64,000 bases of DNA, taken from contig NZ_CP006745.1 in assembly GCF_000510265.1 (NCBI RefSeq), forward strand, positions 305,444-369,443, given 5' to 3'. Positions 1 through 64,000 of the stretch are shown here, in pieces. The stretch comes from Candidatus Endolissoclinum faulkneri L5 (GTDB lineage Bacteria > Pseudomonadota > Alphaproteobacteria > Thalassobaculales > Thalassobaculaceae). Each line of letters starts with the position of its first letter. Positions within the stretch are counted from its first letter, which is position 1. Made by a program: the position numbers and the translations under genes. Under the pieces are notes generated by a model. That model was given only the letters and a program-made list of their open reading frames with translations. It ran no database searches and was not told where the DNA came from.

Positions 1-647
1 TATTTTTGCGTATAAATGGATAGCAATTGCTGTTATTGTGCAACTAGATCAAATATACTAGTAATAAGCTGGACATTCTGTAGTTTGTTTATAAACTTTT
101 GGACTTTAACTGAAATGGTCATAATTAAACATGAGGGAGTATTTGTCGATCATATGCTAGTCCATTCAAAATCTTTTCTATAATGCAAATTATGGATGCT
201 ATCCTTTAATATAGAAATTTTTTACTGGAAAAATATTTTAATAGCTTTTTACAAGCTATGATATTTTGTGTTAAATAATTAATTTAATCAAACTTTTTCA
301 TTAAATTTCCGGATCAATATTGTTTTACTGTATTTTTACTAAAAGTTTTACTTTCTTATTAATCAAGCTAATTGGCACTTTTTGTATTGTATTTACGATT
401 GATTTAAATTTAAAATATAAAATTTTATCAAAATGACAGTGTATTTGAGCGTTATTGGCCGCCAAATTGCTTGAATCTATGCTATGATGCTTGCTGTATT
501 ACTAATCTAGTAAAAAGCTACTATCGGGCTGAGTTTTTAAAGCTAGTTGTGTGATTTTTTGCTGAAGTTATTAATTTTTTTATTATTCTAATATAAACTG
601 GCATTTTTATTGCTTATTACAATTAGTCAAGAACAACAGTTTTAACA
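1..647. other. Spacer upstream of ispE
   Basis: This AT-rich stretch contains no open frame that I can support. The only signal is a promoter-like element at 455-483, about 165 bp before ispE. The left edge of the window cuts the spacer, so its true length is unknown. Confidence 0.7.
455..483 (+). promoter_or_regulatory. Candidate ispE promoter (TTGGCC / TATGCT)
   Basis: TTGGCC at 455-460 is followed after 17 nt by TATGCT at 478-483. The longer word TATTGGCCGCC (453-463) recurs upstream of rpsF, and TTGGCCGC recurs upstream of dapF, which supports a shared -35 element. The same bases also fit a sigma-54 pattern, TGGC-N7-TTGC at 456-470, so that reading cannot be excluded. Confidence 0.4.
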
Positions 648-1535
648 ATGGAGTGCTTTTCTAAGTTTGATACTCAGCCTCGCATTCGTCTTTCGCCAGC
701 AAAAGTTAACCTTGCCTTACACCTGACTGGCAGAAGATCGGACGGTTATCATTTTATTGACACACTTGTAGCATTTGCTGATTTTGGTGACTTAGTGACC
801 TGGCAACCAGGTGGTTCTGCCTGTTCATTTGAAGTAAAAGATTGTTTTAATCGGTCTAAACCAATACCAAGAAACACTTCTAATCTAGTATGGCGGGCTT
901 TGTCACTTTCAGGAAGGCTTAATCAGTCTTTACTATCTGGATCTTTGATCTTAGAGAAATTCTTACCTTCAGGCGCTGGGATAGGTAGCGGGTCAAGCAA
1001 TGCCGCTACTGTTATGCATTTAATACTTGATGATCTTAATATAGAAAACGATATTTTGTATAGTAAAGCACTAACGCTTGGAAGCGATGTACCAGTTTGC
1101 CTATCTGGTTGTCCCAGTCGGGTAGAAGGTGTTGGCGAACAGCTAACCACCATTACTTTAGCTAAACCATTGCCAGTGGTCATGGTTTGGCCCGGAGCAA
1201 GCCTTTCTACTGCATCTGTTTTTAGATTAAGAAAATTGGATAATTGCGGCAATATACCAGCAACAGCTATTAACTGTTTAGCTACTGATCCTTTAAGCGC
1301 TATTGCAGGATTACGTAATGACCTAGAATGTATATCTTGTTATTTGCTCCCTGCTGTTAAGGAAGCGATGCTAGCGCTGCAAAATTGCAGCGGTTGCCGT
1401 GTCGCTCGAATGTCTGGGAGTGGATCTATTGTAGTAGGCTACTTCGAAAATCAAGGCAGTGCCAAGGCTGCTGCAAAATTGCTAGCATTTTATGCACCAA
1501 GTTGGTGGGTGTGTGCTTGTACCTTACTGCTATAG
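648..1535 (+). CDS. ispE: 4-diphosphocytidyl-2-C-methyl-D-erythritol kinase
   Basis: IspE phosphorylates CDP-methylerythritol in the non-mevalonate (MEP) isoprenoid pathway in the cytosol. The 295-residue product shows the GHMP-kinase hallmarks: SPAKVNL near residue 16 with the catalytic lysine K19, GYH at 33-35, the glycine-rich ATP loop PSGAGIGSGSSNAA at about 107-120, LGSDVP with the catalytic aspartate D147, and RMSGSGS near the C-terminus. Length is normal for the family. The loop reads GIGSG rather than the usual GLGGG, a mild change. The gene stands alone. Its supply of isoprenoid precursors links it to ubiA, the next gene. No clear Shine-Dalgarno sequence precedes the ATG. Confidence 0.95.
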   Translation: MECFSKFDTQPRIRLSPAKVNLALHLTGRRSDGYHFIDTLVAFADFGDLVTWQPGGSACSFEVKDCFNRSKPIPRNTSNLVWRALSLSGRLNQSLLSGSLILEKFLPSGAGIGSGSSNAATVMHLILDDLNIENDILYSKALTLGSDVPVCLSGCPSRVEGVGEQLTTITLAKPLPVVMVWPGASLSTASVFRLRKLDNCGNIPATAINCLATDPLSAIAGLRNDLECISCYLLPAVKEAMLALQNCSGCRVARMSGSGSIVVGYFENQGSAKAAAKLLAFYAPSWWVCACTLLL

Positions 1536-2464
1536 TGATTTATTTAGCGTTAGTTAACAATTGTGCTTTAGTAAGTTTTAATAACAATCAAGATGTTTAA
1601 TGAATTGCTGTCAGATTGATTAGATCCATTAATTTACTAATGTTACAAAATATATATTTTCAGTCATTAAGTTAGAAATTTGCTAAGAATTCATTGAATG
1701 ATAGTAGAATAATGCCATCGTGATAAAATGTTTTTATTAATTACTGTTAACTTAGTTAGCATTATTATAATTTTAAATTTATTCTAATTTATCAAAATAT
1801 TTGACTAATTTATTGCCTAAGGCGGATACTACTATTCGAGATGTAATTGTCATGTTGTATATTTTCTTAAATAGAGTGAAAACACTCTATTATTTTCAAG
1901 CTTACTAGCCTTTTAGAGTAGAAGGATATTTCTATATAAATAAATTAGCTTGTTCTCTATAATCGTTTATCAATTAAAAATTTACGGTAAGCAAACACTT
2001 AATGATTAAGTTACTTTATGAGTAACTATGGCTAATATTGTTACTCTTACGATTTGAAGCTTATTTTCCAAAATAGCCTCACAGTGCAGTGCAATTATCT
2101 TAATAGATAAAAACTCATAGGCTTCCCTAAAAGGAATTGTCATTGCTATTATCTAGAGGATTTATACTGTGTTTATTCCTAGCATTGTAGGAGAAATGCT
2201 AAATAACTGTCCGAATATGTTTTATCAGCCGTATATTTTAAAATTGCTGCATACAATTATGCGATAGTAATTTATAATCTTTTAGCAATAAAAGAAGCTG
2301 TATCATACAATTTTGCTTTTTAGGTTTCTATAATTAAAATAATTGTTAGATGATACATGCATAATTTAGACTGAAAAAATTATGCATTACTTATAATATA
2401 AGATATTTAGGATAATTAAATTAATTAATACTACTGTCTTTGGTTAATTTACGATCGTTAGCAT
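1536..2464. other. Spacer between convergent ispE and ubiA
   Basis: This is 929 bp of AT-rich sequence without a supportable gene. A 9-bp hairpin with loop AAAA lies at 1870-1891 and is followed by ATTTTC. It could be a weak terminator on the + strand, but it is 335 bp from the ispE stop. Confidence 0.65.
1870..1897 (+). terminator. Weak hairpin, possible terminator
   Basis: AATAGAGTG and CACTCTATT pair perfectly across an AAAA loop (1870-1891), followed by a short T-rich tail. It lies 335 bp downstream of ispE, so assignment to that gene is uncertain. Confidence 0.3.
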
Positions 2465-3403
2465 TTAGCCTAATACAATAGCCAAGGCTATTATAATACC
2501 CGCATTTCTGTTTGATAAAAAGGTCTTCAAACATATACGAGGATTGTCCAGATCTATATTCCATAATTGACATGAAAAATTAACAGCAGATAAAAGGATT
2601 CCAATATAGGCTATTGCTCCTAAACCAGCTTGCCAAACACTAGCAATAAGCAGGATTACTGTAAGAACATAAAACATAGCGAGCGCTGGTTTGGTTATAT
2701 CCCCCAAAAATAGTGCCAAAGAGCGCACACCAACTATGAGATCATCTGTCTTATCTTGATAAGCGTAAATTGTGTCATAACCTAGTGTCCAGAAGAATCC
2801 AGCTGCATAAGCTAATAAAGCGGCTGGTGAAATAGCTTCTTTCACTGCCAAAAAACCAAGTAAAACTCCTGAGTTAAATGTTAAGCCAAGTACCGCTTGT
2901 GGCCAATAAGTTACTCGTTTAGCTGCTGGATAAAAAATGACTAATAACAATACTAACAACCCTAATACACAGGAAGTTGGATTAAGTTGTAATAAAATAA
3001 CAAGGCCAACAGAGAGTTGAGCAATCAGAAAGACTATAGCTCCAAAAGTCATCAACTCGCCGCTAGCTAACGGTCGATTTGCGGTACGTGCGACTTGTGA
3101 GTCGATTTTACGATCCCAAAGATCGTTCAACGTGCAACCAGCACCTCGCATTACAAATGCGCCAATTCCAAATAGTAATAAGATTTGTAATATATCTAAC
3201 AAAGGTGTAGCCGAAAGAGGTCTCCCCATTTCCTGCCAAGCTAAAGCTATACCCCATAAGCAAGGCAAGTAAAGTAGCCAGGTACCGATAGGTCGATCAA
3301 TTCGGGCTAGTTTTGCATAAGCTCGCCAGGACCGCGGTAGCCATCGATCAATCCAATTATCTTGAGGAATATCACTTGCACTGAGCAAAAATTTTTTATT
3401 CAT
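2465..3403 (-). CDS. ubiA: 4-hydroxybenzoate polyprenyltransferase
   Basis: UbiA is a membrane prenyltransferase that attaches the polyprenyl tail to 4-hydroxybenzoate in ubiquinone synthesis. The 312-residue protein has about eight hydrophobic segments and both Asp-rich motifs of the family: NDLWDRKID at 93-101, followed by the conserved ANRPLASG, and YAYQDKTDD at 213-221. These bind the prenyl diphosphate through magnesium. Length is typical. It is a single gene on the minus strand, convergent with ispE. Together with sco it implies an aerobic respiratory chain. There is no convincing ribosome-binding site before the ATG. Confidence 0.95.
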   Translation of the reverse strand: MNKKFLLSASDIPQDNWIDRWLPRSWRAYAKLARIDRPIGTWLLYLPCLWGIALAWQEMGRPLSATPLLDILQILLLFGIGAFVMRGAGCTLNDLWDRKIDSQVARTANRPLASGELMTFGAIVFLIAQLSVGLVILLQLNPTSCVLGLLVLLLVIFYPAAKRVTYWPQAVLGLTFNSGVLLGFLAVKEAISPAALLAYAAGFFWTLGYDTIYAYQDKTDDLIVGVRSLALFLGDITKPALAMFYVLTVILLIASVWQAGLGAIAYIGILLSAVNFSCQLWNIDLDNPRICLKTFLSNRNAGIIIALAIVLG

Positions 3404-3945
3404 AGGTTAGTAAATTAAGTCCATTCGGAAAAAAGATTAAACTATTTACTCATCTAATTTAAGTCGGAGCAAATTAAATATTTTAAGGGAAATTGCTTAA
3501 GATGCTTCCCACAAAACATTATGGCCAATAGTCAATTTTCACTCTGTTATTTTTAATCTCAACATAAATTTTTGCATTTCGTTGAAAAATATCAAAAGTA
3601 TTCTTTGTGTCTTCGACAGCAAGCAACTTTGATAAAAGTTTTTTTAGATAGTTCCTTTGCCCGGAAAGAGACTCAGAGATCGAAGCATAGCATTTAAAAT
3701 TTAGACTTAATTGTTTACAAAAATTAGCTGCACTTAACTAAACTCATAAGTAAGTACGTTTATTATTCAACCATCAATATATTTATTACAATAATAATTG
3801 TACAAGCTTATCTATTATTGTAGAAAGAGTTCATTGTATAACTCAATCCAAAAAAAATCATCTCAAAATCTCCTAAAATTATAATAAACTAGGCCATTAT
3901 TCCTAAAATTATAATAAACTAGGCCATTAATAATAAACTCGGTCA
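3404..3945. other. Spacer between ubiA and sco
   Basis: This is a 542-bp spacer with no gene. It contains a 30-bp tandem duplication at 3871-3929 that abuts the 3' end of sco, and a TATTGGCC word on the minus strand (3523-3530) about 120 bp upstream of ubiA. No good -10 element accompanies that word. Confidence 0.65.
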
Positions 3946-3950
3946 TTAAT
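3871..3950. repeat. 30-bp tandem duplication at the 3' end of sco
   Basis: Two 30-bp units (3871-3900 and 3901-3930) are identical over 29 positions. A third, partial and diverged unit (3931-3950) contains the sco stop codon. The unit seems to have grown outward from the end of the gene. Confidence 0.85.
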
Positions 3951-4530
3951 GGATATATTTTCTTAAAGTTTCCGTCATAATATCAGGATTAGTTCCGTGA
4001 CTAAAATAGGTTACATAATTGCCTTTTGGATCAAGCAAATAAGTGATAGACGAGTGATCTATCAAATATTCTGAACCAGCTTCATTTTCGGTTTTATTAT
4101 AGTATACTCGGAAATCCTTGGCCACTTTAGCAATTTGTTGCGGTGTGCCGGTTAGCATCGCAAATCTAGGGTGAAAATACTCGTGATAACTAGCCAATTG
4201 CTTAACAGTATCGCGTTGTGGGTCGATTGTAATAAAAATTGGTGTTACTTTATCAGCCAATGGACCAAGTTTGTTGAGCGCCTTTGTAATTACCATCAGA
4301 TTAGTGGGACAAATATCAGGACAGAAAGTATAGCCAAACAATACTATCTGCCAAGTGCCTTTATAGGTATTTTCAGATACTTGTTTCCCGGTATGATCAA
4401 TTAATCTTAGGCTCCCACCTATATTGATCTGCCCATCTCTTGCTTGCCAAATATGATATCCTGCTGTAACAGTTCCTATTATTGTCATGGCGAGTAAACT
4501 GATGATAAAAAACAAAATTCGGGAGGACAT
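3946..4530 (-). CDS. SCO1/SenC family copper chaperone
   Basis: This membrane-anchored thioredoxin-fold protein delivers copper to the CuA centre of cytochrome c oxidase. Of 194 residues, about 4-24 form one hydrophobic anchor, and the remainder is the periplasmic domain. The copper ligands are visible: CPDIC (C70 and C74) and the conserved histidine H159 in IDHSS. The sequence around LLDPKGNYV also matches the family. The gene is solitary on the minus strand. An AGGAAA box lies about 9 nt before the ATG. It implies a haem-copper oxidase elsewhere in the genome. Five tandem duplications lie within 1.3 kb around it. Confidence 0.92.
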   Translation of the reverse strand: MSSRILFFIISLLAMTIIGTVTAGYHIWQARDGQINIGGSLRLIDHTGKQVSENTYKGTWQIVLFGYTFCPDICPTNLMVITKALNKLGPLADKVTPIFITIDPQRDTVKQLASYHEYFHPRFAMLTGTPQQIAKVAKDFRVYYNKTENEAGSEYLIDHSSITYLLDPKGNYVTYFSHGTNPDIMTETLRKYIH

Positions 4531-4680
4531 TAGACAACTTTCCTAAATTCCGAAATAATAATTATTCAGTAAAAATTATTAGTAAATCATTATGTGTAAA
4601 GCTAGTGAATGGAGTGAACACAACTCATTACAAGCTTAACTTATTAGCTGATTGCTACACTTATTATGTTTCTTGAACTA

Positions 4681-4731
4681 AAAATAAAATAGTTTCCGTA
4701 CCTTAAAAAATAAAATAGTTTCCGCACCTTA
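4681..4731. repeat. 25/26-bp tandem duplication
   Basis: The two adjacent copies, 4681-4705 and 4706-4731, differ by one substitution and one extra A. Confidence 0.85.
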
Positions 4732-4845
4732 ATTTTATAAGCAGTAGATAAAACCTTTATTTTTTATAAGTCGACAACTAACTGATTTATAATCATAAAT
4801 CTATTATCTCAACAAGTTTATTACTTAATATTTTTAAGCATTCGT

Positions 4846-4884
4846 TAGTTATAGATTATTTATATAGTAGTTATAGATTATTTA
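4846..4884. repeat. 17-bp direct repeat, period 22
   Basis: The word TAGTTATAGATTATTTA occurs at 4846-4862 and again at 4868-4884. Confidence 0.8.
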
Positions 4885-5029
4885 ATAGTTAATCTTTACG
4901 TCGTATATTGTCTCATAGCTTATCTATAAAAAAGTTCCAATAATTTATTATTAAAAATAATTGCGTGTTGTCGAACAATTTTAATCAGAAAAATTCAAAA
5001 TAATTTAATGCTGTATATCTTAGAATATT

Positions 5030-5065
5030 TTATTAATTAAAATGATCTTATTAATTAAAATGATC
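5030..5065. repeat. 18-bp perfect tandem duplication
   Basis: TTATTAATTAAAATGATC is repeated without a gap at 5030-5047 and 5048-5065. Confidence 0.85.
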
Positions 5066-5132
5066 TTAAAAATTTACCAATTGTAACGTAGATATTGATT
5101 AATTGAATATTTTGCGCTGAAAATAGAATCCT

Positions 5133-5176
5133 TCTAAAGAAGATTAAGTCATTATCTAAAGAAGATTAAGTCATTA
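5133..5176. repeat. 22-bp perfect tandem duplication
   Basis: The 22-bp unit at 5133-5154 is repeated exactly at 5155-5176. Confidence 0.85.
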
Positions 5177-5441
5177 ATGGTATTAAGGGAGCATGTACAA
5201 TGGTAGGTTTATATTTTAAATGTAAAATCTACTTAAGGCCATTATCTTTTAAGGATTTATGATAAAGCATTTATTAAAAAAATTTTATTTACAAAAAATT
5301 CCAATTGAGGTGATTTGTTATTATGATTATCAATCTTGCTGATTGAACAAAAGTTGTAAAATAAGTACATGTGGGAATGTAGATAAAATACGAAAGATTA
5401 ACGATAGTTATAAAACTGAGGTTTTTAGCACAACTGAAGAA

Positions 5442-5517
5442 GGGCCCGTAGTTCAGTGGTCAGAACGCGCCGCTCATAACGGTGTTGTCACAGGTTCGAA
5501 TCCTGTCGGGCCCACCA
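5442..5517 (+). tRNA. tRNA with CAU anticodon, probably tRNA-Ile2
   Basis: This 76-nt cloverleaf has the acceptor stem GGGCCCG/CGGGCCC, discriminator A and an encoded CCA. The anticodon loop CTCATAA has CAT at 5475-5477. A CAU anticodon fits Met, fMet or Ile2. It is not the initiator, because the acceptor has a paired first base and the anticodon stem lacks the GGG/CCC pairs. C4-G69, C5-G68 and C6-G67 match the acceptor pairs known to guide the lysidine synthase TilS, so I favour tRNA-Ile2 over elongator Met. The T arm is CAGG-TTCGAAT-CCTG. Confidence 0.9.
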
Positions 5518-8500
5518 TTTTAATTAAACTCTTAATAGACAAACTAAATGATTCAAAACGCTGAATATTGATGACTATTAGTAATTTAAGCTTGAAAATT
5601 ATTTTGCTAGTTGTGATCTAATTGAAAATTTAAATGCCATGCGAAGTTGCTGTATATAATCCTAATATTGCTTAGTATCATTTGCACGTGGGTTTTATTT
5701 GTCGACCCGTAAAAATATTTAACTGGGAGTTAATCTGATTAATAATATCCTTGTAATTATTGAATTTTGAAATGAAGTGCTATAATTAATCATAGCATAA
5801 TAGAATAATTAATGTTACTTCCCTAATAACCATTAACTGATGCTATCCATTACTTTAGATATGAGTAACAATCATGTGTTTTTGTTTATTTCATCAATAT
5901 CCAGGCTAAAGGATTAGTATATTTTAATATTGTATAAAATGATACTTAAGGACATTAAAAAGATCAGCATTACCTCTAGCTAAAAATTATTTGAATCGAG
6001 TTAAAGTATTATGAGCTAAGAATTATTATTCTCTTAGCACTTTCTAAAAAGATTCTATCCACCGTATTAAAGTGTGCAGAAGTTTATGTTGAGCTATGAA
6101 ATTCTTCTGTCAAATTGTCGCTATTTGTTTTAAGTTTATAGCTAAATTTTTTATTTTAGTGGAGAATAAATGCATTGCTGTTTTGCATTTTGAAAACAAT
6201 TAAAATACTTAACTTAATTGTTTTATTTAAGTTATTTGCCAGTGTGCAATTAATTAATAAGCGATTCGGTAAATTTATAGATAGTTCGACTGAACGCTCA
6301 TAGATTAGCGAAAAATAGTGTTAGGTTGTTATTATAAGAATCAATAGCTTATATAAAATGATACTATAGTTAATCTGTGTCAGACAAATTTTTAATTATA
6401 TCTAGTATTTTTAAGATTTTAAAAACTCCAAAGACAACTACTTTATCAACTTGATGTAAAAATTAAAGTAAGACTTACTTTACAGGTGTTTAACAGACAA
6501 TCAATTAAAAATATAGAAATTAATTTAAAGATATCTTAAATTAAGTAAAGTAGAGTACTAATTATTCGTTAAATTTATAAAAAGATTAAAAGGCTATCTC
6601 CTTTAATTGCGCTTTTAGGAAAATAATATTTAAATTATAGTACAAATTAGCGCTTATTATAACAAAAATTATCCAATTCATGCTGCTTAACTTAGGATAA
6701 TTACGCATTAACGCTTACATATGACACTCTATTAAACTCTTCTTTCGAAGAAAAACTCTTTAAATTGTTTCCTTCGTTACGGCGCTTGCTTCTTAAGCAA
6801 AGATGAGAGATTTTTTCAACACAAAACAATAGTTTTTTCTTTACTGGTCTAGATTGTATACTTTAGTAGTACTAGGTTGTATAGTAGAGCGATATGATAA
6901 TATCAAATCTTTTGATTTTCATTAGTTGTGAAAATTATCAAGCTAATCTTTGTAAAAGATTACGCAAAGCTAATTTTTTATTTTTGTCTAGGCAGTTGAG
7001 CTAAATGCATCAAATTCTTTTAGATATGCTTTGGATTTTGAATGAAAATTTTTAGTTTTTTAATGATACCTGGAATTAAATAACATTTGTGTAAATGATT
7101 GTTATTACCGACAATTTCACTTTATTTTTCAATTCTACCGATAAAAAGTTTTTTGCTAATTATTGTATTTAGTAAATATTTTAATATTTTTTCATTATTT
7201 TCCCTCAAACGACATTTGATTAATGTATTACAGTGCAAAGTTAACCTAATCTTTATTATTAGAAAGGTGAAATTAGTGCATTTTATTATAACTAAACATC
7301 GTATTTTATAGATTTTTAATATGTTAGAGCGTCTAATATTTCAGACGTATGGAAGCAAATACTATGCCATAGTATTAAGATATCAAATATCTGTTTGTTG
7401 ATTTGATTCCAGCTATTTATTTGATTTTATTTTAGGTCAAGGTAATATACTATCCTTAAATTACTCTTAGTTTATAATTTTTGTACCTTTACATTAATTT
7501 GATAATTATAAATTTTTAACTGATTTAGCATAATGTATTTTGCAATTTATTAGTACTTGGAATTACATCAAAAAATATTTGAGCAACAAAAGTTTAAGAT
7601 ACTAGAGTTTCTGCAGCTTTTGCTTGCTTATTGAAGCAGATTAAATTTTATGAAAACAGAAAATATTGAGGATACTAGGTCAATAAAAAGAAAATTTTTA
7701 TTGTAATTTATACAATTTAGTCGATTAGTAATGATTATTTAACGTTTTTAGTAGGGTCGCTTATCAATAATATTGATATAATAAACTTCATCTTGCTTAT
7801 GATAAAGTTAGGGTGTAATTATCAAATAATTATTTGAAATACAATAAGTGTTTAATAAATTTTACTGGTTATAAGCAATGAATCAAATAACCCAAAAGCT
7901 AACAATTCGCAGATGAGTTTTATCGAGACCTTTCAAGCACTATAATGATAGGAAGGATATATTTTATAAAGCAGTAATTATTATAATTTGCTTAGCTTCT
8001 CATCATGCGGTTTTTTTATTTACGATAACAAAGTAAATTTTGTTGTCGAATAGAATTTTTCGCTGTTTTACACGATAGCTAGATGACATTTACTCTGTTT
8101 AAATCTCTACAATAGACTATAATCTATTTGCTTATTAACGAAGATAAGCTCATCTTATTGCTAGTTATGGAAAACCACTTGTTGAGCTAAGCAGCATATC
8201 CACTATAACTTGACAAAATTTTCTCCTCTTTAATTATAGTCAATGTATTAGTATCTAGAAGTATTATAAAAAATTATAATAACCTCCTATACAGCATTTG
8301 CACCATGAAGAATACAGAAAAACGCAAGAAAAAACATTAAGCGCACGCTTAATGTTTTTTCTACTTTAATATATCAAGTCTCAGATGCTATCTATTTTTA
8401 GATACGGACCGTTTGTTAATATGGTGTAGTGTACTATTTTAAGCCAATATTTGATTAAATAGCCTATAAAGCAACTCTTAGATGCTAATAGCGTTTTTTA

Positions 8501-8939
8501 TGTTATAAAATTGGAATAAAATTCGCTCCTATTCTACAGCCCGAATTGTTTATTTAGTGGAAATTGCCGTTTTTTTGGGTAACGGCGAATAAAAGAATGC
8601 AAGAGCATGGGATAGATTAAATAAGTATAGTCATGTATTTTTGTAAGTAAAAATCATACACATATGTAGTGAAAATGATAATATTCATCACCGGTACTCT
8701 GGGTAGAGAAGTATTTAAGTATTTTCTTGTGATATTCCTTAATTAAGGGGCGGCGAATATAATTTTTTTAAATTATTTAAAATAAAGTAAATTGCTTTGA
8801 CCAACATGAATTCAGAGACGCTACTGCATTTTGCATGTAAATTTCTTTAACGGATATTTGTGTTAGACACGTATTTTCTTTAATGTTGTGTCAAATCTAA
8901 TAATATCCCTTAATCTATCTAACAAATGCTACTTCGTGC
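5518..8939. other. 3.4-kb gene desert between two tRNA genes
   Basis: I see no gene here. Open frames are at most 70 codons, AT-driven, and match no family I know. The only structured element is the 17-bp hairpin at 8327-8362. A weak GC-richer patch with GCCGTT/AACGGC pairing lies at 8566-8586. Confidence 0.65.
8327..8362. terminator. Perfect 17-bp hairpin, bidirectional terminator form
   Basis: The arms at 8327-8343 and 8346-8362 pair perfectly around a 2-nt loop. The A-rich outer part of one arm faces a T6 run in the other, so it could terminate transcription either way. No gene ends nearby, so it may be left over from a lost gene. Confidence 0.6.
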
Positions 8940-9015
8940 GCCGACATAGCTCAGCTGGAAGAGCATCTGATTTGTAATCAGAGGGTCGCGGGTTCAAGTC
9001 CTGCTGTCGGCACCA
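8940..9015 (+). tRNA. tRNA-Thr (UGU)
   Basis: This 76-nt cloverleaf has the acceptor GCCGACA/TGTCGGC, D arm GCTC/GAGC, anticodon stem TCTGA/TCAGA with loop TTTGTAA (TGT at 8973-8975), T arm GCGGG/CCTGC, discriminator A and encoded CCA. The UGU anticodon reads threonine ACN codons. Confidence 0.95.
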
Positions 9016-9384
9016 AAATAGTTGTGTGCTGTCGGTAATTCTTTATATTATGCACAGGTAAATTTTGCTGCATAAGTAATAATCTATTGTACTTAACTGT
9101 TAATAGCTTGTAATACATTATCAATCTTATTGATATCGCGTTACCGTTAAATGTGTTAAGATACACAAAAGCTTTTGTAAAAAACAATTGGTGCGCTATA
9201 AGCAATTTGGGTTATATTAAGGATATAAATTGCTCTGATTAAGCAGAGTAGGATGGCTATTTCATTCAAGATTTTAGTTAATTTAGTTTTATACTCAAAT
9301 TTTTAATTGATTTTTAATAAGCGAATATTTGCCTATTAAGCTGTTTAAACATAGCATAATTTTTATTTTACATAACAGTGCTGG

Positions 9385-9420
9385 TTAATTAGTAGGTAAT
9401 ATTTAATTAGTAGGTAATAT
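9385..9420. repeat. 18-bp perfect tandem duplication
   Basis: TTAATTAGTAGGTAATAT is repeated without a gap at 9385-9402 and 9403-9420. Confidence 0.85.
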
Positions 9421-9932
9421 AAAGTATATTGTAAACGTACATGTAGAATCTTATAGTATGTTTGCACTATTTTTAGACGAAGTTTATTAGATTAATTAAA
9501 AAAATTAGCTCTAGACTAAAAGAATTTTATTTATCAACAGATAGTTAATTTTTTAATGTAGCTAAATATAAAGTTTTATGTAAAATATAGTTACTAGCTA
9601 AATAATTACGCGGGTTATTTTTATAATAAATATTAGTTATTCGAATAGTTATTGCACAGAATAAAATATTTATGTCATGATAATCTTTAAAATGTTTGTT
9701 GATTGATTACTCGCATGCACAATTCTCATCTATTAATTTTTAATTAATCGATGATGAATATCTAAATTCAAGCATTACTTAAGGGTAATTGAGATACTAT
9801 TGTTACGTGCAGTTGTGCTTTTCTCTAATAGCCTTCTTCATAATTTTTAAAAAAACCCTTGCTTGTGGTGGAATTTTACGTATTGTAATGGCTATTATCG
9901 GCAGTTTGGAATCCTAATAGAGCTTATAGCTA

Positions 9933-9962
9933 TTGGCCGCCGTATTTAGTTTAAATTATGTT
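9933..9962 (+). promoter_or_regulatory. Candidate rpsF operon promoter (TTGGCC / TATGTT)
   Basis: TTGGCC at 9933-9938 and TATGTT at 9957-9962 are separated by 18 nt, about 70 bp upstream of rpsF. The 11-bp word TATTGGCCGCC is identical to the one upstream of ispE. Confidence 0.45.
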
Positions 9963-9972
9963 GCATCAATTA

Positions 9973-9989
9973 GCCCTTTCCTAAGGGGC
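9973..9989 (+). promoter_or_regulatory. Leader hairpin upstream of rpsF
   Basis: GCCCTTT and AAGGGGC can pair (one G-T) around a 3-nt loop, between the candidate promoter and the rpsF start. Many bacteria have an S6:S18-binding leader at this position. I cannot fold this one against that model, so the link is only positional. Confidence 0.35.
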
Positions 9990-10031
9990 GGGTGATGGCT
10001 TCGGTTGTGATATCCACTTAAGGAGTTAAGG

Positions 10032-10418
10032 ATGGGATATTATGAAAGCGTTTTTATCGCACGTCAGGATGTTTCATCCGCCCAAGTGGAACATCTGACA
10101 AATCAGTTTGCTGACGTGGTGACTGCTTTGGGCGGAAAAGTCAATAAGCGTGAGTATTGGGGTTTACGCACGCTCGCCTACAAAGTGAATAAAAATCGGA
10201 AGGGCCATTATGTACTCTTTAATTTAGATGCACCTTTCGAGGCAGTAACTGAGATGGAACGTTTAATGCGCTTGAATGAAGACGTGCTTCGTTATATAAC
10301 TATCAAGATTAAACGCTTTGAGGAAGGCCCTTCTATTATGATGTGTATTAAATCTAATCGTGATCGTGGCCGCGGAGAGCGACGTGAACGTGAATATTTT
10401 AGCAAAAGAGATACATAA
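10032..10418 (+). CDS. rpsF: 30S ribosomal protein S6
   Basis: S6 binds S18 in the platform of the small ribosomal subunit. The 128-residue protein starts [15 protein letters not shown] and has the family's [15 protein letters not shown] and the arginine-rich C-terminal tail typical of alphaproteobacterial S6. A strong TAAGGAG box at 10019-10025 sits 6 nt before the ATG, and its stop overlaps the rpsR start (TAATG), which indicates translational coupling. It is the first gene of the rpsF-rpsR-DUF2232-rplI operon. Confidence 0.97.
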
Positions 10419-10672
10419 TGAGCAAATTACAGATTGTTCGTGCAGCTGTGCGTCGGCCTTTCGTGCGGCGTAGGAAGTCTTGTCCATTATCTGGAACTAA
10501 CGCACCAGATATTGACTACAAGGACGTTAAGCTGCTCTCTCGTTTTATTTCCGAGCGAGGTAAGATTGTACCAAGCAGAATTACCGCTATATCGGCCAAA
10601 AAGCAGCGTGAGTTAGCTTGTGCTATTAAACGTGCTCGTAACATAGCGCTTTTGCCGTTCGTAATAACTTAG
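10418..10672 (+). CDS. rpsR: 30S ribosomal protein S18
   Basis: S18 is the partner of S6 in the 30S platform. Its 84 residues include [45 protein letters not shown] and the ending [14 protein letters not shown], all diagnostic. The start codon overlaps the rpsF stop. An 8-bp hairpin follows the stop directly (10675-10694). Confidence 0.97.
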
Positions 10673-10674
10673 AG

Positions 10675-10694
10675 TATTAGATTGGTATCTAATA
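10675..10694 (+). other. Intercistronic hairpin after rpsR
   Basis: TATTAGAT and ATCTAATA pair around TGGT, 2 nt after the rpsR stop. No T run follows, so it is more likely an mRNA-end stabiliser or processing site than a terminator. Confidence 0.45.
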
Positions 10695-10730
10695 GCATTC
10701 TGGAACGTTCTGACACGACGGCAGTCATTG

Positions 10731-11657
10731 ATGAATTATGATTGGCTAAAAGTTGGAATGGCGGCGACAGCTAGTGCTCTGATGGCTGTTGCTGTTCATC
10801 CTTCACCTTTATTTGCTGTTCTTCAGTTATCTCTAACCTCTTTGCCGATTTTTTTGATAGGACTAGCATACGGTGCATTTCTGGGCGTAACGACAGCTGC
10901 TTCTGCTTTTTTTTCATTAGTATTTTCGTTAGGCATAGAACCCGCAGTTTATCATGCGATACTAACTGGTATTCCAACTGCTTTAATGATTTGGCAGATA
11001 GAACGAAGCGGTAGTCATCCAATGGTTTTACTGTTTACGTTGATTGCTTATGCTTGCGGGATGATAGCTTTAGCTGGTGTGTATTTATCAGGTAGTCCTA
11101 ATGGCATGCAGGGAGTAATCGCCAATGAATTGCAGCGAATATACGAGAAAATTTTGCTTTATGCGAATAAAGATGGACAATTACCAATTACCGCAAATGA
11201 GCTACACGACATACTGTCTGCATTAGCTGGTTTATTTCCGGCTTTCAGCGCTGCTGGCTGGGTGATGGCAACAACAGTTAGTGCTGTTTTGGCGCAGTTT
11301 GCTTTACGCCAATTTGGAAAAGCAATTTTTTCTACACCAGACATCGCTGATTTGCGGATTCCACGCTGGATTATTTTTATATTTTTAGCGGTGTTAACTT
11401 TGGCTTACTTACCTCATGGCGTTGGTTTTGCTGCTAAAAATATGGTTCTAGTTGTATTAATGATTTTTTTATTTACTGGGCTTGGTGTTGTACACGCTTT
11501 TGCACGATGTAGCACTAATGGTAGATTTTGGCTTAGCGGGGCCTATACTTTGCTACTAATTTTTAATTGGGTGACGGCAGCAATTATTGTGTTGATAGGG
11601 GCTCTGGATGTGATTTTTGATTTTCGTCGTCATACTAGGTCTCCTACTCAGGAATGA
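10731..11657 (+). CDS. DUF2232 family integral membrane protein
   Basis: This 308-residue polytopic inner-membrane protein has about eight hydrophobic segments. Its place between rpsR and rplI is where alphaproteobacteria carry a DUF2232 protein. Its function is unknown, and members are distantly related to YybS-type membrane proteins. I place the start at the ATG 10731 rather than the TTG one codon earlier. The ribosome-binding site is weak. The conserved location next to S18 and L9 genes suggests co-expression with ribosome production but not a specific job. The central segment (about 125-155) is hydrophilic and probably a loop. Confidence 0.75.
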   Translation: MNYDWLKVGMAATASALMAVAVHPSPLFAVLQLSLTSLPIFLIGLAYGAFLGVTTAASAFFSLVFSLGIEPAVYHAILTGIPTALMIWQIERSGSHPMVLLFTLIAYACGMIALAGVYLSGSPNGMQGVIANELQRIYEKILLYANKDGQLPITANELHDILSALAGLFPAFSAAGWVMATTVSAVLAQFALRQFGKAIFSTPDIADLRIPRWIIFIFLAVLTLAYLPHGVGFAAKNMVLVVLMIFLFTGLGVVHAFARCSTNGRFWLSGAYTLLLIFNWVTAAIIVLIGALDVIFDFRRHTRSPTQE

Positions 11658-11766
11658 ATTGTCACGGAGGAGTAATTGGTGAGCTGTTTGCTTCACAAGG
11701 CTATAGACCTAATGTAAGAAAATCAACGGAGGTGCGTAAGAGCAATCAAGATTAAGGAATAAGATT

Positions 11767-12249
11767 ATGGAAGTTATTTTGCTGGAAAAAATTGATAGCC
11801 TCGGTCAAATGGGCGATTTAGTGTCAGTTAAAAGTGGATATGCACGTAACTACCTAATACCGCAAAAAAAAGCTTTACGTGCTGATCATTGCAATGTAAA
11901 GCTTTTTGAGGAACGTCGTGCTCAGCTTGAGGCTGATAATCGTGAGCGTAAAGCTAAGGCAGAAGAAACTTTAATAATCCTAAAAAATATGGCTGTTACT
12001 TTAGTTCGTGCAGCTAGTGATACTGGAAATCTTTACGGCTCAGTATCAGCTCGTGATATATCTGATGCAATTACTGAGGCTGGTATCAAAATACATCGCC
12101 ACCAGGTCAAATTGGATAAAGCTTTGAAAGGACTTGGGGTAGAGCTAGTGCGTATTATTTTACACCCGGAAGTAACAGTTAATGTAACTGTTAATATTGC
12201 CCGTTCTCAGGATGAAGCTATTAGCCAGCTAAAAGCGCATAGCAAATAA
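11767..12249 (+). CDS. rplI: 50S ribosomal protein L9
   Basis: L9 binds 23S rRNA near the base of the L1 stalk and helps maintain the reading frame. The 160-residue protein has the N-terminal domain signature MEVILLEKIDSLGQMGDLVSV, then KSGYARNYLIPQKKA, the charged connecting helix at about 40-75, and the C-terminal domain with GNLYGSVSARDI. It is shorter than many alphaproteobacterial L9 proteins, which have longer tails, but complete in both domains. AAGGAA precedes the ATG. It is last in the rpsF operon, and no strong terminator follows. Confidence 0.97.
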   Translation: MEVILLEKIDSLGQMGDLVSVKSGYARNYLIPQKKALRADHCNVKLFEERRAQLEADNRERKAKAEETLIILKNMAVTLVRAASDTGNLYGSVSARDISDAITEAGIKIHRHQVKLDKALKGLGVELVRIILHPEVTVNVTVNIARSQDEAISQLKAHSK

Positions 12250-12817
12250 ATATAGTTTGATCTTTTATTAGTAAAAATATTTAATTAATAATTTTATTTT
12301 TGTACTCCAAATTGGATATCTTGTAGATGCTATATTATTCCAATTCATGATCAACGATTGAATTCATGTATTATTTCTTTGGGAGAATTTCTGCAACATT
12401 GATGCTTTTTGCATAGCCCGCTTAATAGCTAATGATTTATATAATGATTGTTTATTAGTTGTTGTTGTTCATACTAGCATGCGATCAAGTTGTATAACCC
12501 AATTAATTAATTTGAAATTTGTTCTTAGATATGCAGTTGATTGACGTATCGTATATTTATTCAACAAATCTTTTGTGATATAAAAGTAATTTTTATTGTT
12601 AATCAATAGAGCATAAATATAACCTCTGAGAGAGATTGTATTATTTTAAAAGTAGTTTAATTTTTGACCTTTGGTGTTGGCGGAAGTTGGCAATTATAAA
12701 ATTGGACATTATTTAGATTTGATTAAAGCATAATTTTATCTTACTTAAAAAAATTGAGTTAAAAAAAATAATGCAGTAATAAAAAAAATTAAAGGTCTGA
12801 AATAACTCAATATATCT
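12250..12817. other. Spacer between convergent rplI and hisN
   Basis: This is 568 bp of AT-rich sequence. I see no gene and no convincing terminator for either neighbour. Confidence 0.65.
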
Positions 12818-13627
12818 TCAACTCTGTTGATAAGAGCTAAAAGCCTTACTTTTTATCTCCTTTGTTGAAAGGATCTTAACTGCAGCAGAGTGCAAAGAAT
12901 GATTACGAGCAGCTACGATGTGTGTAGTAGATCCGAGTTTTACCGGAAGACCACTCCAATCTGTTAGCAAACCGCCAGCGCCAGTAATTATAGCGGATGG
13001 GGCAAGATAGTCGTAATCTTTGAGGTTTGATTCTACAACTAGATCAATAGTACCAAATGCTAACAAACAAAAATTGTGGCAATCTCCGCTAAACAATGTA
13101 AGCTTGCATTTTGATTTCAATGCGTTAAATATTTCAGCATCTAAGCAATTAAACATATCTGGTGAAGTAACAGTTAAAATAGCCTGATCAAGTGTTTTGT
13201 GAACCAAGGACATTAATTTATTCCCATTTATTGTGGTGGTAACTTCGGGGCCACCAATCCATCGCTCGTTTAAAATCGGGCAGTCAATTAACCCCAGTAT
13301 TGGGTTGCCCATATGTAGCAATCCTATCATAGTGCCAAAGCTTGGACGACCTGCAATAAATGCTTTTGTTCCGTCAATTGGGTCAAGCGACCACACATAT
13401 TCAGCATCCAGATTCTTTGGAGCAAATTCCTCGCTAGCGATACCGTGATCAGGAAACTTATCTTCAATCATTGCTCTCATGATCTTTTCGATCCTACGGT
13501 CAGCTATGGTCACTGGGGTATTATCGTATTTTATGTCAACAATATTTGGGGTACGGAAATATTGTATAATGATAGGACGAGCCGCGTTTGCTAATTCGAT
13601 TGCAAAATCCATTGCTGCTTTAAGCAT
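12818..13627 (-). CDS. hisN: Histidinol-phosphatase, inositol-monophosphatase family (HisN type)
   Basis: It probably removes phosphate from histidinol phosphate, the penultimate step of histidine synthesis. The magnesium-site motifs of the inositol-phosphatase fold are present: IASEEF, then WSLDPIDGTKAFI with the DPIDGT ligand loop, and DYDYLAPSAIITGAGGLLTD near the C-terminus. The combination of TKAFIAGRPSFG after DPIDGT and a C-terminal DWSG is typical of the HisN branch rather than SuhB or CysQ. I start at ATG 13627 (269 residues), since a GTG four codons earlier has no better support. It is a solitary gene on the minus strand. Confidence 0.88.
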   Translation of the reverse strand: MLKAAMDFAIELANAARPIIIQYFRTPNIVDIKYDNTPVTIADRRIEKIMRAMIEDKFPDHGIASEEFAPKNLDAEYVWSLDPIDGTKAFIAGRPSFGTMIGLLHMGNPILGLIDCPILNERWIGGPEVTTTINGNKLMSLVHKTLDQAILTVTSPDMFNCLDAEIFNALKSKCKLTLFSGDCHNFCLLAFGTIDLVVESNLKDYDYLAPSAIITGAGGLLTDWSGLPVKLGSTTHIVAARNHSLHSAAVKILSTKEIKSKAFSSYQQS

Positions 13628-14557
13628 AAAATTTACCACAAGTGCTAAATTCTTAAAAATTTAAGATTTTTTCTAAAAGCTTTTTAATTTTTTATTTATA
13701 AATCTCTTTATCTCTGAGCAAATTGTCTAAAGAGTGAGCAAAACATATCTTATACTAATAGAAGACTAGATATTTTCTGTCCGTGATATGCAGCTGCTTA
13801 TTATTGGGGAGACTCGATAGATTCGCCCATAGGATCATATGCTCTGCTGTATATTCAAAAAAAATCGTTTTCATAGTAATAAACTCTAAAAGCTAAAAAA
13901 TATTTGTAAAATTTTTTACAGTATTGTGTAATGAGTAATTATTAGGCCTATGTCCTAATGATACTTGCATCCAACTAAATCATATTTAAATATATTAGCA
14001 GCCAATTGTTGAATCTACGAGACCAAAAATATTTATTTGTTTATTTTTCCCCATTCTTCGGCTTAGCATTTCTGTAATATTTAAATATTAATTAGTTATT
14101 TAAGAAGCAATTATACTAAAAGATAATATAGAAATGTTAATAACAATTTTATCCTTTAAATAAATCCTTACTTTTGTTTAATTTTTCTAGATAAAATTGT
14201 ATGCGATTAATATTTTTAGCTTAACATAATTATCAGCAGGCTAATTTATCTAACATATCATCTTAATATGTTTAGTTGATTTCTAGCAAAGGTATTGCAG
14301 CGTTTAAGCTTTGTTGTCATCTTTCACTTTATTTATTAAACAGATTAACTTCATAGAAATTTTTTGTTATTATACGGCTATTGTAGATAAAAATTGCATC
14401 ACGCATCTTAGATGATTGAAGATATTTGTAAATTGGTACATTTTAATCGATAATTTTCTACGTTATGTTTTTTTTGCTTAAATATTGCATGGAATATTTA
14501 TATAATATGAATCTAAGATTATTTTGTGGCCCGAAATAGTAAAGCATTTGCTCTTAG
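13628..14557. other. Spacer between divergent hisN and kdsB
   Basis: This is 930 bp without a gene. It must hold promoters for both neighbours, but I could not assign them with confidence. Confidence 0.65.
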
Positions 14558-15316
14558 ATGAATCCAATCTTGCTTATTCCTGCTCGGTTAAACTCGTCGC
14601 GCCTACCGCAGAAAGTACTTGCCGATATTAACGGAATGCCGATGATTCTCCAGGTATTGCGCAACGCTCAGGAGGCTGATATCGGCCCTGTAGTAGTTGC
14701 TGCTGGAGATCAAGCAATCGAGGACGTGATAGTGCAGGCTGGTGGACGCGTTGTAATGACTGATCCTAGCTTACCTTCAGGAACCGATCGAATTCATCAA
14801 GCTTTAGGCAAAATTGATCCGGATGGTATTTATGATGTGATCATTAATATCCAGGGCGATATGCCTATTTTTGAAAGTAAAATTGTGCATGCGACTATTA
14901 GAGCTTTAGTTCGAATATCGAACGCTGACTGGGGAACAGCAGCCAGTGCAATTACAGATCCGGATCATTTCGACCCAACTAGTGGTGTTAACAAAGTAGT
15001 AACCTCATGGGAGGCTAATGGATTGTTCGGTAGGGCGTTATACTTTTCTAAGTACCCAATTCCTTGGGGTGATAGTGAAGTATTTCATCATATAGGCCTT
15101 TATAGCTATCGTCGAGCTTCGCTTGAGAGATTCGTTACCTTACCGCAGTCACCATTGGAACTTAGCGAGCGCTTAGAACAGCTTCGAGCTATTGAAGCGG
15201 GAATGCGTATAGAAGTTGCTCGAGTGGAAACAGTTCCTCTTAGCGTTGACACTCAACGCGAACTTGATCAAATCCGCGCTCTTGGGCATGTGATAAAAAA
15301 AAGTGCTATTAATTAA
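14558..15316 (+). CDS. kdsB: 3-deoxy-manno-octulosonate cytidylyltransferase (CMP-Kdo synthetase)
   Basis: KdsB activates Kdo with CTP for lipopolysaccharide inner-core synthesis in the cytosol. The 252 residues begin with the nucleotidyltransferase signature ILLIPARLNSSRLPQKVLADI. The protein also has the substrate segment VVAAGD, VIINIQGDMP with the metal-binding aspartate, and HIGLYSYRRASLERF, all family motifs. Length is normal. Its retention suggests that the cell still makes a Gram-negative outer membrane. No Shine-Dalgarno is visible. An A8 run lies close to the stop codon. Confidence 0.95.
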   Translation: MNPILLIPARLNSSRLPQKVLADINGMPMILQVLRNAQEADIGPVVVAAGDQAIEDVIVQAGGRVVMTDPSLPSGTDRIHQALGKIDPDGIYDVIINIQGDMPIFESKIVHATIRALVRISNADWGTAASAITDPDHFDPTSGVNKVVTSWEANGLFGRALYFSKYPIPWGDSEVFHHIGLYSYRRASLERFVTLPQSPLELSERLEQLRAIEAGMRIEVARVETVPLSVDTQRELDQIRALGHVIKKSAIN

Positions 15317-15772
15317 TATTAATTATTTAAAATAATCTTTAATTACATAAGTAATTGCTCTTCATAGTTACAAAGATCATAGATCTTTAGAATAATTTGC
15401 ATATATTGGGTATGTTTTTAGTAATCCTATTTACGCATCAATATAAGAAGCATTTGCATCAACACGAAAAGAATATATTGTTGAGCGTATATGATTTATT
15501 TAATATAAGCTTAGGTAGAATTCTCTTTTTCGAGAACGAAGATCATTTCGCTTAAAAACTAATCCAGCAATTCTAACATTAGATTAGCCCGACATCATAA
15601 GAATAACAAAATAATTATACTACTAAGTGACTATTATTATCGTTTTATATAATGTTTTTAATTTTGATCTCGCGGTTAATCAATAAAGGATTTTACTACT
15701 AAGTATCTTAATTATGATAAAATTTTTTTCAGTCTGAAAATTTTATTTTTCAATAATATGAATAGAAGAAAA
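15317..15772. other. Spacer between convergent kdsB and rmuC
   Basis: This is 456 bp with no gene. Weak AT-only dyads follow both stops, and none makes a clear terminator. Confidence 0.65.
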
Positions 15773-16921
15773 TTAATCTTTAATAGTAGCTAATGTTGTT
15801 TTGTTCATACCTGAATCTCCAGCAACGTTTGGTTGCTCTAGTTCCAGCTCTTGAATACGCTCGCTGCGCTTTGTAACTTTTTCGGTAGAAATTCTAATTT
15901 GGCGAATATCGTCGATTGTTTGCATAAAATGCCTATCAAGCTTGCATACACGTTCGTCTAGTCGTATTATGTCATCTAATAGCTTGTGAACCTCATCTTG
16001 TATTACATTAGCTTGCTCTCGCATGGAAGCATCTTTCAGTATTGCACGTACTGTGTTGAGCGTAGCCATCAAAGTAGTTGGTGATACGATCCATACTCGA
16101 CGACGAAAGGCTTCCTGCACTACGTTTGGTAGATTTGAGTGCAGCTCCGTATATACAGCTTCAGAAGGCAAAAACATCAGCGCTGATTCTGCAGTTTTAC
16201 CGGGTAAAATGTATTTTTCAGCTATAGCTCGTAAATGTACGCTAACTTCTTGAGCTAAACGCCGACGTGCAGCTGCGCGCTCATCATCCTTTTTGGACGC
16301 TTGGAGCAAATAATATGCTTCTAACGGAAATTTAGCGTCGATAGCAATTACGCCTGGTGGATTTGGTAGATTTAGCAGGCAATCAACCCGAAAATTGTTG
16401 CCTAAGGAAGCCTGAAAACTATAAACGCTTGGTGGCAATGTCTGAGTGATTAGATCTTTAAGTTGGATTTCTCCAAATGCACCGCGAGCCTGTTTGTTTG
16501 AAAGTATAGATTGTAATTCATCTACTTGACTTGATAAATCTGTAATATTTTTCTGAGCGCGATCAATTATAGCTAACCGCTCCTTTAAATTACCAATGGT
16601 TGATTCGGTTGATTTTGATGATTTTTCTATGTCTTCGCTGATCCATCTGTTCATATCATTTAGTCGTTTGTCTAATTTATTTGAGATTTCGCGTTCTTGG
16701 ATCTGAAGGGCTTCTGCTATGCGCGCTTGGGAGGTGATTTGACTATCGGCAATTTGAGCTATGCGGCCTGAGAGTTGCTCTTGGCTAGCCGATATACGCT
16801 CTGTTAAAGTTTGCTGTTGTTCATCTTTTTTTGAACGAGCATTCTGCCCTAGAATAAAGTAAGTTACGATTAAGATACCTGCAATAACAGTTACTAGTAA
16901 AATAATATTTATTTCTGTCAT
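15773..16921 (-). CDS. rmuC: RmuC domain DNA recombination protein
   Basis: RmuC-family proteins are nuclease-like proteins linked to limiting recombination at inverted repeats, although their biochemistry is poorly known. Of 382 residues, 5-23 form an N-terminal membrane anchor, about 30-140 a long coiled coil rich in Q, E and K, and about 145-330 the RmuC domain with GAFGEIQLKDLI, DCLLNLP, IAIDAKFPLEAY and LMFLPSEAVY. Length is at the short end of the family. It is solitary, divergent from def. Its reported link to inverted-repeat stability is notable in a window full of perfect inverted repeats, but that connection is speculative. Confidence 0.92.
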   Translation of the reverse strand: MTEINIILLVTVIAGILIVTYFILGQNARSKKDEQQQTLTERISASQEQLSGRIAQIADSQITSQARIAEALQIQEREISNKLDKRLNDMNRWISEDIEKSSKSTESTIGNLKERLAIIDRAQKNITDLSSQVDELQSILSNKQARGAFGEIQLKDLITQTLPPSVYSFQASLGNNFRVDCLLNLPNPPGVIAIDAKFPLEAYYLLQASKKDDERAAARRRLAQEVSVHLRAIAEKYILPGKTAESALMFLPSEAVYTELHSNLPNVVQEAFRRRVWIVSPTTLMATLNTVRAILKDASMREQANVIQDEVHKLLDDIIRLDERVCKLDRHFMQTIDDIRQIRISTEKVTKRSERIQELELEQPNVAGDSGMNKTTLATIKD

Positions 16922-17746
16922 GCTTTATGTTTAAAATTTAATTTTTAATGAAATTTTAATATTTATCAGCAGTTAACTAAGAGCACCCCATGACAGTACA
17001 TTTAATTTAATGCTATGCTAAATATCATTATTATTCTTTATTGCATGGTTATATGCTAATTAAAATTCTTTAATTTTATTAGGAAAAGCTTTATGATTAA
17101 CCATTATATTGCTCATATTGTATAATACTATGAGATGATAATGTTAACAAGATAATGAAATCTTGTAGGCTGCCTATATCTACTTGTATTGTTTAGACAA
17201 AAATTAATGATTGACTTGATATTATGTATTTAGATCTTGATATTTGCAGTAGTATGTTTGTTTTATAATGCAAAGACCAGATCTCCAAAGTGATTATTAG
17301 TGATTTAAGGTAATGTACATCTTACTGTATTAAGTCTTATAAACTATAACTAGCATGAGTAACTTTTACTAAAGGTAGTAAATGCAGTTCTAGATTAAGA
17401 TTAAAATTTTTATAATGTCTGATAATAGATTATCTTTTAACAACTTATAACAAAAAAATTTTTTTTGAAATATTTTCTCTATATTGTTCGCCTGTAACAA
17501 TCGGGAAAGTTTTTTTTAATTGAAAAATAAGCTATTTTGCTTTACTCAATAAATTTATCAATAATATACGTTAATTATAAATAACAGATGCACTGTTAGT
17601 TTAACCTAAAACAAGATTCATAAGAAAATTTTATTTTTATGCATTTTGATATAGAACCTTGGGCAAAGTAAATTGTTTTCTCAAGTAGCATCAGGCCATC
17701 GAATGCAATTAATTCTGTTGTTGGTTAGATAATTGTTAATTATGGC

Positions 17747-17788
17747 TAACTTATTTGACAACATCAAGTGATGTTGTCAAATAAGTTA
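17747..17788. repeat. Perfect inverted repeat, 20-bp arms, 2-nt loop
   Basis: The arms 17747-17766 and 17769-17788 are perfect complements around AG. The repeat lies between divergent genes, so it does not terminate either of them. Confidence 0.9.
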
Positions 17789-17971
17789 AACCTACGTTTT
17801 TTAATTTGTACAGTAAGATTAGTGTATAATTTTTTACATAAAATAAATACCGAGTTACTAACTGCTAAAACTATATTTTAGCTTATATTAGGTCGCAGTT
17901 TAGATATTGTCATGCAGTTAGCTTCTTTTTTACGATTATTGCTCTGATGATATCTTTAAGAAATTTACTTA

Positions 17972-17987
17972 TTACTAATATTAGTAA
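17972..17987. repeat. 16-bp perfect palindrome
   Basis: TTACTAATATTAGTAA has no loop. It could be an operator-like site or chance in AT-rich DNA. Confidence 0.6.
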
Positions 17988-18204
17988 ACATTAGTATTGG
18001 AAATAGATCAAGGCATAAAATTTCTGCAAATTTACAGGTTAATTTGATAATAATCAAGTATTTTAGGTAGATACGTGTTTATAACTTTTAATAAATTATA
18101 AAACTTTATGATTAGCCGTAATTAAGTTGAAAAAATATACCAATAATCTTCATATTTTTATAATTTTATCCTTGTGTCTTATTTTACTACAATGAGCAAA
18201 TTAC

Positions 18205-18233
18205 TTGACGTTTGGCATTAAATTCGATATTAA
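18205..18233 (+). promoter_or_regulatory. Candidate promoter for def-fmt-truA (TTGACG / TATTAA)
   Basis: TTGACG at 18205-18210 and TATTAA at 18228-18233 are separated by 17 nt. This is one of the best sigma-70-like matches in the window, about 180 bp upstream of def. Confidence 0.5.
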
Positions 18234-18411
18234 TTTTACTTGCATTCCATGAATTTTGGATAACTATTGCTATTAAGCTTATTAAAATGCCTTATAAACT
18301 TTAATAAATTTATAATTTCACGGTATCTGACAGTAGTTATCATATTCTTGATATAGTAACTAAAGTTTATATGGGTTGATTTTGATCATACTGTCAGACA
18401 GGTATATTAAC

Positions 18412-18954
18412 ATGGCAAAACAGTCAATAATCTGGGCACCAGATCCTATTCTAAAGGTTAATTGCACTCCTGTTGCATCTGTGGACAAGAAGATTATTAG
18501 TCTGATGGAAGACATGCTTGAAACCATGTATGCTGCACCGGGCATCGGTCTTGCTGCCCCGCAGGTTGGTGTAACCAAGCGTGTTATTGTCCTAGATATT
18601 TCTAAAAAAGATGATCAACAAGCTCCGCTGTGCTTAGCAAATCCCGAGATAATTTGGAGATCATGCGAGAATATTGTCTATGAGGAAGGCTGCTTATCGT
18701 TGCCTGACTTTTATACGGATGTAGAGCGTTCGGCTGCTATAAGGGTGAGTTATACTGATCGTAATGGTAATAAGCGACAAATTAATGCCGAAGGACTACT
18801 AGCAATTTGCTTGCAGCATGAGATTGACCATATTAATGGCATACTTTTAGTTGACAATGTTTCCACCTTAAAAAGAAATATCTTTCTTAAAAAGATGATT
18901 AAAGTAAAAAAAATCGCGCGCGAAAATAGACAATCCAACATAGCTACTGCTTGA
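18412..18954 (+). CDS. def: Peptide deformylase
   Basis: Def removes the formyl group from the initiator methionine of new proteins. The 180-residue enzyme shows all three metal-site motifs: GIGLAAPQVG, EEGCLSLPDF with the metal-binding cysteine, and QHEIDHINGIL with the HEIDH helix. I start at ATG 18412 (MAKQSIIWAPDP), because an upstream TTG at 18376 adds 12 residues absent from the family. The fmt gene follows within a few bases, pairing the formylating and deformylating enzymes in one operon. Confidence 0.96.
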   Translation: MAKQSIIWAPDPILKVNCTPVASVDKKIISLMEDMLETMYAAPGIGLAAPQVGVTKRVIVLDISKKDDQQAPLCLANPEIIWRSCENIVYEEGCLSLPDFYTDVERSAAIRVSYTDRNGNKRQINAEGLLAICLQHEIDHINGILLVDNVSTLKRNIFLKKMIKVKKIARENRQSNIATA

Positions 18955-18968
18955 TTGTGATGATATCA

Positions 18969-19907
18969 ATGAATTATCCCCCATTAACAATAGCCATGAT
19001 GGGGAGTTCAGATTTTTCAGTTCGGATTCTTCGTTCCTTGGTTGATGTTGGTCATGATATCGTTTGCGTTTATGTACCGTCCTCTCGCTCTAGGGGTGGT
19101 TGCATAAAAAAAAAATTAACTTCGATTGAAGATGCTGCGATTAAGCTAGGGATATCTGTGCGTACACCATGTAGTTTGCGCGATCCGCTTGAACAGGAGA
19201 TTTTTTTTTCTCTTGGCCTTGATCTTCTTGTGGTTGCAGCTTACGGATTGATATTGCCGAAGGAAATCTTGAGTGCGCCAAGGCTCGGTAGTATTAACGT
19301 TCATGCTTCTTTGTTGCCTAGGTGGCGTGGGGCTGCTCCTATTCAGCGTGCAATCTTGGCTGGTGATACGAAAACTGGCGTTACTATTATGCAGATGAAT
19401 TTAGGGCTGGATACTGGTAATGTGCTTATTAGTGGTACGGTGCCTATCACGAGGCAGAGTACCTTTCAGAGCTTGGAAACTGAATTAAGCCTCCTTGGTG
19501 GGGAACTTATCGTTTTAGCAGTTGAAGCTTTAGCACACGGCGAGCTGATTAGTATACCCCAGCTAGAAAAAGGGGTAACGTACGCCAAAAAGTTAAATCG
19601 TGAAGATGCCCGACTTAATTTCCACTTGTCAGCTATAGTGCTTGAGCGATTAGTTCGTGCTTTTAATCCTTGGCCAGGAGCTTTTTTTAGATATAATGGT
19701 GTGTCTATTAAGGTGTTTGAGGCAAATACGCTTAATGTTGGACGAATTACTAATTTTCCTGGTACTGTCCTAGATTCAGAACTGAAGATCTCTTGCGGTG
19801 ATGGAATATTTTTGCCGAGCGTTGTGCAGAGACCAGGAAAGAAAATAGTAAACGTAGAAGCTTTTTTGCGTGGTTTTCCGATTAAGCCTGGAAGTATATT
19901 GGATTAG
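18969..19907 (+). CDS. fmt: Methionyl-tRNA formyltransferase
   Basis: Fmt formylates the initiator Met-tRNA with 10-formyl-tetrahydrofolate. The N-terminal formyltransferase domain contains TIAMMGSSDFSVRILRSL, the signature HASLLPRWRGAAPIQRAI and TGVTIMQMNLGLDTG. A C-terminal OB-like domain follows. I choose ATG 18969 (312 residues), which fits the family N-terminus, although ATG 18960 is also possible. Two homopolymer runs lie in the coding sequence, A10 at 19106-19115 and T9 at 19201-19209. The frame is intact through both. It is in the def-fmt-truA operon, and its substrate comes from the folate pathway that includes folD-fchA. Confidence 0.95.
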   Translation: MNYPPLTIAMMGSSDFSVRILRSLVDVGHDIVCVYVPSSRSRGGCIKKKLTSIEDAAIKLGISVRTPCSLRDPLEQEIFFSLGLDLLVVAAYGLILPKEILSAPRLGSINVHASLLPRWRGAAPIQRAILAGDTKTGVTIMQMNLGLDTGNVLISGTVPITRQSTFQSLETELSLLGGELIVLAVEALAHGELISIPQLEKGVTYAKKLNREDARLNFHLSAIVLERLVRAFNPWPGAFFRYNGVSIKVFEANTLNVGRITNFPGTVLDSELKISCGDGIFLPSVVQRPGKKIVNVEAFLRGFPIKPGSILD

Positions 19908-19919
19908 GAGTGTTGATTT

Positions 19920-20675
19920 GTGCCGCGTTTTAAGCTAAAAATTGAATATGATGGACGGCCCTACATTGGCTGGCAACGTCAGTTATATGGCCCTACAATT
20001 CAAAATTTTTTGGAGAATGCCGTATTTAATTTTTCAGGTGAACGCGTGGAAGTAGCTGGAGCTGGGCGAACTGACAGGGGAGTGCACGCTACTGGTCAGG
20101 TTGCTCATGTTCAGTTAGCTAACCATAAATTTGACGCTCAAAGAATTATGAAGGCTATTAACGCTTTAATTAGTCCTGAACCTATTGTGGTGGTGGAAGC
20201 TGAAGAAGTAAAAGAAAGTTTTCATGCACGCTTTTCTGCTGTCGAACGTTGTTATCGCTATGAAATTTTAAATCGACGAGCACCGACAGCACTTTATCGT
20301 GGTTTAGCTTGGCACGTAAAGACTCCGCTCTTCTTGGATGCAATGCAGGAAGCTGCCCAACGCCTGGTTGGACATCACGACTTTACTAGTTTCCGTTCTA
20401 GACAATGTCAATCGAGATCCGCTGAAAAGACCCTGGATCAATTGGATATTTTTCGTGAAAGCGAAAATCGAATTTCCATTATTGCTCGTTCTCGATCATT
20501 TCTTCATCATCAAATGCGCAACATCGTTGGCACGCTCGCATTGGTAGGCATAGGGAAATGGACCTCTTGTAAAGTATCTGATGTGCTTGCTGCGCGTCAG
20601 CGTTCTGCAGCTGGTCCAACTGCTCCAGCTGGAGGACTTTACCTAACTAGCGTCAAATATCCAGATGAACACTAA
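19920..20675 (+). CDS. truA: tRNA pseudouridine(38-40) synthase
   Basis: TruA isomerises uridines 38-40 in the anticodon stem-loop of many tRNAs. The 251 residues include YDGRPYIGWQRQ, the catalytic segment AGRTDRGVHATGQVAH with its invariant aspartate, and SFLHHQMRNIVGTL near the C-terminus. Length matches the family. The start is a GTG preceded by AGGAG at 19906-19910, which overlaps the fmt stop region and makes the assignment firm. It is last in the operon, and I see no terminator. Confidence 0.95.
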   Translation: MPRFKLKIEYDGRPYIGWQRQLYGPTIQNFLENAVFNFSGERVEVAGAGRTDRGVHATGQVAHVQLANHKFDAQRIMKAINALISPEPIVVVEAEEVKESFHARFSAVERCYRYEILNRRAPTALYRGLAWHVKTPLFLDAMQEAAQRLVGHHDFTSFRSRQCQSRSAEKTLDQLDIFRESENRISIIARSRSFLHHQMRNIVGTLALVGIGKWTSCKVSDVLAARQRSAAGPTAPAGGLYLTSVKYPDEH

Positions 20676-21898
20676 ATCTATTTATTAGCGATTTACGATT
20701 TGTACATTACTATACTACACACTATAACTAAATTTTTGAATACTGATTTAGTAAATTAGTTCGAGGAAATTGGTAATGATCAGGGAGGATTTTTTTAAAT
20801 TTAGCTAAGATAATATGAATAGTAAGCTATGCTATAATAACGAACATACAGGAAATACCTATAGTTTTTATTTTGATACAATTTAATTAAAAAACAATAA
20901 CTTAACGATTATTTATCTATTAAATAGAATCAATCAATGCTTTAATTGATATAAATTATGAGAATACATACAAATAGATTATTACTTTTATTAACTATAT
21001 AAGCCAATAGTATAAAATTGGTCTTATCGAATAAATTTACATTATAATTAGTGAATATTTTATTTATTAGTTATACTCATCAATAAAAATATGATCCTAG
21101 TTACTTAATATTATTAAGTTAAATTCAGCGGATAATGATTAAATTTATTTTAAAATAGGCAATTATGCAATTAATTATATTTTTGTTAGATTTTGTAAAT
21201 CTTAGTTACTAGGCAAGCTTTGCTTTTGCTTAATTTTTAGTAAAAATCATCCGGATTTATCTGGGTTATTGTTGGAGCTGATTTATTATTACTAAAACGT
21301 TATTGTTGAAATTCATATAAGTAGCTTTTTACTTACGCGGGTTTAATCTATAAGATGTACACGCAGTTGCGTTTTTTTCTTCAGGATTATTTATGCTAAA
21401 TTATACGTGTATAACTGTGATTATTATTTCCTCTAGCTTGTTAACAAGGTATCTTCGTTGTCTTTGACGCTTAAAAATTAAATGTCTTTCTTAATTAATT
21501 GACTATGATGAATACTCTAGCGGGAGTAATTGTTAATTAGACAGTTGACTTTACTCGATTTGAGTATTTTGGCATTTTCTCTTAAATGCAGTACTTGCTG
21601 CGCCTATAAGCGAATTTTTTATCTAAATTTCTAGTGCTTTTTTATTTTTCGCTATTAATAACCCACTTAGCTTGTCTTGGCTAGCTATAGTAGATTTTCT
21701 TTTATTTCTCACAATAGTATTTTATATAACGTAACTGTATTATAAAAATACATTTGCGTTGTTCAATTTACTTAGTTAGCTTAATCATCTATTTGTAGAA
21801 CTAGTGAAAGTTGCTGTTTTAAGCAGATCATGGTAGTTAATTATATTAAAATTTTTACCTGAAGATGGCTTTATTTTAGTAAAGACTATTAATCAGTT

Positions 21899-21916
21899 CA
21901 ATCCTTGCAAGGATTG
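21899..21916. repeat. 18-bp perfect palindrome
   Basis: CAATCCTTGCAAGGATTG has no loop and is GC-richer than its surroundings. It has the form of a dimer-binding operator, but no nearby regulator supports that. Confidence 0.6.
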
Positions 21917-22438
21917 TCCGCTTGAGATATAGATTATCAAAAAAGCACTAACTGTGGAATTTGTTTTTGGATTAGTCTTATTCTTTAGCTTAATCTCAGT
22001 CTTTTTTTTAACTAAAAGAACGTTAATATCAGTCTTGAGTTTATGCAAATTAACCTATAAAATATGGCATCAATTGTAGTTTATGATGTAAAAACCATTT
22101 ACGTTATAGTAACGGAGCAATACAGCTACATAAATCAAGTTTACAAAAGTTTATTTTGGTCACAAAAAATTATTTATTTCTGTTTTAACCATTAAATTGT
22201 TTGCAGTTATTTGACTAATTTTTGGCATAATGCAGTGTATTATCACACAGTGGGGTAATTCTGATTAAAATAAATCAAAACGATAAATTTAATCCATTAA
22301 ACTTGCTATATGAAGTATGTTTTATGCGCAATATTTTACTATTGTGTTCCTTTTATTTGTACTATTTGCTAATAATGTTCTATTGTTGTTAGTATTTTCG
22401 TTAACAATCAAATTGATTATGATATCTTGAAAAAAATT

Positions 22439-22468
22439 TTGGCCGCATGCAGGATAAAGTTGTAAATT
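22439..22468 (+). promoter_or_regulatory. Candidate dapF promoter (TTGGCC / TAAATT)
   Basis: TTGGCC at 22439-22444 continues as GC, the same TTGGCCGC seen before ispE and rpsF. TAAATT follows after 18 nt at 22463-22468. The -10 match is only fair. Confidence 0.4.
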
Positions 22469-22564
22469 ATTTTCTTTTTTGTTGGCTAGAAGTGTAAATT
22501 ATTCCAGGAGAATAGATAAATGGTTAGGTATGTGTAAATTTAAGTTTGAGTATTAAGAAGAATT

Positions 22565-23407
22565 ATGATTAACGAATTAGCATTTATAAAAATGCACGGT
22601 CTAGGTAATGATTTTATCGTTTTGGACGGTCGTAAATCAGAGGTAGCTTTGAGTCAAGAGCAGTTTCATATAATGAGCGATCGTTGCCGTGGGGTAGGTT
22701 GCAATCAGTTACTTACTATTTTGCCGCCAAAGGATAAAGGTTTTGCCTATGTGGAGATTCATAATTCCGACGGCTCCCTGGCGGAAGCTTGCGGTAATGG
22801 AATACGCTGTGTAGCTTCTCTGCTAATGGACGAGGATAACGTCAACAAAATAGTACTGGAAACTATGAATGGCAGTTTAGTTTGTACACGTTCATCTAAT
22901 GAATGCGTGACTGTTTGTATGGGCAAGCCAAATTTTAATTGGAGTGATATTCCAATTGCTGTAGAAACAGACACTCTAAAGGTTACTGTGTTAGGTGCCG
23001 AATCGTATGGTCCAGCCACCATGGTGAATATAGGGAATCCTCATGCAGTTTTCTTTGTAGACGATGTTGAGATTTTAGATTTACTTAGTATTGGTCCTTT
23101 AATTGAAAATAATTTAATATTTCCGAAGCGATCTAATGTCGAGTTTGTGAAAGTCTTATCACCTAATAGGTTGCGCGTGCGTTTTTGGGAGCGAGGTGCT
23201 GGCATGACACAGGCTTGTGGTTCAGGTGCTTGTGCTACTGTGGTGGCTGGTATCTTGCGTGGAGTTATAAATGGTCGTTCTGCTAGCGTCGTACAGGACG
23301 GCGGCATATTGGACATTACTTGGGGTAGTGATGAACAAGTATATATGACTGGTCCAGTTGCAATAAGTTTTCTTGGAATAATCGATTTTTCTATCATTAA
23401 ATCTTGA
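22565..23407 (+). CDS. dapF: Diaminopimelate epimerase
   Basis: DapF converts LL- to meso-diaminopimelate for lysine and peptidoglycan synthesis, using two cysteines. The 280-residue protein has KMHGLGNDFIVLD at the N-terminus, the first catalytic cysteine in EACGNGIRCVAS, the second in QACGSGACATVVAG, and GNPHAVFFV between them. Length is normal. It is a single-gene unit with its own candidate promoter and a hairpin 25 bp after the stop. AAGAAG precedes the ATG. Confidence 0.96.
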   Translation: MINELAFIKMHGLGNDFIVLDGRKSEVALSQEQFHIMSDRCRGVGCNQLLTILPPKDKGFAYVEIHNSDGSLAEACGNGIRCVASLLMDEDNVNKIVLETMNGSLVCTRSSNECVTVCMGKPNFNWSDIPIAVETDTLKVTVLGAESYGPATMVNIGNPHAVFFVDDVEILDLLSIGPLIENNLIFPKRSNVEFVKVLSPNRLRVRFWERGAGMTQACGSGACATVVAGILRGVINGRSASVVQDGGILDITWGSDEQVYMTGPVAISFLGIIDFSIIKS

Positions 23408-23431
23408 AATATAACATTCAATAAAGAAAGA

Positions 23432-23460
23432 TTATTGCAATATTTTATATATTGCAATAA
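23432..23460 (+). terminator. Hairpin downstream of dapF
   Basis: TTATTGCAATAT and its perfect complement pair over 12 bp around a 5-nt loop, 25 bp past the stop codon. The tail is AT-rich but not a clean T run, so it may stabilise or define the mRNA 3' end. Confidence 0.55.
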
Positions 23461-25323
23461 ATATTGTATTGTTTTTCAAGCTAGTATCGTATGCCTTATG
23501 ATTTTATCTTGTTACTACCAGAAGTTTCTCCTTTTTGAGGAATATAAATAGATAGAAGATCCTTCTTTAGTTAAATTTTTGACGAGGTTGATTTAGATAT
23601 GTTTGATTGCTTACTGGCGTAATGTTTTTACTTAGCTTATTGTGCTAAGCAATCTACTTTACCAATTGCACAAGCTAATCGATTACTTAGCTAATAAAAT
23701 TAGGGAGGAAATTGTATTTGGAATTAATTTTTTAAGGCGCTATTTGATAGCTAAGATTGCGGGTTTGTGGCGCTAACGATAGTGAAATTTTTTAATATTA
23801 TTTTAAGTAAACAGTTATCCTTAAATATAATTTTTTTTATTTACTAAGCTTGTTCGCTAAGCAATTATCGATTATTTAAAATATCAATAATTAGTTGAAA
23901 GTAATGGTTAGAGTAATACTAATGTATTGTTGTCGCTTTGTATACTGCAATTACTGCATCATATCAAATATCAAATAAATATTAACAAATAAAATAATTT
24001 TTCGATGCTGAGTAGCTAATTAATTTTTGTAATTGCTTTATGCATTGATCAATAGATACTTCTAATAATAGGGTAATTGTTTTAATACTTATTTAAAAAA
24101 AATGTAAGTCAATATATTATTAATTATTTTCTTATCCCTTTATAATTAGGCAATAAAAACTTGATTTTACCTATTTTTAATCCTAATAATTGCTATTAGC
24201 TTATTTTTACTTACACAAGTTAATTGAGAATAACTGTTAATCGTATTGTGGTTTTTATTTTGTTGTTGCCGGCATTTGTGCGGCATTAAATGCCTGCTTA
24301 TTTTTAGGTTCTCCGTAACTAGAAAGAAAATAATCTTAGGTTTTTTAAGCAAAGTATTTTATTAATTATTGTAAACAGCCGCGTTGCATAATTTTTATCG
24401 ATCTCTGCAATATTTTATTTAAATTACCTAGGGCATTAATTAACGTAAAATACCTCTATGATTAAACGAAATATTAAATAAATTGCCCATTTTAAACTAC
24501 TTATGCTACCTCATACATTATACTAGAAGACTCATTATTGCTATAAATTATCATTTAATAAAATAATTGCTACTATTTAATCTATAGGTATATTTTTTAG
24601 ATAATTAATCTATGACTTGTTAGAGCATTGGCTCGCCTGGTTTGATGATTTTTGCTTAAAAAAAATAATCTAAACTTTTATACTATGGCTTATATGAAAT
24701 AATTCTTTTCAATTGTAATTATTCTCCCCCTAATGTTTATTAGGTATTTTGAATTATTATTTTTGCCCAGGTTGGCAGATTGAGTATGTCAATTGCTAGG
24801 CATGTATTTCCTTTATAATCAATTAGGTGTAAGCAAACTTTTTTATTTTACTACGATAAGCATATTTAAAAGGATTTATTTTTGAATGTTTTATGCAGCA
24901 AATCATTACTATGAATAGTGAATATTTTTACTCTAACGCTAAAAATAAAAGTCTTCTTTTTCGCTTAATTTAGCATGCTAACAATTAATCATATTTTTTG
25001 TTGTTCAGTAAATAAACTTTTATTATACTTAAAAGTATACCTCATAGTAATTACCAAGACTGTTATTAAAGCTGCCTGCAGCGTAAGTTGATCAAGTATG
25101 CTTCTGGATATCTGAGTTGGATCGATATATGAAGATTGATGCGTTATGATTAATTATTCTTAGCATAATTCTTAATGTCTTAGGCAGACTTATGAGCTAT
25201 TTCAGTGAGTTGACTAATTCATAATAATCTTATAAACTTTTTTAAAGATGCTTATAATTTTTTAATCAAAGCTGATCTTTGCTTATAGTTAGACTGTTTT
25301 TTATTGCGTTTTGTTACATTAGC

Positions 25324-25350
25324 AAAAAAAATGCTATTTTTAACGGCATT
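25324..25350 (-). terminator. Weak terminator for hisS
   Basis: On the minus strand AATGC and GCATT pair around an 11-nt loop, followed by a T6-7 run, about 40 bp after the hisS stop. The stem is short. Confidence 0.4.
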
Positions 25351-25390
25351 AATAAATGTTTTGGGATAATAATAAATTATATGCAAACAG

Positions 25391-26752
25391 CTAGTAGGCA
25401 AGAATCTTACGAATTGTTTCAACCAACTTAGCATTATTTACTAAAATCTGACTACGTGTTGTCATGTCTTTTACCTGGTAAATTCCACTGATGAATTCTT
25501 TTTCACCAGCAATTATAGCTAATCTAAATCCCTTACGATCGGCATATTTAAATTGCTGACTGACCTTGGCATGCTCTGTTGCAATTTCGGTTGCAATTCC
25601 TGCTTGCCGGAGTGTTCTGGCAATACTTAAATAGCGCCCTAAATGGCTAGGATTAAATACAATAATTAAGACTGGGGCAATGTTAGGTTTCTCTTGCTGA
25701 AGTAATCCTTGATCCATCAAATGAATAATCAGACGGGTTAATCCAATAGACATGCCAACGCCAGGCAACTTACGATTACTATATAGGTTAGCTAGATTAT
25801 CATACCGTCCCCCAGAGCATATGCTGCCAATTGTAGGGTGATTGGTTAAAGTTGTCTCATATACTGTGCCAGTATAGTAGCTAAGACCTCGGGCGACAGA
25901 AAGGTCAAGAATAAAACTATTAGGTGTTAAGCCAAGACTATAAACTATCTTAGAAACTGTAGTGAGTTCCTTAATACCAATCATATAAGTTTCATTCGTT
26001 TTATGGCTTTGCGCTACTAAAGTAAGCAATTTGTCGATTACCTCATCTGCAGGACCTCGCAAGGATGTATATGCTATGATTAAATCTACCTGTTTATCTT
26101 TCAACTTATACTTTTGGAAAAACTGTTTGCGTATTTCATCTTGTCCTACTTTTTCTATTTTATCAATCAGTCGCAAAGCGTTAGCGATTGAGCTAGCCGG
26201 AATACCCGTGTTTAACAATAAACCTCCTAGTAATTTACGGTTGCTCATGCGAATTTGGAATGGCCCGATATTCATATCTTTAAATATACTATCAATAATT
26301 ATCGGTAGTTCAGCATCATTTATCAAATTTAGTGTCTGATCGCCAATAATGTCGATGTCACATTGAATAAATTCGCGGTAACGACCGGACTGCGCTCTTT
26401 CACCACGCCATACCGGCTGTATTTGATAGCGTCGAAATGGAAAAATTAACTTACTTGCATGCTGTGCCACGAAACGTGCCATAGGAATTGTTAAATCAAA
26501 GCGGAGCGCAAAATCAGTTTCATTGTTGCTAGCAGCCAGCCTATGTACTCCGTATATTTGCTTTTCGATATTGCTATTGTTTACTTCTTCTTTTGCCGCA
26601 ATCACCTCACGCAGCTCGAAGGCTGAAGTCCTTAATGGTAGTGCTCCTGTAAGCTCAAAATGTTTTCGCACAATATCCCGGTAGTGATTAAAGGTGATCT
26701 GCTCAGCAGGTAGTAATTCTCGCATACCGCTGATAGAACGAGGGCGAATCAT
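25391..26752 (-). CDS. hisS: Histidyl-tRNA synthetase
   Basis: This class II synthetase charges tRNA-His. The 453-residue protein has motif 2 in FRRYQIQPVWRGERAQSGRYREF, the two histidine-specific signatures ARGLSYYTGTVYE and CSGGRYDNL, motif 3 around GVGMSIGLTRLI, and a C-terminal anticodon-binding domain from about residue 350. It is complete. The gene is alone on the minus strand, convergent with dapF. No strong ribosome-binding site is visible. Confidence 0.96.
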   Translation of the reverse strand: MIRPRSISGMRELLPAEQITFNHYRDIVRKHFELTGALPLRTSAFELREVIAAKEEVNNSNIEKQIYGVHRLAASNNETDFALRFDLTIPMARFVAQHASKLIFPFRRYQIQPVWRGERAQSGRYREFIQCDIDIIGDQTLNLINDAELPIIIDSIFKDMNIGPFQIRMSNRKLLGGLLLNTGIPASSIANALRLIDKIEKVGQDEIRKQFFQKYKLKDKQVDLIIAYTSLRGPADEVIDKLLTLVAQSHKTNETYMIGIKELTTVSKIVYSLGLTPNSFILDLSVARGLSYYTGTVYETTLTNHPTIGSICSGGRYDNLANLYSNRKLPGVGMSIGLTRLIIHLMDQGLLQQEKPNIAPVLIIVFNPSHLGRYLSIARTLRQAGIATEIATEHAKVSQQFKYADRKGFRLAIIAGEKEFISGIYQVKDMTTRSQILVNNAKLVETIRKILAY

Positions 26753-27061
26753 AGCTTTTATAATTCCTTAGTGGATGCTTATGCTTTATATTCTGTTAAT
26801 AGTCCAGATACCTTATAATTAATTCTACAGCAATTAAGAAATCATAAAATTTTTATTTTAAAATTGAACAAGTTTAGATACAAATATGCGATTTAGTTAC
26901 AAATTATTAAAAAGATCTTTATCACAAGATAATGCAATTGAATTATTAGTAGATATAGAGTAAATTATTAAAATATCTTAGTATTAAGAAGATTGTTTTC
27001 CACCACTTTAATGTTTTACATTAATCATTGTTGTTTTATTTAAATTCAAGAGCTTTGCTCA

Positions 27062-27090
27062 TGTTAGCTTATTGCTATAATAAGCTAACA
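27062..27090. repeat. Inverted repeat, 12-bp arms, 5-nt loop
   Basis: TGTTAGCTTATT and AATAAGCTAACA pair perfectly around GCTAT. Confidence 0.75.
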
Positions 27091-28167
27091 ATTATAAATT
27101 GTCTAATGTTATAGTTATCTATCTTATAAACTAAGAAACACCTACCTTGTAGGTAAATAAAAATTTATGTGGTTTTGAATCTATTTTTATTTTTTTACTT
27201 CACTTAGGTTAGCATTTTAATTTAAGTAATTACGGTTTGACAGATTCTGGATAATTTAGATATGTGGATGGTTAATACAACCTTAAATTTTTAAAGAAGC
27301 AGATAACTGTTATTATACTTTTTTTTGATAAAAGTAATTTGTACCTTGTTATAAGGTATAATAATAATTTTGCATTGAAGCTAAATTTTAAGTTAAAATG
27401 TATTATAGCAGCGCATTTGCTGCTTTGTACTTAGTGCTAGAAACTCTAATTGGTTGGATGATCAAGATAAATTAACTATGTTATCCGGAAATTTAATTCT
27501 TTTCCAAATTAATATATTCGTAGATAATATAGGAAGATCTGAGCAATGTCATTTAATATAATTAAAATAATATTACACTAATAATAGAATTAATAATACT
27601 CGCTATTTCATCAGAAAGCTTTTAAACTATAATGTAGAAATATACTGTTGTTTTATTAATTATATTTCATAAAATAATCTATATCATCTTCTATGGGATA
27701 TTTCATTGATTAATTTATAGATAAGTTTATAACTATAATGAATATTATTTATTTTATGACTTTTGAATTATATAGGCAAGCCTATATGTGTTGCATTTTT
27801 ATATAATAGCGATTTCTATATTAGAAAAAGAACTAAATAATTTTTTATTTTACTAACGATTATTTTGGATTGTTTTTGATTTAAAAAATATTAATTCATA
27901 AATTAAAAGCTAATCAATTTGTCTTGTAGACAAAGATTGATTTAACCATCGAATTAATAAGATTAACAATATTCCGCCTTACGTGATTGATAATAATAAG
28001 CTTATTTTAGTAAAAACTGAGTAACAAGATTTGATAAAAATCCACAAGTGGAAGTTTTTTAACTACATTGAGCTGTGGATAACTTATTGAAAAATAAGTT
28101 AATTACTTGGCTGATTTAGCTCAAATAGCGATCAGGCTATTGGCTTAAAAGATTTAAATTAACGTTA

Positions 28168-28208
28168 CGATCGCCATATAAAGATTATCAATCTTTATAT
28201 GGCGATCG
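28168..28208. repeat. Perfect inverted repeat, 19-bp arms, 3-nt loop
   Basis: The arms 28168-28186 and 28190-28208 pair perfectly around ATC. The outer part, CGATCGCC, is unusually GC-rich for this spacer. Confidence 0.9.
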
Positions 28209-28816
28209 ATTAAACTATCAACTCTATCGAGAACTGGTATTATCCTTGCTGCTAAGCAGCAATAAATAACTTATTATTTTTGTTAATCAGCATGAATTGA
28301 TCGGTTATTTTTTGTCAATAATAAAAGAATGATTGAAACAATATGATAGAATATAAGAACACATCGCATAATTTACATGCTAAAAACCTAAACATCCATA
28401 GTCTTTTTACACTATGATGATATACTATTTGATTTACAGAGTATCCAAGCTGGAGCTTACGAAAGACTTATCGAGGATAATGTTTAATTTTGTTATACAA
28501 TTTGTATATCGTCATTTGACGAGAAATGTCTTATCAAATACATGTGGTTATTAAATTAGCATTTTAATTCTATTAAATCTATCTTATACTACAGAAGTTA
28601 GATTTTATCTAAGTTATTAAATTTGCCAACACTAGATAATGTTTATTTGATTTTATACTATTGATACAATAAAATTCCTTAAAACTTTAATTATTGTAGA
28701 TTGATTACTGATTATAAATAAAGCTGCAATCAATAACGTTAATAAAGAAATTAAATAATTCACTAATTTTTATTTATTATCAGCAAATTATTAAATTTTA
28801 AGGCTAAGCAAAAAAA

Positions 28817-28894
28817 ATTAGTATTGTAAAATGTATATTCTGTATATTTTTAATTATATAAAAATATACAGAATATACATTTTACAATACTAAT
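28817..28894 (-). terminator. Giant hairpin (36-bp arms) ending the folD-fchA unit
   Basis: The arms 28817-28852 and 28859-28894 are perfect complements around a 6-nt loop. On the minus strand the hairpin starts about 53 bp after the fchA stop and runs directly into a T7 tract (A run at 28810-28816). This is the layout of an intrinsic terminator, but with a stem two to three times longer than usual and almost wholly AT. Confidence 0.8.
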
Positions 28895-28946
28895 GCAGTA
28901 TCTAACCAATAAACTTACAATAATTATAACATTTATTAGTGAATAT

Positions 28947-29552
28947 TTATTGCTTAATAAGATGCAACAAGTCAGATGCCTCTATCATTAATTTATTTTT
29001 TTCTTTAGAGTAGCTATTCCTTTTAGCTTCTGAGGTAATTAAACTAATATTAGCGTCAACATTAAGCAATATAGATTGGCAAGATGTATTTATCATATTA
29101 GCTCCTGTATAGACATCGCTGAGAATTGTTTTACGACAGATTGTAATAGCTTCGTGAGCAATGTGTAAGCCAGCTACACAATGACTGGCAGCAGATATTG
29201 GTACGTCGGTAGCTTTTATTGCTGCTTCATTTGTAGCGACTTGGCGAATTTTGTTTTCTGTTTCGTTCTTATTTGGTTTATTTTTGGTTTTCATGAGACT
29301 TGAAAAGCATTCAATATCCTCTATTAGACTAACTTTTAATGCATCTATCACAAATTGGCTACGTTTAATTAAATTAATTAATTTATCTTTATTATTTGCT
29401 TTCTTAATAGAAATCTTAAGTGCCATTATTACTAGCGCCATACCCGTTGCAGCATTATAGACGCCCACCGAGCCTCCACCTGGAACCGGCTCATCACTAG
29501 AAATTGATTCAAGGAAATCATTGATTGATTGTTCAAAAAACATGTTGTTCAT
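28947..29552 (-). CDS. fchA: Methenyltetrahydrofolate cyclohydrolase, FTCD-C/FchA family
   Basis: The protein belongs to the formiminotransferase-cyclodeaminase C-terminal family, whose free-standing members hydrolyse methenyl-THF to 10-formyl-THF. The 201-residue product shows SINDFLES, the folate-loop motif EPVPGGGSVG at about 20-29, and ATDVPISAASHCVAG in the second half. I start at ATG 29552, which overlaps the folD stop as TGATG. A start nine codons earlier would intrude further into folD. Coupling to folD, together with a changed FolD residue, suggests that this protein performs the cyclohydrolase step. It is followed by a very long terminator-like hairpin. Confidence 0.88.
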   Translation of the reverse strand: MNNMFFEQSINDFLESISSDEPVPGGGSVGVYNAATGMALVIMALKISIKKANNKDKLINLIKRSQFVIDALKVSLIEDIECFSSLMKTKNKPNKNETENKIRQVATNEAAIKATDVPISAASHCVAGLHIAHEAITICRKTILSDVYTGANMINTSCQSILLNVDANISLITSEAKRNSYSKEKNKLMIEASDLLHLIKQ

Positions 29553-30394
29553 CAAAAGTATCCTTGCATATTCATGCACTTCAAAAGGTTGGAAAAGATA
29601 ATTACTGAGGTTAATGAACCAACACCACCAGGCACGCTGCTGTAAGCCATTACTTTATTAGCTGCTTCAACATCAAAATCGCCAACCAATTTATCATTTT
29701 TATAAGCAATTCCTGCATCAATAATTACATGTTTAGCCGTTACGTTATTAGCATTCAGTAGTCCTGGCTGCCCGGTTGCCGTAAAGATAAATCGAGCTGG
29801 TGTGAGAATAGTAGCAAGATCCTTACTATGACTATGCACAATGGTTACAGTAGCATTTCGATTGATTAACATAGTAGCTAATGGTTTCCCCACAGTTGGA
29901 CCACGCCCTATTACAACTACTTGTTTTCCAGAAAGCCAATCGATAGACTCAGCAAGTTTAATACAAGCCTGTGGTGCAGCTGGACATATTGCTTTATTTT
30001 CTTGTCCTTGTTGAATAAGTGCTTGATTTAAAGGATTTAGTCCATCTATATCTTTCTTTTGGTCAAGAATAGATAGCAATCGGTTATGATCTAGATCAGC
30101 ACGTACCGGAAGATCAATTATAATGCCGTGAATTGAGTTATCGTTATTTGATACACGAATTAGTGCTTCACAAGCTTCATGTTTTTTGTTAGCAGCAAGC
30201 TCGATTATCTTCATAGTAATGCCAAGATTATCTGCTTGCTTTATTTTGGAAAGGACATAAGGCTTAATTGCTGTATTATTGCTAGCAATAATTGTTTGGA
30301 TTGTTGGATTTATACCTTTAATCCTATAAGCATTAACCTTTGCTTTTACTTCAACTTTTATTGAATCAATTATTTTATTAGCCTTGATTTTCAT
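29552..30394 (-). CDS. folD: FolD-family methylenetetrahydrofolate dehydrogenase
   Basis: FolD interconverts methylene-, methenyl- and 10-formyl-THF. This 280-residue protein keeps Tyr46 and Lys50 of the YxxxK site (YVLSK), DIDGLNP at 115-121, the nucleotide loop GRGPTVGKP and the C-terminal PGGVGSLT. It is divergent: the usual GILVQLPLP reads GIIIDLPVR, with Asp94 at the glutamine position essential for cyclohydrolase activity in characterised enzymes, and the PCTP motif reads CPAAP. Dehydrogenase activity is expected to remain, and the adjacent FchA can supply the hydrolysis. The stop overlaps the fchA start. The 10-formyl-THF produced would feed fmt and purine synthesis. Confidence 0.92.
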   Translation of the reverse strand: MKIKANKIIDSIKVEVKAKVNAYRIKGINPTIQTIIASNNTAIKPYVLSKIKQADNLGITMKIIELAANKKHEACEALIRVSNNDNSIHGIIIDLPVRADLDHNRLLSILDQKKDIDGLNPLNQALIQQGQENKAICPAAPQACIKLAESIDWLSGKQVVVIGRGPTVGKPLATMLINRNATVTIVHSHSKDLATILTPARFIFTATGQPGLLNANNVTAKHVIIDAGIAYKNDKLVGDFDVEAANKVMAYSSVPGGVGSLTSVIIFSNLLKCMNMQGYF

Positions 30395-32233
30395 TATAAG
30401 CTTTACTCTTGTTATGCAATTATTATTAAACTACTAAAGACAGTTCACAAGCTATGTTCTGTTCGAGGCGAAGCTTTAAAATCTGAATATTTGTTACTTA
30501 TCGGCAGATGATATCAATTTTCAGTAAAAAATGCACAATGTTTTATGTTAAGATAGTCGCTTAAAATTATCCTCTCGGTTTATAAATTTCATTAATATAT
30601 AACAAGAATTATCTGTTATTGCTTTGATACTTAGTTTAGGAAGCAAATTATGTCAGCTAATTTTAATATAAATGAAGTAGTAAGTAGAAATATTTTATCT
30701 TAAAGGTGAGTAAGCATAAGCAAAGGCTTATAGCCTAGTGAAAAATATTTTTATCTAGTTATTTATATTAGTATTGATGATAAATGCATTATTGAATAAT
30801 CCTTGTCTAAGAATATCTATAATTTTCTTTTAAGTTATTGTACTAAAAATTATAAACGTTCAGTAAAGTATTTAGCTAAGATATTAGGAAATTAATTTTT
30901 AATTTATACTGCTCTTGCTATTTTGTAGTAGATCAGAAAAATAAGAACAATACTTAATATGAACTAGATTAATTGGTTAGATATGCTTATGCTCGAAGTA
31001 TGCTCTTATCCATTACGTTATAAGATAATTTTTACTAAATCGATTGAGCAGCTTGTATACCTACCATTCCTCTGTAGTTTATATTATAAAAATGTTATTT
31101 ACATAATACATAAAAGATTTGTCTATTAACGTTGAATAACAAATAGCAAAACAATCCAATAACAATTTGTATTGCAACTAAACCGAATTACAGTATAACT
31201 AACAAATACTAAGTAAGTATTAAATGATATCATTTAATACTTACTTAGTCAGGATGGCTGTCGATCCAACTATCATTTTGCACTTTACGTAATTAATGAT
31301 TGTTAGTGTAAAAAATAAATCTGCAACTATTGCTTTACTATAGTAGTATGCAATTAATGTGTCGTATTTTACTAAAGCAATAAAATTATCTACTAGCAAG
31401 GAAGTTATGTTTTAGTTGCTTACAAGATATCTAATGTATAATAGCCTATTAAACTTTTTTGCAATGGGTTAACTGATTATATACAAATAATCGAAAATTT
31501 TTTATTTCCTTATAATTCTTATGCTTACTTAAAAGTAACATTATGTGATCCATTAAATTTGTTTATTAGTAATAATATTGATTAATAAAGCAAATTCCTC
31601 AAATAAATTATTATTTTACGTGAAATTGATTCTGCTGAGAACCTGATTTTTATAATTTTTTGAAGCAGGTTATCATTCTATTGGATATGGTTTGTCAAAA
31701 AATGATTCTTAATCTATATCATATAGTTGGTGTTACGTTTATGTCTAAAATTTTGCTGAACATAGTAAAATTATAAATATAATCCGTAATAAGATATCTA
31801 AGTAAATGGGTACAGTAAAAATGCTAAAAAATGCTAGTTCAGCATTTAAAATTAGTTTATTTAAATTAAGTAACTTAATTAGCCAAATTCTGCAATAAAA
31901 TTTTTTTAAAAAATTATAGCAAAGCTAGTTGTAATTTCAATTACATTCCAAATGTAGTCGCTCGAATCGCTCATAAATAAATTTATCATTTACAAATAAC
32001 GCTTGCAATTATTTCGTGACTTTTCGACTAAAGCAGCATAAAATCAGCCAACACATTTAGCAAGCAACGTTAAAAACTAGGTTTATTAGCATTACAGTAA
32101 AATTTTTGAATATTCTGATTATGTATCCCATGAGTTATTTAGGTATCGGATATTTCATTTCAAAAAGTATATTTTAAAGGTTAGTAAAAACTACTTTGAT
32201 GTTGTATTTAGCCAATAGATGAGTTCATCTCTT
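30395..32233. other. 1.8-kb spacer between argB and folD
   Basis: No gene is visible. It contains a 42-bp loopless palindrome at 31208-31249. No clear promoter for folD could be picked. Confidence 0.7.
31208..31249. repeat. 42-bp perfect palindrome, no loop
   Basis: The two 21-bp arms, 31208-31228 and 31229-31249, are perfect complements with no spacer at all. It lies about 1 kb beyond argB and 0.8 kb before folD. Confidence 0.9.
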
Positions 32234-33148
32234 TTAGTCGCTTCTAATCCAAGTACCCATACCATGATTAGTAAACAACTCTAATAATACACCATTTTGA
32301 ACCCTACCGTCTATTATCACAGCACCCTCAGCGCCAGATTCTACGGCTTTTATGCAGGTTTTAACCTTAGGTATCATACCGTCAAGGATTACCCCCTCAT
32401 CGATTAGTCTGCGAGCCTGAGATATAGTAAGTTCTGGAATCAGACAGCCATTTTTATCTAGCACACCTTCCAAATCAGTCAACAACATAAATCGGCTAGC
32501 ATCAACAGCAGCGGCAATCGCACCCGCAGCAGTATCAGCGTTAATATTATATGTTTTGCCGTCATATCCAAGCCCAATCGGAGCTACTACTGGTATCAGA
32601 TCTTGCAATGCTAGCGAACGTAGTAAGCAAGCATTTATTTTGTTGGGTTCACCCACAAATCCAAGATCTATTACTGTTTTTATTTTGCTATTCTGCTCAA
32701 CTTTGTTAAGAAAAAGTTTTTTTGCCTGGATTAGTCCCGCATCTTTGCCTGACAAGCCAATAGCTTTCCCACCAGCTTGAGTAATAGCAGAGACTATGGA
32801 TTTATTAATAAAACCAGATAATACCATTTCGATAACTTCTACTGTCGGTTGGTCAGTCATCCTAAGGCCATCTATAAATTTGCTTTTAATATTAAGTCGC
32901 TCAAGCATATGGCTAATTTGCGGCCCCCCACCATGCACTACAACTGGATTCATGCCTACTTGTTGCAGCAATACCATATCCGCAGCAAACTTTAGTGCTA
33001 AATGAATGTCACCCATAGCATGACCGCCATACTTGATAACTATAGTTTTGCCCGAATATCGCCGCATAAAGGGTAGCGCTTCAGTAAGAATATTTGCTTT
33101 AGACAACCATTCAGTTTGTCTTTTAAGATCAACAGACTTACTAGTCAT
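32234..33148 (-). CDS. argB: N-acetylglutamate kinase
   Basis: ArgB phosphorylates N-acetylglutamate, the second step of arginine synthesis. The 304-residue amino-acid-kinase fold protein has the N-terminal phosphate loop IVIKYGGHAMGD, VVVHGGGPQIS, the substrate segment FIDGLRMTD, YNINADTAAGAIA for ATP binding, and the C-terminal GMIPKV. Length is normal. AAGGAA lies before the ATG. It is solitary here. Its survival, with hisN and dapF, suggests that amino-acid synthesis was kept, as in symbionts that feed or are independent of their host for these products. Confidence 0.95.
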   Translation of the reverse strand: MTSKSVDLKRQTEWLSKANILTEALPFMRRYSGKTIVIKYGGHAMGDIHLALKFAADMVLLQQVGMNPVVVHGGGPQISHMLERLNIKSKFIDGLRMTDQPTVEVIEMVLSGFINKSIVSAITQAGGKAIGLSGKDAGLIQAKKLFLNKVEQNSKIKTVIDLGFVGEPNKINACLLRSLALQDLIPVVAPIGLGYDGKTYNINADTAAGAIAAAVDASRFMLLTDLEGVLDKNGCLIPELTISQARRLIDEGVILDGMIPKVKTCIKAVESGAEGAVIIDGRVQNGVLLELFTNHGMGTWIRSD

Positions 33149-35185
33149 TAAATTAATTCCTTGACTCTAAAAAAATCATTAAAAAGTCTTAAACAGTGCT
33201 TTAAATAACCATCAGTCCGACGTCAGAGCGAGTTAGACTCGTTAAAGAAATAAAAATTTATCTATTTTTTTGTGATTACATTCTAATTAACATAATTAAT
33301 ATAACGAGCATAAGTAAAAATTTGATATATTGGTTTATATGAATACATAAGTACATCTTATCCTATTAAAACCAATATATACTAGAATTATTTGAATGAT
33401 TATGTTGTAATATGACTTTAGTGTATTTATTAGAAAATAAAAGTGCAAGCATTGAGTAATTTATAAAATTACAAAAAAAAATATTAATTATAGTTCAATC
33501 AATTAATTAATATTTTAATTTAAACATTTTTTTAGGTTACTATAAATATTTCATAATTATATCAATATAAGCTATTAGCTAATATAATAAAATTTTAAAT
33601 TATTTCGTAACTAAAACTAAATACTACAAAAAATATATTAATTTGTTATGATAATAAAGCGCAATGCTTGATAGCCAATAATCTATTGTGAAACAATATT
33701 ATCCAACCCTAATTTGATGTAATAATTAAGTTATTTTATTTTGTTGATATCAGATAACTATCGATTAGTTCCTAAGGTGATGTGAAGACAAAGTCAATTT
33801 ATTAATGCTGTAAAATGGCATTTCTAGGATAATTAGCTAAAAGCTGTTATCAATTATATTGAAGTTTGATACGAATTAGTAATACTTTGTTATATTATAT
33901 GTATTAAATTGATTGTAGGACTACACTGTAGAAATTTATTTAAATTTAATACTAGACAATTTTATTTTTTAAGTTTTTAGCAAAAATATATTCAGTTAAT
34001 ATTTAGAGAATAAGAATGTATTTAATATATATAAACTTCTTTTTCTTATACTTTATTTTCGCTCTTTAAAATCAAAAGCTAGTCTGTTATTGAATAATTT
34101 GAGAGTAAGTAAATTGTTGTTGTGTATCGTAAAATACGCAGAAAATAACAAATTAAATTTTATGTGTTTTGTGAACCAACTATCTGTTTAATAATCTAAA
34201 TATCTTATAACAACTTTGTTGAATAGCTGTTAGCTGAAAATATAAGAATAATTACATGTTTAAAGTTTAATACTAGAGAATTATTATGTTTAATTTAATA
34301 TATTAAAATTAAACATAATTTAATATATATTAACTTTTTATATAAATTAAAATTATAATGCTAGTAATAAGTGGCAATACGCTTAAAATATGGATCCATA
34401 ACTTTAGCATACAGTAATAAATGCTGCTGATTAATCATAGTTGTTTTTTTTGATTAATTATTTTAAAAGGCTTGCGTAAAAATAGCTAATAATAAATTAC
34501 GTTAATTATAGATTTTATTGTTAATAGAATTTTTTATTGTGAATAATTTCCATCAGACTATCATAATCCCGTTATAGCAGCTAGATTTATTAGGATATTT
34601 GAGATTAAACCCTATTTAAATAGATACTTTCTCGAAGTATAGTACAAAAAAAAAGAAAGTAGAACTAACGGTATACTCAAATCTATATTTGATCGTATAG
34701 TATTAATTAGATAAGTTTCAATTCATTTGCGTAGAACAAAATCAATTTGATTTTTTCAGTACAATTCTCTTTATAGTATAGGTTGATTTTACGTTGACAA
34801 CTGGTATATAATTTTAAGGTCATACAAAAATTAATATGACATTATAATTTAAAGCGCCTGTAGCATTCTTAGGGTACGCTAAGCCCTAGTATAAGCAAAC
34901 CTGAAGAAATAGTATTTCTACAATAAAACTCAGTATATTACTTTCTTATCAAGAAGATAAGAAACTTATTAAAAGTACTACATGTAGATAATATTGAGTT
35001 AACTGTTTGGATATGATATTATCAGTCAATTGGTTCTTCTTTCTATTATAATAAAAGAGCTGAGCAAAAATTCAGCATCGATCATACTCCTGAATTTACC
35101 TCTAGTTTTTATAGTTTTTGATATTAATAAATTATTTAGAACGGGAATAAATTCACTGTTCTTTAGGTAAGTATTCTTGACCTTG
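33149..35185. other. 2.0-kb spacer between fabI and argB
   Basis: This is extremely AT-rich, with no gene. Minor inverted repeats occur at 33325-33380 (12-bp arms, 32-nt loop), 34283-34319 (14-bp arms) and 34942-34964 (9-bp arms, 220 bp past fabI). Confidence 0.65.
34283..34319. repeat. Inverted repeat, 14-bp arms, 9-nt loop
   Basis: ATTATGTTTAATTT pairs perfectly with its complement at 34306-34319. It is AT-only apart from one pair, so chance is harder to exclude than for the longer repeats. Confidence 0.6.
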
Positions 35186-35998
35186 TCAGATAACGGCAAT
35201 GTCGGGGGAATCAATAGCTTTCATTCCAACGATATTATAGCCACAATCTACGTGATGAACTTCACCAGTAACACCAGTAGATAGGTCCGATAGCAAATAA
35301 ACACCTGCGCCTCCTACGTCTGCTAGCGTCACATTTCGACGAAGTGGAGAATTGTATTGATTCCATTTTAGTATATAGCGGAAATTTCCAATGCCTGAAG
35401 CGGCAAGTGTTTTTATCGGCCCTGCAGACAAACCGTTTACGCGTACTCCCTGGTCTCCCATATCAACGGCAAGATAGCGAATGCTAGCTTCTAGGGCTGC
35501 TTTAGCTACACCCATAACGTTGTAGTGCGGTACTACCCTTTCAGCACCATAATAAGTCAATGTCAGCAAACTACCACCATCTTTCATTAGTGCTGCTGCA
35601 CGTTTAGCTACGGATGTAAAAGAGTAACAAGAAATATCCATAGTACGCCGAAAGTTATCGCGTGTGGTGTCTAGATACTTACCTTTTAGTTCATCCTTGT
35701 CAGAATAAGCGATAGCGTGCACAAGAAAATCGAGATTTCCCCAAATTTCTTCTATTCGACCAAAAACTCGATCAATACTAGCATCATCATTAATATCGCA
35801 AGCTTCCACCAAAGTGCTGCCAACTTGATCCGCTAGCAGACGTACTCTTTTTTCAAGTGCATCACCCATGTAAGTAAATGCAAGCTCAGCACCTTGTTCC
35901 GCAACTGCTTTTGCAATACCCCAGGCGATCGAACGATCATTAGCCACGCCCATGATCTGACCGCGTTTACCCGCCATAATGCGGAAATCTTTAGCCAT
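35186..35998 (-). CDS. fabI: Enoyl-[acyl-carrier-protein] reductase (NADH)
   Basis: FabI carries out the last reduction of each type II fatty-acid elongation cycle. The 270-residue short-chain-dehydrogenase-fold protein begins MAGKRGQIMGVANDRSIAWGIA (dinucleotide loop), with TYYGAERVVPHYNVMGVAKAAL holding the catalytic Tyr and Lys in the FabI spacing Y-x6-K, and VRVNGLSAGPIKTLA for the substrate loop. GAGGG lies 6 nt before the ATG, which fixes the start. It is solitary, divergent from pyrE. Confidence 0.96.
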   Translation of the reverse strand: MAKDFRIMAGKRGQIMGVANDRSIAWGIAKAVAEQGAELAFTYMGDALEKRVRLLADQVGSTLVEACDINDDASIDRVFGRIEEIWGNLDFLVHAIAYSDKDELKGKYLDTTRDNFRRTMDISCYSFTSVAKRAAALMKDGGSLLTLTYYGAERVVPHYNVMGVAKAALEASIRYLAVDMGDQGVRVNGLSAGPIKTLAASGIGNFRYILKWNQYNSPLRRNVTLADVGGAGVYLLSDLSTGVTGEVHHVDCGYNIVGMKAIDSPDIAVI

Positions 35999-36276
35999 TC
36001 AGCCCTCAATATCACTGATAAACATTCAATAATCGCATCCTTCACCAATAATCATTCTATGTAAGCAAAAGTGCGATTGTAATCTTTTAATGAGACTAGC
36101 TCGTATAACTATTTTTTAAATAAATTTTCTTAAACATAATAATTAAATTGCAATGCAAAAAAGCTTATAGTTTTGATAAAACTAACGGAATTAATGTTAC
36201 GAGATAAATCCAGAGAATTTTTATAATTAATTTAGATTATTCTTGTAAAAGCATTTAAAACAACAAGTTTAGAAAA

Positions 36277-36305
36277 ATATAATATCCTACTTAGGCTTAT
36301 GGCAA
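36277..36305 (-). promoter_or_regulatory. Possible fabI promoter (TTGCCA / TTATAT)
   Basis: On the minus strand TTGCCA (36305-36300) is followed after 17 nt by TTATAT (36282-36277), about 280 bp upstream of fabI. Confidence 0.3.
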
Positions 36306-36940
36306 TTTTAAATAACCCTATACAGTTGTCTAGATAACATATTACCTAAAATTTAATTATTGATTATATGATTTTTAATCAAAAACTCCATACATATCAT
36401 CGTTTATTGTACAGCAGAACCTATCCATTCATTACTCTAAAGATTAAAAGTAGCAAAGGTAAAATGACCTGCCATTATCAAAGCTATTGTTTCAAAATTA
36501 ACAAATTTATCTTTAGTTGTGGGGCTAAAGGGAATTTTCACATATTAGTTAAATAAATTGTACGACGAAACTTATCTTGGTTTTCTTTAAAGAATGTAGC
36601 AAAAGAGCGAATGAATCAACTTATCGTAAAAAAACAAAACTATCATTGTTAGTAAATTAATAACTATAAGTCTTAACTATACTCAGGAGGAAGCAATTTT
36701 TCTTATTTAAAAAAACTAAGTTATTCTGTTTAATACAAAACCAATTTTATTATTGGATGATTAGCAATAGAGAATAATTTACAAAAATTTCATCAATCAT
36801 CGCCTGCTCAAAATATAAATACCATATCGACACAAACATTATAGGTTATATATAACTAACTTCAGGACAAAACAATAAAAATAAATGCTAATTACATCAT
36901 AATTAAAACTTTCACCAGAAAGATTTGACTAGTAGATTGA

Positions 36941-37007
36941 ATGTCTAATAATATATTTTGTGAATAAGGCATGAAATGCCTTATTCACAAAATATATTAT
37001 TAGACAT
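36941..37007. repeat. Perfect inverted repeat, 32-bp arms, 3-nt loop
   Basis: The arms 36941-36972 and 36976-37007 pair perfectly around GAA. The inner stem, AATAAGGCAT, is the most GC-rich part. It lies between divergent genes, so a terminator role for them is unlikely. Confidence 0.92.
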
Positions 37008-37301
37008 GATAGCTGTATATTAATTTACGCTGAGTACAATGTAACAGTACAATTAAATAAATAACTAGTATAATAAACGGTAAATCATATCAAAAATTTA
37101 ATGAGTAAGGCTAATATCTAATTCATCTATACTTAAACAATTAATGAATTATTTTTCAATTGATAGTTGATTGTTAGACAACTTATACGAGATCAATTAC
37201 TATAGCTTTTTATTAAAAAATAATTGTTTTTGTACAGAATGTAATTCTGTATACAATTGCTATGCTTATCAAGCGCCTTAAAGGATATCAGCAAAGATAA
37301 G

Positions 37302-37346
37302 TACTAAACGTATAAAACTTATTACTTAAGTTTTATACGTTTAGTA
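37302..37346. repeat. Perfect inverted repeat, 20-bp arms, 5-nt loop
   Basis: The arms 37302-37321 and 37327-37346 pair perfectly around TTACT, about 200 bp upstream of pyrE. Confidence 0.9.
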
Positions 37347-37425
37347 AAGTAGCTCTTCCATAGTCGTTATTCCCAATAGCTAATTTTTTATAATATATTT
37401 ATGAATAGAAGTATCATTACAACTG

Positions 37426-37454
37426 TTGCATTAGTACTCCTAGTAGGCTATCGA
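37426..37454 (+). promoter_or_regulatory. Possible pyrE promoter (TTGCAT / TATCGA)
   Basis: TTGCAT (37426-37431) and TATCGA (37449-37454) are spaced by 17 nt, about 95 bp before the pyrE start. The matches are partial. Confidence 0.3.
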
Positions 37455-37549
37455 GCTAAATAATGAGCGTATTCCATATCTTTTATATTATAAACTAATT
37501 ATGCTAGCACATAAGAATAATATTTGTGCATCTACGTGGGAGCTTTATT

Positions 37550-38239
37550 ATGAGCAGAATTATCAAATCATTAGATTATTCGCATACACCAGCTAAAAGC
37601 GCTGCTGATATTTTATTAGAAATACAGGCAGTTTATATTAGTAAAAATAAACCTTTTATTTTTACTTCAGGTCGTCTTTCACCTATTTATGTGGATTGTC
37701 GTAAGATCATTTCTTTTCCCATTGCCAGGCGCCAGTTAATAGCCATGGGTGTGGAGCAGCTTATCGCTTTGAACGATGAAACTGCCTTTGACATGGTAGC
37801 TGGTGGTGAAACAGCTGGGATTCCATTTGCTGCCTGGATCGCTGACGCTTTTGACTTGCCAATGCTTTACATTCGAAAGGCAGCCAAGGGCTTTGGCCGT
37901 AATGTTAGAATTGAGGGAGAAGTGCGTGAAGGTGCCCGCGTATTATTGGTAGAGGACTTGGCAACTGATTGCGTCAGCAAAATTTCTTTCATAGATGCGA
38001 TACGTGATGCAGGAATGCAGATAGCTCACTGTTTTGTTATTTTTGAATATGGAGTACTTGCAAAGTGCAATTCTACTCTTCAAAAAAAAAGAGTAGAATT
38101 GCATAGCTTATGCAATTTGTCGGATATTGTGGCACTTGCAAAGCAGTACGGCTATACTTCTAAAGAACTTGTTAATGTTTATAGCTTTCTTAATGATCCT
38201 GAGGAATGGCAATCTCCTGTCAAAGGCGCAACTGTATAA
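37550..38239 (+). CDS. pyrE: Orotate phosphoribosyltransferase
   Basis: PyrE joins orotate to PRPP in pyrimidine synthesis. I start at ATG 37550, 7 nt after a GGGAG box at 37538-37542, giving 229 residues. An upstream GTG at 37526 has no support. Family features include FTSGRLSPIYVDCRK, VAGGETAGIPFAAWIAD and VLLVEDLATD, which opens the PRPP loop. The loop is odd: the usual TDGGSK reads TDCVSK (residues 139-144), replacing two glycines. A 14-bp perfect hairpin with an A-rich loop lies inside the coding sequence at 38067-38102. The frame is intact, but activity may be impaired. Confidence 0.92.
   Translation: MSRIIKSLDYSHTPAKSAADILLEIQAVYISKNKPFIFTSGRLSPIYVDCRKIISFPIARRQLIAMGVEQLIALNDETAFDMVAGGETAGIPFAAWIADAFDLPMLYIRKAAKGFGRNVRIEGEVREGARVLLVEDLATDCVSKISFIDAIRDAGMQIAHCFVIFEYGVLAKCNSTLQKKRVELHSLCNLSDIVALAKQYGYTSKELVNVYSFLNDPEEWQSPVKGATV
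38067..38102. repeat. Perfect hairpin inside pyrE, 14-bp arms
   Basis: GCAATTCTACTCTT (38067-38080) and its complement (38089-38102) flank an 8-nt A-rich loop within codons of the C-terminal part of pyrE. This is the only long inverted repeat I found inside a gene. Confidence 0.85.
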
Positions 38240-38365
38240 ACAATTTTAAATACTTTAGGTGCTAGATATGAAAGTTCTATTTAGGTTCTATAATTTAATG
38301 AGTTGGCATATCACAAATGCTAAAAGTACACGGAGTTTTTTTTAATTGTTCCAACAAAGGCTGTG

Positions 38366-39826
38366 TTAGCTATCAAGCTTATCGCGAAGCAATTGGTTAA
38401 CCACATTAGGGTTAGCCCTTCCCTGACTTTTTTTAATAGCTTCACCTACAAAAAAGCTAAAAAGCTTGTGTTTGCCTTCTTTGTATTTTTTGACATTACT
38501 AGCATGTGCAATTAGTATATTGTCAATTATATTCTCGATTATAGAATGATCTAATGTTTGTGATAAATTTTTCTCCTTTACGATGCTAATTGCAGATTTG
38601 CCAGTTTTAAACATCACAGCGAAAACTGTTTTAGCAATACGACCAGAGATATACCCATTTTCAATCATATTGAGTAATTCACTTAGTGCTTTTGGTGAAA
38701 TCGGGCTATCCGATAAATTTTTGCCAGCTTTATTTAAAGCTCCAAAAAGCTCAGAGATCATCCAGTTGGCTGCAATTTTTGGGTTACTTTGTTTAGCAAG
38801 CTGCTCGTACCAGTCGGCGACTGTACAATCCTCCACCAAGATGTTTACATCATAGGATGATAAATTAAATTCTGACATTAATCTAGCCTTTTTGGCATCA
38901 GGTAGTTCAGGTAGTTCATTGTTAAGTTCATCTATTAGCAACTGCTCCAGCACAAGAGGCGGTAAATCTGGATCTTTAAAGTATCGGTAGTCGTGCGCCT
39001 CTTCTTTAGAGCGCATCGACTGAATCTTGTTTTTCATCGGATCAAATAAGCATGTTTCTTTATAGATTTGGCAGCCGTTTTCTAGAATATTAATTTGTCT
39101 ATTAGCTTCTTGCTCTATCGCTTGGTATATAAAACGCACTGAATTTATATTTTTAATCTCACAATATGTACCCAGTGGTTTACCAGGTTTGTTCACCGAC
39201 ACATTTACATCAACACGTAAAGAACCCTCTTGCATGTTGCCGTCACAAGTACCTATATACCGCATGATTAGACGTAGCTTGTTTACGTAAAGCTTCGCCT
39301 CCTCCGGCGAAGAAAGATCAGGTTTAGAAACAATTTCCATTAACGCTATACCGGCTCGGTTTAGATCTAGATATGTAGTATATGGATTTTGTTCGTGTAA
39401 CAATTTTCCAGCGTCTTGTTCCAGTTGCAATCGTTCAATTTTGACTGACTTAATCTTTCCGTTTGGTAGATCTAGCAGTAACTCGCCATCATTAGCAATT
39501 GGGTCTTTGTATTGCGTGATTTGATAGCCATGAGGTAAATCAGCGTAAAAATAGTGTTTGCGTTCGAACACACTATGTAGATTTATTTTTGCTCTCAAAG
39601 CTAAACTGGTTCGTAAAGCCTGTTCTACACATTTGCGATTAATAACTGGCAGCATGCCAGGCATAGCGGCATCAAGCAGACTTACCTGAGTGTTAGCATC
39701 TCCTCCAAAAGTAGATGCGGATCCTGAAAATAATTTAGCTTTAGAGATTATTCTTGCGTGCAATTCCAGGCCTATTGCCACTTCCCAAAGGCCGGTTTTG
39801 CCCTTGATGTAATAACTCTCATTCAT
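38366..39826 (-). CDS. gatB: Aspartyl/glutamyl-tRNA amidotransferase subunit B
   Basis: GatB activates misacylated Glu-tRNA(Gln) and Asp-tRNA(Asn) for amidation. The 486-residue protein contains [36 protein letters not shown] with zinc-site and channel residues, [21 protein letters not shown] and [16 protein letters not shown], and ends with a YqeY-like tRNA-binding domain from about residue 335. It is complete. Its start overlaps the end of gatA by 8 bp. It is last in the gatC-gatA-gatB operon and convergent with pyrE, with only 126 bp between them and no visible terminator. Confidence 0.96.
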
Positions 39827-41312
39827 CTTTAGTAGTATCTTCTACCATGGCCGTCATTGCTTTAAACTGTGCGGCCCGTTCTAGCGTTCTTCCGATTCGA
39901 ACTACCGAGTTCTCGTCGAACATACGACCTATAACTTGCAAACCTATAGGTAAGCCACGCTTGGATAGACCGACTGGCACGGAAATACTTGGTAGACCAA
40001 CAAGGCTAGCAGGCACGGTAAACACATCTTGCAAGTACATTTTAAGCGGATCATCTTTATTGTCGCCAATTTCAAAGGCATCCGATGGCGTTGTAGGAGT
40101 TAGAATAGTGTCAACTTTCTCAAAAGCTTGATTAAAATCTTGATATAGTAAATTACGCATCTTCTGCGCTTTTAGGTAATAGGCGTCGTAATAGCCAGAA
40201 GAAAGCACGTATGTACCTAGTAATATCCGGCGCTTTACTTCTTCACCAAATCCTTCCGTTCTTGTATGAGTGTACATATCTGTTATATTTTTTTCATTTA
40301 TCCGCAGTCCGTAGCGAACCCCATCATAGCGAGCTAAATTAGATGAGGCTTCAGCCGGAGCGATAATATAATAAGTAGCTAGCGCATACTTGGTATGTGG
40401 CATAGATATATATACAATATCTGCTCCTTCAGATTTTAGCCAATTGACACCCTGCTTCCAAATTTTGGATGTTTCTTCTGGTAAACTATCAATTTGATAT
40501 TCTATTGGCACACCTATAATCATACCCTTAATGCTCTTATTAAGATCTGATAATAAATTTGGCATGGCTGCTTGCGCTGAAGTTGAGTCCTTAGGATCGT
40601 AACTAGCCATGACCTGGAGCAAAATGGAAGCATCCTCAACTGTTCTTGTCATTGGACCTGCTTGATCTAGTGATGAAGCAAAAGCTATTATACCCCAACG
40701 CGAACACCTACCATAGGTGGGCTTCATACCGACAATTCCGGAGAAACTAGCTGGTTGACGGATTGATCCACCTGTATCTGTACCAATCGCAGCTATCGCG
40801 GAACGAGCAGCTACTGCCGCCGCTGAGCCACCCGACGATCCACCCGGCACTAGCTTTTTATCGGGTGCATCTGTGGAACGCCATGGGCTCTCCACCGCAC
40901 CATAATAAGATGTTGTATTGGAGGATCCCATTGCAAACTCGTCTAGGTTGGTTTTACCAAGCAAAATTGCTCCTGCGTTCCACAGATTGGTTGTTACTGT
41001 TGACTCATACATTGGAATAAATCCATCTAGTATACGTGAAGCTGCTGTAGTCTGTACCCCATTAGTGCAAAACAAGTCTTTGACTGCGATACCAATACCT
41101 TCTAGGATTCCACCTTCCCCTTTAGCCAAGCGTGCATCTGATTGAGCAGCTCCCAGCATGGCTTGCTCATGGGTAATAGTTATGTAAGCGTTCAAGCTAG
41201 CTGTAGCCTCTATACGATCTAGATAAGCTTTGGTGAGCTCAGTACTTGATATGTCTCTAGCAGCTAGTCTAGTGCGGGCTTCCGCAAGACTTAAATTTAA
41301 AAAATCATTCAT
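39819..41312 (-). CDS. gatA: Aspartyl/glutamyl-tRNA amidotransferase subunit A
   Basis: GatA is the glutaminase subunit that releases ammonia for the amidation. The 497-residue amidase-family protein has the Ser-cisSer-Lys triad in its usual places: lysine in [14 protein letters not shown], then [14 protein letters not shown] and [16 protein letters not shown] holding both serines. [16 protein letters not shown] follows. Length is normal. Its start overlaps the gatC stop (TAATG). This operon implies that glutaminyl-tRNA is made by the indirect route, as in most alphaproteobacteria. Confidence 0.96.
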
Positions 41313-41599
41313 TAGTCAATAATCCTAGGCACGACAAAAAAACCATGATCAACTTTAGGTGCGTTAGAGATTATTTTGTCTTGACAGTCAGTGTCTATAA
41401 CTAAGTCATCACGTTGCGATAAAAAATGACCAGTAATGTCTGTCATTGGTTTTACGCTTAAAGTATCAACCTCATCAAGCTGATCGAATAATCGTATAAT
41501 AGTCCGTAGATTTTCAACTACATCCTTTAATTGATCTTCAGATATTTCAATTCGAGCTAGATTAGCGAGCTTTCTAGCAGTTAAGTTATCAATAGACAT
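41312..41599 (-). CDS. gatC: Aspartyl/glutamyl-tRNA amidotransferase subunit C
   Basis: GatC is the small subunit that wraps around GatA and stabilises the GatCAB complex. The 95 residues contain [16 protein letters not shown] at the N-terminus, a central helix and the C-terminal [21 protein letters not shown], which is diagnostic. It is first in the operon. AGGA lies about 13 nt before the ATG, and a 19-bp tandem duplication lies 26 bp upstream (41625-41662). Confidence 0.95.
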
Positions 41600-41624
41600 T
41601 AACTAATGTTGTCCTAAGATATAA

Positions 41625-41662
41625 TTTTAACGCACATATAGAGTTTTAACGAACATATAGAG
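41625..41662. repeat. 19-bp tandem duplication upstream of gatC
   Basis: The copies at 41625-41643 and 41644-41662 differ at one position. They lie in the expected 5' leader of gatC. Confidence 0.85.
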
Positions 41663-41949
41663 GTGCAAATTTTTTTTGTTTTGTATGACAATACAAATAG
41701 ACCTCAAAATGTTTTTATAAGCATGAACCATATCTATTATTAAATTATTAGGCTTTTCTCATTAGATTTGTATCTTTTATTAGAATCAGATCTCCTGACT
41801 TTCGATCCTAAAACGCACTAAACAGGAATATTTACTAAGAAAAATAATCAAGTAATTTTTAAATAGCATGTAAATTTTTACGTCTAAGTTCTATTATCTG
41901 TCTTCTAAAATTAACTTAACGGAAAAAATATAATTTTAAGATATATAAT

Positions 41950-41977
41950 TAAATTGAGCAGTATAAATTGAGCAGTA
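41950..41977. repeat. 14-bp tandem duplication
   Basis: TAAATTGAGCAGTA is repeated without a gap. Confidence 0.8.
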
Positions 41978-42250
41978 CTAATAGTATATTATCTTGTATG
42001 TTTTATCTTAATTATACGGTAAAGATCGATCTAATGAATACTTCATAATTTAGGCAGATTCCAGATAATAATTTTATCCAACGCCCTCTTATGAGTTGCG
42101 ATTAGTCCAGTTAATTGATTTAGCTAACCTCTAATCAGCTTGTTCTTTAAGTAAAAATATTATCTGATTGCAAATGATCATGTCGATAAACTGGATTAAT
42201 AGTTTTACATATAATCAATGTCAACTAACCTCATATCAATTTTCTTTAGG

Positions 42251-42307
42251 TATAGTAATTTTATGAATTATTTTTAGATATTAAAAATAATTCATAAAAT
42301 TACTATA
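42251..42307. repeat. Perfect inverted repeat, 26-bp arms, 5-nt loop
   Basis: The arms 42251-42276 and 42282-42307 pair perfectly around GATAT, about 220 bp beyond the rsmB stop. No T run follows on either strand. Confidence 0.9.
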
Positions 42308-42528
42308 GGCTCATGCAAAGCTAAAAGCGTAAGAGTATATCATATGCATAATGATTAAGTAAACAGTACTTTACCGGATTAACTGCACGAATATTTTTTC
42401 TTGAAGTTGACATAAATAAATCCCTTAGATTGCGAACCACTACTTATTAATTACTACTGAAAATCGGCAAATAAACTTGCAGGTTAAAATTATGGGTCAA
42501 TTATAACTAAATACTAGTAGACATTTGG

Positions 42529-43914
42529 CTATCGATTACTTGTGAAATACTGCCTCTTAATTGTCATTCTAGAAATAGAATGACAATTTTCATTTTTGAT
42601 TAATCGACAGGCGTAGAAACCATCAATACCACCATAATGAGCTAAATGATCTGGCCGGGTAAGCAAATCACCATCTTCATTAATTAGTTCTGATAGCCCG
42701 CCGATTTCGTTCGATGTTATAGGTTTTCGCGTGATATATGGATTACGTGAGAATAACGCCTCAATTCGTTCGCTACCTTCCTCTCGTAGCAAAGAACACG
42801 TGGAAAAAATAATTATACCTCCTGGCTTAACCATAGAAAAAGCTGCGTTGAGTAGCTGGTCTTGAATAATTGCCATTTTGCTTATATTGCCTTGGCTTTT
42901 TAGCCAGGGAATATCTGGATGTCGTTGTATTAGACCAGTAGCTGAACAAGGGGCATCAAGTAACAAGGCATCAATCTGGAATTGCGGCCGCCATTTGGTT
43001 GCATCTGCTATTATGCATTTAGCTGCAAGCTGCAGGCGATCTAAGTTATTATTTATTTGTTTGACTCGCTTAGGTAGTTGATCGACTGCTATCACATTTG
43101 CTAAACGAGCAGCAAGCTGTGCAGTCTTGCCTCCCGGAGCGGCGCAAAGATCAATCACAGTTTTGCCACGTACATCACCGAGTAATTGTACTGGTATTGC
43201 AGCAGCAGTGTTTTGTACCCACCATGCACCTTCGTTAAATCCGAGAAGAGCATCAATACGACTGTCGATTTTACGACGCAGAGTGCCAGTAGGCAAAATT
43301 TTAGCTCCTAAAGTTTTAGCCCAATATGCAGGATTAGTTTTTACTGTGATATCCAACATTATTGATTCCTGTTGCATAGCCATTACCATGGCCATAGCTA
43401 TATCTTCCCCATATGTTTGGCGCAAGATTTTAGTAAGCCATTTAGGTAAAGCTTGAAAGGCAGGAAGAGTGTTTATAACACCACGAGCTTCACGATCAAT
43501 TCTTCGCAGTACTGCATTAGTTAGTGTGGTAAATTGATCTTCTCCTTGCGATCGCACTAAGTTAACCGCACTATGAATTGTAGCGTAAGGAGGAATGTTT
43601 AGTATTAATAGCTCCGTTGCTGCAATTCGCAGCACATCCCGTACAATTGATGCTTGCCTAGGCAAAGGCCTCTTGAGGCAACTGTTGATTACCTGATCAA
43701 TGTGACCAAGGCGACGTAAGCTATTTGCTACTAAGCTACGGGCAAAATTACGGTCTCGGTCTGATAGTTTAGCGTTACCACTATGGTTAATTAAGGCATC
43801 GCTTAATCGCATTTTTTTTACAAGTACCGCGCGCAGCAGATCAAAGGCAACCTTGCGTGGAGCAGAGATTCTTGTAGTTGCGGAAAAATTTTTATTCAAG
43901 TACTGTTTAATCAT
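42529..43914 (-). CDS. rsmB: 16S rRNA (cytosine-967-C5) methyltransferase
   Basis: RsmB methylates C967 of 16S rRNA using S-adenosylmethionine. The 461-residue protein has an N-terminal NusB-like RNA-binding domain (about 20-150) and a C-terminal RNA-m5C methyltransferase domain with VIDLCAAPGGKTAQLAA, the two active-site cysteines in LLDAPCSATG and IFSTCSLLREEG, and DIPWLK. Length is typical. The start codon lies in one arm of a 7-bp hairpin (43912-43929) and no Shine-Dalgarno is visible, so initiation could be structure-sensitive. It is solitary on the minus strand. Confidence 0.95.
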   Translation of the reverse strand: MIKQYLNKNFSATTRISAPRKVAFDLLRAVLVKKMRLSDALINHSGNAKLSDRDRNFARSLVANSLRRLGHIDQVINSCLKRPLPRQASIVRDVLRIAATELLILNIPPYATIHSAVNLVRSQGEDQFTTLTNAVLRRIDREARGVINTLPAFQALPKWLTKILRQTYGEDIAMAMVMAMQQESIMLDITVKTNPAYWAKTLGAKILPTGTLRRKIDSRIDALLGFNEGAWWVQNTAAAIPVQLLGDVRGKTVIDLCAAPGGKTAQLAARLANVIAVDQLPKRVKQINNNLDRLQLAAKCIIADATKWRPQFQIDALLLDAPCSATGLIQRHPDIPWLKSQGNISKMAIIQDQLLNAAFSMVKPGGIIIFSTCSLLREEGSERIEALFSRNPYITRKPITSNEIGGLSELINEDGDLLTRPDHLAHYGGIDGFYACRLIKNENCHSISRMTIKRQYFTSNR

Positions 43915-43929
43915 ATTCTATGGAATATG
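43912..43929 (-). promoter_or_regulatory. Hairpin containing the rsmB start codon
   Basis: CATATTC and GAATATG pair perfectly around 4 nt, and the initiating ATG forms the end of one arm. It could mask the start, though the stem is AT-rich and weak. Confidence 0.35.
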
Positions 43930-44938
43930 TTATAAAATTGCATCGTTAGACAAAGAGCAAATTTTTAGTATGTAATATGATAAAAGTAACATTATTTTAG
44001 TTTTACACTTTGTAGTTCATTGGGTCATTTTTTTAATGAACACTCTTTATTATTTATGGATATTACAGTTCAAGTATTAATAACATTTTAAAATGGTGTA
44101 ATTTTATATTATAAAGCAAGATTGTTCTTTTTTAATACGTCTGAAATATTGATTTTCACATACATCAATAGTTTTGCATATAATATTTTTTGCTTTTAAG
44201 TTGCTGCAATCTTACCATTAAATAATGAACAACTTAATCATTATGTAATCAGCAAGCTTTATCTGTTTTTTATGTGACAAATGGATCCTACGCTGCCTGT
44301 ACCATATAGGCGAGAGTTCGGATGTTAAATTAGTTTATAAAAGTAAGCAATAGTGAATTTTACTAAAAACGCTAGTTTTTCGGAAGCTTGCAAAGGCTTT
44401 ATTAATTTTTTTTAATGATAATCGGTTAACTCATTAACGAAGTTTTAATGCTATGTTATAGGCAAGCATTACTTTGAATAATTGACTATCGATTAGGTTA
44501 AATTATAATCAGGAATAGGAAATTATTTACGATTGAGAGCGCCAACATAATAATTCTTTAAATAATTAAACATATTGGTTTGTGGTCTTACGTAACCTAG
44601 TTTGCTTGTCGTGATCTTAAATTAGCACATTGGTATCGTGTGATTTAATCGGGGAAAGTATACGTATAGATATGATCAAAAAATTTCTATCATATGATAA
44701 ATGTATAACTTTTACAATTTGATTTCATCAAAATAATAAAAAAATTTAATTTAGCTACAGTAGTACTTTCTCAGGATTATTTATTATTGCAGAAATAAAA
44801 ATTGGTTTTTTAACATTATATTATAAAAATGCTAAGCATTTGTTAGTTCGAGGAATAATTTCATAATCAAACGAGGGATTTTTATAGCAAGCAATTTACA
44901 CTTGCTAAGTATAATTAAACGAAGAAGTAATTTAGTTC

Positions 44939-44970
44939 TATACAGATAAGAAGTTTTATACAGATAAGAC
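44939..44970. repeat. 13-bp direct repeat, period 19
   Basis: TATACAGATAAGA occurs at 44939-44951 and again at 44958-44970. Confidence 0.75.
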
Positions 44971-45621
44971 ACAGCGGATGAAAGCTTTACACTAAAGTAT
45001 TCAATCGAAGATTGCTAGGAAATAAATACCGATAAAACTTTTTAATTGCAGATGCTACTGTGATTAGCTAACGCTGATTAACAATGCTTATAAAAATTGT
45101 CATTTTTAAGATTTTAGTATAGATAGAATCAGAGGAGTATATTTGATATTCCTGATATAAATTAATATAGTGAGTGTTTTTAAACTGTTAGCGTAAATCA
45201 GATTAATCTGAGTTCTGTGTTAATTTTAATTCACGGCAGATGAAGAATTCAATCTAGAATTATGATTTGATATCTGAATTAATTAACTGAGAATAATCTC
45301 GATGCGCGTAAGTAAAGATTTTAAACGAAAAGAAGAATCTGTTCTATTAATTAATGATAAACTTTATTTTTGAAAAACCATTTCTTCATTTACTTGAAGA
45401 GTAAAACTAAAAATATTAGATAGATGAAGCTTGTAATAGTAAGTTAGTATTGTTATCAAGTAGTATAATTTCGTAATCAATTATATTTGTTACATGTATA
45501 AACATTGTTTTTAGCATTTAACATTTTTCCTAAGCTTAATCTACTGTTTTACACGTAGCAGAAAGCATTTACTTATGGTTTATAGTTGGTACAAGTGATT
45601 TATAATACAATAAAAACGTGA

Positions 45622-45647
45622 ATTTACAGATTACCTAATCTGTAAAT
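45622..45647. repeat. Perfect inverted repeat, 12-bp arms, 2-nt loop
   Basis: ATTTACAGATTA pairs with its complement around CC. Confidence 0.75.
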
Positions 45648-46171
45648 ATATTGCTAATAACAATGAAGGCTTAATTAATTAATAGGTATATTAAGAAGAT
45701 ATTTTTAAATAATTTCTGGCTGTTTTTTATGGAACTAATTGTATACTTAGATGGCAACGTTTTTGGTTATACTAAGTAAATAAAGATATATGAACAAGTT
45801 AACTATAATAAATTAATCATTTTGTATCTTTGTTTTGATTTTTTGTGCTATACTGTAATCTGTAAAGATTATCTATTGATTTGCTCAATATTGCAGTATT
45901 TGGAATAATTTTTTACAATTTTTATATTAGAATAATTTAATTAGCTTTATATTAAGATATTATGTTTTAAACAAATGGCTATATTGTATATAAAAATAAA
46001 TATTTTATCCGCTTGTATGAACAGGGAATAAGCTGAACGTTATTGCTTTTGCTTCTAGATTTTATTACTAAATTATTGTTACAATGAGTTATAAGTCTCG
46101 ATTATATGAAAAAATAATTTTTACACTAAATTTACTACAAAGTATTCGCCATCTATGCAAATTATTATATA

Positions 46172-46269
46172 TACAATTAAGGTGATTTATTGTTCTATAA
46201 GCTAATATCACATGACCAAATACAATTAAGGTGATTTATTGTTCTATAAGCTAATATCACATGACCAAA
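46172..46269. repeat. 49-bp perfect tandem duplication
   Basis: The unit at 46172-46220 is repeated exactly and without a gap at 46221-46269. It is the longest duplication in the window. The absence of any difference implies a recent event, active conversion between copies, or an assembly artefact. Confidence 0.9.
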
Positions 46270-46286
46270 TTTTCTTAAGGTCTTTT

Positions 46287-46322
46287 TCTTGTAATAATCA
46301 CTAATCTTGTAATAATCACTAA
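46287..46322. repeat. 18-bp perfect tandem duplication
   Basis: TCTTGTAATAATCACTAA is repeated at 46287-46304 and 46305-46322, followed by a partial third copy. It lies 17 bp after the 49-bp duplication. Confidence 0.85.
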
Positions 46323-47561
46323 CCCTAATAATCATATATGTAGAAAAAATTAATAGTGTATTTTAATCCATGAAATTATTATTTTCAATAAATTATGATT
46401 GAATCGCATTTATAAACACGGCTATCGATTTTTGGTGTTGATTTGTTATTTATAAAATTATGCTAATTTTAAAAAAAACTTATACTAAAGCTTTTTGTAC
46501 TAATTATTTTTTTACACTTTAATTATTAAATATGCGACATTAAGTTAATGAACGAAAACAAAAGCATAATTCACAATTACAACTAAGAATATTCCCAAAA
46601 GCGCTCTTAAAGCCTTGTTGGTAATAAGCAATAAGGCTTTAACTAATTTTGTTGATGAAGCTTAGCTATTTATTCGTTAGTCAAACATGAAAAAAGTTAA
46701 TTAAAAACACTTATTAATTCAGTATTATTAAGTTAATAATTTTTAAATATTAAAACTTATCTTTGATATAAAATGATTTGGAACAGTAATTTTATGAGTG
46801 TTAAAATTTATTATAAATCATTCGTATTGCTTTTTAGTATTTATCTAATACTTTAGATAAAGTAAAAATTTAAACTTTTTATAACTTATCTCATTCTTCG
46901 GATTAATAATGCAATACGTTCTGTAAATTGTTTTATGCATATGGAGTTTCGTAACAATGTTGAGAATAGGTATATTTCATATTCATCAAGACGCATAGAT
47001 ATATTTTTATCATTGTAGCTAATAAGGTGGAGTAAGAAAATATTATTCAATGGATAACCTTTATATTTATACTATTCTGGAGAATATAAAGTAGTTTTTA
47101 TTAAAATGTTTCAGATTATTTGAGCCAAAAATACTTTTTCTGCACTTAATTTCTTATTATAAAATTTATAAGGAAGATTAGTCTATTAGATGATTGATGT
47201 TAGCGCCTATTTATGCATTGATAGTGCAATATCAATCCTTGAATTTATCGCTTAAAATTTTCTATTTTATCAGTGAGTTGTCCCTAGGGACCTAGATTAT
47301 CAAAACCTTCTGCACTAAGCTAAGTCATGCTATTCTTTCTATAAAGAAATCGTAAAAGGAAATAATCTCAGCTTCACAGCGCAGATGTTTGATGAATGAG
47401 CGGTTGTGTTAGCTGTTTAATCATTAGCCTATAATTTAATTATTTTATTTACAAAGCTTTAGCTCATCTGATATTAGGTGATTTCTTAATAAGTGTTTTG
47501 TTGTTATGAATAATTGTATAATTAGTATATCAATCTTACCCACAGGGTTTGTTATTTGTTA

Positions 47562-47592
47562 TAGATATATAACGCAATGCGTTATATATCTA
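47562..47592. terminator. Inverted repeat after the methyltransferase gene
   Basis: TAGATATATAACGCA pairs over 15 bp with its complement around a single base, 54 bp beyond the stop of the minus-strand methyltransferase gene. No T run follows, so it may act as an mRNA 3' stem rather than a classical terminator. Confidence 0.5.
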
Positions 47593-47645
47593 AGCAGAAG
47601 CAAAGTAATCTTTACTCATCTTACCGTCCTGCCAAAAGCATAAGC

Positions 47646-48503
47646 TCATTTGCTTGCTGTATATTGTGGAAGAATAGATTTGAGTTGATCTTTTGCTGGA
47701 GCCCAGGCTGTTATGTATAAGATTTGGAAACTAGCTTGGATTTTTCCGTCCTCTCCAGCAAAGCGCTTAGCATAATATTTTATCACTTCATTAAGCAAGG
47801 TACGACTTAGTGGTATACGTTGGCGTTTCATTGTTAAATTAGTTTCTCCCATACCACGCAAATCATACATAAGATCTAGTGCATTATTATATGTTACGGT
47901 GATCGTGTCTGTATCTACTACGGATAGCTTAAAACCAGCACGTTGTGTCAAAACACTGACGTCACTTAGATCAGCAAAAGGCGATATCCGCTGAGTAAAA
48001 CAGCTAGCATTTGCTGCTTCAGCTTCAACGAAAGATTTGTGGAGTTCTGCTAGTGTATTGCCGCCCAAAAATGCTACTAACATTAATCCATCTGGCTTTA
48101 GTGCCTGGCGAATTTGTGATAATACACCAGGTAAGTCGTTAACCCAATGCAATGAAAGCGCACTAAAAACCGCATCAAGCGACCTATTGGCAAATGGTAA
48201 AAACTCCTCATCAAGAGTTAAAGCTGGTCCATCACTACCTCTTTCTGTTGCCCAAGAGATAGATAAGTCACTTTGAATCAAGGTATCAATTTTACCACTG
48301 CTTCTAAGTCTATTACCTAAGCCACCAGAGCGAGCACCTATTTCTAAGGATAGTGGAAAACGAGGACGAAGGTCTGTCAACCTTACAGCCAATCTACCAG
48401 CAATTTCTTTTTCTAAAAAAGCAAATTTTTTATAATCTTTACGTGCACGTTCTCGGCGTCGACGTAGCAAAGAACGATCAAATATATTTACAACATCGCT
48501 CAT
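47646..48503 (-). CDS. SAM-dependent methyltransferase-fold protein, NDUFAF5/BioC-like
   Basis: The 285-residue class I methyltransferase-fold protein has the SAM-binding segment LSLEIGARSGGLGNRL (motif I position), DEEFLPFANRSLDAVFSALSLHWVNDLPG and KPDGLMLVAFLGGNTLAEL. This pattern matches the alphaproteobacterial relatives of mitochondrial NDUFAF5, a complex I assembly factor, and more distantly BioC. The glycine-rich loop is unusual (EIGARSGGLG rather than DLGCGxG) but typical of this subgroup. It is divergent from grxC. In related bacteria this gene commonly neighbours comF, grxC, a nitrilase gene and DUF1178. BioC is a less likely identity. Confidence 0.8.
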   Translation of the reverse strand: MSDVVNIFDRSLLRRRRERARKDYKKFAFLEKEIAGRLAVRLTDLRPRFPLSLEIGARSGGLGNRLRSSGKIDTLIQSDLSISWATERGSDGPALTLDEEFLPFANRSLDAVFSALSLHWVNDLPGVLSQIRQALKPDGLMLVAFLGGNTLAELHKSFVEAEAANASCFTQRISPFADLSDVSVLTQRAGFKLSVVDTDTITVTYNNALDLMYDLRGMGETNLTMKRQRIPLSRTLLNEVIKYYAKRFAGEDGKIQASFQILYITAWAPAKDQLKSILPQYTASK

Positions 48504-48904
48504 TAGCTAGATTGGTACTATAATTTGCTAAAACTACTAAGTATAAATGTTTGTTAAGGAAACCTTCTAGTTAAGTATACTATAAATTAATATTTATCAT
48601 GAATCCTTCCTTAGTTCAGCGTGATAGCTGAGCTACAAAATTACTTAATTTTTGCCTAATGTTGCTTTTTGTTTATTTCTTTGCTGATTAGCTAAACCCC
48701 CTAAGCTATATAGGGCAATTCTTTTCTTATTCTACTCCTAAATACAAGAATGAGTAATCTTACTTTATAGCTCATAGACTATCGATTATGCTTTTTGAGA
48801 GTCTTTATATTAATTCAAATAAATACAAGCAGCTCTTTAAACGATTAAACTTTATCTTACATAGGTTTCTCGAATTTATTGTCTACTACAAGAGAATGTT
48901 CAAA
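48504..48904. other. Spacer between the methyltransferase gene and grxC
   Basis: This is 401 bp with no gene. Related alphaproteobacteria often have comF here. I see no recognisable comF fragment. Confidence 0.6.
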
Positions 48905-49165
48905 ATGGCGAATACAGCTAGAGTAGAGATTTATACTGCTCCTTTGTGTTTATATTGCATTCGTGCTAAGTCGCTATTAGCAAATAAGGGGGTGGCCTAC
49001 CTTGAATATGACGTTGGTGAGTCGAGAGATGCTCGTTTTAAAATGAGCGAACGGGCTAACGGGGGGAGCAGTGTTCCCCAGATATTTATTGATGGGGAAT
49101 GCATTGGCGGTTCCGATGAGCTTGCGGAATTGGATCGCTTGGGTAAGCTCGACTATCTTCTTTAA
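48905..49165 (+). CDS. grxC: Glutaredoxin 3
   Basis: GrxC is a small dithiol oxidoreductase reduced by glutathione. I start at ATG 48905 (MANTARVEIYTAP), giving 86 residues. The open frame runs 39 codons further upstream, but those codons encode AT-driven residues foreign to the family. The active site reads CLYC (C15 and C18) instead of the usual CPYC, followed by the conserved SSVPQIFIDGECIGGSDEL with the cis-proline and the glutathione-binding GG. The Pro-to-Leu change in the active site should alter redox potential but keeps both cysteines. Confidence 0.93.
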   Translation: MANTARVEIYTAPLCLYCIRAKSLLANKGVAYLEYDVGESRDARFKMSERANGGSSVPQIFIDGECIGGSDELAELDRLGKLDYLL

Positions 49166-50396
49166 TGCTTCTTTTACCTGAATCTGTGCTTTCTTCTCCT
49201 TAAAACATTGTTTAACCTTTGAAGATATATTTGAAAAAATCGCTAATTAGGCAATAACACCTATGCTATTCCTTAATAATTTTTTAAATATTACGTTGGA
49301 GCTGGTAATTTGACTAAAAGATTTTCTTTCGATTTTTTAATGTTTTGGGTTAGGGATGATTCAGTGCTGTCGTAACTATGATTGTTGATTATTTTAAGGT
49401 GTAGTTTGCTAGTTTTGAAGTAGTCATGAAAACGCAAGCTTGTTTTGGAATCCTGCTTTTATAATGTTGCATATATTTATTGCTCATTGCATAATGTTCA
49501 GCCGATACTATTACTGATTAAAAGTACAAAAGCGTGTAATTTGGCTTCATACGCTAAACGTTATCCTGGATAGCTTTTTATTTGAATTATTTGCTTTACT
49601 ACATATCAATTCATCAGCAATATAATCATAGATTTAGCAATTTGATTGATGTTTTCTTCTTGATGTGAAACAGATGAATTTTTGATGTCCTTACTGACCT
49701 ATTAAACGAATTGTTTTATATAAAATACTACGTATTATGCTATCTATGGTTTATTGTTTTTTTATTTGGCCTTTTGCCAATAAGTAGTTGCGTTAATTGC
49801 TCAATCGCTTACAAAGGTAAGGGAGGTTAAACAGTATTGTTTAATTTTCTCGTAAAAATTGCTTACCGCAGGTAAGAGTATTACTCTGGAGGATGTATAA
49901 TTACTTGTATATTTTAGTACGCAAGATATTTCTGAATTACAAGGTAATATTTAGTTAAATTATAAAATTTAGTGTAGAAATTAAACAAACAACCTAGCAT
50001 ATTGTTATCTAGCGCCTAATCTAAATAGTTAGAAATTATACAACAATATTTTCACTTATTTGTGCCTACATTATTGTTGGATAATTAGTTATTATGATTA
50101 TCCTGGTGTAATTTATACAAAAAAAAATAAGTTTATTGTCTTAATAAATAAATAATCAAAAAGAAACAACAAGAATATTAATCAATAGTAATGAGTAAAG
50201 TTATCCTAGCTATGTGCTAGTAGTTTTAATCTTCAATCGCACAAGGTATCTCTTAGTATAATAAAAATTGCTTTATTTCATAGCTAGTTGTAATTTTTAC
50301 CTTAAAAAATTTAATTTTTATGATTATGTTTTTGTTATTTTGGGGAATAAGTTTATTATTGATAATGATAATTATTTTAATTTATTGTGCTTAGTG

Positions 50397-50418
50397 TACT
50401 ACCTCGAGATAGGTAGTA
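50397..50418. repeat. Inverted repeat, 8-bp arms, 6-nt loop
   Basis: TACTACCT and AGGTAGTA pair around CGAGAT. Confidence 0.55.
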
Positions 50419-50716
50419 ATAATGATATAAAAATAATAGTTTATTATTCTTTATCTCAAGTTATGTAGTTTTATTTGTAAAAGAGTATGCTTTTGATAAA
50501 CCAAAGATTATGCTACTTATTTTAAAAATCATAGATATTTCTAGTTATAGTTTTGTCTGCTCTAGCATTCATTCACTTTAATGATGTCTTCTGATTTTAC
50601 AACGTAACTGTGTGCTTTAACATCTAGTTAAAACGTAGAGTTGCTAAATAAGGTTTGATGAATATAAAAAATAGTGCTCATTTGCATATATATTGAATGA
50701 ATGTTTTAACTAAGGA

Positions 50717-50761
50717 GCATAATTCATTGAGCTTATGAGACATAAGCTCAATGAATTATGC
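50717..50761. repeat. Perfect inverted repeat, 21-bp arms, 3-nt loop
   Basis: The arms 50717-50737 and 50741-50761 pair perfectly around AGA. It lies 1.5 kb from the nearest gene on either side. Confidence 0.9.
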
Positions 50762-51066
50762 AAACTCGCCTTGGTCAGTTTTACTGGCGTAGTGTATACT
50801 AGCTTGAATTTGTTTTATCTGTTATTTATTTCCTGGAAATAACCTTAGTTGGGTTAGATTTGAAGATAAGCATATTTTAGTATTAGTTGTATGTTTTGGA
50901 AATTATCCCTAAGTTATTCTGATTAATATTATTTTAATTTTTAATACAAGTAAAGTGCAGTAAATCATTCTCAACGTAGTAACAACAATCTTTATCTATT
51001 TATCGCTATATAAATGAAATTTTATTTTATGGTAATATTTAATACAGTTAACTATTAGACGTGATG

Positions 51067-51102
51067 AGTATTATTTTTATTATTTCGAATAAAAATAATA
51101 CT
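51067..51102. repeat. Perfect inverted repeat, 15-bp arms, 6-nt loop
   Basis: AGTATTATTTTTATT pairs with its complement around ATTTCG. Confidence 0.75.
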
Positions 51103-52419
51103 TGTATTACTTATATAAGAAAGTTGTTCTATATTTTCTTATAGGTAAAATTGGAGGAATTAAATTTTTATGTAAGTACTATATGGATAGATTTATCTAT
51201 GATAAGTAAAGAGATATATTTTTATATGCCTTATATTAATAAGATAATAAATAGAATCTTTATGCTTTATTATGTAATTATCGATCATTATTTTGCTCTT
51301 GGCAAATCTTTAATTATAGAACTCAATAACCTAAGTTAGGTAGAAATTTGCTTATTAACTAATACGGCAATCAATTGTTAGTATCTTATTCAATAAAATA
51401 AACTTAAAATATTAGCTCATTCAATATAATGCGCGAAGGAATGCTCTTCGAATAGGTAAGGTTATATTAGTTGTTTTGCTTGTAATCATTGTACTGCTTG
51501 GGACAATAGATTGCGTACTTTACTTTTCGTGAATTATGCGAAGTTATAATTGGGTTGTATTCAAAAATACTAGATCTTATTTACTATTGCTCATAATTTT
51601 ATTATGATTAGCAGTGGAATTTTTAATAAGATGAAAAATCACACTTTGTGTGATGATAAAGTTTTTAATTATGGCATTGCTAAATTTTGGTTTAATAGTT
51701 ATCTATTACGTGTTTACTGCATCATAGCTTTATTTTCTTAGTCAATTAGACTTACAATTAAGAGTATCTTCAGGCTATTTTGTTAATCATCCGTTGCAAA
51801 CAGCAAGCAAAATAATCTCGATTGACATTAATTGCTATCCCTTTTATTTCTTTCCATAAAAGATATTAATATTATAACAACTGTGTTGTGATAATATATA
51901 ACGAGAGATTTTTTGATCACTTTTAAATGCAAAATGCATATTTTGCTAGATGCGGCAGTAGCGCATTGCTCATATTTGACTTGCAAGTTTTTTAGTAAAG
52001 CTATGAAAGCTTATTTTATCTGTTCACTATAGTTAAATTTAATATTAAGTATAAATTTAGTAAAAATAGATAACGAAATTCTATATTTTAATATATAATG
52101 TCCAGAAATATGTTTTGTTTGAGCTTGTACTTAATCTAGTATTTGTATATAATGTTCTATCTTATTGTGGCATTCACTTTTTAAGTGAAGGTGTTTTTCG
52201 ACAAATTTTTATATTAATTGCGACATATGGCTTGTTATTTGAGTAATTTTAATTAATCAAATGCACTGAAATGCTGATAGGTGATTGAAGTTTGCCAAAT
52301 GTTATGATGAGTTTTCTATACTCGAATTGCTGATGTATATTGTAACTGTCATTATTAGATGCATAATTTATATTAATTGATTTTACGTTATTTTACTATT
52401 TTTACAACTGGTGGATAAG

Positions 52420-52872
52420 ATGATCCATTATCGCCTACGCTGCAACGCAAATCATGAATTTGAGGCTTGGTTTCAGAGCAGTGCTGCCTTTGAAGAACAT
52501 GCTGAATGTGGTTTTTTATCTTGTCCTAATTGCGGATCTTCAAATATTGTGCGCGCACCAATGGCACCAGCAATGCGCAGTAGGGAAGGAAATCAAGCTA
52601 TAATAGAGGAAGAAAATCAGAGTTTACAACAACAAAGACAGGTATTGTCTCAAGCAGTTATGTTAAAGCAACAGCTTATAGGCTTACGTCGTAAAATAGA
52701 ACAGAATTGTGATAATGTTGGTGACCGCTTTGCAGATGAAGCGCGCAAAATTTATTATGGGGATAGTGAATCTAGAGGGATTTATGGAGACACTACTCCT
52801 CAGGAACGCGAAGAGTTGTTTGATGAAGGAATTGAAGTTGGTACTATTCCTTGGTTGCGTGACGATTCTTAA
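52420..52872 (+). CDS. DUF1178 family zinc-ribbon-like protein
   Basis: This 150-residue protein is of unknown function and widespread in alphaproteobacteria. The N-terminus MIHYRLRCNANHEFEAWF, followed by SCPNCGSSNIVRAPMAPAM, gives the cysteine pattern C-x(n)-CxxC of a small zinc ribbon. The middle (about 65-105) is a predicted charged helix, and the end GDTTPQEREELFDEGIEVGTIPWL is conserved in the family. I start at ATG 52420 rather than a GTG three codons earlier, because family members start at this point. The gene is usually near grxC, as here, though the gap is unusually long. Confidence 0.88.
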   Translation: MIHYRLRCNANHEFEAWFQSSAAFEEHAECGFLSCPNCGSSNIVRAPMAPAMRSREGNQAIIEEENQSLQQQRQVLSQAVMLKQQLIGLRRKIEQNCDNVGDRFADEARKIYYGDSESRGIYGDTTPQEREELFDEGIEVGTIPWLRDDS

Positions 52873-53219
52873 CAGAATAGGGTTCTTTTGTACTTGGAAT
52901 GGATTTTGCTACAAAGGTTTGTGTATAGGTAGTGTAAACTCATGCTGTTTTTAGCAACTTAGTAATGAATAATACTGTTTCAACGAGATGATATAATTTA
53001 AATAGTTCTGATATATCAGTTTGCCAACTTGTTTTTTGACTGCTTAACATTCTTCTTTAGCTTGGCTTATTTTGATAAGTGATATTTAAATAATAATGTT
53101 TATCTTGTAATAAAGATATTATATTGTTTTATGTCAAAAATATGCATCTTGTAATTATTATTTTTCGTTTAAGTGTTTTAACGTTACTATTCAATGCTAG
53201 TTCTTTTTAAGATAAGTTG

Positions 53220-53282
53220 ATATACTATTCATACCAAATCAATAACTAATTATTAGTTATTGATTTGGTATGAATAGTATAT
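53220..53282. repeat. Perfect inverted repeat, 31-bp arms, 1-nt loop
   Basis: The arms 53220-53250 and 53252-53282 are perfect complements around a single T, about 350 bp past the DUF1178 gene. No T run follows. Confidence 0.92.
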
Positions 53283-53854
53283 GTTAGCATAGGGCTTGGT
53301 ATTAAAATTTAACGTGCTTATACAGATAAGCATAACTTTTATCTACAACATTATAATTATTAATTAAAGTGCTTAGTAGTTTTCTGTAATTAACTGATAA
53401 AGCTAGGACGAAACGAAAGTTTGAGCGGCTGTTGATATATTATTTAAATTGGTTTATTTTCGTATTGCATTACTCATAGCGAATGGTTTAATCCCTGGAT
53501 TAATTTTGAATGGCTAGCAATTACCCCGCATTCTGCCTACAATTTATGTGATTTTATTTATGTTGAATATAGCTTAGAAGGTACTATTACTTTCTACTAA
53601 TACAATTTTTTTGTATAGCTTCTCCTGATCGGATTGTAATTGTAGGTAAAAATTTTTACAAGCAGTTTCTACTAACTAGCTTTTATTATTAATAATTTAA
53701 TTAGTTTATTCAAAAATGTAATTAAGAATTAGGTACAATCCGACTAAGTAAATTAAAATAAAAGTCTTTCATAATTTACTATAAATAAAAAGTTAATTTA
53801 TTTATAGGATTTCAGCAAACTTTACGCTAGGAATTCTAAAGACTGATTTATATT

Positions 53855-53902
53855 TATGAGTATCTTTCCCTAATTCTATTAGATTAGGGAAAGATACTCA
53901 TA
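53855..53902. repeat. Perfect inverted repeat, 20-bp arms, 8-nt loop
   Basis: The arms 53855-53874 and 53883-53902 pair perfectly and include a CCC/GGG core. Confidence 0.9.
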
Positions 53903-53915
53903 TTGTACAGCATAA

Positions 53916-53941
53916 TGTTAGCAAACTCTGGTTTGCTAACA
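53916..53941. repeat. Perfect inverted repeat, 11-bp arms, 4-nt loop
   Basis: TGTTAGCAAAC pairs with its complement around TCTG, 13 bp after the preceding inverted repeat, forming a double stem-loop between convergent genes. Confidence 0.8.
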
Positions 53942-54394
53942 AATAAATAGCAAAAATACAGTTAAATTATAGTACTTGTTAGGGCAATAATTGCTTTTAA
54001 TGTCATTGGTTAATCCTTGAATTTTAAGTATTTTAATTTAATAATGGTATGCTTAATTAGGTATAAAATTAATGTAAGCCAATTTAAAATTAAGGATTTC
54101 TTATACTCTACCAATATTGATAATAAATATAGAAGTATAACGTTTGTTGTTAAATTTGTCATAGGCTATATCTAACTTTAATTAGCTAATTTTTTTCTTG
54201 CTTTAAGAAAATAACCCTTGACCTTAATCGATCTTATATATTGCTAATATTGTTTTGCTCACTGAGCTTTATTTAGCCAGGCAAGCTAATTTATAATAGC
54301 TCATTCTTAATTAATCGACTAAGGTAAAATTAGAATTAGATATTATGTTGGGAAAGTAGAAATATTTTTGTGAAAATGATGCAATAACGCAAGC

Positions 54395-55099
54395 TTATTG
54401 GCTTTTGCTAAAGATTGCTCTACCAATACGAATATGGGTTGCGCCCATCTTTACCGCTTTTTCAAAATCATTGCTCATGCCCATAGACAAATTAGTAATG
54501 TTGTTTCGTTTAGCAATCTCACGTAGCATTGCGAAATGAAGGATTGGATTATCGTTTACTGGAGGTATGCACATTAGCCCAACAATATTTAACCCCAATT
54601 TATCACGACATTCAGTGATAAAGCCATCAGAAGAGCTGGGGTTAACTCCAGCTTTATGCTTTTCTTCACCTGTATTGACTTGTATATAACAAGCTAGTCG
54701 TCGGTCTTGCTTTTCCATCTCTTTTGCTATTTCCCATGCTAATTTCTGATGATCAATCGTTTGTATGACGTCAAAAATCTTTACAGCTTTACGTATTTTG
54801 TTAGTTTGTAACGGACATATGAGATGCAGTTCGACGTTATCGTATCGGGCTCGGTAATCCAGCCATTTGCTTTCTGCTTCCTGTATCCTATTTTCGGCAA
54901 AAACTCGCTGTCCAGTGATCAGCGCTGCTTCAATTTTTTCTAGTTGCTGACCCTTGCTTACTGCAATTAGTGTTATACCTGCTGGATCTAATTCTGATTC
55001 GTTAGCTGATCGTTCGATATCTTTGCGGATAGAATTAATATTGTTAGATATTTGCCTGATTACAGAAGGATTAATATTAGCATTTTCTTTCCTGAGCAC
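54395..55099 (-). CDS. YggS/PLPBP family pyridoxal-phosphate homeostasis protein
   Basis: This family binds pyridoxal phosphate and buffers vitamin B6, with no known catalytic step. The protein shows TLIAVSKGQ with the PLP-binding lysine, FAENRIQEAESKW, HLICPLQTNK, VNTGEEKHKAGV and MGMSNDFEKAVKMGATHIRIGRAIF. I start at GTG 55099 (234 residues), preceded by GGAGG at 55116-55112. The open frame continues 23 codons upstream without family similarity. The HLIGPLQ motif reads HLICPLQ, a Gly-to-Cys change near the cofactor pocket. It is solitary, on the minus strand. Confidence 0.92.
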   Translation of the reverse strand: MLRKENANINPSVIRQISNNINSIRKDIERSANESELDPAGITLIAVSKGQQLEKIEAALITGQRVFAENRIQEAESKWLDYRARYDNVELHLICPLQTNKIRKAVKIFDVIQTIDHQKLAWEIAKEMEKQDRRLACYIQVNTGEEKHKAGVNPSSSDGFITECRDKLGLNIVGLMCIPPVNDNPILHFAMLREIAKRNNITNLSMGMSNDFEKAVKMGATHIRIGRAIFSKSQ

Positions 55100-56069
55100 G
55101 ATTCTTTTAATCCTCCATACATTAACAAAATTATCGTATTGATAATCTTTTAAAAAGCAATAGTACAAAATTACTATTATACATTTATTGAGAATGTCAT
55201 TTAGTTTAGTAACGTAACTATTAGTTTATTTAAAACTAAACATCAAATAAATAATATCAATTAAGTAATCTTTAGTTTTTTTTATAAATTAATTATTTTT
55301 AATAATTGCATAATATTTTATACTATACATTTATTTAAGCGATCGTTAATTATAAAAAACAACAATCAGATGCTACAGACTTTTGATGATAATTAATTAA
55401 ATAAACTTATCAAATTTTATTAATCAATATATTGTGAGTATTACTATATTAGGAATAGTATCATTTTATTCAAACCAAGTAATTAAAGAGCATATTGCTA
55501 AATATATGTAATTCTTAATTATAGAACGAAAGATATTCTATGCATAAATTATAATATTATTAAGCTGTATTAGCTGATTTAAAATTAGTTAATTTAGCCA
55601 GATGATATATGGTTTTGATTACTTGCCTTAGAGTATTTTGGATAATATTATATTTTATATAAGTTGTATTATAAAAGATGCAAAATATATAATTTCTATA
55701 CGAGATCATATGCTTTTAGATTGAATACTAGGCTATTTTATATACATCCTTATATTTTATAGCATATTTTGCTTATTTTTGTTGTTTATTGGCTAATCTT
55801 ATGCAAGATAATATATAATATTAATTGAACAATTAGATACAGCAACAAGCATTAGTGTCTGTTCTACCTTCATTAAAAAATTAGTAGTTTGTAGCTTGTA
55901 TATTTTCTGTATGATTGAGCACTAGTTTATATTAGTACATTATATTAGCAATAAATTATTTTTTCTTTGATGCTATAACAGATAAATCTGCTGGAATGAT
56001 GAAAGTATAACTGAGTTGATTAGCAAAAGTATTTTTGCGTCATTGCTGTACATTTCCTATGTAGATATT
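55100..56069. other. Spacer upstream of tRNA-Val
   Basis: This is 970 bp of very AT-rich DNA without a gene. A promoter-like pair lies at its right end (56035-56063). Confidence 0.65.
56035..56063 (+). promoter_or_regulatory. tRNA-Val promoter (TTGCGT / TATGTA)
   Basis: TTGCGT (56035-56040) and TATGTA (56058-56063) are spaced by 17 nt, and the tRNA begins 7 nt after the -10 box. Transcription would then start at or next to the mature 5' end. Confidence 0.5.
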
Positions 56070-56144
56070 GGGTGCGTAGCTCAGTGGTAGAGCATTGTCT
56101 TCACATGGCAGGGGTCGCTGGTTCAATTCCAGCCGTGCCCACCA
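56070..56144 (+). tRNA. tRNA-Val (CAC)
   Basis: This 75-nt cloverleaf has the acceptor GGGTGCG/CGTGCCC with two G-T pairs, D arm GCTC/GAGC, anticodon stem TTGTC/GGCAG with loop TTCACAT (CAC at 56102-56104), T arm GCTGG/CCAGC, discriminator A and encoded CCA. It decodes GUG. The two wobble pairs in the acceptor and two in the anticodon stem make it less stable than usual. Confidence 0.93.
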
Positions 56145-57314
56145 GGCTAATAAAATTACTGAGGATTTAACTATTCATTAAATAATGTTGGTAGAAGGTA
56201 GGTATTTTTTTGATAGATTCTGATTCTTTATCGCAGTTTAAAATTTAATAAATTAGTAGTTTATAGCTACTTGAGCGAAGGTGCTGTAGTTGAAAAATTT
56301 TACCGGATATACATTGTAGTATACGTGAATCGAATAATCTTGATCAATTAGATCAGATAATATAGTGAATTAGTGATGATTAATCGTGTATATTAAAATA
56401 TATTAGATCTATAGTTTAATTGTGTTGGTGTAAAAACTAAAACTTGAGTAAAGTGCTTATCTACGTCAGTAGAATGAGATAATTTTTATATTTTATTTTT
56501 ATAAGTTTTCTTATCTATAGCTTTTGATAAAATATTTACTACAGCTATTGTTATAGTAAATCATCATCTGTATTTTTTTTGGTATCAGTAGTTAATGCAT
56601 ATTATTTTTCTTGGGCGTTAATTATATTGATGAACACCTCGAAAATGAGGTTTCTTTGTGGATATTTTGGTAAACTTATTTTATTTGACTTAAAAATTAG
56701 GAAGCTGGATTGCCGAGCTCCAGCATGTTCTTTTTATATAATCTATTTTTGCGATAATTGATATCGGATAGCAATGAATATTCAGTAATATCTTAAGTAT
56801 ACTTAAGATATTTAAGTTACTAAAAGTCTATTTTACTCTGTATAGTTATTACAGTAACAAGTAAATGATATAATTTTGATTAGAGTATGATGTTATAATA
56901 ATGTCAGGCTAATTTTGCCTAATTTAGTATTAATTGAGTAGGAGATCTTTAGACTTTTTACTCTTTAAATACTAAAATTACTTGCAAAGTAACAAAAGGT
57001 GATATTTTATAGGTGTTTTGGTTCAAGAAGGTTTTGATTTTATGGCCATCTATATTAGCTAGATTTTGCTGATTAGTTTTATTAAAAATGGATAATTAAA
57101 TAGCAATCTCTTCTTGCTTCATAAGAAAATTGAATTAGTTGGATAATATCAAAAATATTGCTATGTCTCTCTATTACCATAAAATAGTTTTGCTTTTAAG
57201 TTTAACATAAAACACTAAATATACCGTTACAAACACTGCAATCAGTTAAAAATAATGCATTGCTTAATTTCTGATGCTTTTAATAACAAATTGCGTAAAA
57301 CCTTTAATTACTTG
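56145..57314. other. 1.2-kb spacer between tRNA-Val and rplS
   Basis: No gene is visible. It contains a 26-bp loopless palindrome at 56787-56812 and no clear terminator for the rplS operon. Confidence 0.65.
56787..56812. repeat. 26-bp perfect palindrome
   Basis: Two 13-bp arms meet with no loop, centred on TATA. Confidence 0.75.
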
Positions 57315-57791
57315 TTAAGCTTTATTTTTTATTTCCTTGGCCGCTTTAGTAACAGACTGTGCAGCAACTTTGTTTAGTACTTTTGTTTTAGCGACGATAG
57401 CGCGATCTGCTGCAGCAAGTTTACCAGAATAGCCAGTAGTTTTTTCTGCAATACGTGCTGCTTTTCCAGTACGTCCGCGCAAATAATATAGTTTTGCTCG
57501 ACGCACTTTACCACGTCGAATAACTACGATAGAAGCAATTCTTGGAGAGTATAGTGGAAATATACGTTCTACTCCTTCACCGTAGGAAATTTTTCGAACC
57601 GTAAAAGAAGCATTGATACTACCATTGTTACGTCCGATACATACACCTTCAAAAGCTTGAATACGTTCACGTGTCCCTTCTACTACTTTCACATCTACGC
57701 GTATAGTGTCACCAGGAGCAAACTGAGGAATATCTTTCTGCATTTTAAGCATATTGACTTGCTCCATATTAAGGCAGTCTATAATGTTCAT
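57315..57791 (-). CDS. rplS: 50S ribosomal protein L19
   Basis: L19 lies at the 30S-50S interface. The 158-residue protein contains [56 protein letters not shown] and [19 protein letters not shown], all diagnostic, plus a lysine- and alanine-rich C-terminal extension. It is last in the ffh-rpsP-rimM-trmD-rplS operon, the same order as in many proteobacteria. Confidence 0.97.
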
Positions 57792-57835
57792 AGCGTTTTT
57801 CTTTCTCAGTATTAAGTTAGTTATCTACTGGATGA

Positions 57836-58600
57836 TTATTTATCTTTATTCTTCATATACTGTTTCCATAGGTCAGGCCGCCGCTTCCGTGTAATTGATT
57901 CCGCCTCTAAACGTTTCCATGCTTTTACTTTGGCATGATCTCCGCTAGTTAAAATTTCAGGAACAATAATTCCGTTCCAATTGCGTGGATGAGTGTAGAG
58001 AGGGTATTCTAGTAGCCCATTTTCAAAACTTTCTTCAGTCAATGCAGTCGTAGTCCTCAAGACACCAGGCAACAAACGTATTAAAGCATCCATAATTATG
58101 AGTGCTGCAGGTTCACCACCAGAAAGCACAAAATCACCAATACTAACTTCTTTGAGCTTGCGTGCTTTAATGACACGTTCGTCCAGGCCTTCATATCTTC
58201 CACAAAAGATTACAGCGCCAGGCTCTTTAGCTAAGATTTTAGCCCATGACTGATCAAAAATAGCACCACGTGGACTAGGATAAAGCCGTGGACCCGGCCT
58301 ATCAGCTACTGCTTCCAACGCAGTATCAACGACATCTGGCCTCATAACCATTCCTGAACCGCCACCAAATGGATAATCATCGACAGAACGAGATTTGTTT
58401 GGCGCAAAATTCCTTATATCAAGCGTTTTTAAATTCCATATTCCAGAATTTAAAGCCTTTCCCGCAAGAGAAAGGCCAAGTGGGCCTGGAAACATTGTTG
58501 GAAATAAGGTCAATACTGTAGCATGCCATCCTGTCTTATCTTTCTCACAAAAAGAGGATGAGTATTGCTGTTTGGTTTGCGATTGAATATGCTTATTCAC
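57836..58600 (-). CDS. trmD: tRNA (guanine-37-N1) methyltransferase
   Basis: TrmD methylates G37 next to the anticodon to prevent frameshifting. The 254-residue knotted (SPOUT) enzyme has ATVLTLFPTMFPGPLGLSLAG, DDYPFGGGSGMVMRPDVV, CGRYEGLDERVI and SIGDFVLSGGEPAALIIMDA for SAM binding, and a C-terminal domain ending near LWKQYM. The GTG start at 58600 is preceded by an AGGA box 9 nt away, so the roughly 27-residue extension before the usual family start is probably translated. It is 15 bp after rimM. Confidence 0.95.
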   Translation of the reverse strand: MNKHIQSQTKQQYSSSFCEKDKTGWHATVLTLFPTMFPGPLGLSLAGKALNSGIWNLKTLDIRNFAPNKSRSVDDYPFGGGSGMVMRPDVVDTALEAVADRPGPRLYPSPRGAIFDQSWAKILAKEPGAVIFCGRYEGLDERVIKARKLKEVSIGDFVLSGGEPAALIIMDALIRLLPGVLRTTTALTEESFENGLLEYPLYTHPRNWNGIIVPEILTSGDHAKVKAWKRLEAESITRKRRPDLWKQYMKNKDK

Positions 58601-58615
58601 AAAAGAATTCCTAAG

Positions 58616-59131
58616 TCATCTTTTTAACTTTAAGACTATCCAGTGATCAATTAAGTTAATTTTAGGGAAAAATTGTTTTGTAAATGGTAACATTTGTGCT
58701 TGACCGTCGTTTGCATAAAACTCTATAATCTCTCCTGCGCCAAAATTGTATAAGGCTGATACTTTACCAAGTAATTCGCCTCTAATATCTATGACATCAA
58801 GTCCTATTAAGTCAGCATGGTACACTGTTGCTTGGTTCAACTTGGGTAAGGCGCAGCGTTTTACATAAAATAACATACCCTTTAAAGTTTGAGCGGCGTT
58901 ACGGTTACTTATACCTTTTATTGCAACTATTAATTTTCCTTTACTTTCGGCGAGAACACGCATAACATAGTATCTATTTCCAGTTTTATCTTGTACCGGT
59001 CCATAAGCGGCTATGTCTCTTGGCACTTCAGTGAATGGTTTCACCTTTACTAAGCCACGAACTCCGTGCGCTTCTGTGATAGCGCCGAGGCAAATACGTA
59101 TATTAGTACTTCCAATTTTTTTGTGGATCAT
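58616..59131 (-). CDS. rimM: 16S rRNA processing protein RimM
   Basis: RimM assists maturation of the 30S head by binding S19. The 171 residues comprise the N-terminal domain with CLGAITEAHGVRGLVKVKPFTE and a C-terminal PRC-barrel domain with VYHADLIGLDVIDIRGELLGKVSALYNFGAGEII. Length is normal. It lies in the ffh-to-rplS operon between rpsP and trmD, as is conserved in proteobacteria. Confidence 0.95.
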   Translation of the reverse strand: MIHKKIGSTNIRICLGAITEAHGVRGLVKVKPFTEVPRDIAAYGPVQDKTGNRYYVMRVLAESKGKLIVAIKGISNRNAAQTLKGMLFYVKRCALPKLNQATVYHADLIGLDVIDIRGELLGKVSALYNFGAGEIIEFYANDGQAQMLPFTKQFFPKINLIDHWIVLKLKR

Positions 59132-59228
59132 ACATAATATAAAAATCTATCTTGCCTTTTTCGTGCAGACAACAAAATGCATTAGTTAATGGTGCAATTA
59201 TTACTGCCTGCGCGAGTGTTTATTCTAA

Positions 59229-59537
59229 TTACTTAGGGTTTTTTTCTGTCAAAGAATCTTTAGTCTGCTCATTCCATATAAATGGCTCCATTATGTCGAC
59301 TCTAGCCAGTATCCTATGTACTCGATCGGCAACCTTGGCACCCACAGACAACCAATATTTTAATCTATCCTGGCTGATTATTAAGTAATTTGGATGGCTA
59401 GTAGGTAACATTGGATTATAAGTACCTAACTTATCTACAAATCGACCATCTCTTGGGGAGGCAGCTTCAGCTACAACGATCCGATAAAAAGGACGCTTCT
59501 TAGCGCCACCCCTGGATAAGCGGATACGAAGTGCCAT
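59229..59537 (-). CDS. rpsP: 30S ribosomal protein S16
   Basis: S16 is an early-assembling protein of the 30S body. The 102-residue protein starts [25 protein letters not shown], then has [18 protein letters not shown] and the helical segment [31 protein letters not shown] ribosome-binding region precedes the ATG. It is second in the ffh operon. Confidence 0.97.
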
Positions 59538-59589
59538 AATTTCCCTTTCTTAATTATATTGTTTATATTATATACTTAGGTAATGTAAT

Positions 59590-61014
59590 TTACTTGCGAT
59601 TATTGTGCAATCTTGAATAATCGCTATCAATAGCCGATGGCATATGTAACATTGCATCTTTATTGAGCAGAGGATTATTATCGTCGATAAGAGCATTTAT
59701 TACGCCTTTGCTGCCTAATTTACCGAATTTTTTCATTATCTTTGCCATCTCTGTGTAAGTTTTCAGCAATCGATTGATATCCCCCACATCAGTACCAGAG
59801 CCTTGCGCAATACGACGTTTACGTGAAACATTTATTATCTGAGGATTAATTCTCTCAGTTCTAGTCATCGAAGAGATGATAGCTTCTTGGCGTTTGAGTT
59901 GTTTGTCATCAATATTAGCGCTAGTAAGCTGTTTTTGTAGCTTACTCATTCCAGGTAAAAAACCAATTACACTTCCCAATCCTCCAAGATTGCGCAGTTG
60001 CCTAAACTGATAAGCCATATCTTCTAGTGTAAATGCACCCTTTAACATGCGATCGCTTATATTTTCTGCTTCTTTAGCCTCAATTGTCTGGGAAGCTTTT
60101 TCGACTAAAGATACAATATCACCCATACCAAGTATTCGGCTTGCGATACGCTCTGGATGAAAATCTTCTAGATCATTTACCTTTTCGCCTACACCTATTC
60201 CCTTAATTGGCTTGCCGGTGACATTTCTCATGGATAAAAATGCACCGCCGCGACTATCACCATCTACTCTGGTTAGAATTACTCCTGTAACACCAACGCG
60301 TTCGTTAAAATTAGCCGCTGTGTTGACAGCGTCCTGACCTGTTAGAGCGTCAGCGACCAGTAAAACTTCGTGAGGGTTAACCAAATCTTTAACTAACTTG
60401 GCTTCTGTCATTAGCAAATCATTAATAGAAGTTCGACCAGCAGTATCTAAAATCAATACTTCATAACCTTGAAGTTTGGCTGTATTTATTGCACGCTTTG
60501 CAGTAGCTATTGAGGTCTCTTCATGGATAATTGGTAAAGTATCAACGCCAATTTGCTCCCCTAAAGTGCGTAACTGTTCACGTGCAGCTGGGCGGGTAGT
60601 ATCAAGAGATGCCATAATAACTTTCTTATGGTCTTGATTTACGAAACGCTTAGCTAATTTAGCAGCAGTAGTAGTTTTACCGCTTCCCTGTAATCCGACC
60701 ATCATGATAGATACAGGAGCAGCGTAATCCAGGTTAATTGACTGTTTGTCAGAGCCAAGAACAGCGACTAATTCATCATAAATAATCTTAATCATCATTT
60801 GTCCGGAAGAGACTGCACTAATCACTTCACGGCCGATTGCACGTTTGCGTACTCGCTCGAGGAGTAAATTCACCACTGGCAAGGATACATCGGCATCAAG
60901 TAGAGCTACGCGTACTTCACTAATTACTGATAATACATCACTTTCATTCAATTTTCTTCTTTGCTTTAGGCGATTAAATACCGATCCAATACGTTCGCTC
61001 AATCTACCAAACAT
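59590..61014 (-). CDS. ffh: Signal recognition particle protein Ffh
   Basis: Ffh binds signal sequences and 4.5S RNA to target membrane proteins co-translationally. The 474-residue protein has an N domain, a G domain with GLQGSGKTTTAAKLA (P-loop), LDTTRPAAREQL, ILDTAGRT and TRVDGDSRGGAFLSM, and a methionine-containing M domain with SRKRRIAQGSGTDVGDINRLL for RNA binding. I start at ATG 61014 (MFGRLSERIG), which matches the family. The frame opens 14 codons earlier without similarity. It heads the operon, with a good promoter at 61285-61314. The 4.5S RNA gene is not in this window. Confidence 0.96.
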   Translation of the reverse strand: MFGRLSERIGSVFNRLKQRRKLNESDVLSVISEVRVALLDADVSLPVVNLLLERVRKRAIGREVISAVSSGQMMIKIIYDELVAVLGSDKQSINLDYAAPVSIMMVGLQGSGKTTTAAKLAKRFVNQDHKKVIMASLDTTRPAAREQLRTLGEQIGVDTLPIIHEETSIATAKRAINTAKLQGYEVLILDTAGRTSINDLLMTEAKLVKDLVNPHEVLLVADALTGQDAVNTAANFNERVGVTGVILTRVDGDSRGGAFLSMRNVTGKPIKGIGVGEKVNDLEDFHPERIASRILGMGDIVSLVEKASQTIEAKEAENISDRMLKGAFTLEDMAYQFRQLRNLGGLGSVIGFLPGMSKLQKQLTSANIDDKQLKRQEAIISSMTRTERINPQIINVSRKRRIAQGSGTDVGDINRLLKTYTEMAKIMKKFGKLGSKGVINALIDDNNPLLNKDAMLHMPSAIDSDYSRLHNNRK

Positions 61015-61162
61015 ATCATCACCCAATAATAATTTACCATTAAAAACGTTAACCAAATTAACTCAAGGAACAATTCCAACTAGATTTTTTAATATCACAG
61101 GACTCATTTCTATCTTACTGCGTAAACGCCTAGATTAAAAGCTAAAAGTATATGTTTATTAC

Positions 61163-61186
61163 AGCCTAATACAATGAAATTAGGCT
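61163..61186 (-). other. Leader hairpin upstream of ffh
   Basis: AGCCTAAT and ATTAGGCT pair around 8 nt, between the candidate promoter and the ffh start, so it would be part of the 5' untranslated mRNA. No T run follows on the minus strand. Confidence 0.45.
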
Positions 61187-61284
61187 CGTTAAAATTTTAA
61201 AAATACAAACAACAGGCTAAAATGTACTAAATAATTAACAGAAATTTTGTTTTCAATATTGATATAACTATTCTTAATTGTACA

Positions 61285-61314
61285 ATTATACTTTGAAACA
61301 TGATAGAATGCCAA
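61285..61314 (-). promoter_or_regulatory. ffh operon promoter (TTGGCA / TATAAT)
   Basis: On the minus strand TTGGCA (61314-61309) is followed after 18 nt by a perfect TATAAT (61290-61285), about 270 bp upstream of ffh. This is the best -10 box noted, and its -35 begins TTGGC like those of ispE, rpsF and dapF. Confidence 0.6.
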
Positions 61315-61635
61315 GATTTTACCTAAGTATACAGTGTTCAAGTAAAAATTTTTATCTTTACTTTGCTTGCAAAGCCTATCTACATACGTGCAGTATCAGA
61401 CTCCAATCTTAATTTAACTTAAAGAATACTATATCCAAAATATCCACTTTATTGGTTAATAATTAATTATAAATTTATTAGAAATAATCTAAGGTTAAGT
61501 AGCCATCTATCAAATGATTTAAATAGTTCAAGTTTTTAGCTGGAAGCTAGAATTTGATTTATAAAACCGAATCTTTCGTTTCATTTTCTATAGCGCTACT
61601 GGCTTTAAAAAATTGGCTTTATAGCCCTTTGTTTT

Positions 61636-61661
61636 AGAAAAGCTAATTTGCGCCAATTAGC
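61636..61661 (-). terminator. rpmE terminator
   Basis: On the minus strand a 7-bp stem, GCTAATT/AATTAGC, with a 6-nt loop is followed by TTTTC, about 27 bp past the rpmE stop. Confidence 0.55.
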
Positions 61662-61687
61662 AAGTTTTAAAAAAAGTACTTAAATAA

Positions 61688-61906
61688 TCATACTTTAAGA
61701 CCAGCAAACCGCTTATTAAAGCGTGCCACTTGTCCAGCGGTATCAATTATACGATGTTGACCTGTCCAAGCTGGATGCGACTTAGAATCGATTTCTAATT
61801 TCATGACATCACCAGAATTTCCGTAGGTCGAGCGAGTCGTATATTCAGTGCCATCTGTCATAATAACTTTGATTTGATGATAATCTGGATGAATATTTGG
61901 CTTCAT
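61688..61906 (-). CDS. rpmE: 50S ribosomal protein L31
   Basis: L31 bridges the 50S and the head of the 30S subunit. The 72-residue protein has the start [19 protein letters not shown], then TRSTYG and [25 protein letters not shown], the usual alphaproteobacterial form. It has no cysteines, so it is the zinc-free type. A G7 run in front of the start (minus strand) may serve as a ribosome-binding site. It is monocistronic, with a short terminator. Confidence 0.96.
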
Positions 61907-62204
61907 TAAATAACCCCCCCTAAAATATTATTAATAAATAATCACTAGGCATATTTTATAAAAGATCTTATAAGATCGGAATTATAATTATTCTACTATT
62001 ACTCTAATCTCTAGTATGATGGAATAAATTGCCACAGTTAATCAATTTACTATCATTAATAAATTATTAGCATTATATTTTAATTAAAAATTAATATGAT
62101 GCTAAACAATACTATAGCCATGTACCGCCCATAATCTTCATTTTAAAAATAAATCATTATCTATTGAATGGCATAGAGCTATAATTATCCTATGCAATAT
62201 TTTT

Positions 62205-62267
62205 AAAAAGCAAGCCAAATCTTAAAGATTTTGAGTACAAGACCTTTCAAGTTTTGGCTTGCTTTTT
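62205..62267. repeat. Inverted repeat, 15-bp arms, 33-nt loop
   Basis: AAAAAGCAAGCCAAA (62205-62219) is complementary to 62253-62267, which ends in T5. On the + strand this could be a large-loop terminator or part of a small RNA. About 300 bp separates it from rpmE. Confidence 0.65.
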
Positions 62268-63546
62268 GGTTATAATTTTCTTCTGTGTTAAAATACATTA
62301 GTATAAAAATGTATTTTAAGCTAAAATTAAATATCTTAATAATCTATACTGATCAAGCGGCCTTTTAGGATACTTTTACCGTAGATAATTTCGCGTGTTT
62401 TTTATTTAACTTCCATGTGTGAATATCGAACAATAAGTTTTTACTAATGTATCGTATATGTTTACAGAACTAGTTTATCGAAAAAACTTTTATGCTAAAC
62501 CTATTGCGAGTATTTTTTACACTAAATTTAATTATTAAGACCATGAGTAAAAATTAAGCAAATACTTATCGGCTCGCTTAAAGCGATTGGACTTTTCTGC
62601 CATAGCTAACGCCGAAGATAATTTTTAATTTATACATTAGTTTTGTTTTTCGTATATCAATTAAGATGTATACTGGCAGTTCTAATAGTTTTTATGCTAA
62701 AGAGTTAATTTAGTAGATAATGTCGCGTATTTACCAGAAGAAAATTACAATTGTCAGCATCAATGATGTAATCTAGGATTTTTCTTCAAGGGAGGATACA
62801 AAGTAACTTCCTTGTTATTATGACTAAATTAATATACAAGAAAAACAAGAAGGATATTTATTGTTATCCACCTAACTAATGAAGATTACTAATTAAAGTA
62901 TTTTAGAAAAATATTCTTGTTTGAGATTTGTTAAAAATTCTCGCCTGTGGTTACATATGCTAATATATTGTTATTAGCAAAGTTAATGCTAATTTTTTAA
63001 ATTAGATGTTTCTTCTCTGCGGGAGAAGTAGAGTAAATACCGCATTGCTTATTATAACAACAATATTAATCAATTTTATTCTAAAAATGATCTCTTGGTG
63101 TCAGATACTGTATTTGTTAGATACTTAAGGGTATGCTAATGATTTATTATCAGGCTGATAAACTGCTTTATTAGTAGATAATTTTAGCGGTGAATGATTT
63201 AGTTGAGGTAGATTGATGAAGTTCTTTGTATTATTAATATTGCTTCAATTACTGATTACTTAGCTTAAAAAAATTAAATAACAAAGATAGGATAGGTCGT
63301 GTGGTTAAAAAATTGCCTAAAATGAATTTGCATAAATGGTCGCTATTTTGACTTTTAGGCAGTGTTTTTGGTAAAGCTGTTAAGTAGCAAACGATAGTAT
63401 AAATTGTATTAGTAATCATGAAGTAATAAAAGATATTTATTAATAATAGAATTAATTATTTAAAATTGCATCGAGGGGGCTATCAGTTTTAGTTTAAATC
63501 TCCGCGTTAAAATTGATTTTAATATTTACAGAAGTCGGTCTCACCG

Positions 63547-63569
63547 CATCTCAAAGTGAGATGATTTTT
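63547..63569 (+). terminator. Orphan terminator-like hairpin
   Basis: CATCTCA and TGAGATG pair around AAG and are followed by ATTTTT, a classical intrinsic terminator with no gene upstream on the + strand for 2 kb. A competing pairing, TCTCAC with GTGAGA, is possible in the same stretch. Confidence 0.45.
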
Positions 63570-64000
63570 GTTAATTGTAATGTTTAAATTAATTTCTCGA
63601 TACAATGTTATTTATTGGATGTTGTTCTATAGTAATAAGCATTTCTTTGAGTCAACTTTCAGAATAAAGCTTATATAAATTAATTGATAAATTATATAAT
63701 AAATGGAATCATGCAGATGGTTTTTTATTTTATAACTGAACAAATCAATTACTTGAAAGTAGTTGTTAATGTTTTACGTAAGAATCTTCATAATCAGCAT
63801 TTACTGATTATCTTTGATTACAATACGCTGTTTATCTAGTTGACTGTAATTTAATTTTTATCTTGCTAAAGATAATTTTTATACTGCGGAGTAACAATCA
63901 TTAATTTTTAAATTTAATTTTTTAAATACTTATGCTAGAAAAGTTGCATTTTAGAAACCTTGCTAAGGATTTGCTACATTATTTATCAATCATTTTTACA

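Follow-up and report, generated by a model that had tools for sequence, protein, structure and literature searches.

The question raised by the folD locus of Candidatus Endolissoclinum faulkneri L5 is whether the two reactions of the usually bifunctional FolD enzyme, oxidation of methylene-THF to methenyl-THF and hydrolysis of the latter to 10-formyl-THF, are divided here between two proteins. The window (the whole stretch of 64,000 nucleotides that was analysed) belongs to a single-contig genome of 1,518,636 bases with a completeness of 99.92%. The features of the locus are as follows, all on the minus strand.

28947..29552, minus strand: fchA-like gene, PF04961, 201 aa from ATG (a GTG start would reach 29579)
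29550..29554, minus strand: TGATG overlap of the folD stop and the fchA start, from the sequence of the junction
29552..30394, minus strand: folD, encoding a class A (acidic) FolD of 280 aa, PF00763 and PF02882
29972..29983, minus strand: PAAP replacing PCTP, residues 138-141 (PATP in the four large genus genomes)
30113..30115, minus strand: Asp94 codon, aligning with human Gln100
30245..30247, minus strand: Lys50 codon, aligning with human Lys56 (residue kept)

The window FolD scored 78.0 bits against PF00763 (cut-off 32.8) and 134.5 bits against PF02882 (cut-off 27). Asp94 lies within IIIDLPV and aligned to the Gln of VQLPLP in PDB chain 3p2o, confirming the substitution named in the preliminary description. 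Lys50 (YVLSK, with the YxxxK pattern) and Asp117 (KDIDG) are retained and correspond to human Lys56 and Asp125. At these two positions the protein carries the marks of a bifunctional FolD; at the Gln100 position it does not. The preliminary description had also called for a check that no other folD exists. In a genome-wide profile search of the symbiont PF02882 matched once, and no second canonical folD was found.

Variants of the human enzyme at Gln100 reportedly lack cyclohydrolase activity and keep dehydrogenase activity (Sundararajan and MacKenzie 2002). The preliminary description likewise had it that substitution of this Gln abolishes the one activity and spares the other. Hydride abstraction, the dehydrogenase step, is however also supported by Lys56 and Gln100 (PMC3368264), so that loss of the Gln need not affect the cyclohydrolase alone. 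The Gln helps to position the catalytic lysine, which is the general acid-base of the cyclohydrolase step (PMC3338484). Because an acid has replaced this Lys-positioning Gln, we propose that the FolD no longer hydrolyses methenyl-THF. Residues and gene context agree with a split of the usual bifunctional enzyme, in which FolD would act as dehydrogenase only and FchA as cyclohydrolase, and we regard this as quite probable. The preliminary description had put forward this same division, and at the level of sequence it is well supported.

The overlap of folD and the next gene as TGATG was borne out by the junction sequence, the ATG of fchA sharing its A with the folD stop codon. The coordinates 28947-29579 are a mechanical call from the GTG; the ATG overlapping the folD stop is the more likely start. 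The description of this gene as FchA-type stood at the level of the family, with 130.5 bits against PF04961 (FTCD_C family, cut-off 24.5), but not at that of the NCBIfam FchA equivalog NF045657, against which it reached 86.6 bits (cut-off 275). The same model gave 88.1 bits for a free-living relative, 209 for a class A Bacillota partner and 339.7 for the methylotroph locus L009. The protein thus lies outside the equivalog and, its score being so far under the cut-off, is named FchA-like in role by context only. Fifteen residues are shared by 95% or more of 55 other FchA rows, some of them duplicates, and the window protein has all 15; since a hut-cluster protein carries 14 of the same 15, these residues cannot separate a cyclohydrolase from a cyclodeaminase. 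A formimino-THF cyclodeaminase, with methenyl-THF hydrolysed by FolD or unaided, would be in keeping with the score below the equivalog cut-off and with similar FTCD_C proteins in hut clusters, for example in Peptoclostridium acidaminophilum. Nevertheless, we consider this very unlikely, since the gene overlaps folD and no match to FTCD_N (the formiminotransferase domain, PF07837) was found in the symbiont genome by a search in which the Thermotoga maritima control was positive.

Given the split, folD and fchA would form a two-gene operon that is probably co-transcribed. FolD would oxidise methylene-THF to methenyl-THF without hydrolysing it, and FchA would hydrolyse methenyl-THF to 10-formyl-THF, supplying Fmt and PurH, both of which consume 10-formyl-THF. 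A purH-type gene was matched in the symbiont genome, and the other likely user lies in the window:

18951..19907, plus strand: formyltransferase gene of the Fmt type, likely a user of 10-formyl-THF, PF00551 and PF02911, position

No formate-THF ligase (PF01268) was matched in the symbiont genome.

The pair is shared throughout the genus. PF04961 was present in 6 of 6 genus genomes, 0 of 30 other members of the family and 1 of 25 other members of the class; some of the 30 family genomes are incomplete (59-100%), so the absence of FchA is not firm for each of them. In all six genus genomes folD stands directly before fchA with an overlap of 1 or 4 bases. At the Gln position the four genomes of 4.7-5.6 Mb encode Glu, together with PATP, and the two 1.5-Mb genomes encode Asp, together with PAAP. 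Further PF02882 matches in three genus members (G001, G002, G004) fall below the family cut-off. Eight FchA-free family-mates have a FolD with both Gln and Lys. Another family, f16, includes three genomes that carry the pair, the residue at the Gln position being Glu in one of them and Asp in the other two, which measure 4.3 and 6.3 Mb. When the two 1.5-Mb genomes were compared, dN/dS was 0.14 for folD and 0.38 for fchA, the latter taken from the GTG start and hence including the stretch that overlaps folD. Both genes are under purifying selection. Because a non-Gln residue and the neighbouring gene are kept in 6 of 6 genus genomes, and because of these two ratios, the observation exceeds chance.

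Ca. Endolissoclinum faulkneri L5 and L2 have genomes of 1.51 and 1.48 Mbp, the coding density of the two reduced genomes is 55.6% (L5) and 57.2%, and the closest characterised species is Thalassobaculum litoreum, as stated in the genome report (PMC3851785). One could read Asp94 and PAAP as erosion of a once ordinary bifunctional FolD while the symbiont genome degenerates, which would suit the low coding density of L5 and the confinement of Asp and PAAP, within the genus, to the two 1.5-Mb genomes. However, Glu, PATP and fchA are already in place in the four large genus genomes, Asp also occurs in the two large f16 genomes, and the folD ratio is low. With Glu in four large relatives and Asp or Glu in the three f16 genomes, decay within the symbiont is rejected as the origin of Asp94; there is hardly any likelihood left for it.

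Of the four large genus genomes, three (L003, L004, L005) have an amidohydrolase gene next after fchA on the same strand, assigned by Pfam in L004 and by sequence likeness in L003 and L005. In the window, no amidohydrolase-like ORF of at least 120 aa was found after fchA before position 26752.

The preliminary description had further suggested surveying FolDs beside fchA for loss of the Gln, and here the expectation held. We aligned 193 distinct FolDs (rows shorter than 150 residues left out) from 80 genome-scan loci, from genomes of the class, a clostridial class, Bacillota and Pseudomonadota, and from fetched regions. The 80 loci were found via patterns including KD[VI]DGL and PA[TA]P, so that this sample leans towards such FolDs. 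Beside FchA, defined as on the same strand and within 1.5 kb, 50 of 51 distinct FolDs lack the Gln (Glu 19, Asp 4, Phe 19, Leu 3, Met 5, Gln 1), against 13 of 142 that are not adjacent (Gln 129, other 13). The sole Gln case beside FchA, L198, is an odd additional copy, its locus holding a Phe-type FolD as well. The 13 non-adjacent FolDs without Gln come from 12 genomes, each with a PF04961 match elsewhere; this agreement is partly built in, because 12 of the 13 (11 of the 12 genomes) are from genomes chosen for carrying FchA, G327 alone having been found via its FolD. Adjacency gave a Fisher value of 8e-33, which we do not offer as proof because it counts related sequences as if they were independent. 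An independent-pairs test had only 2 usable pairs, on starred branches, and hence is unable to reach significance. As the lineages are few, the link between Gln loss and FchA is an association rather than independent replication.

In all 43 genomes that were searched for FchA without a match, the FolD that was read has Gln. They comprise 18 Bacillota (from the 20 listed of 124), 17 of 21 genomes checked after the locus scan, each represented by only the FolD that brought the genome in, and the 8 family-mates. G012, which has a FolD match below the cut-off only, was excluded from the counts. Among 57 FchA-bearing Bacillota, 42 have a non-Gln FolD and 15 have Gln FolDs only, which indicates that FchA also serves elsewhere, the hut cluster of P. 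acidaminophilum being a named case of another role. The Bacillota FchA loci were the best-scoring among the matches listed. Left out of the 57 were G891, which belongs to Pseudomonadota, and G503, G475, G444 and G632, Bacillota that have FchA matches and no PF02882 match at E 1e-15. Five FchA loci fetched after plasmid searches had no FolD nearby. In the planctomycetote G327, both L016 and L112 have Pro at the Gln position, keep the Lys and are not beside FchA; the PF04961 match of this genome sits on a different contig.

Loss of the Gln takes two forms. Among 192 distinct FolDs (rows shorter than 200 residues left out), the Lys at the human Lys56 position is kept with Gln in 123 of 130, with an acid in 24 of 24 and with Phe, Leu or Met in 0 of 34. 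Class A, to which the window FolD belongs, thus combines an acid at the Gln position with a kept Lys (24/24), and class B combines Phe, Leu or Met with a lost Lys (34/34). The change in the PCTP motif that had been seen in the window FolD, which reads PAAP, proved to be a feature of its class: of the 24 class A FolDs, 20 have PATP, the two from the symbionts have PAAP, and 23 have GRG, and PCTP and GRS prevail in the other FolDs. A single FolD match was obtained in 13 of the 14 class A Bacillota genomes that carry the pair; the remaining one, G445, gave an additional weak match. One of the class A loci, L184, has folD-fchA immediately before the gene for the exonuclease VII large subunit.

That class A invariably has an acid here speaks for a role of this residue. 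In place of the Gln that positions the catalytic Lys, it may disable the Lys, perhaps through an ion pair. A different reading of the kept Lys is that the Asp or Glu FolD retains enough cyclohydrolase activity and that FchA is an accelerator or a backup. The catalytic Lys is indeed kept in all 24 acidic FolDs, the window FolD has both the Lys and the Asp125-type residue, and the FolD of Thermoplasma acidophilum (PDB 3ngl), which like class A has Glu, a kept Lys and PATP, bears a bifunctional name. Yet selection has retained fchA in two genomes reduced to 1.5 Mb, the Gln is present in 43 of 43 FchA-free genomes read, and the human Gln100 variants are said to lose cyclohydrolase activity. A sufficient FolD is therefore improbable in our view, and we favour a FolD that would leave hydrolysis to FchA.

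Some FolDs stand outside these classes. In a subfamily comprising L122 (G050), L253 and L254 (G583), L270 (G591) and L272 (G436), the Lys is replaced by Gln, the Gln position holds Gln or His, and KDVDG mostly reads KDVEG. The Lys-to-Gln FolD adjoins another FolD-like gene in L254, L270 and L272, and FolD-like proteins of L254, L270, L272 and L277 have GDSFDLI or GWSIEIG replacing the GRSNIVG nucleotide-binding motif.

Class A pairs occur in two phyla. Those of Bacillota (for example L161, L182, L184 and L207) have Glu, a kept Lys, PATP, GRG and folD before fchA; all but the Glu, which is Asp in the window, are as in the window's pair or its genus, and common descent of both is likely. When the Gln and Lys columns were masked, a tree of 55 FolDs placed the class A proteins of the two phyla together on one side of a branch (support 100/99, with a bootstrap that had not quite settled) and the FolDs of the family-mates among canonical alphaproteobacterial ones. 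A tree of 111 rows agreed on the class A branch with support 99. In the FchA tree both class A groups were likewise on one side of a branch (support 90), and the alphaproteobacterial proteins joined other proteobacterial FTCD_C proteins. FTCD_C proteins from four Pseudomonadota loci without FolD (L173, L174, L175, L176) also group with the window FchA; their neighbours include genes for a sugar-phosphate mutase, glyceraldehyde-3-phosphate dehydrogenase and PAS-domain proteins.

The likelier course is that a transferred operon replaced the native folD. Alternatively, there was no transfer from Bacillota-like bacteria, the acidic FolD arose from the native alphaproteobacterial one, and the likeness is due to convergence. 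A clade joining the window's group to canonical alphaproteobacterial FolDs was not rejected by AU tests (p 0.498 with 111 rows, 0.326 with 55 rows), and the grouping of the alphaproteobacterial FchA with other proteobacterial FTCD_C proteins also favours this origin. Against it, the masked trees unite the acidic FolDs of both phyla, the FchA proteins of both phyla share one side of a branch, and PATP, GRG and the order of folD and fchA are common to both. Native origin is rather unlikely on balance, but a firm claim of transfer from Bacillota is weakened by the AU results despite the high branch support. The full account of the pair would be that in class A FolD the acid ion-pairs with the catalytic Lys and switches the cyclohydrolase off, and that the module was transferred, replaced the native FolD in the Thalassobaculum lineage and was fixed through shrinkage to 1.5 Mb, although a single gene might have sufficed for both tasks. 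We advance it tentatively, at somewhat under an even chance, because it includes a transfer, on which the AU tests do not decide.

A division of labour between FolD and FchA has counterparts. The FolD of Clostridium perfringens reportedly is a dehydrogenase only and is accompanied by a separate FchA, as proposed here; C. perfringens also has Fhs, for which the symbiont genome has no PF01268 match, and Fhs may not be required in such a split. Class B pairs of Bacillota (for example L100-L105 and L159) resemble the window's in that fchA adjoins folD and the Gln is lost, but differ in having Phe, Leu or Met, in the loss of the Lys and in lying on a separate tree branch. In the MtdA-Fch arrangement of methylotrophs, of which L009 is an example, separate genes for a dehydrogenase and FchA also stand side by side; the dehydrogenase beside fchA in L009, which we take to be MtdA, is however not a full FolD, about 85 residues aligning. 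The yeast 5,10-methylene-THF dehydrogenase (PDB 1edz) is a FolD-family protein with dehydrogenase activity only, but is distant from the window FolD (E 1.5e-13). In the literature, FchA is a separate cyclohydrolase in some microorganisms, with the C. perfringens study of Aluri et al. (2016) cited (PMC7219735), fchA and folD are separate genes in the acetogen A. woodii (PMC10472528), and fchA was scored essential by Tn-seq in C. difficile (PMC12548448). The FolD/FchA split is therefore already known. What appears to be new is the acidic class, the residue rule and the occurrence in an alphaproteobacterial genus and its reduced symbiont; a literature search covering titles and the starts of abstracts, with few subscription papers, found no acidic FolD class and no survey of FolD residues against FchA.

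The best-scoring NCBIfam models for these FolDs are all named bifunctional, those shown scoring under their cut-offs. The positions of Gln100 and Lys56 sort the FolDs read almost cleanly by an adjoining fchA. If enzyme assays agree, this would provide a simple annotation rule for a central enzyme of one-carbon metabolism, applicable to many Bacillota and to this alphaproteobacterial genus, and it would make testable the question why two genes are used where one would do.
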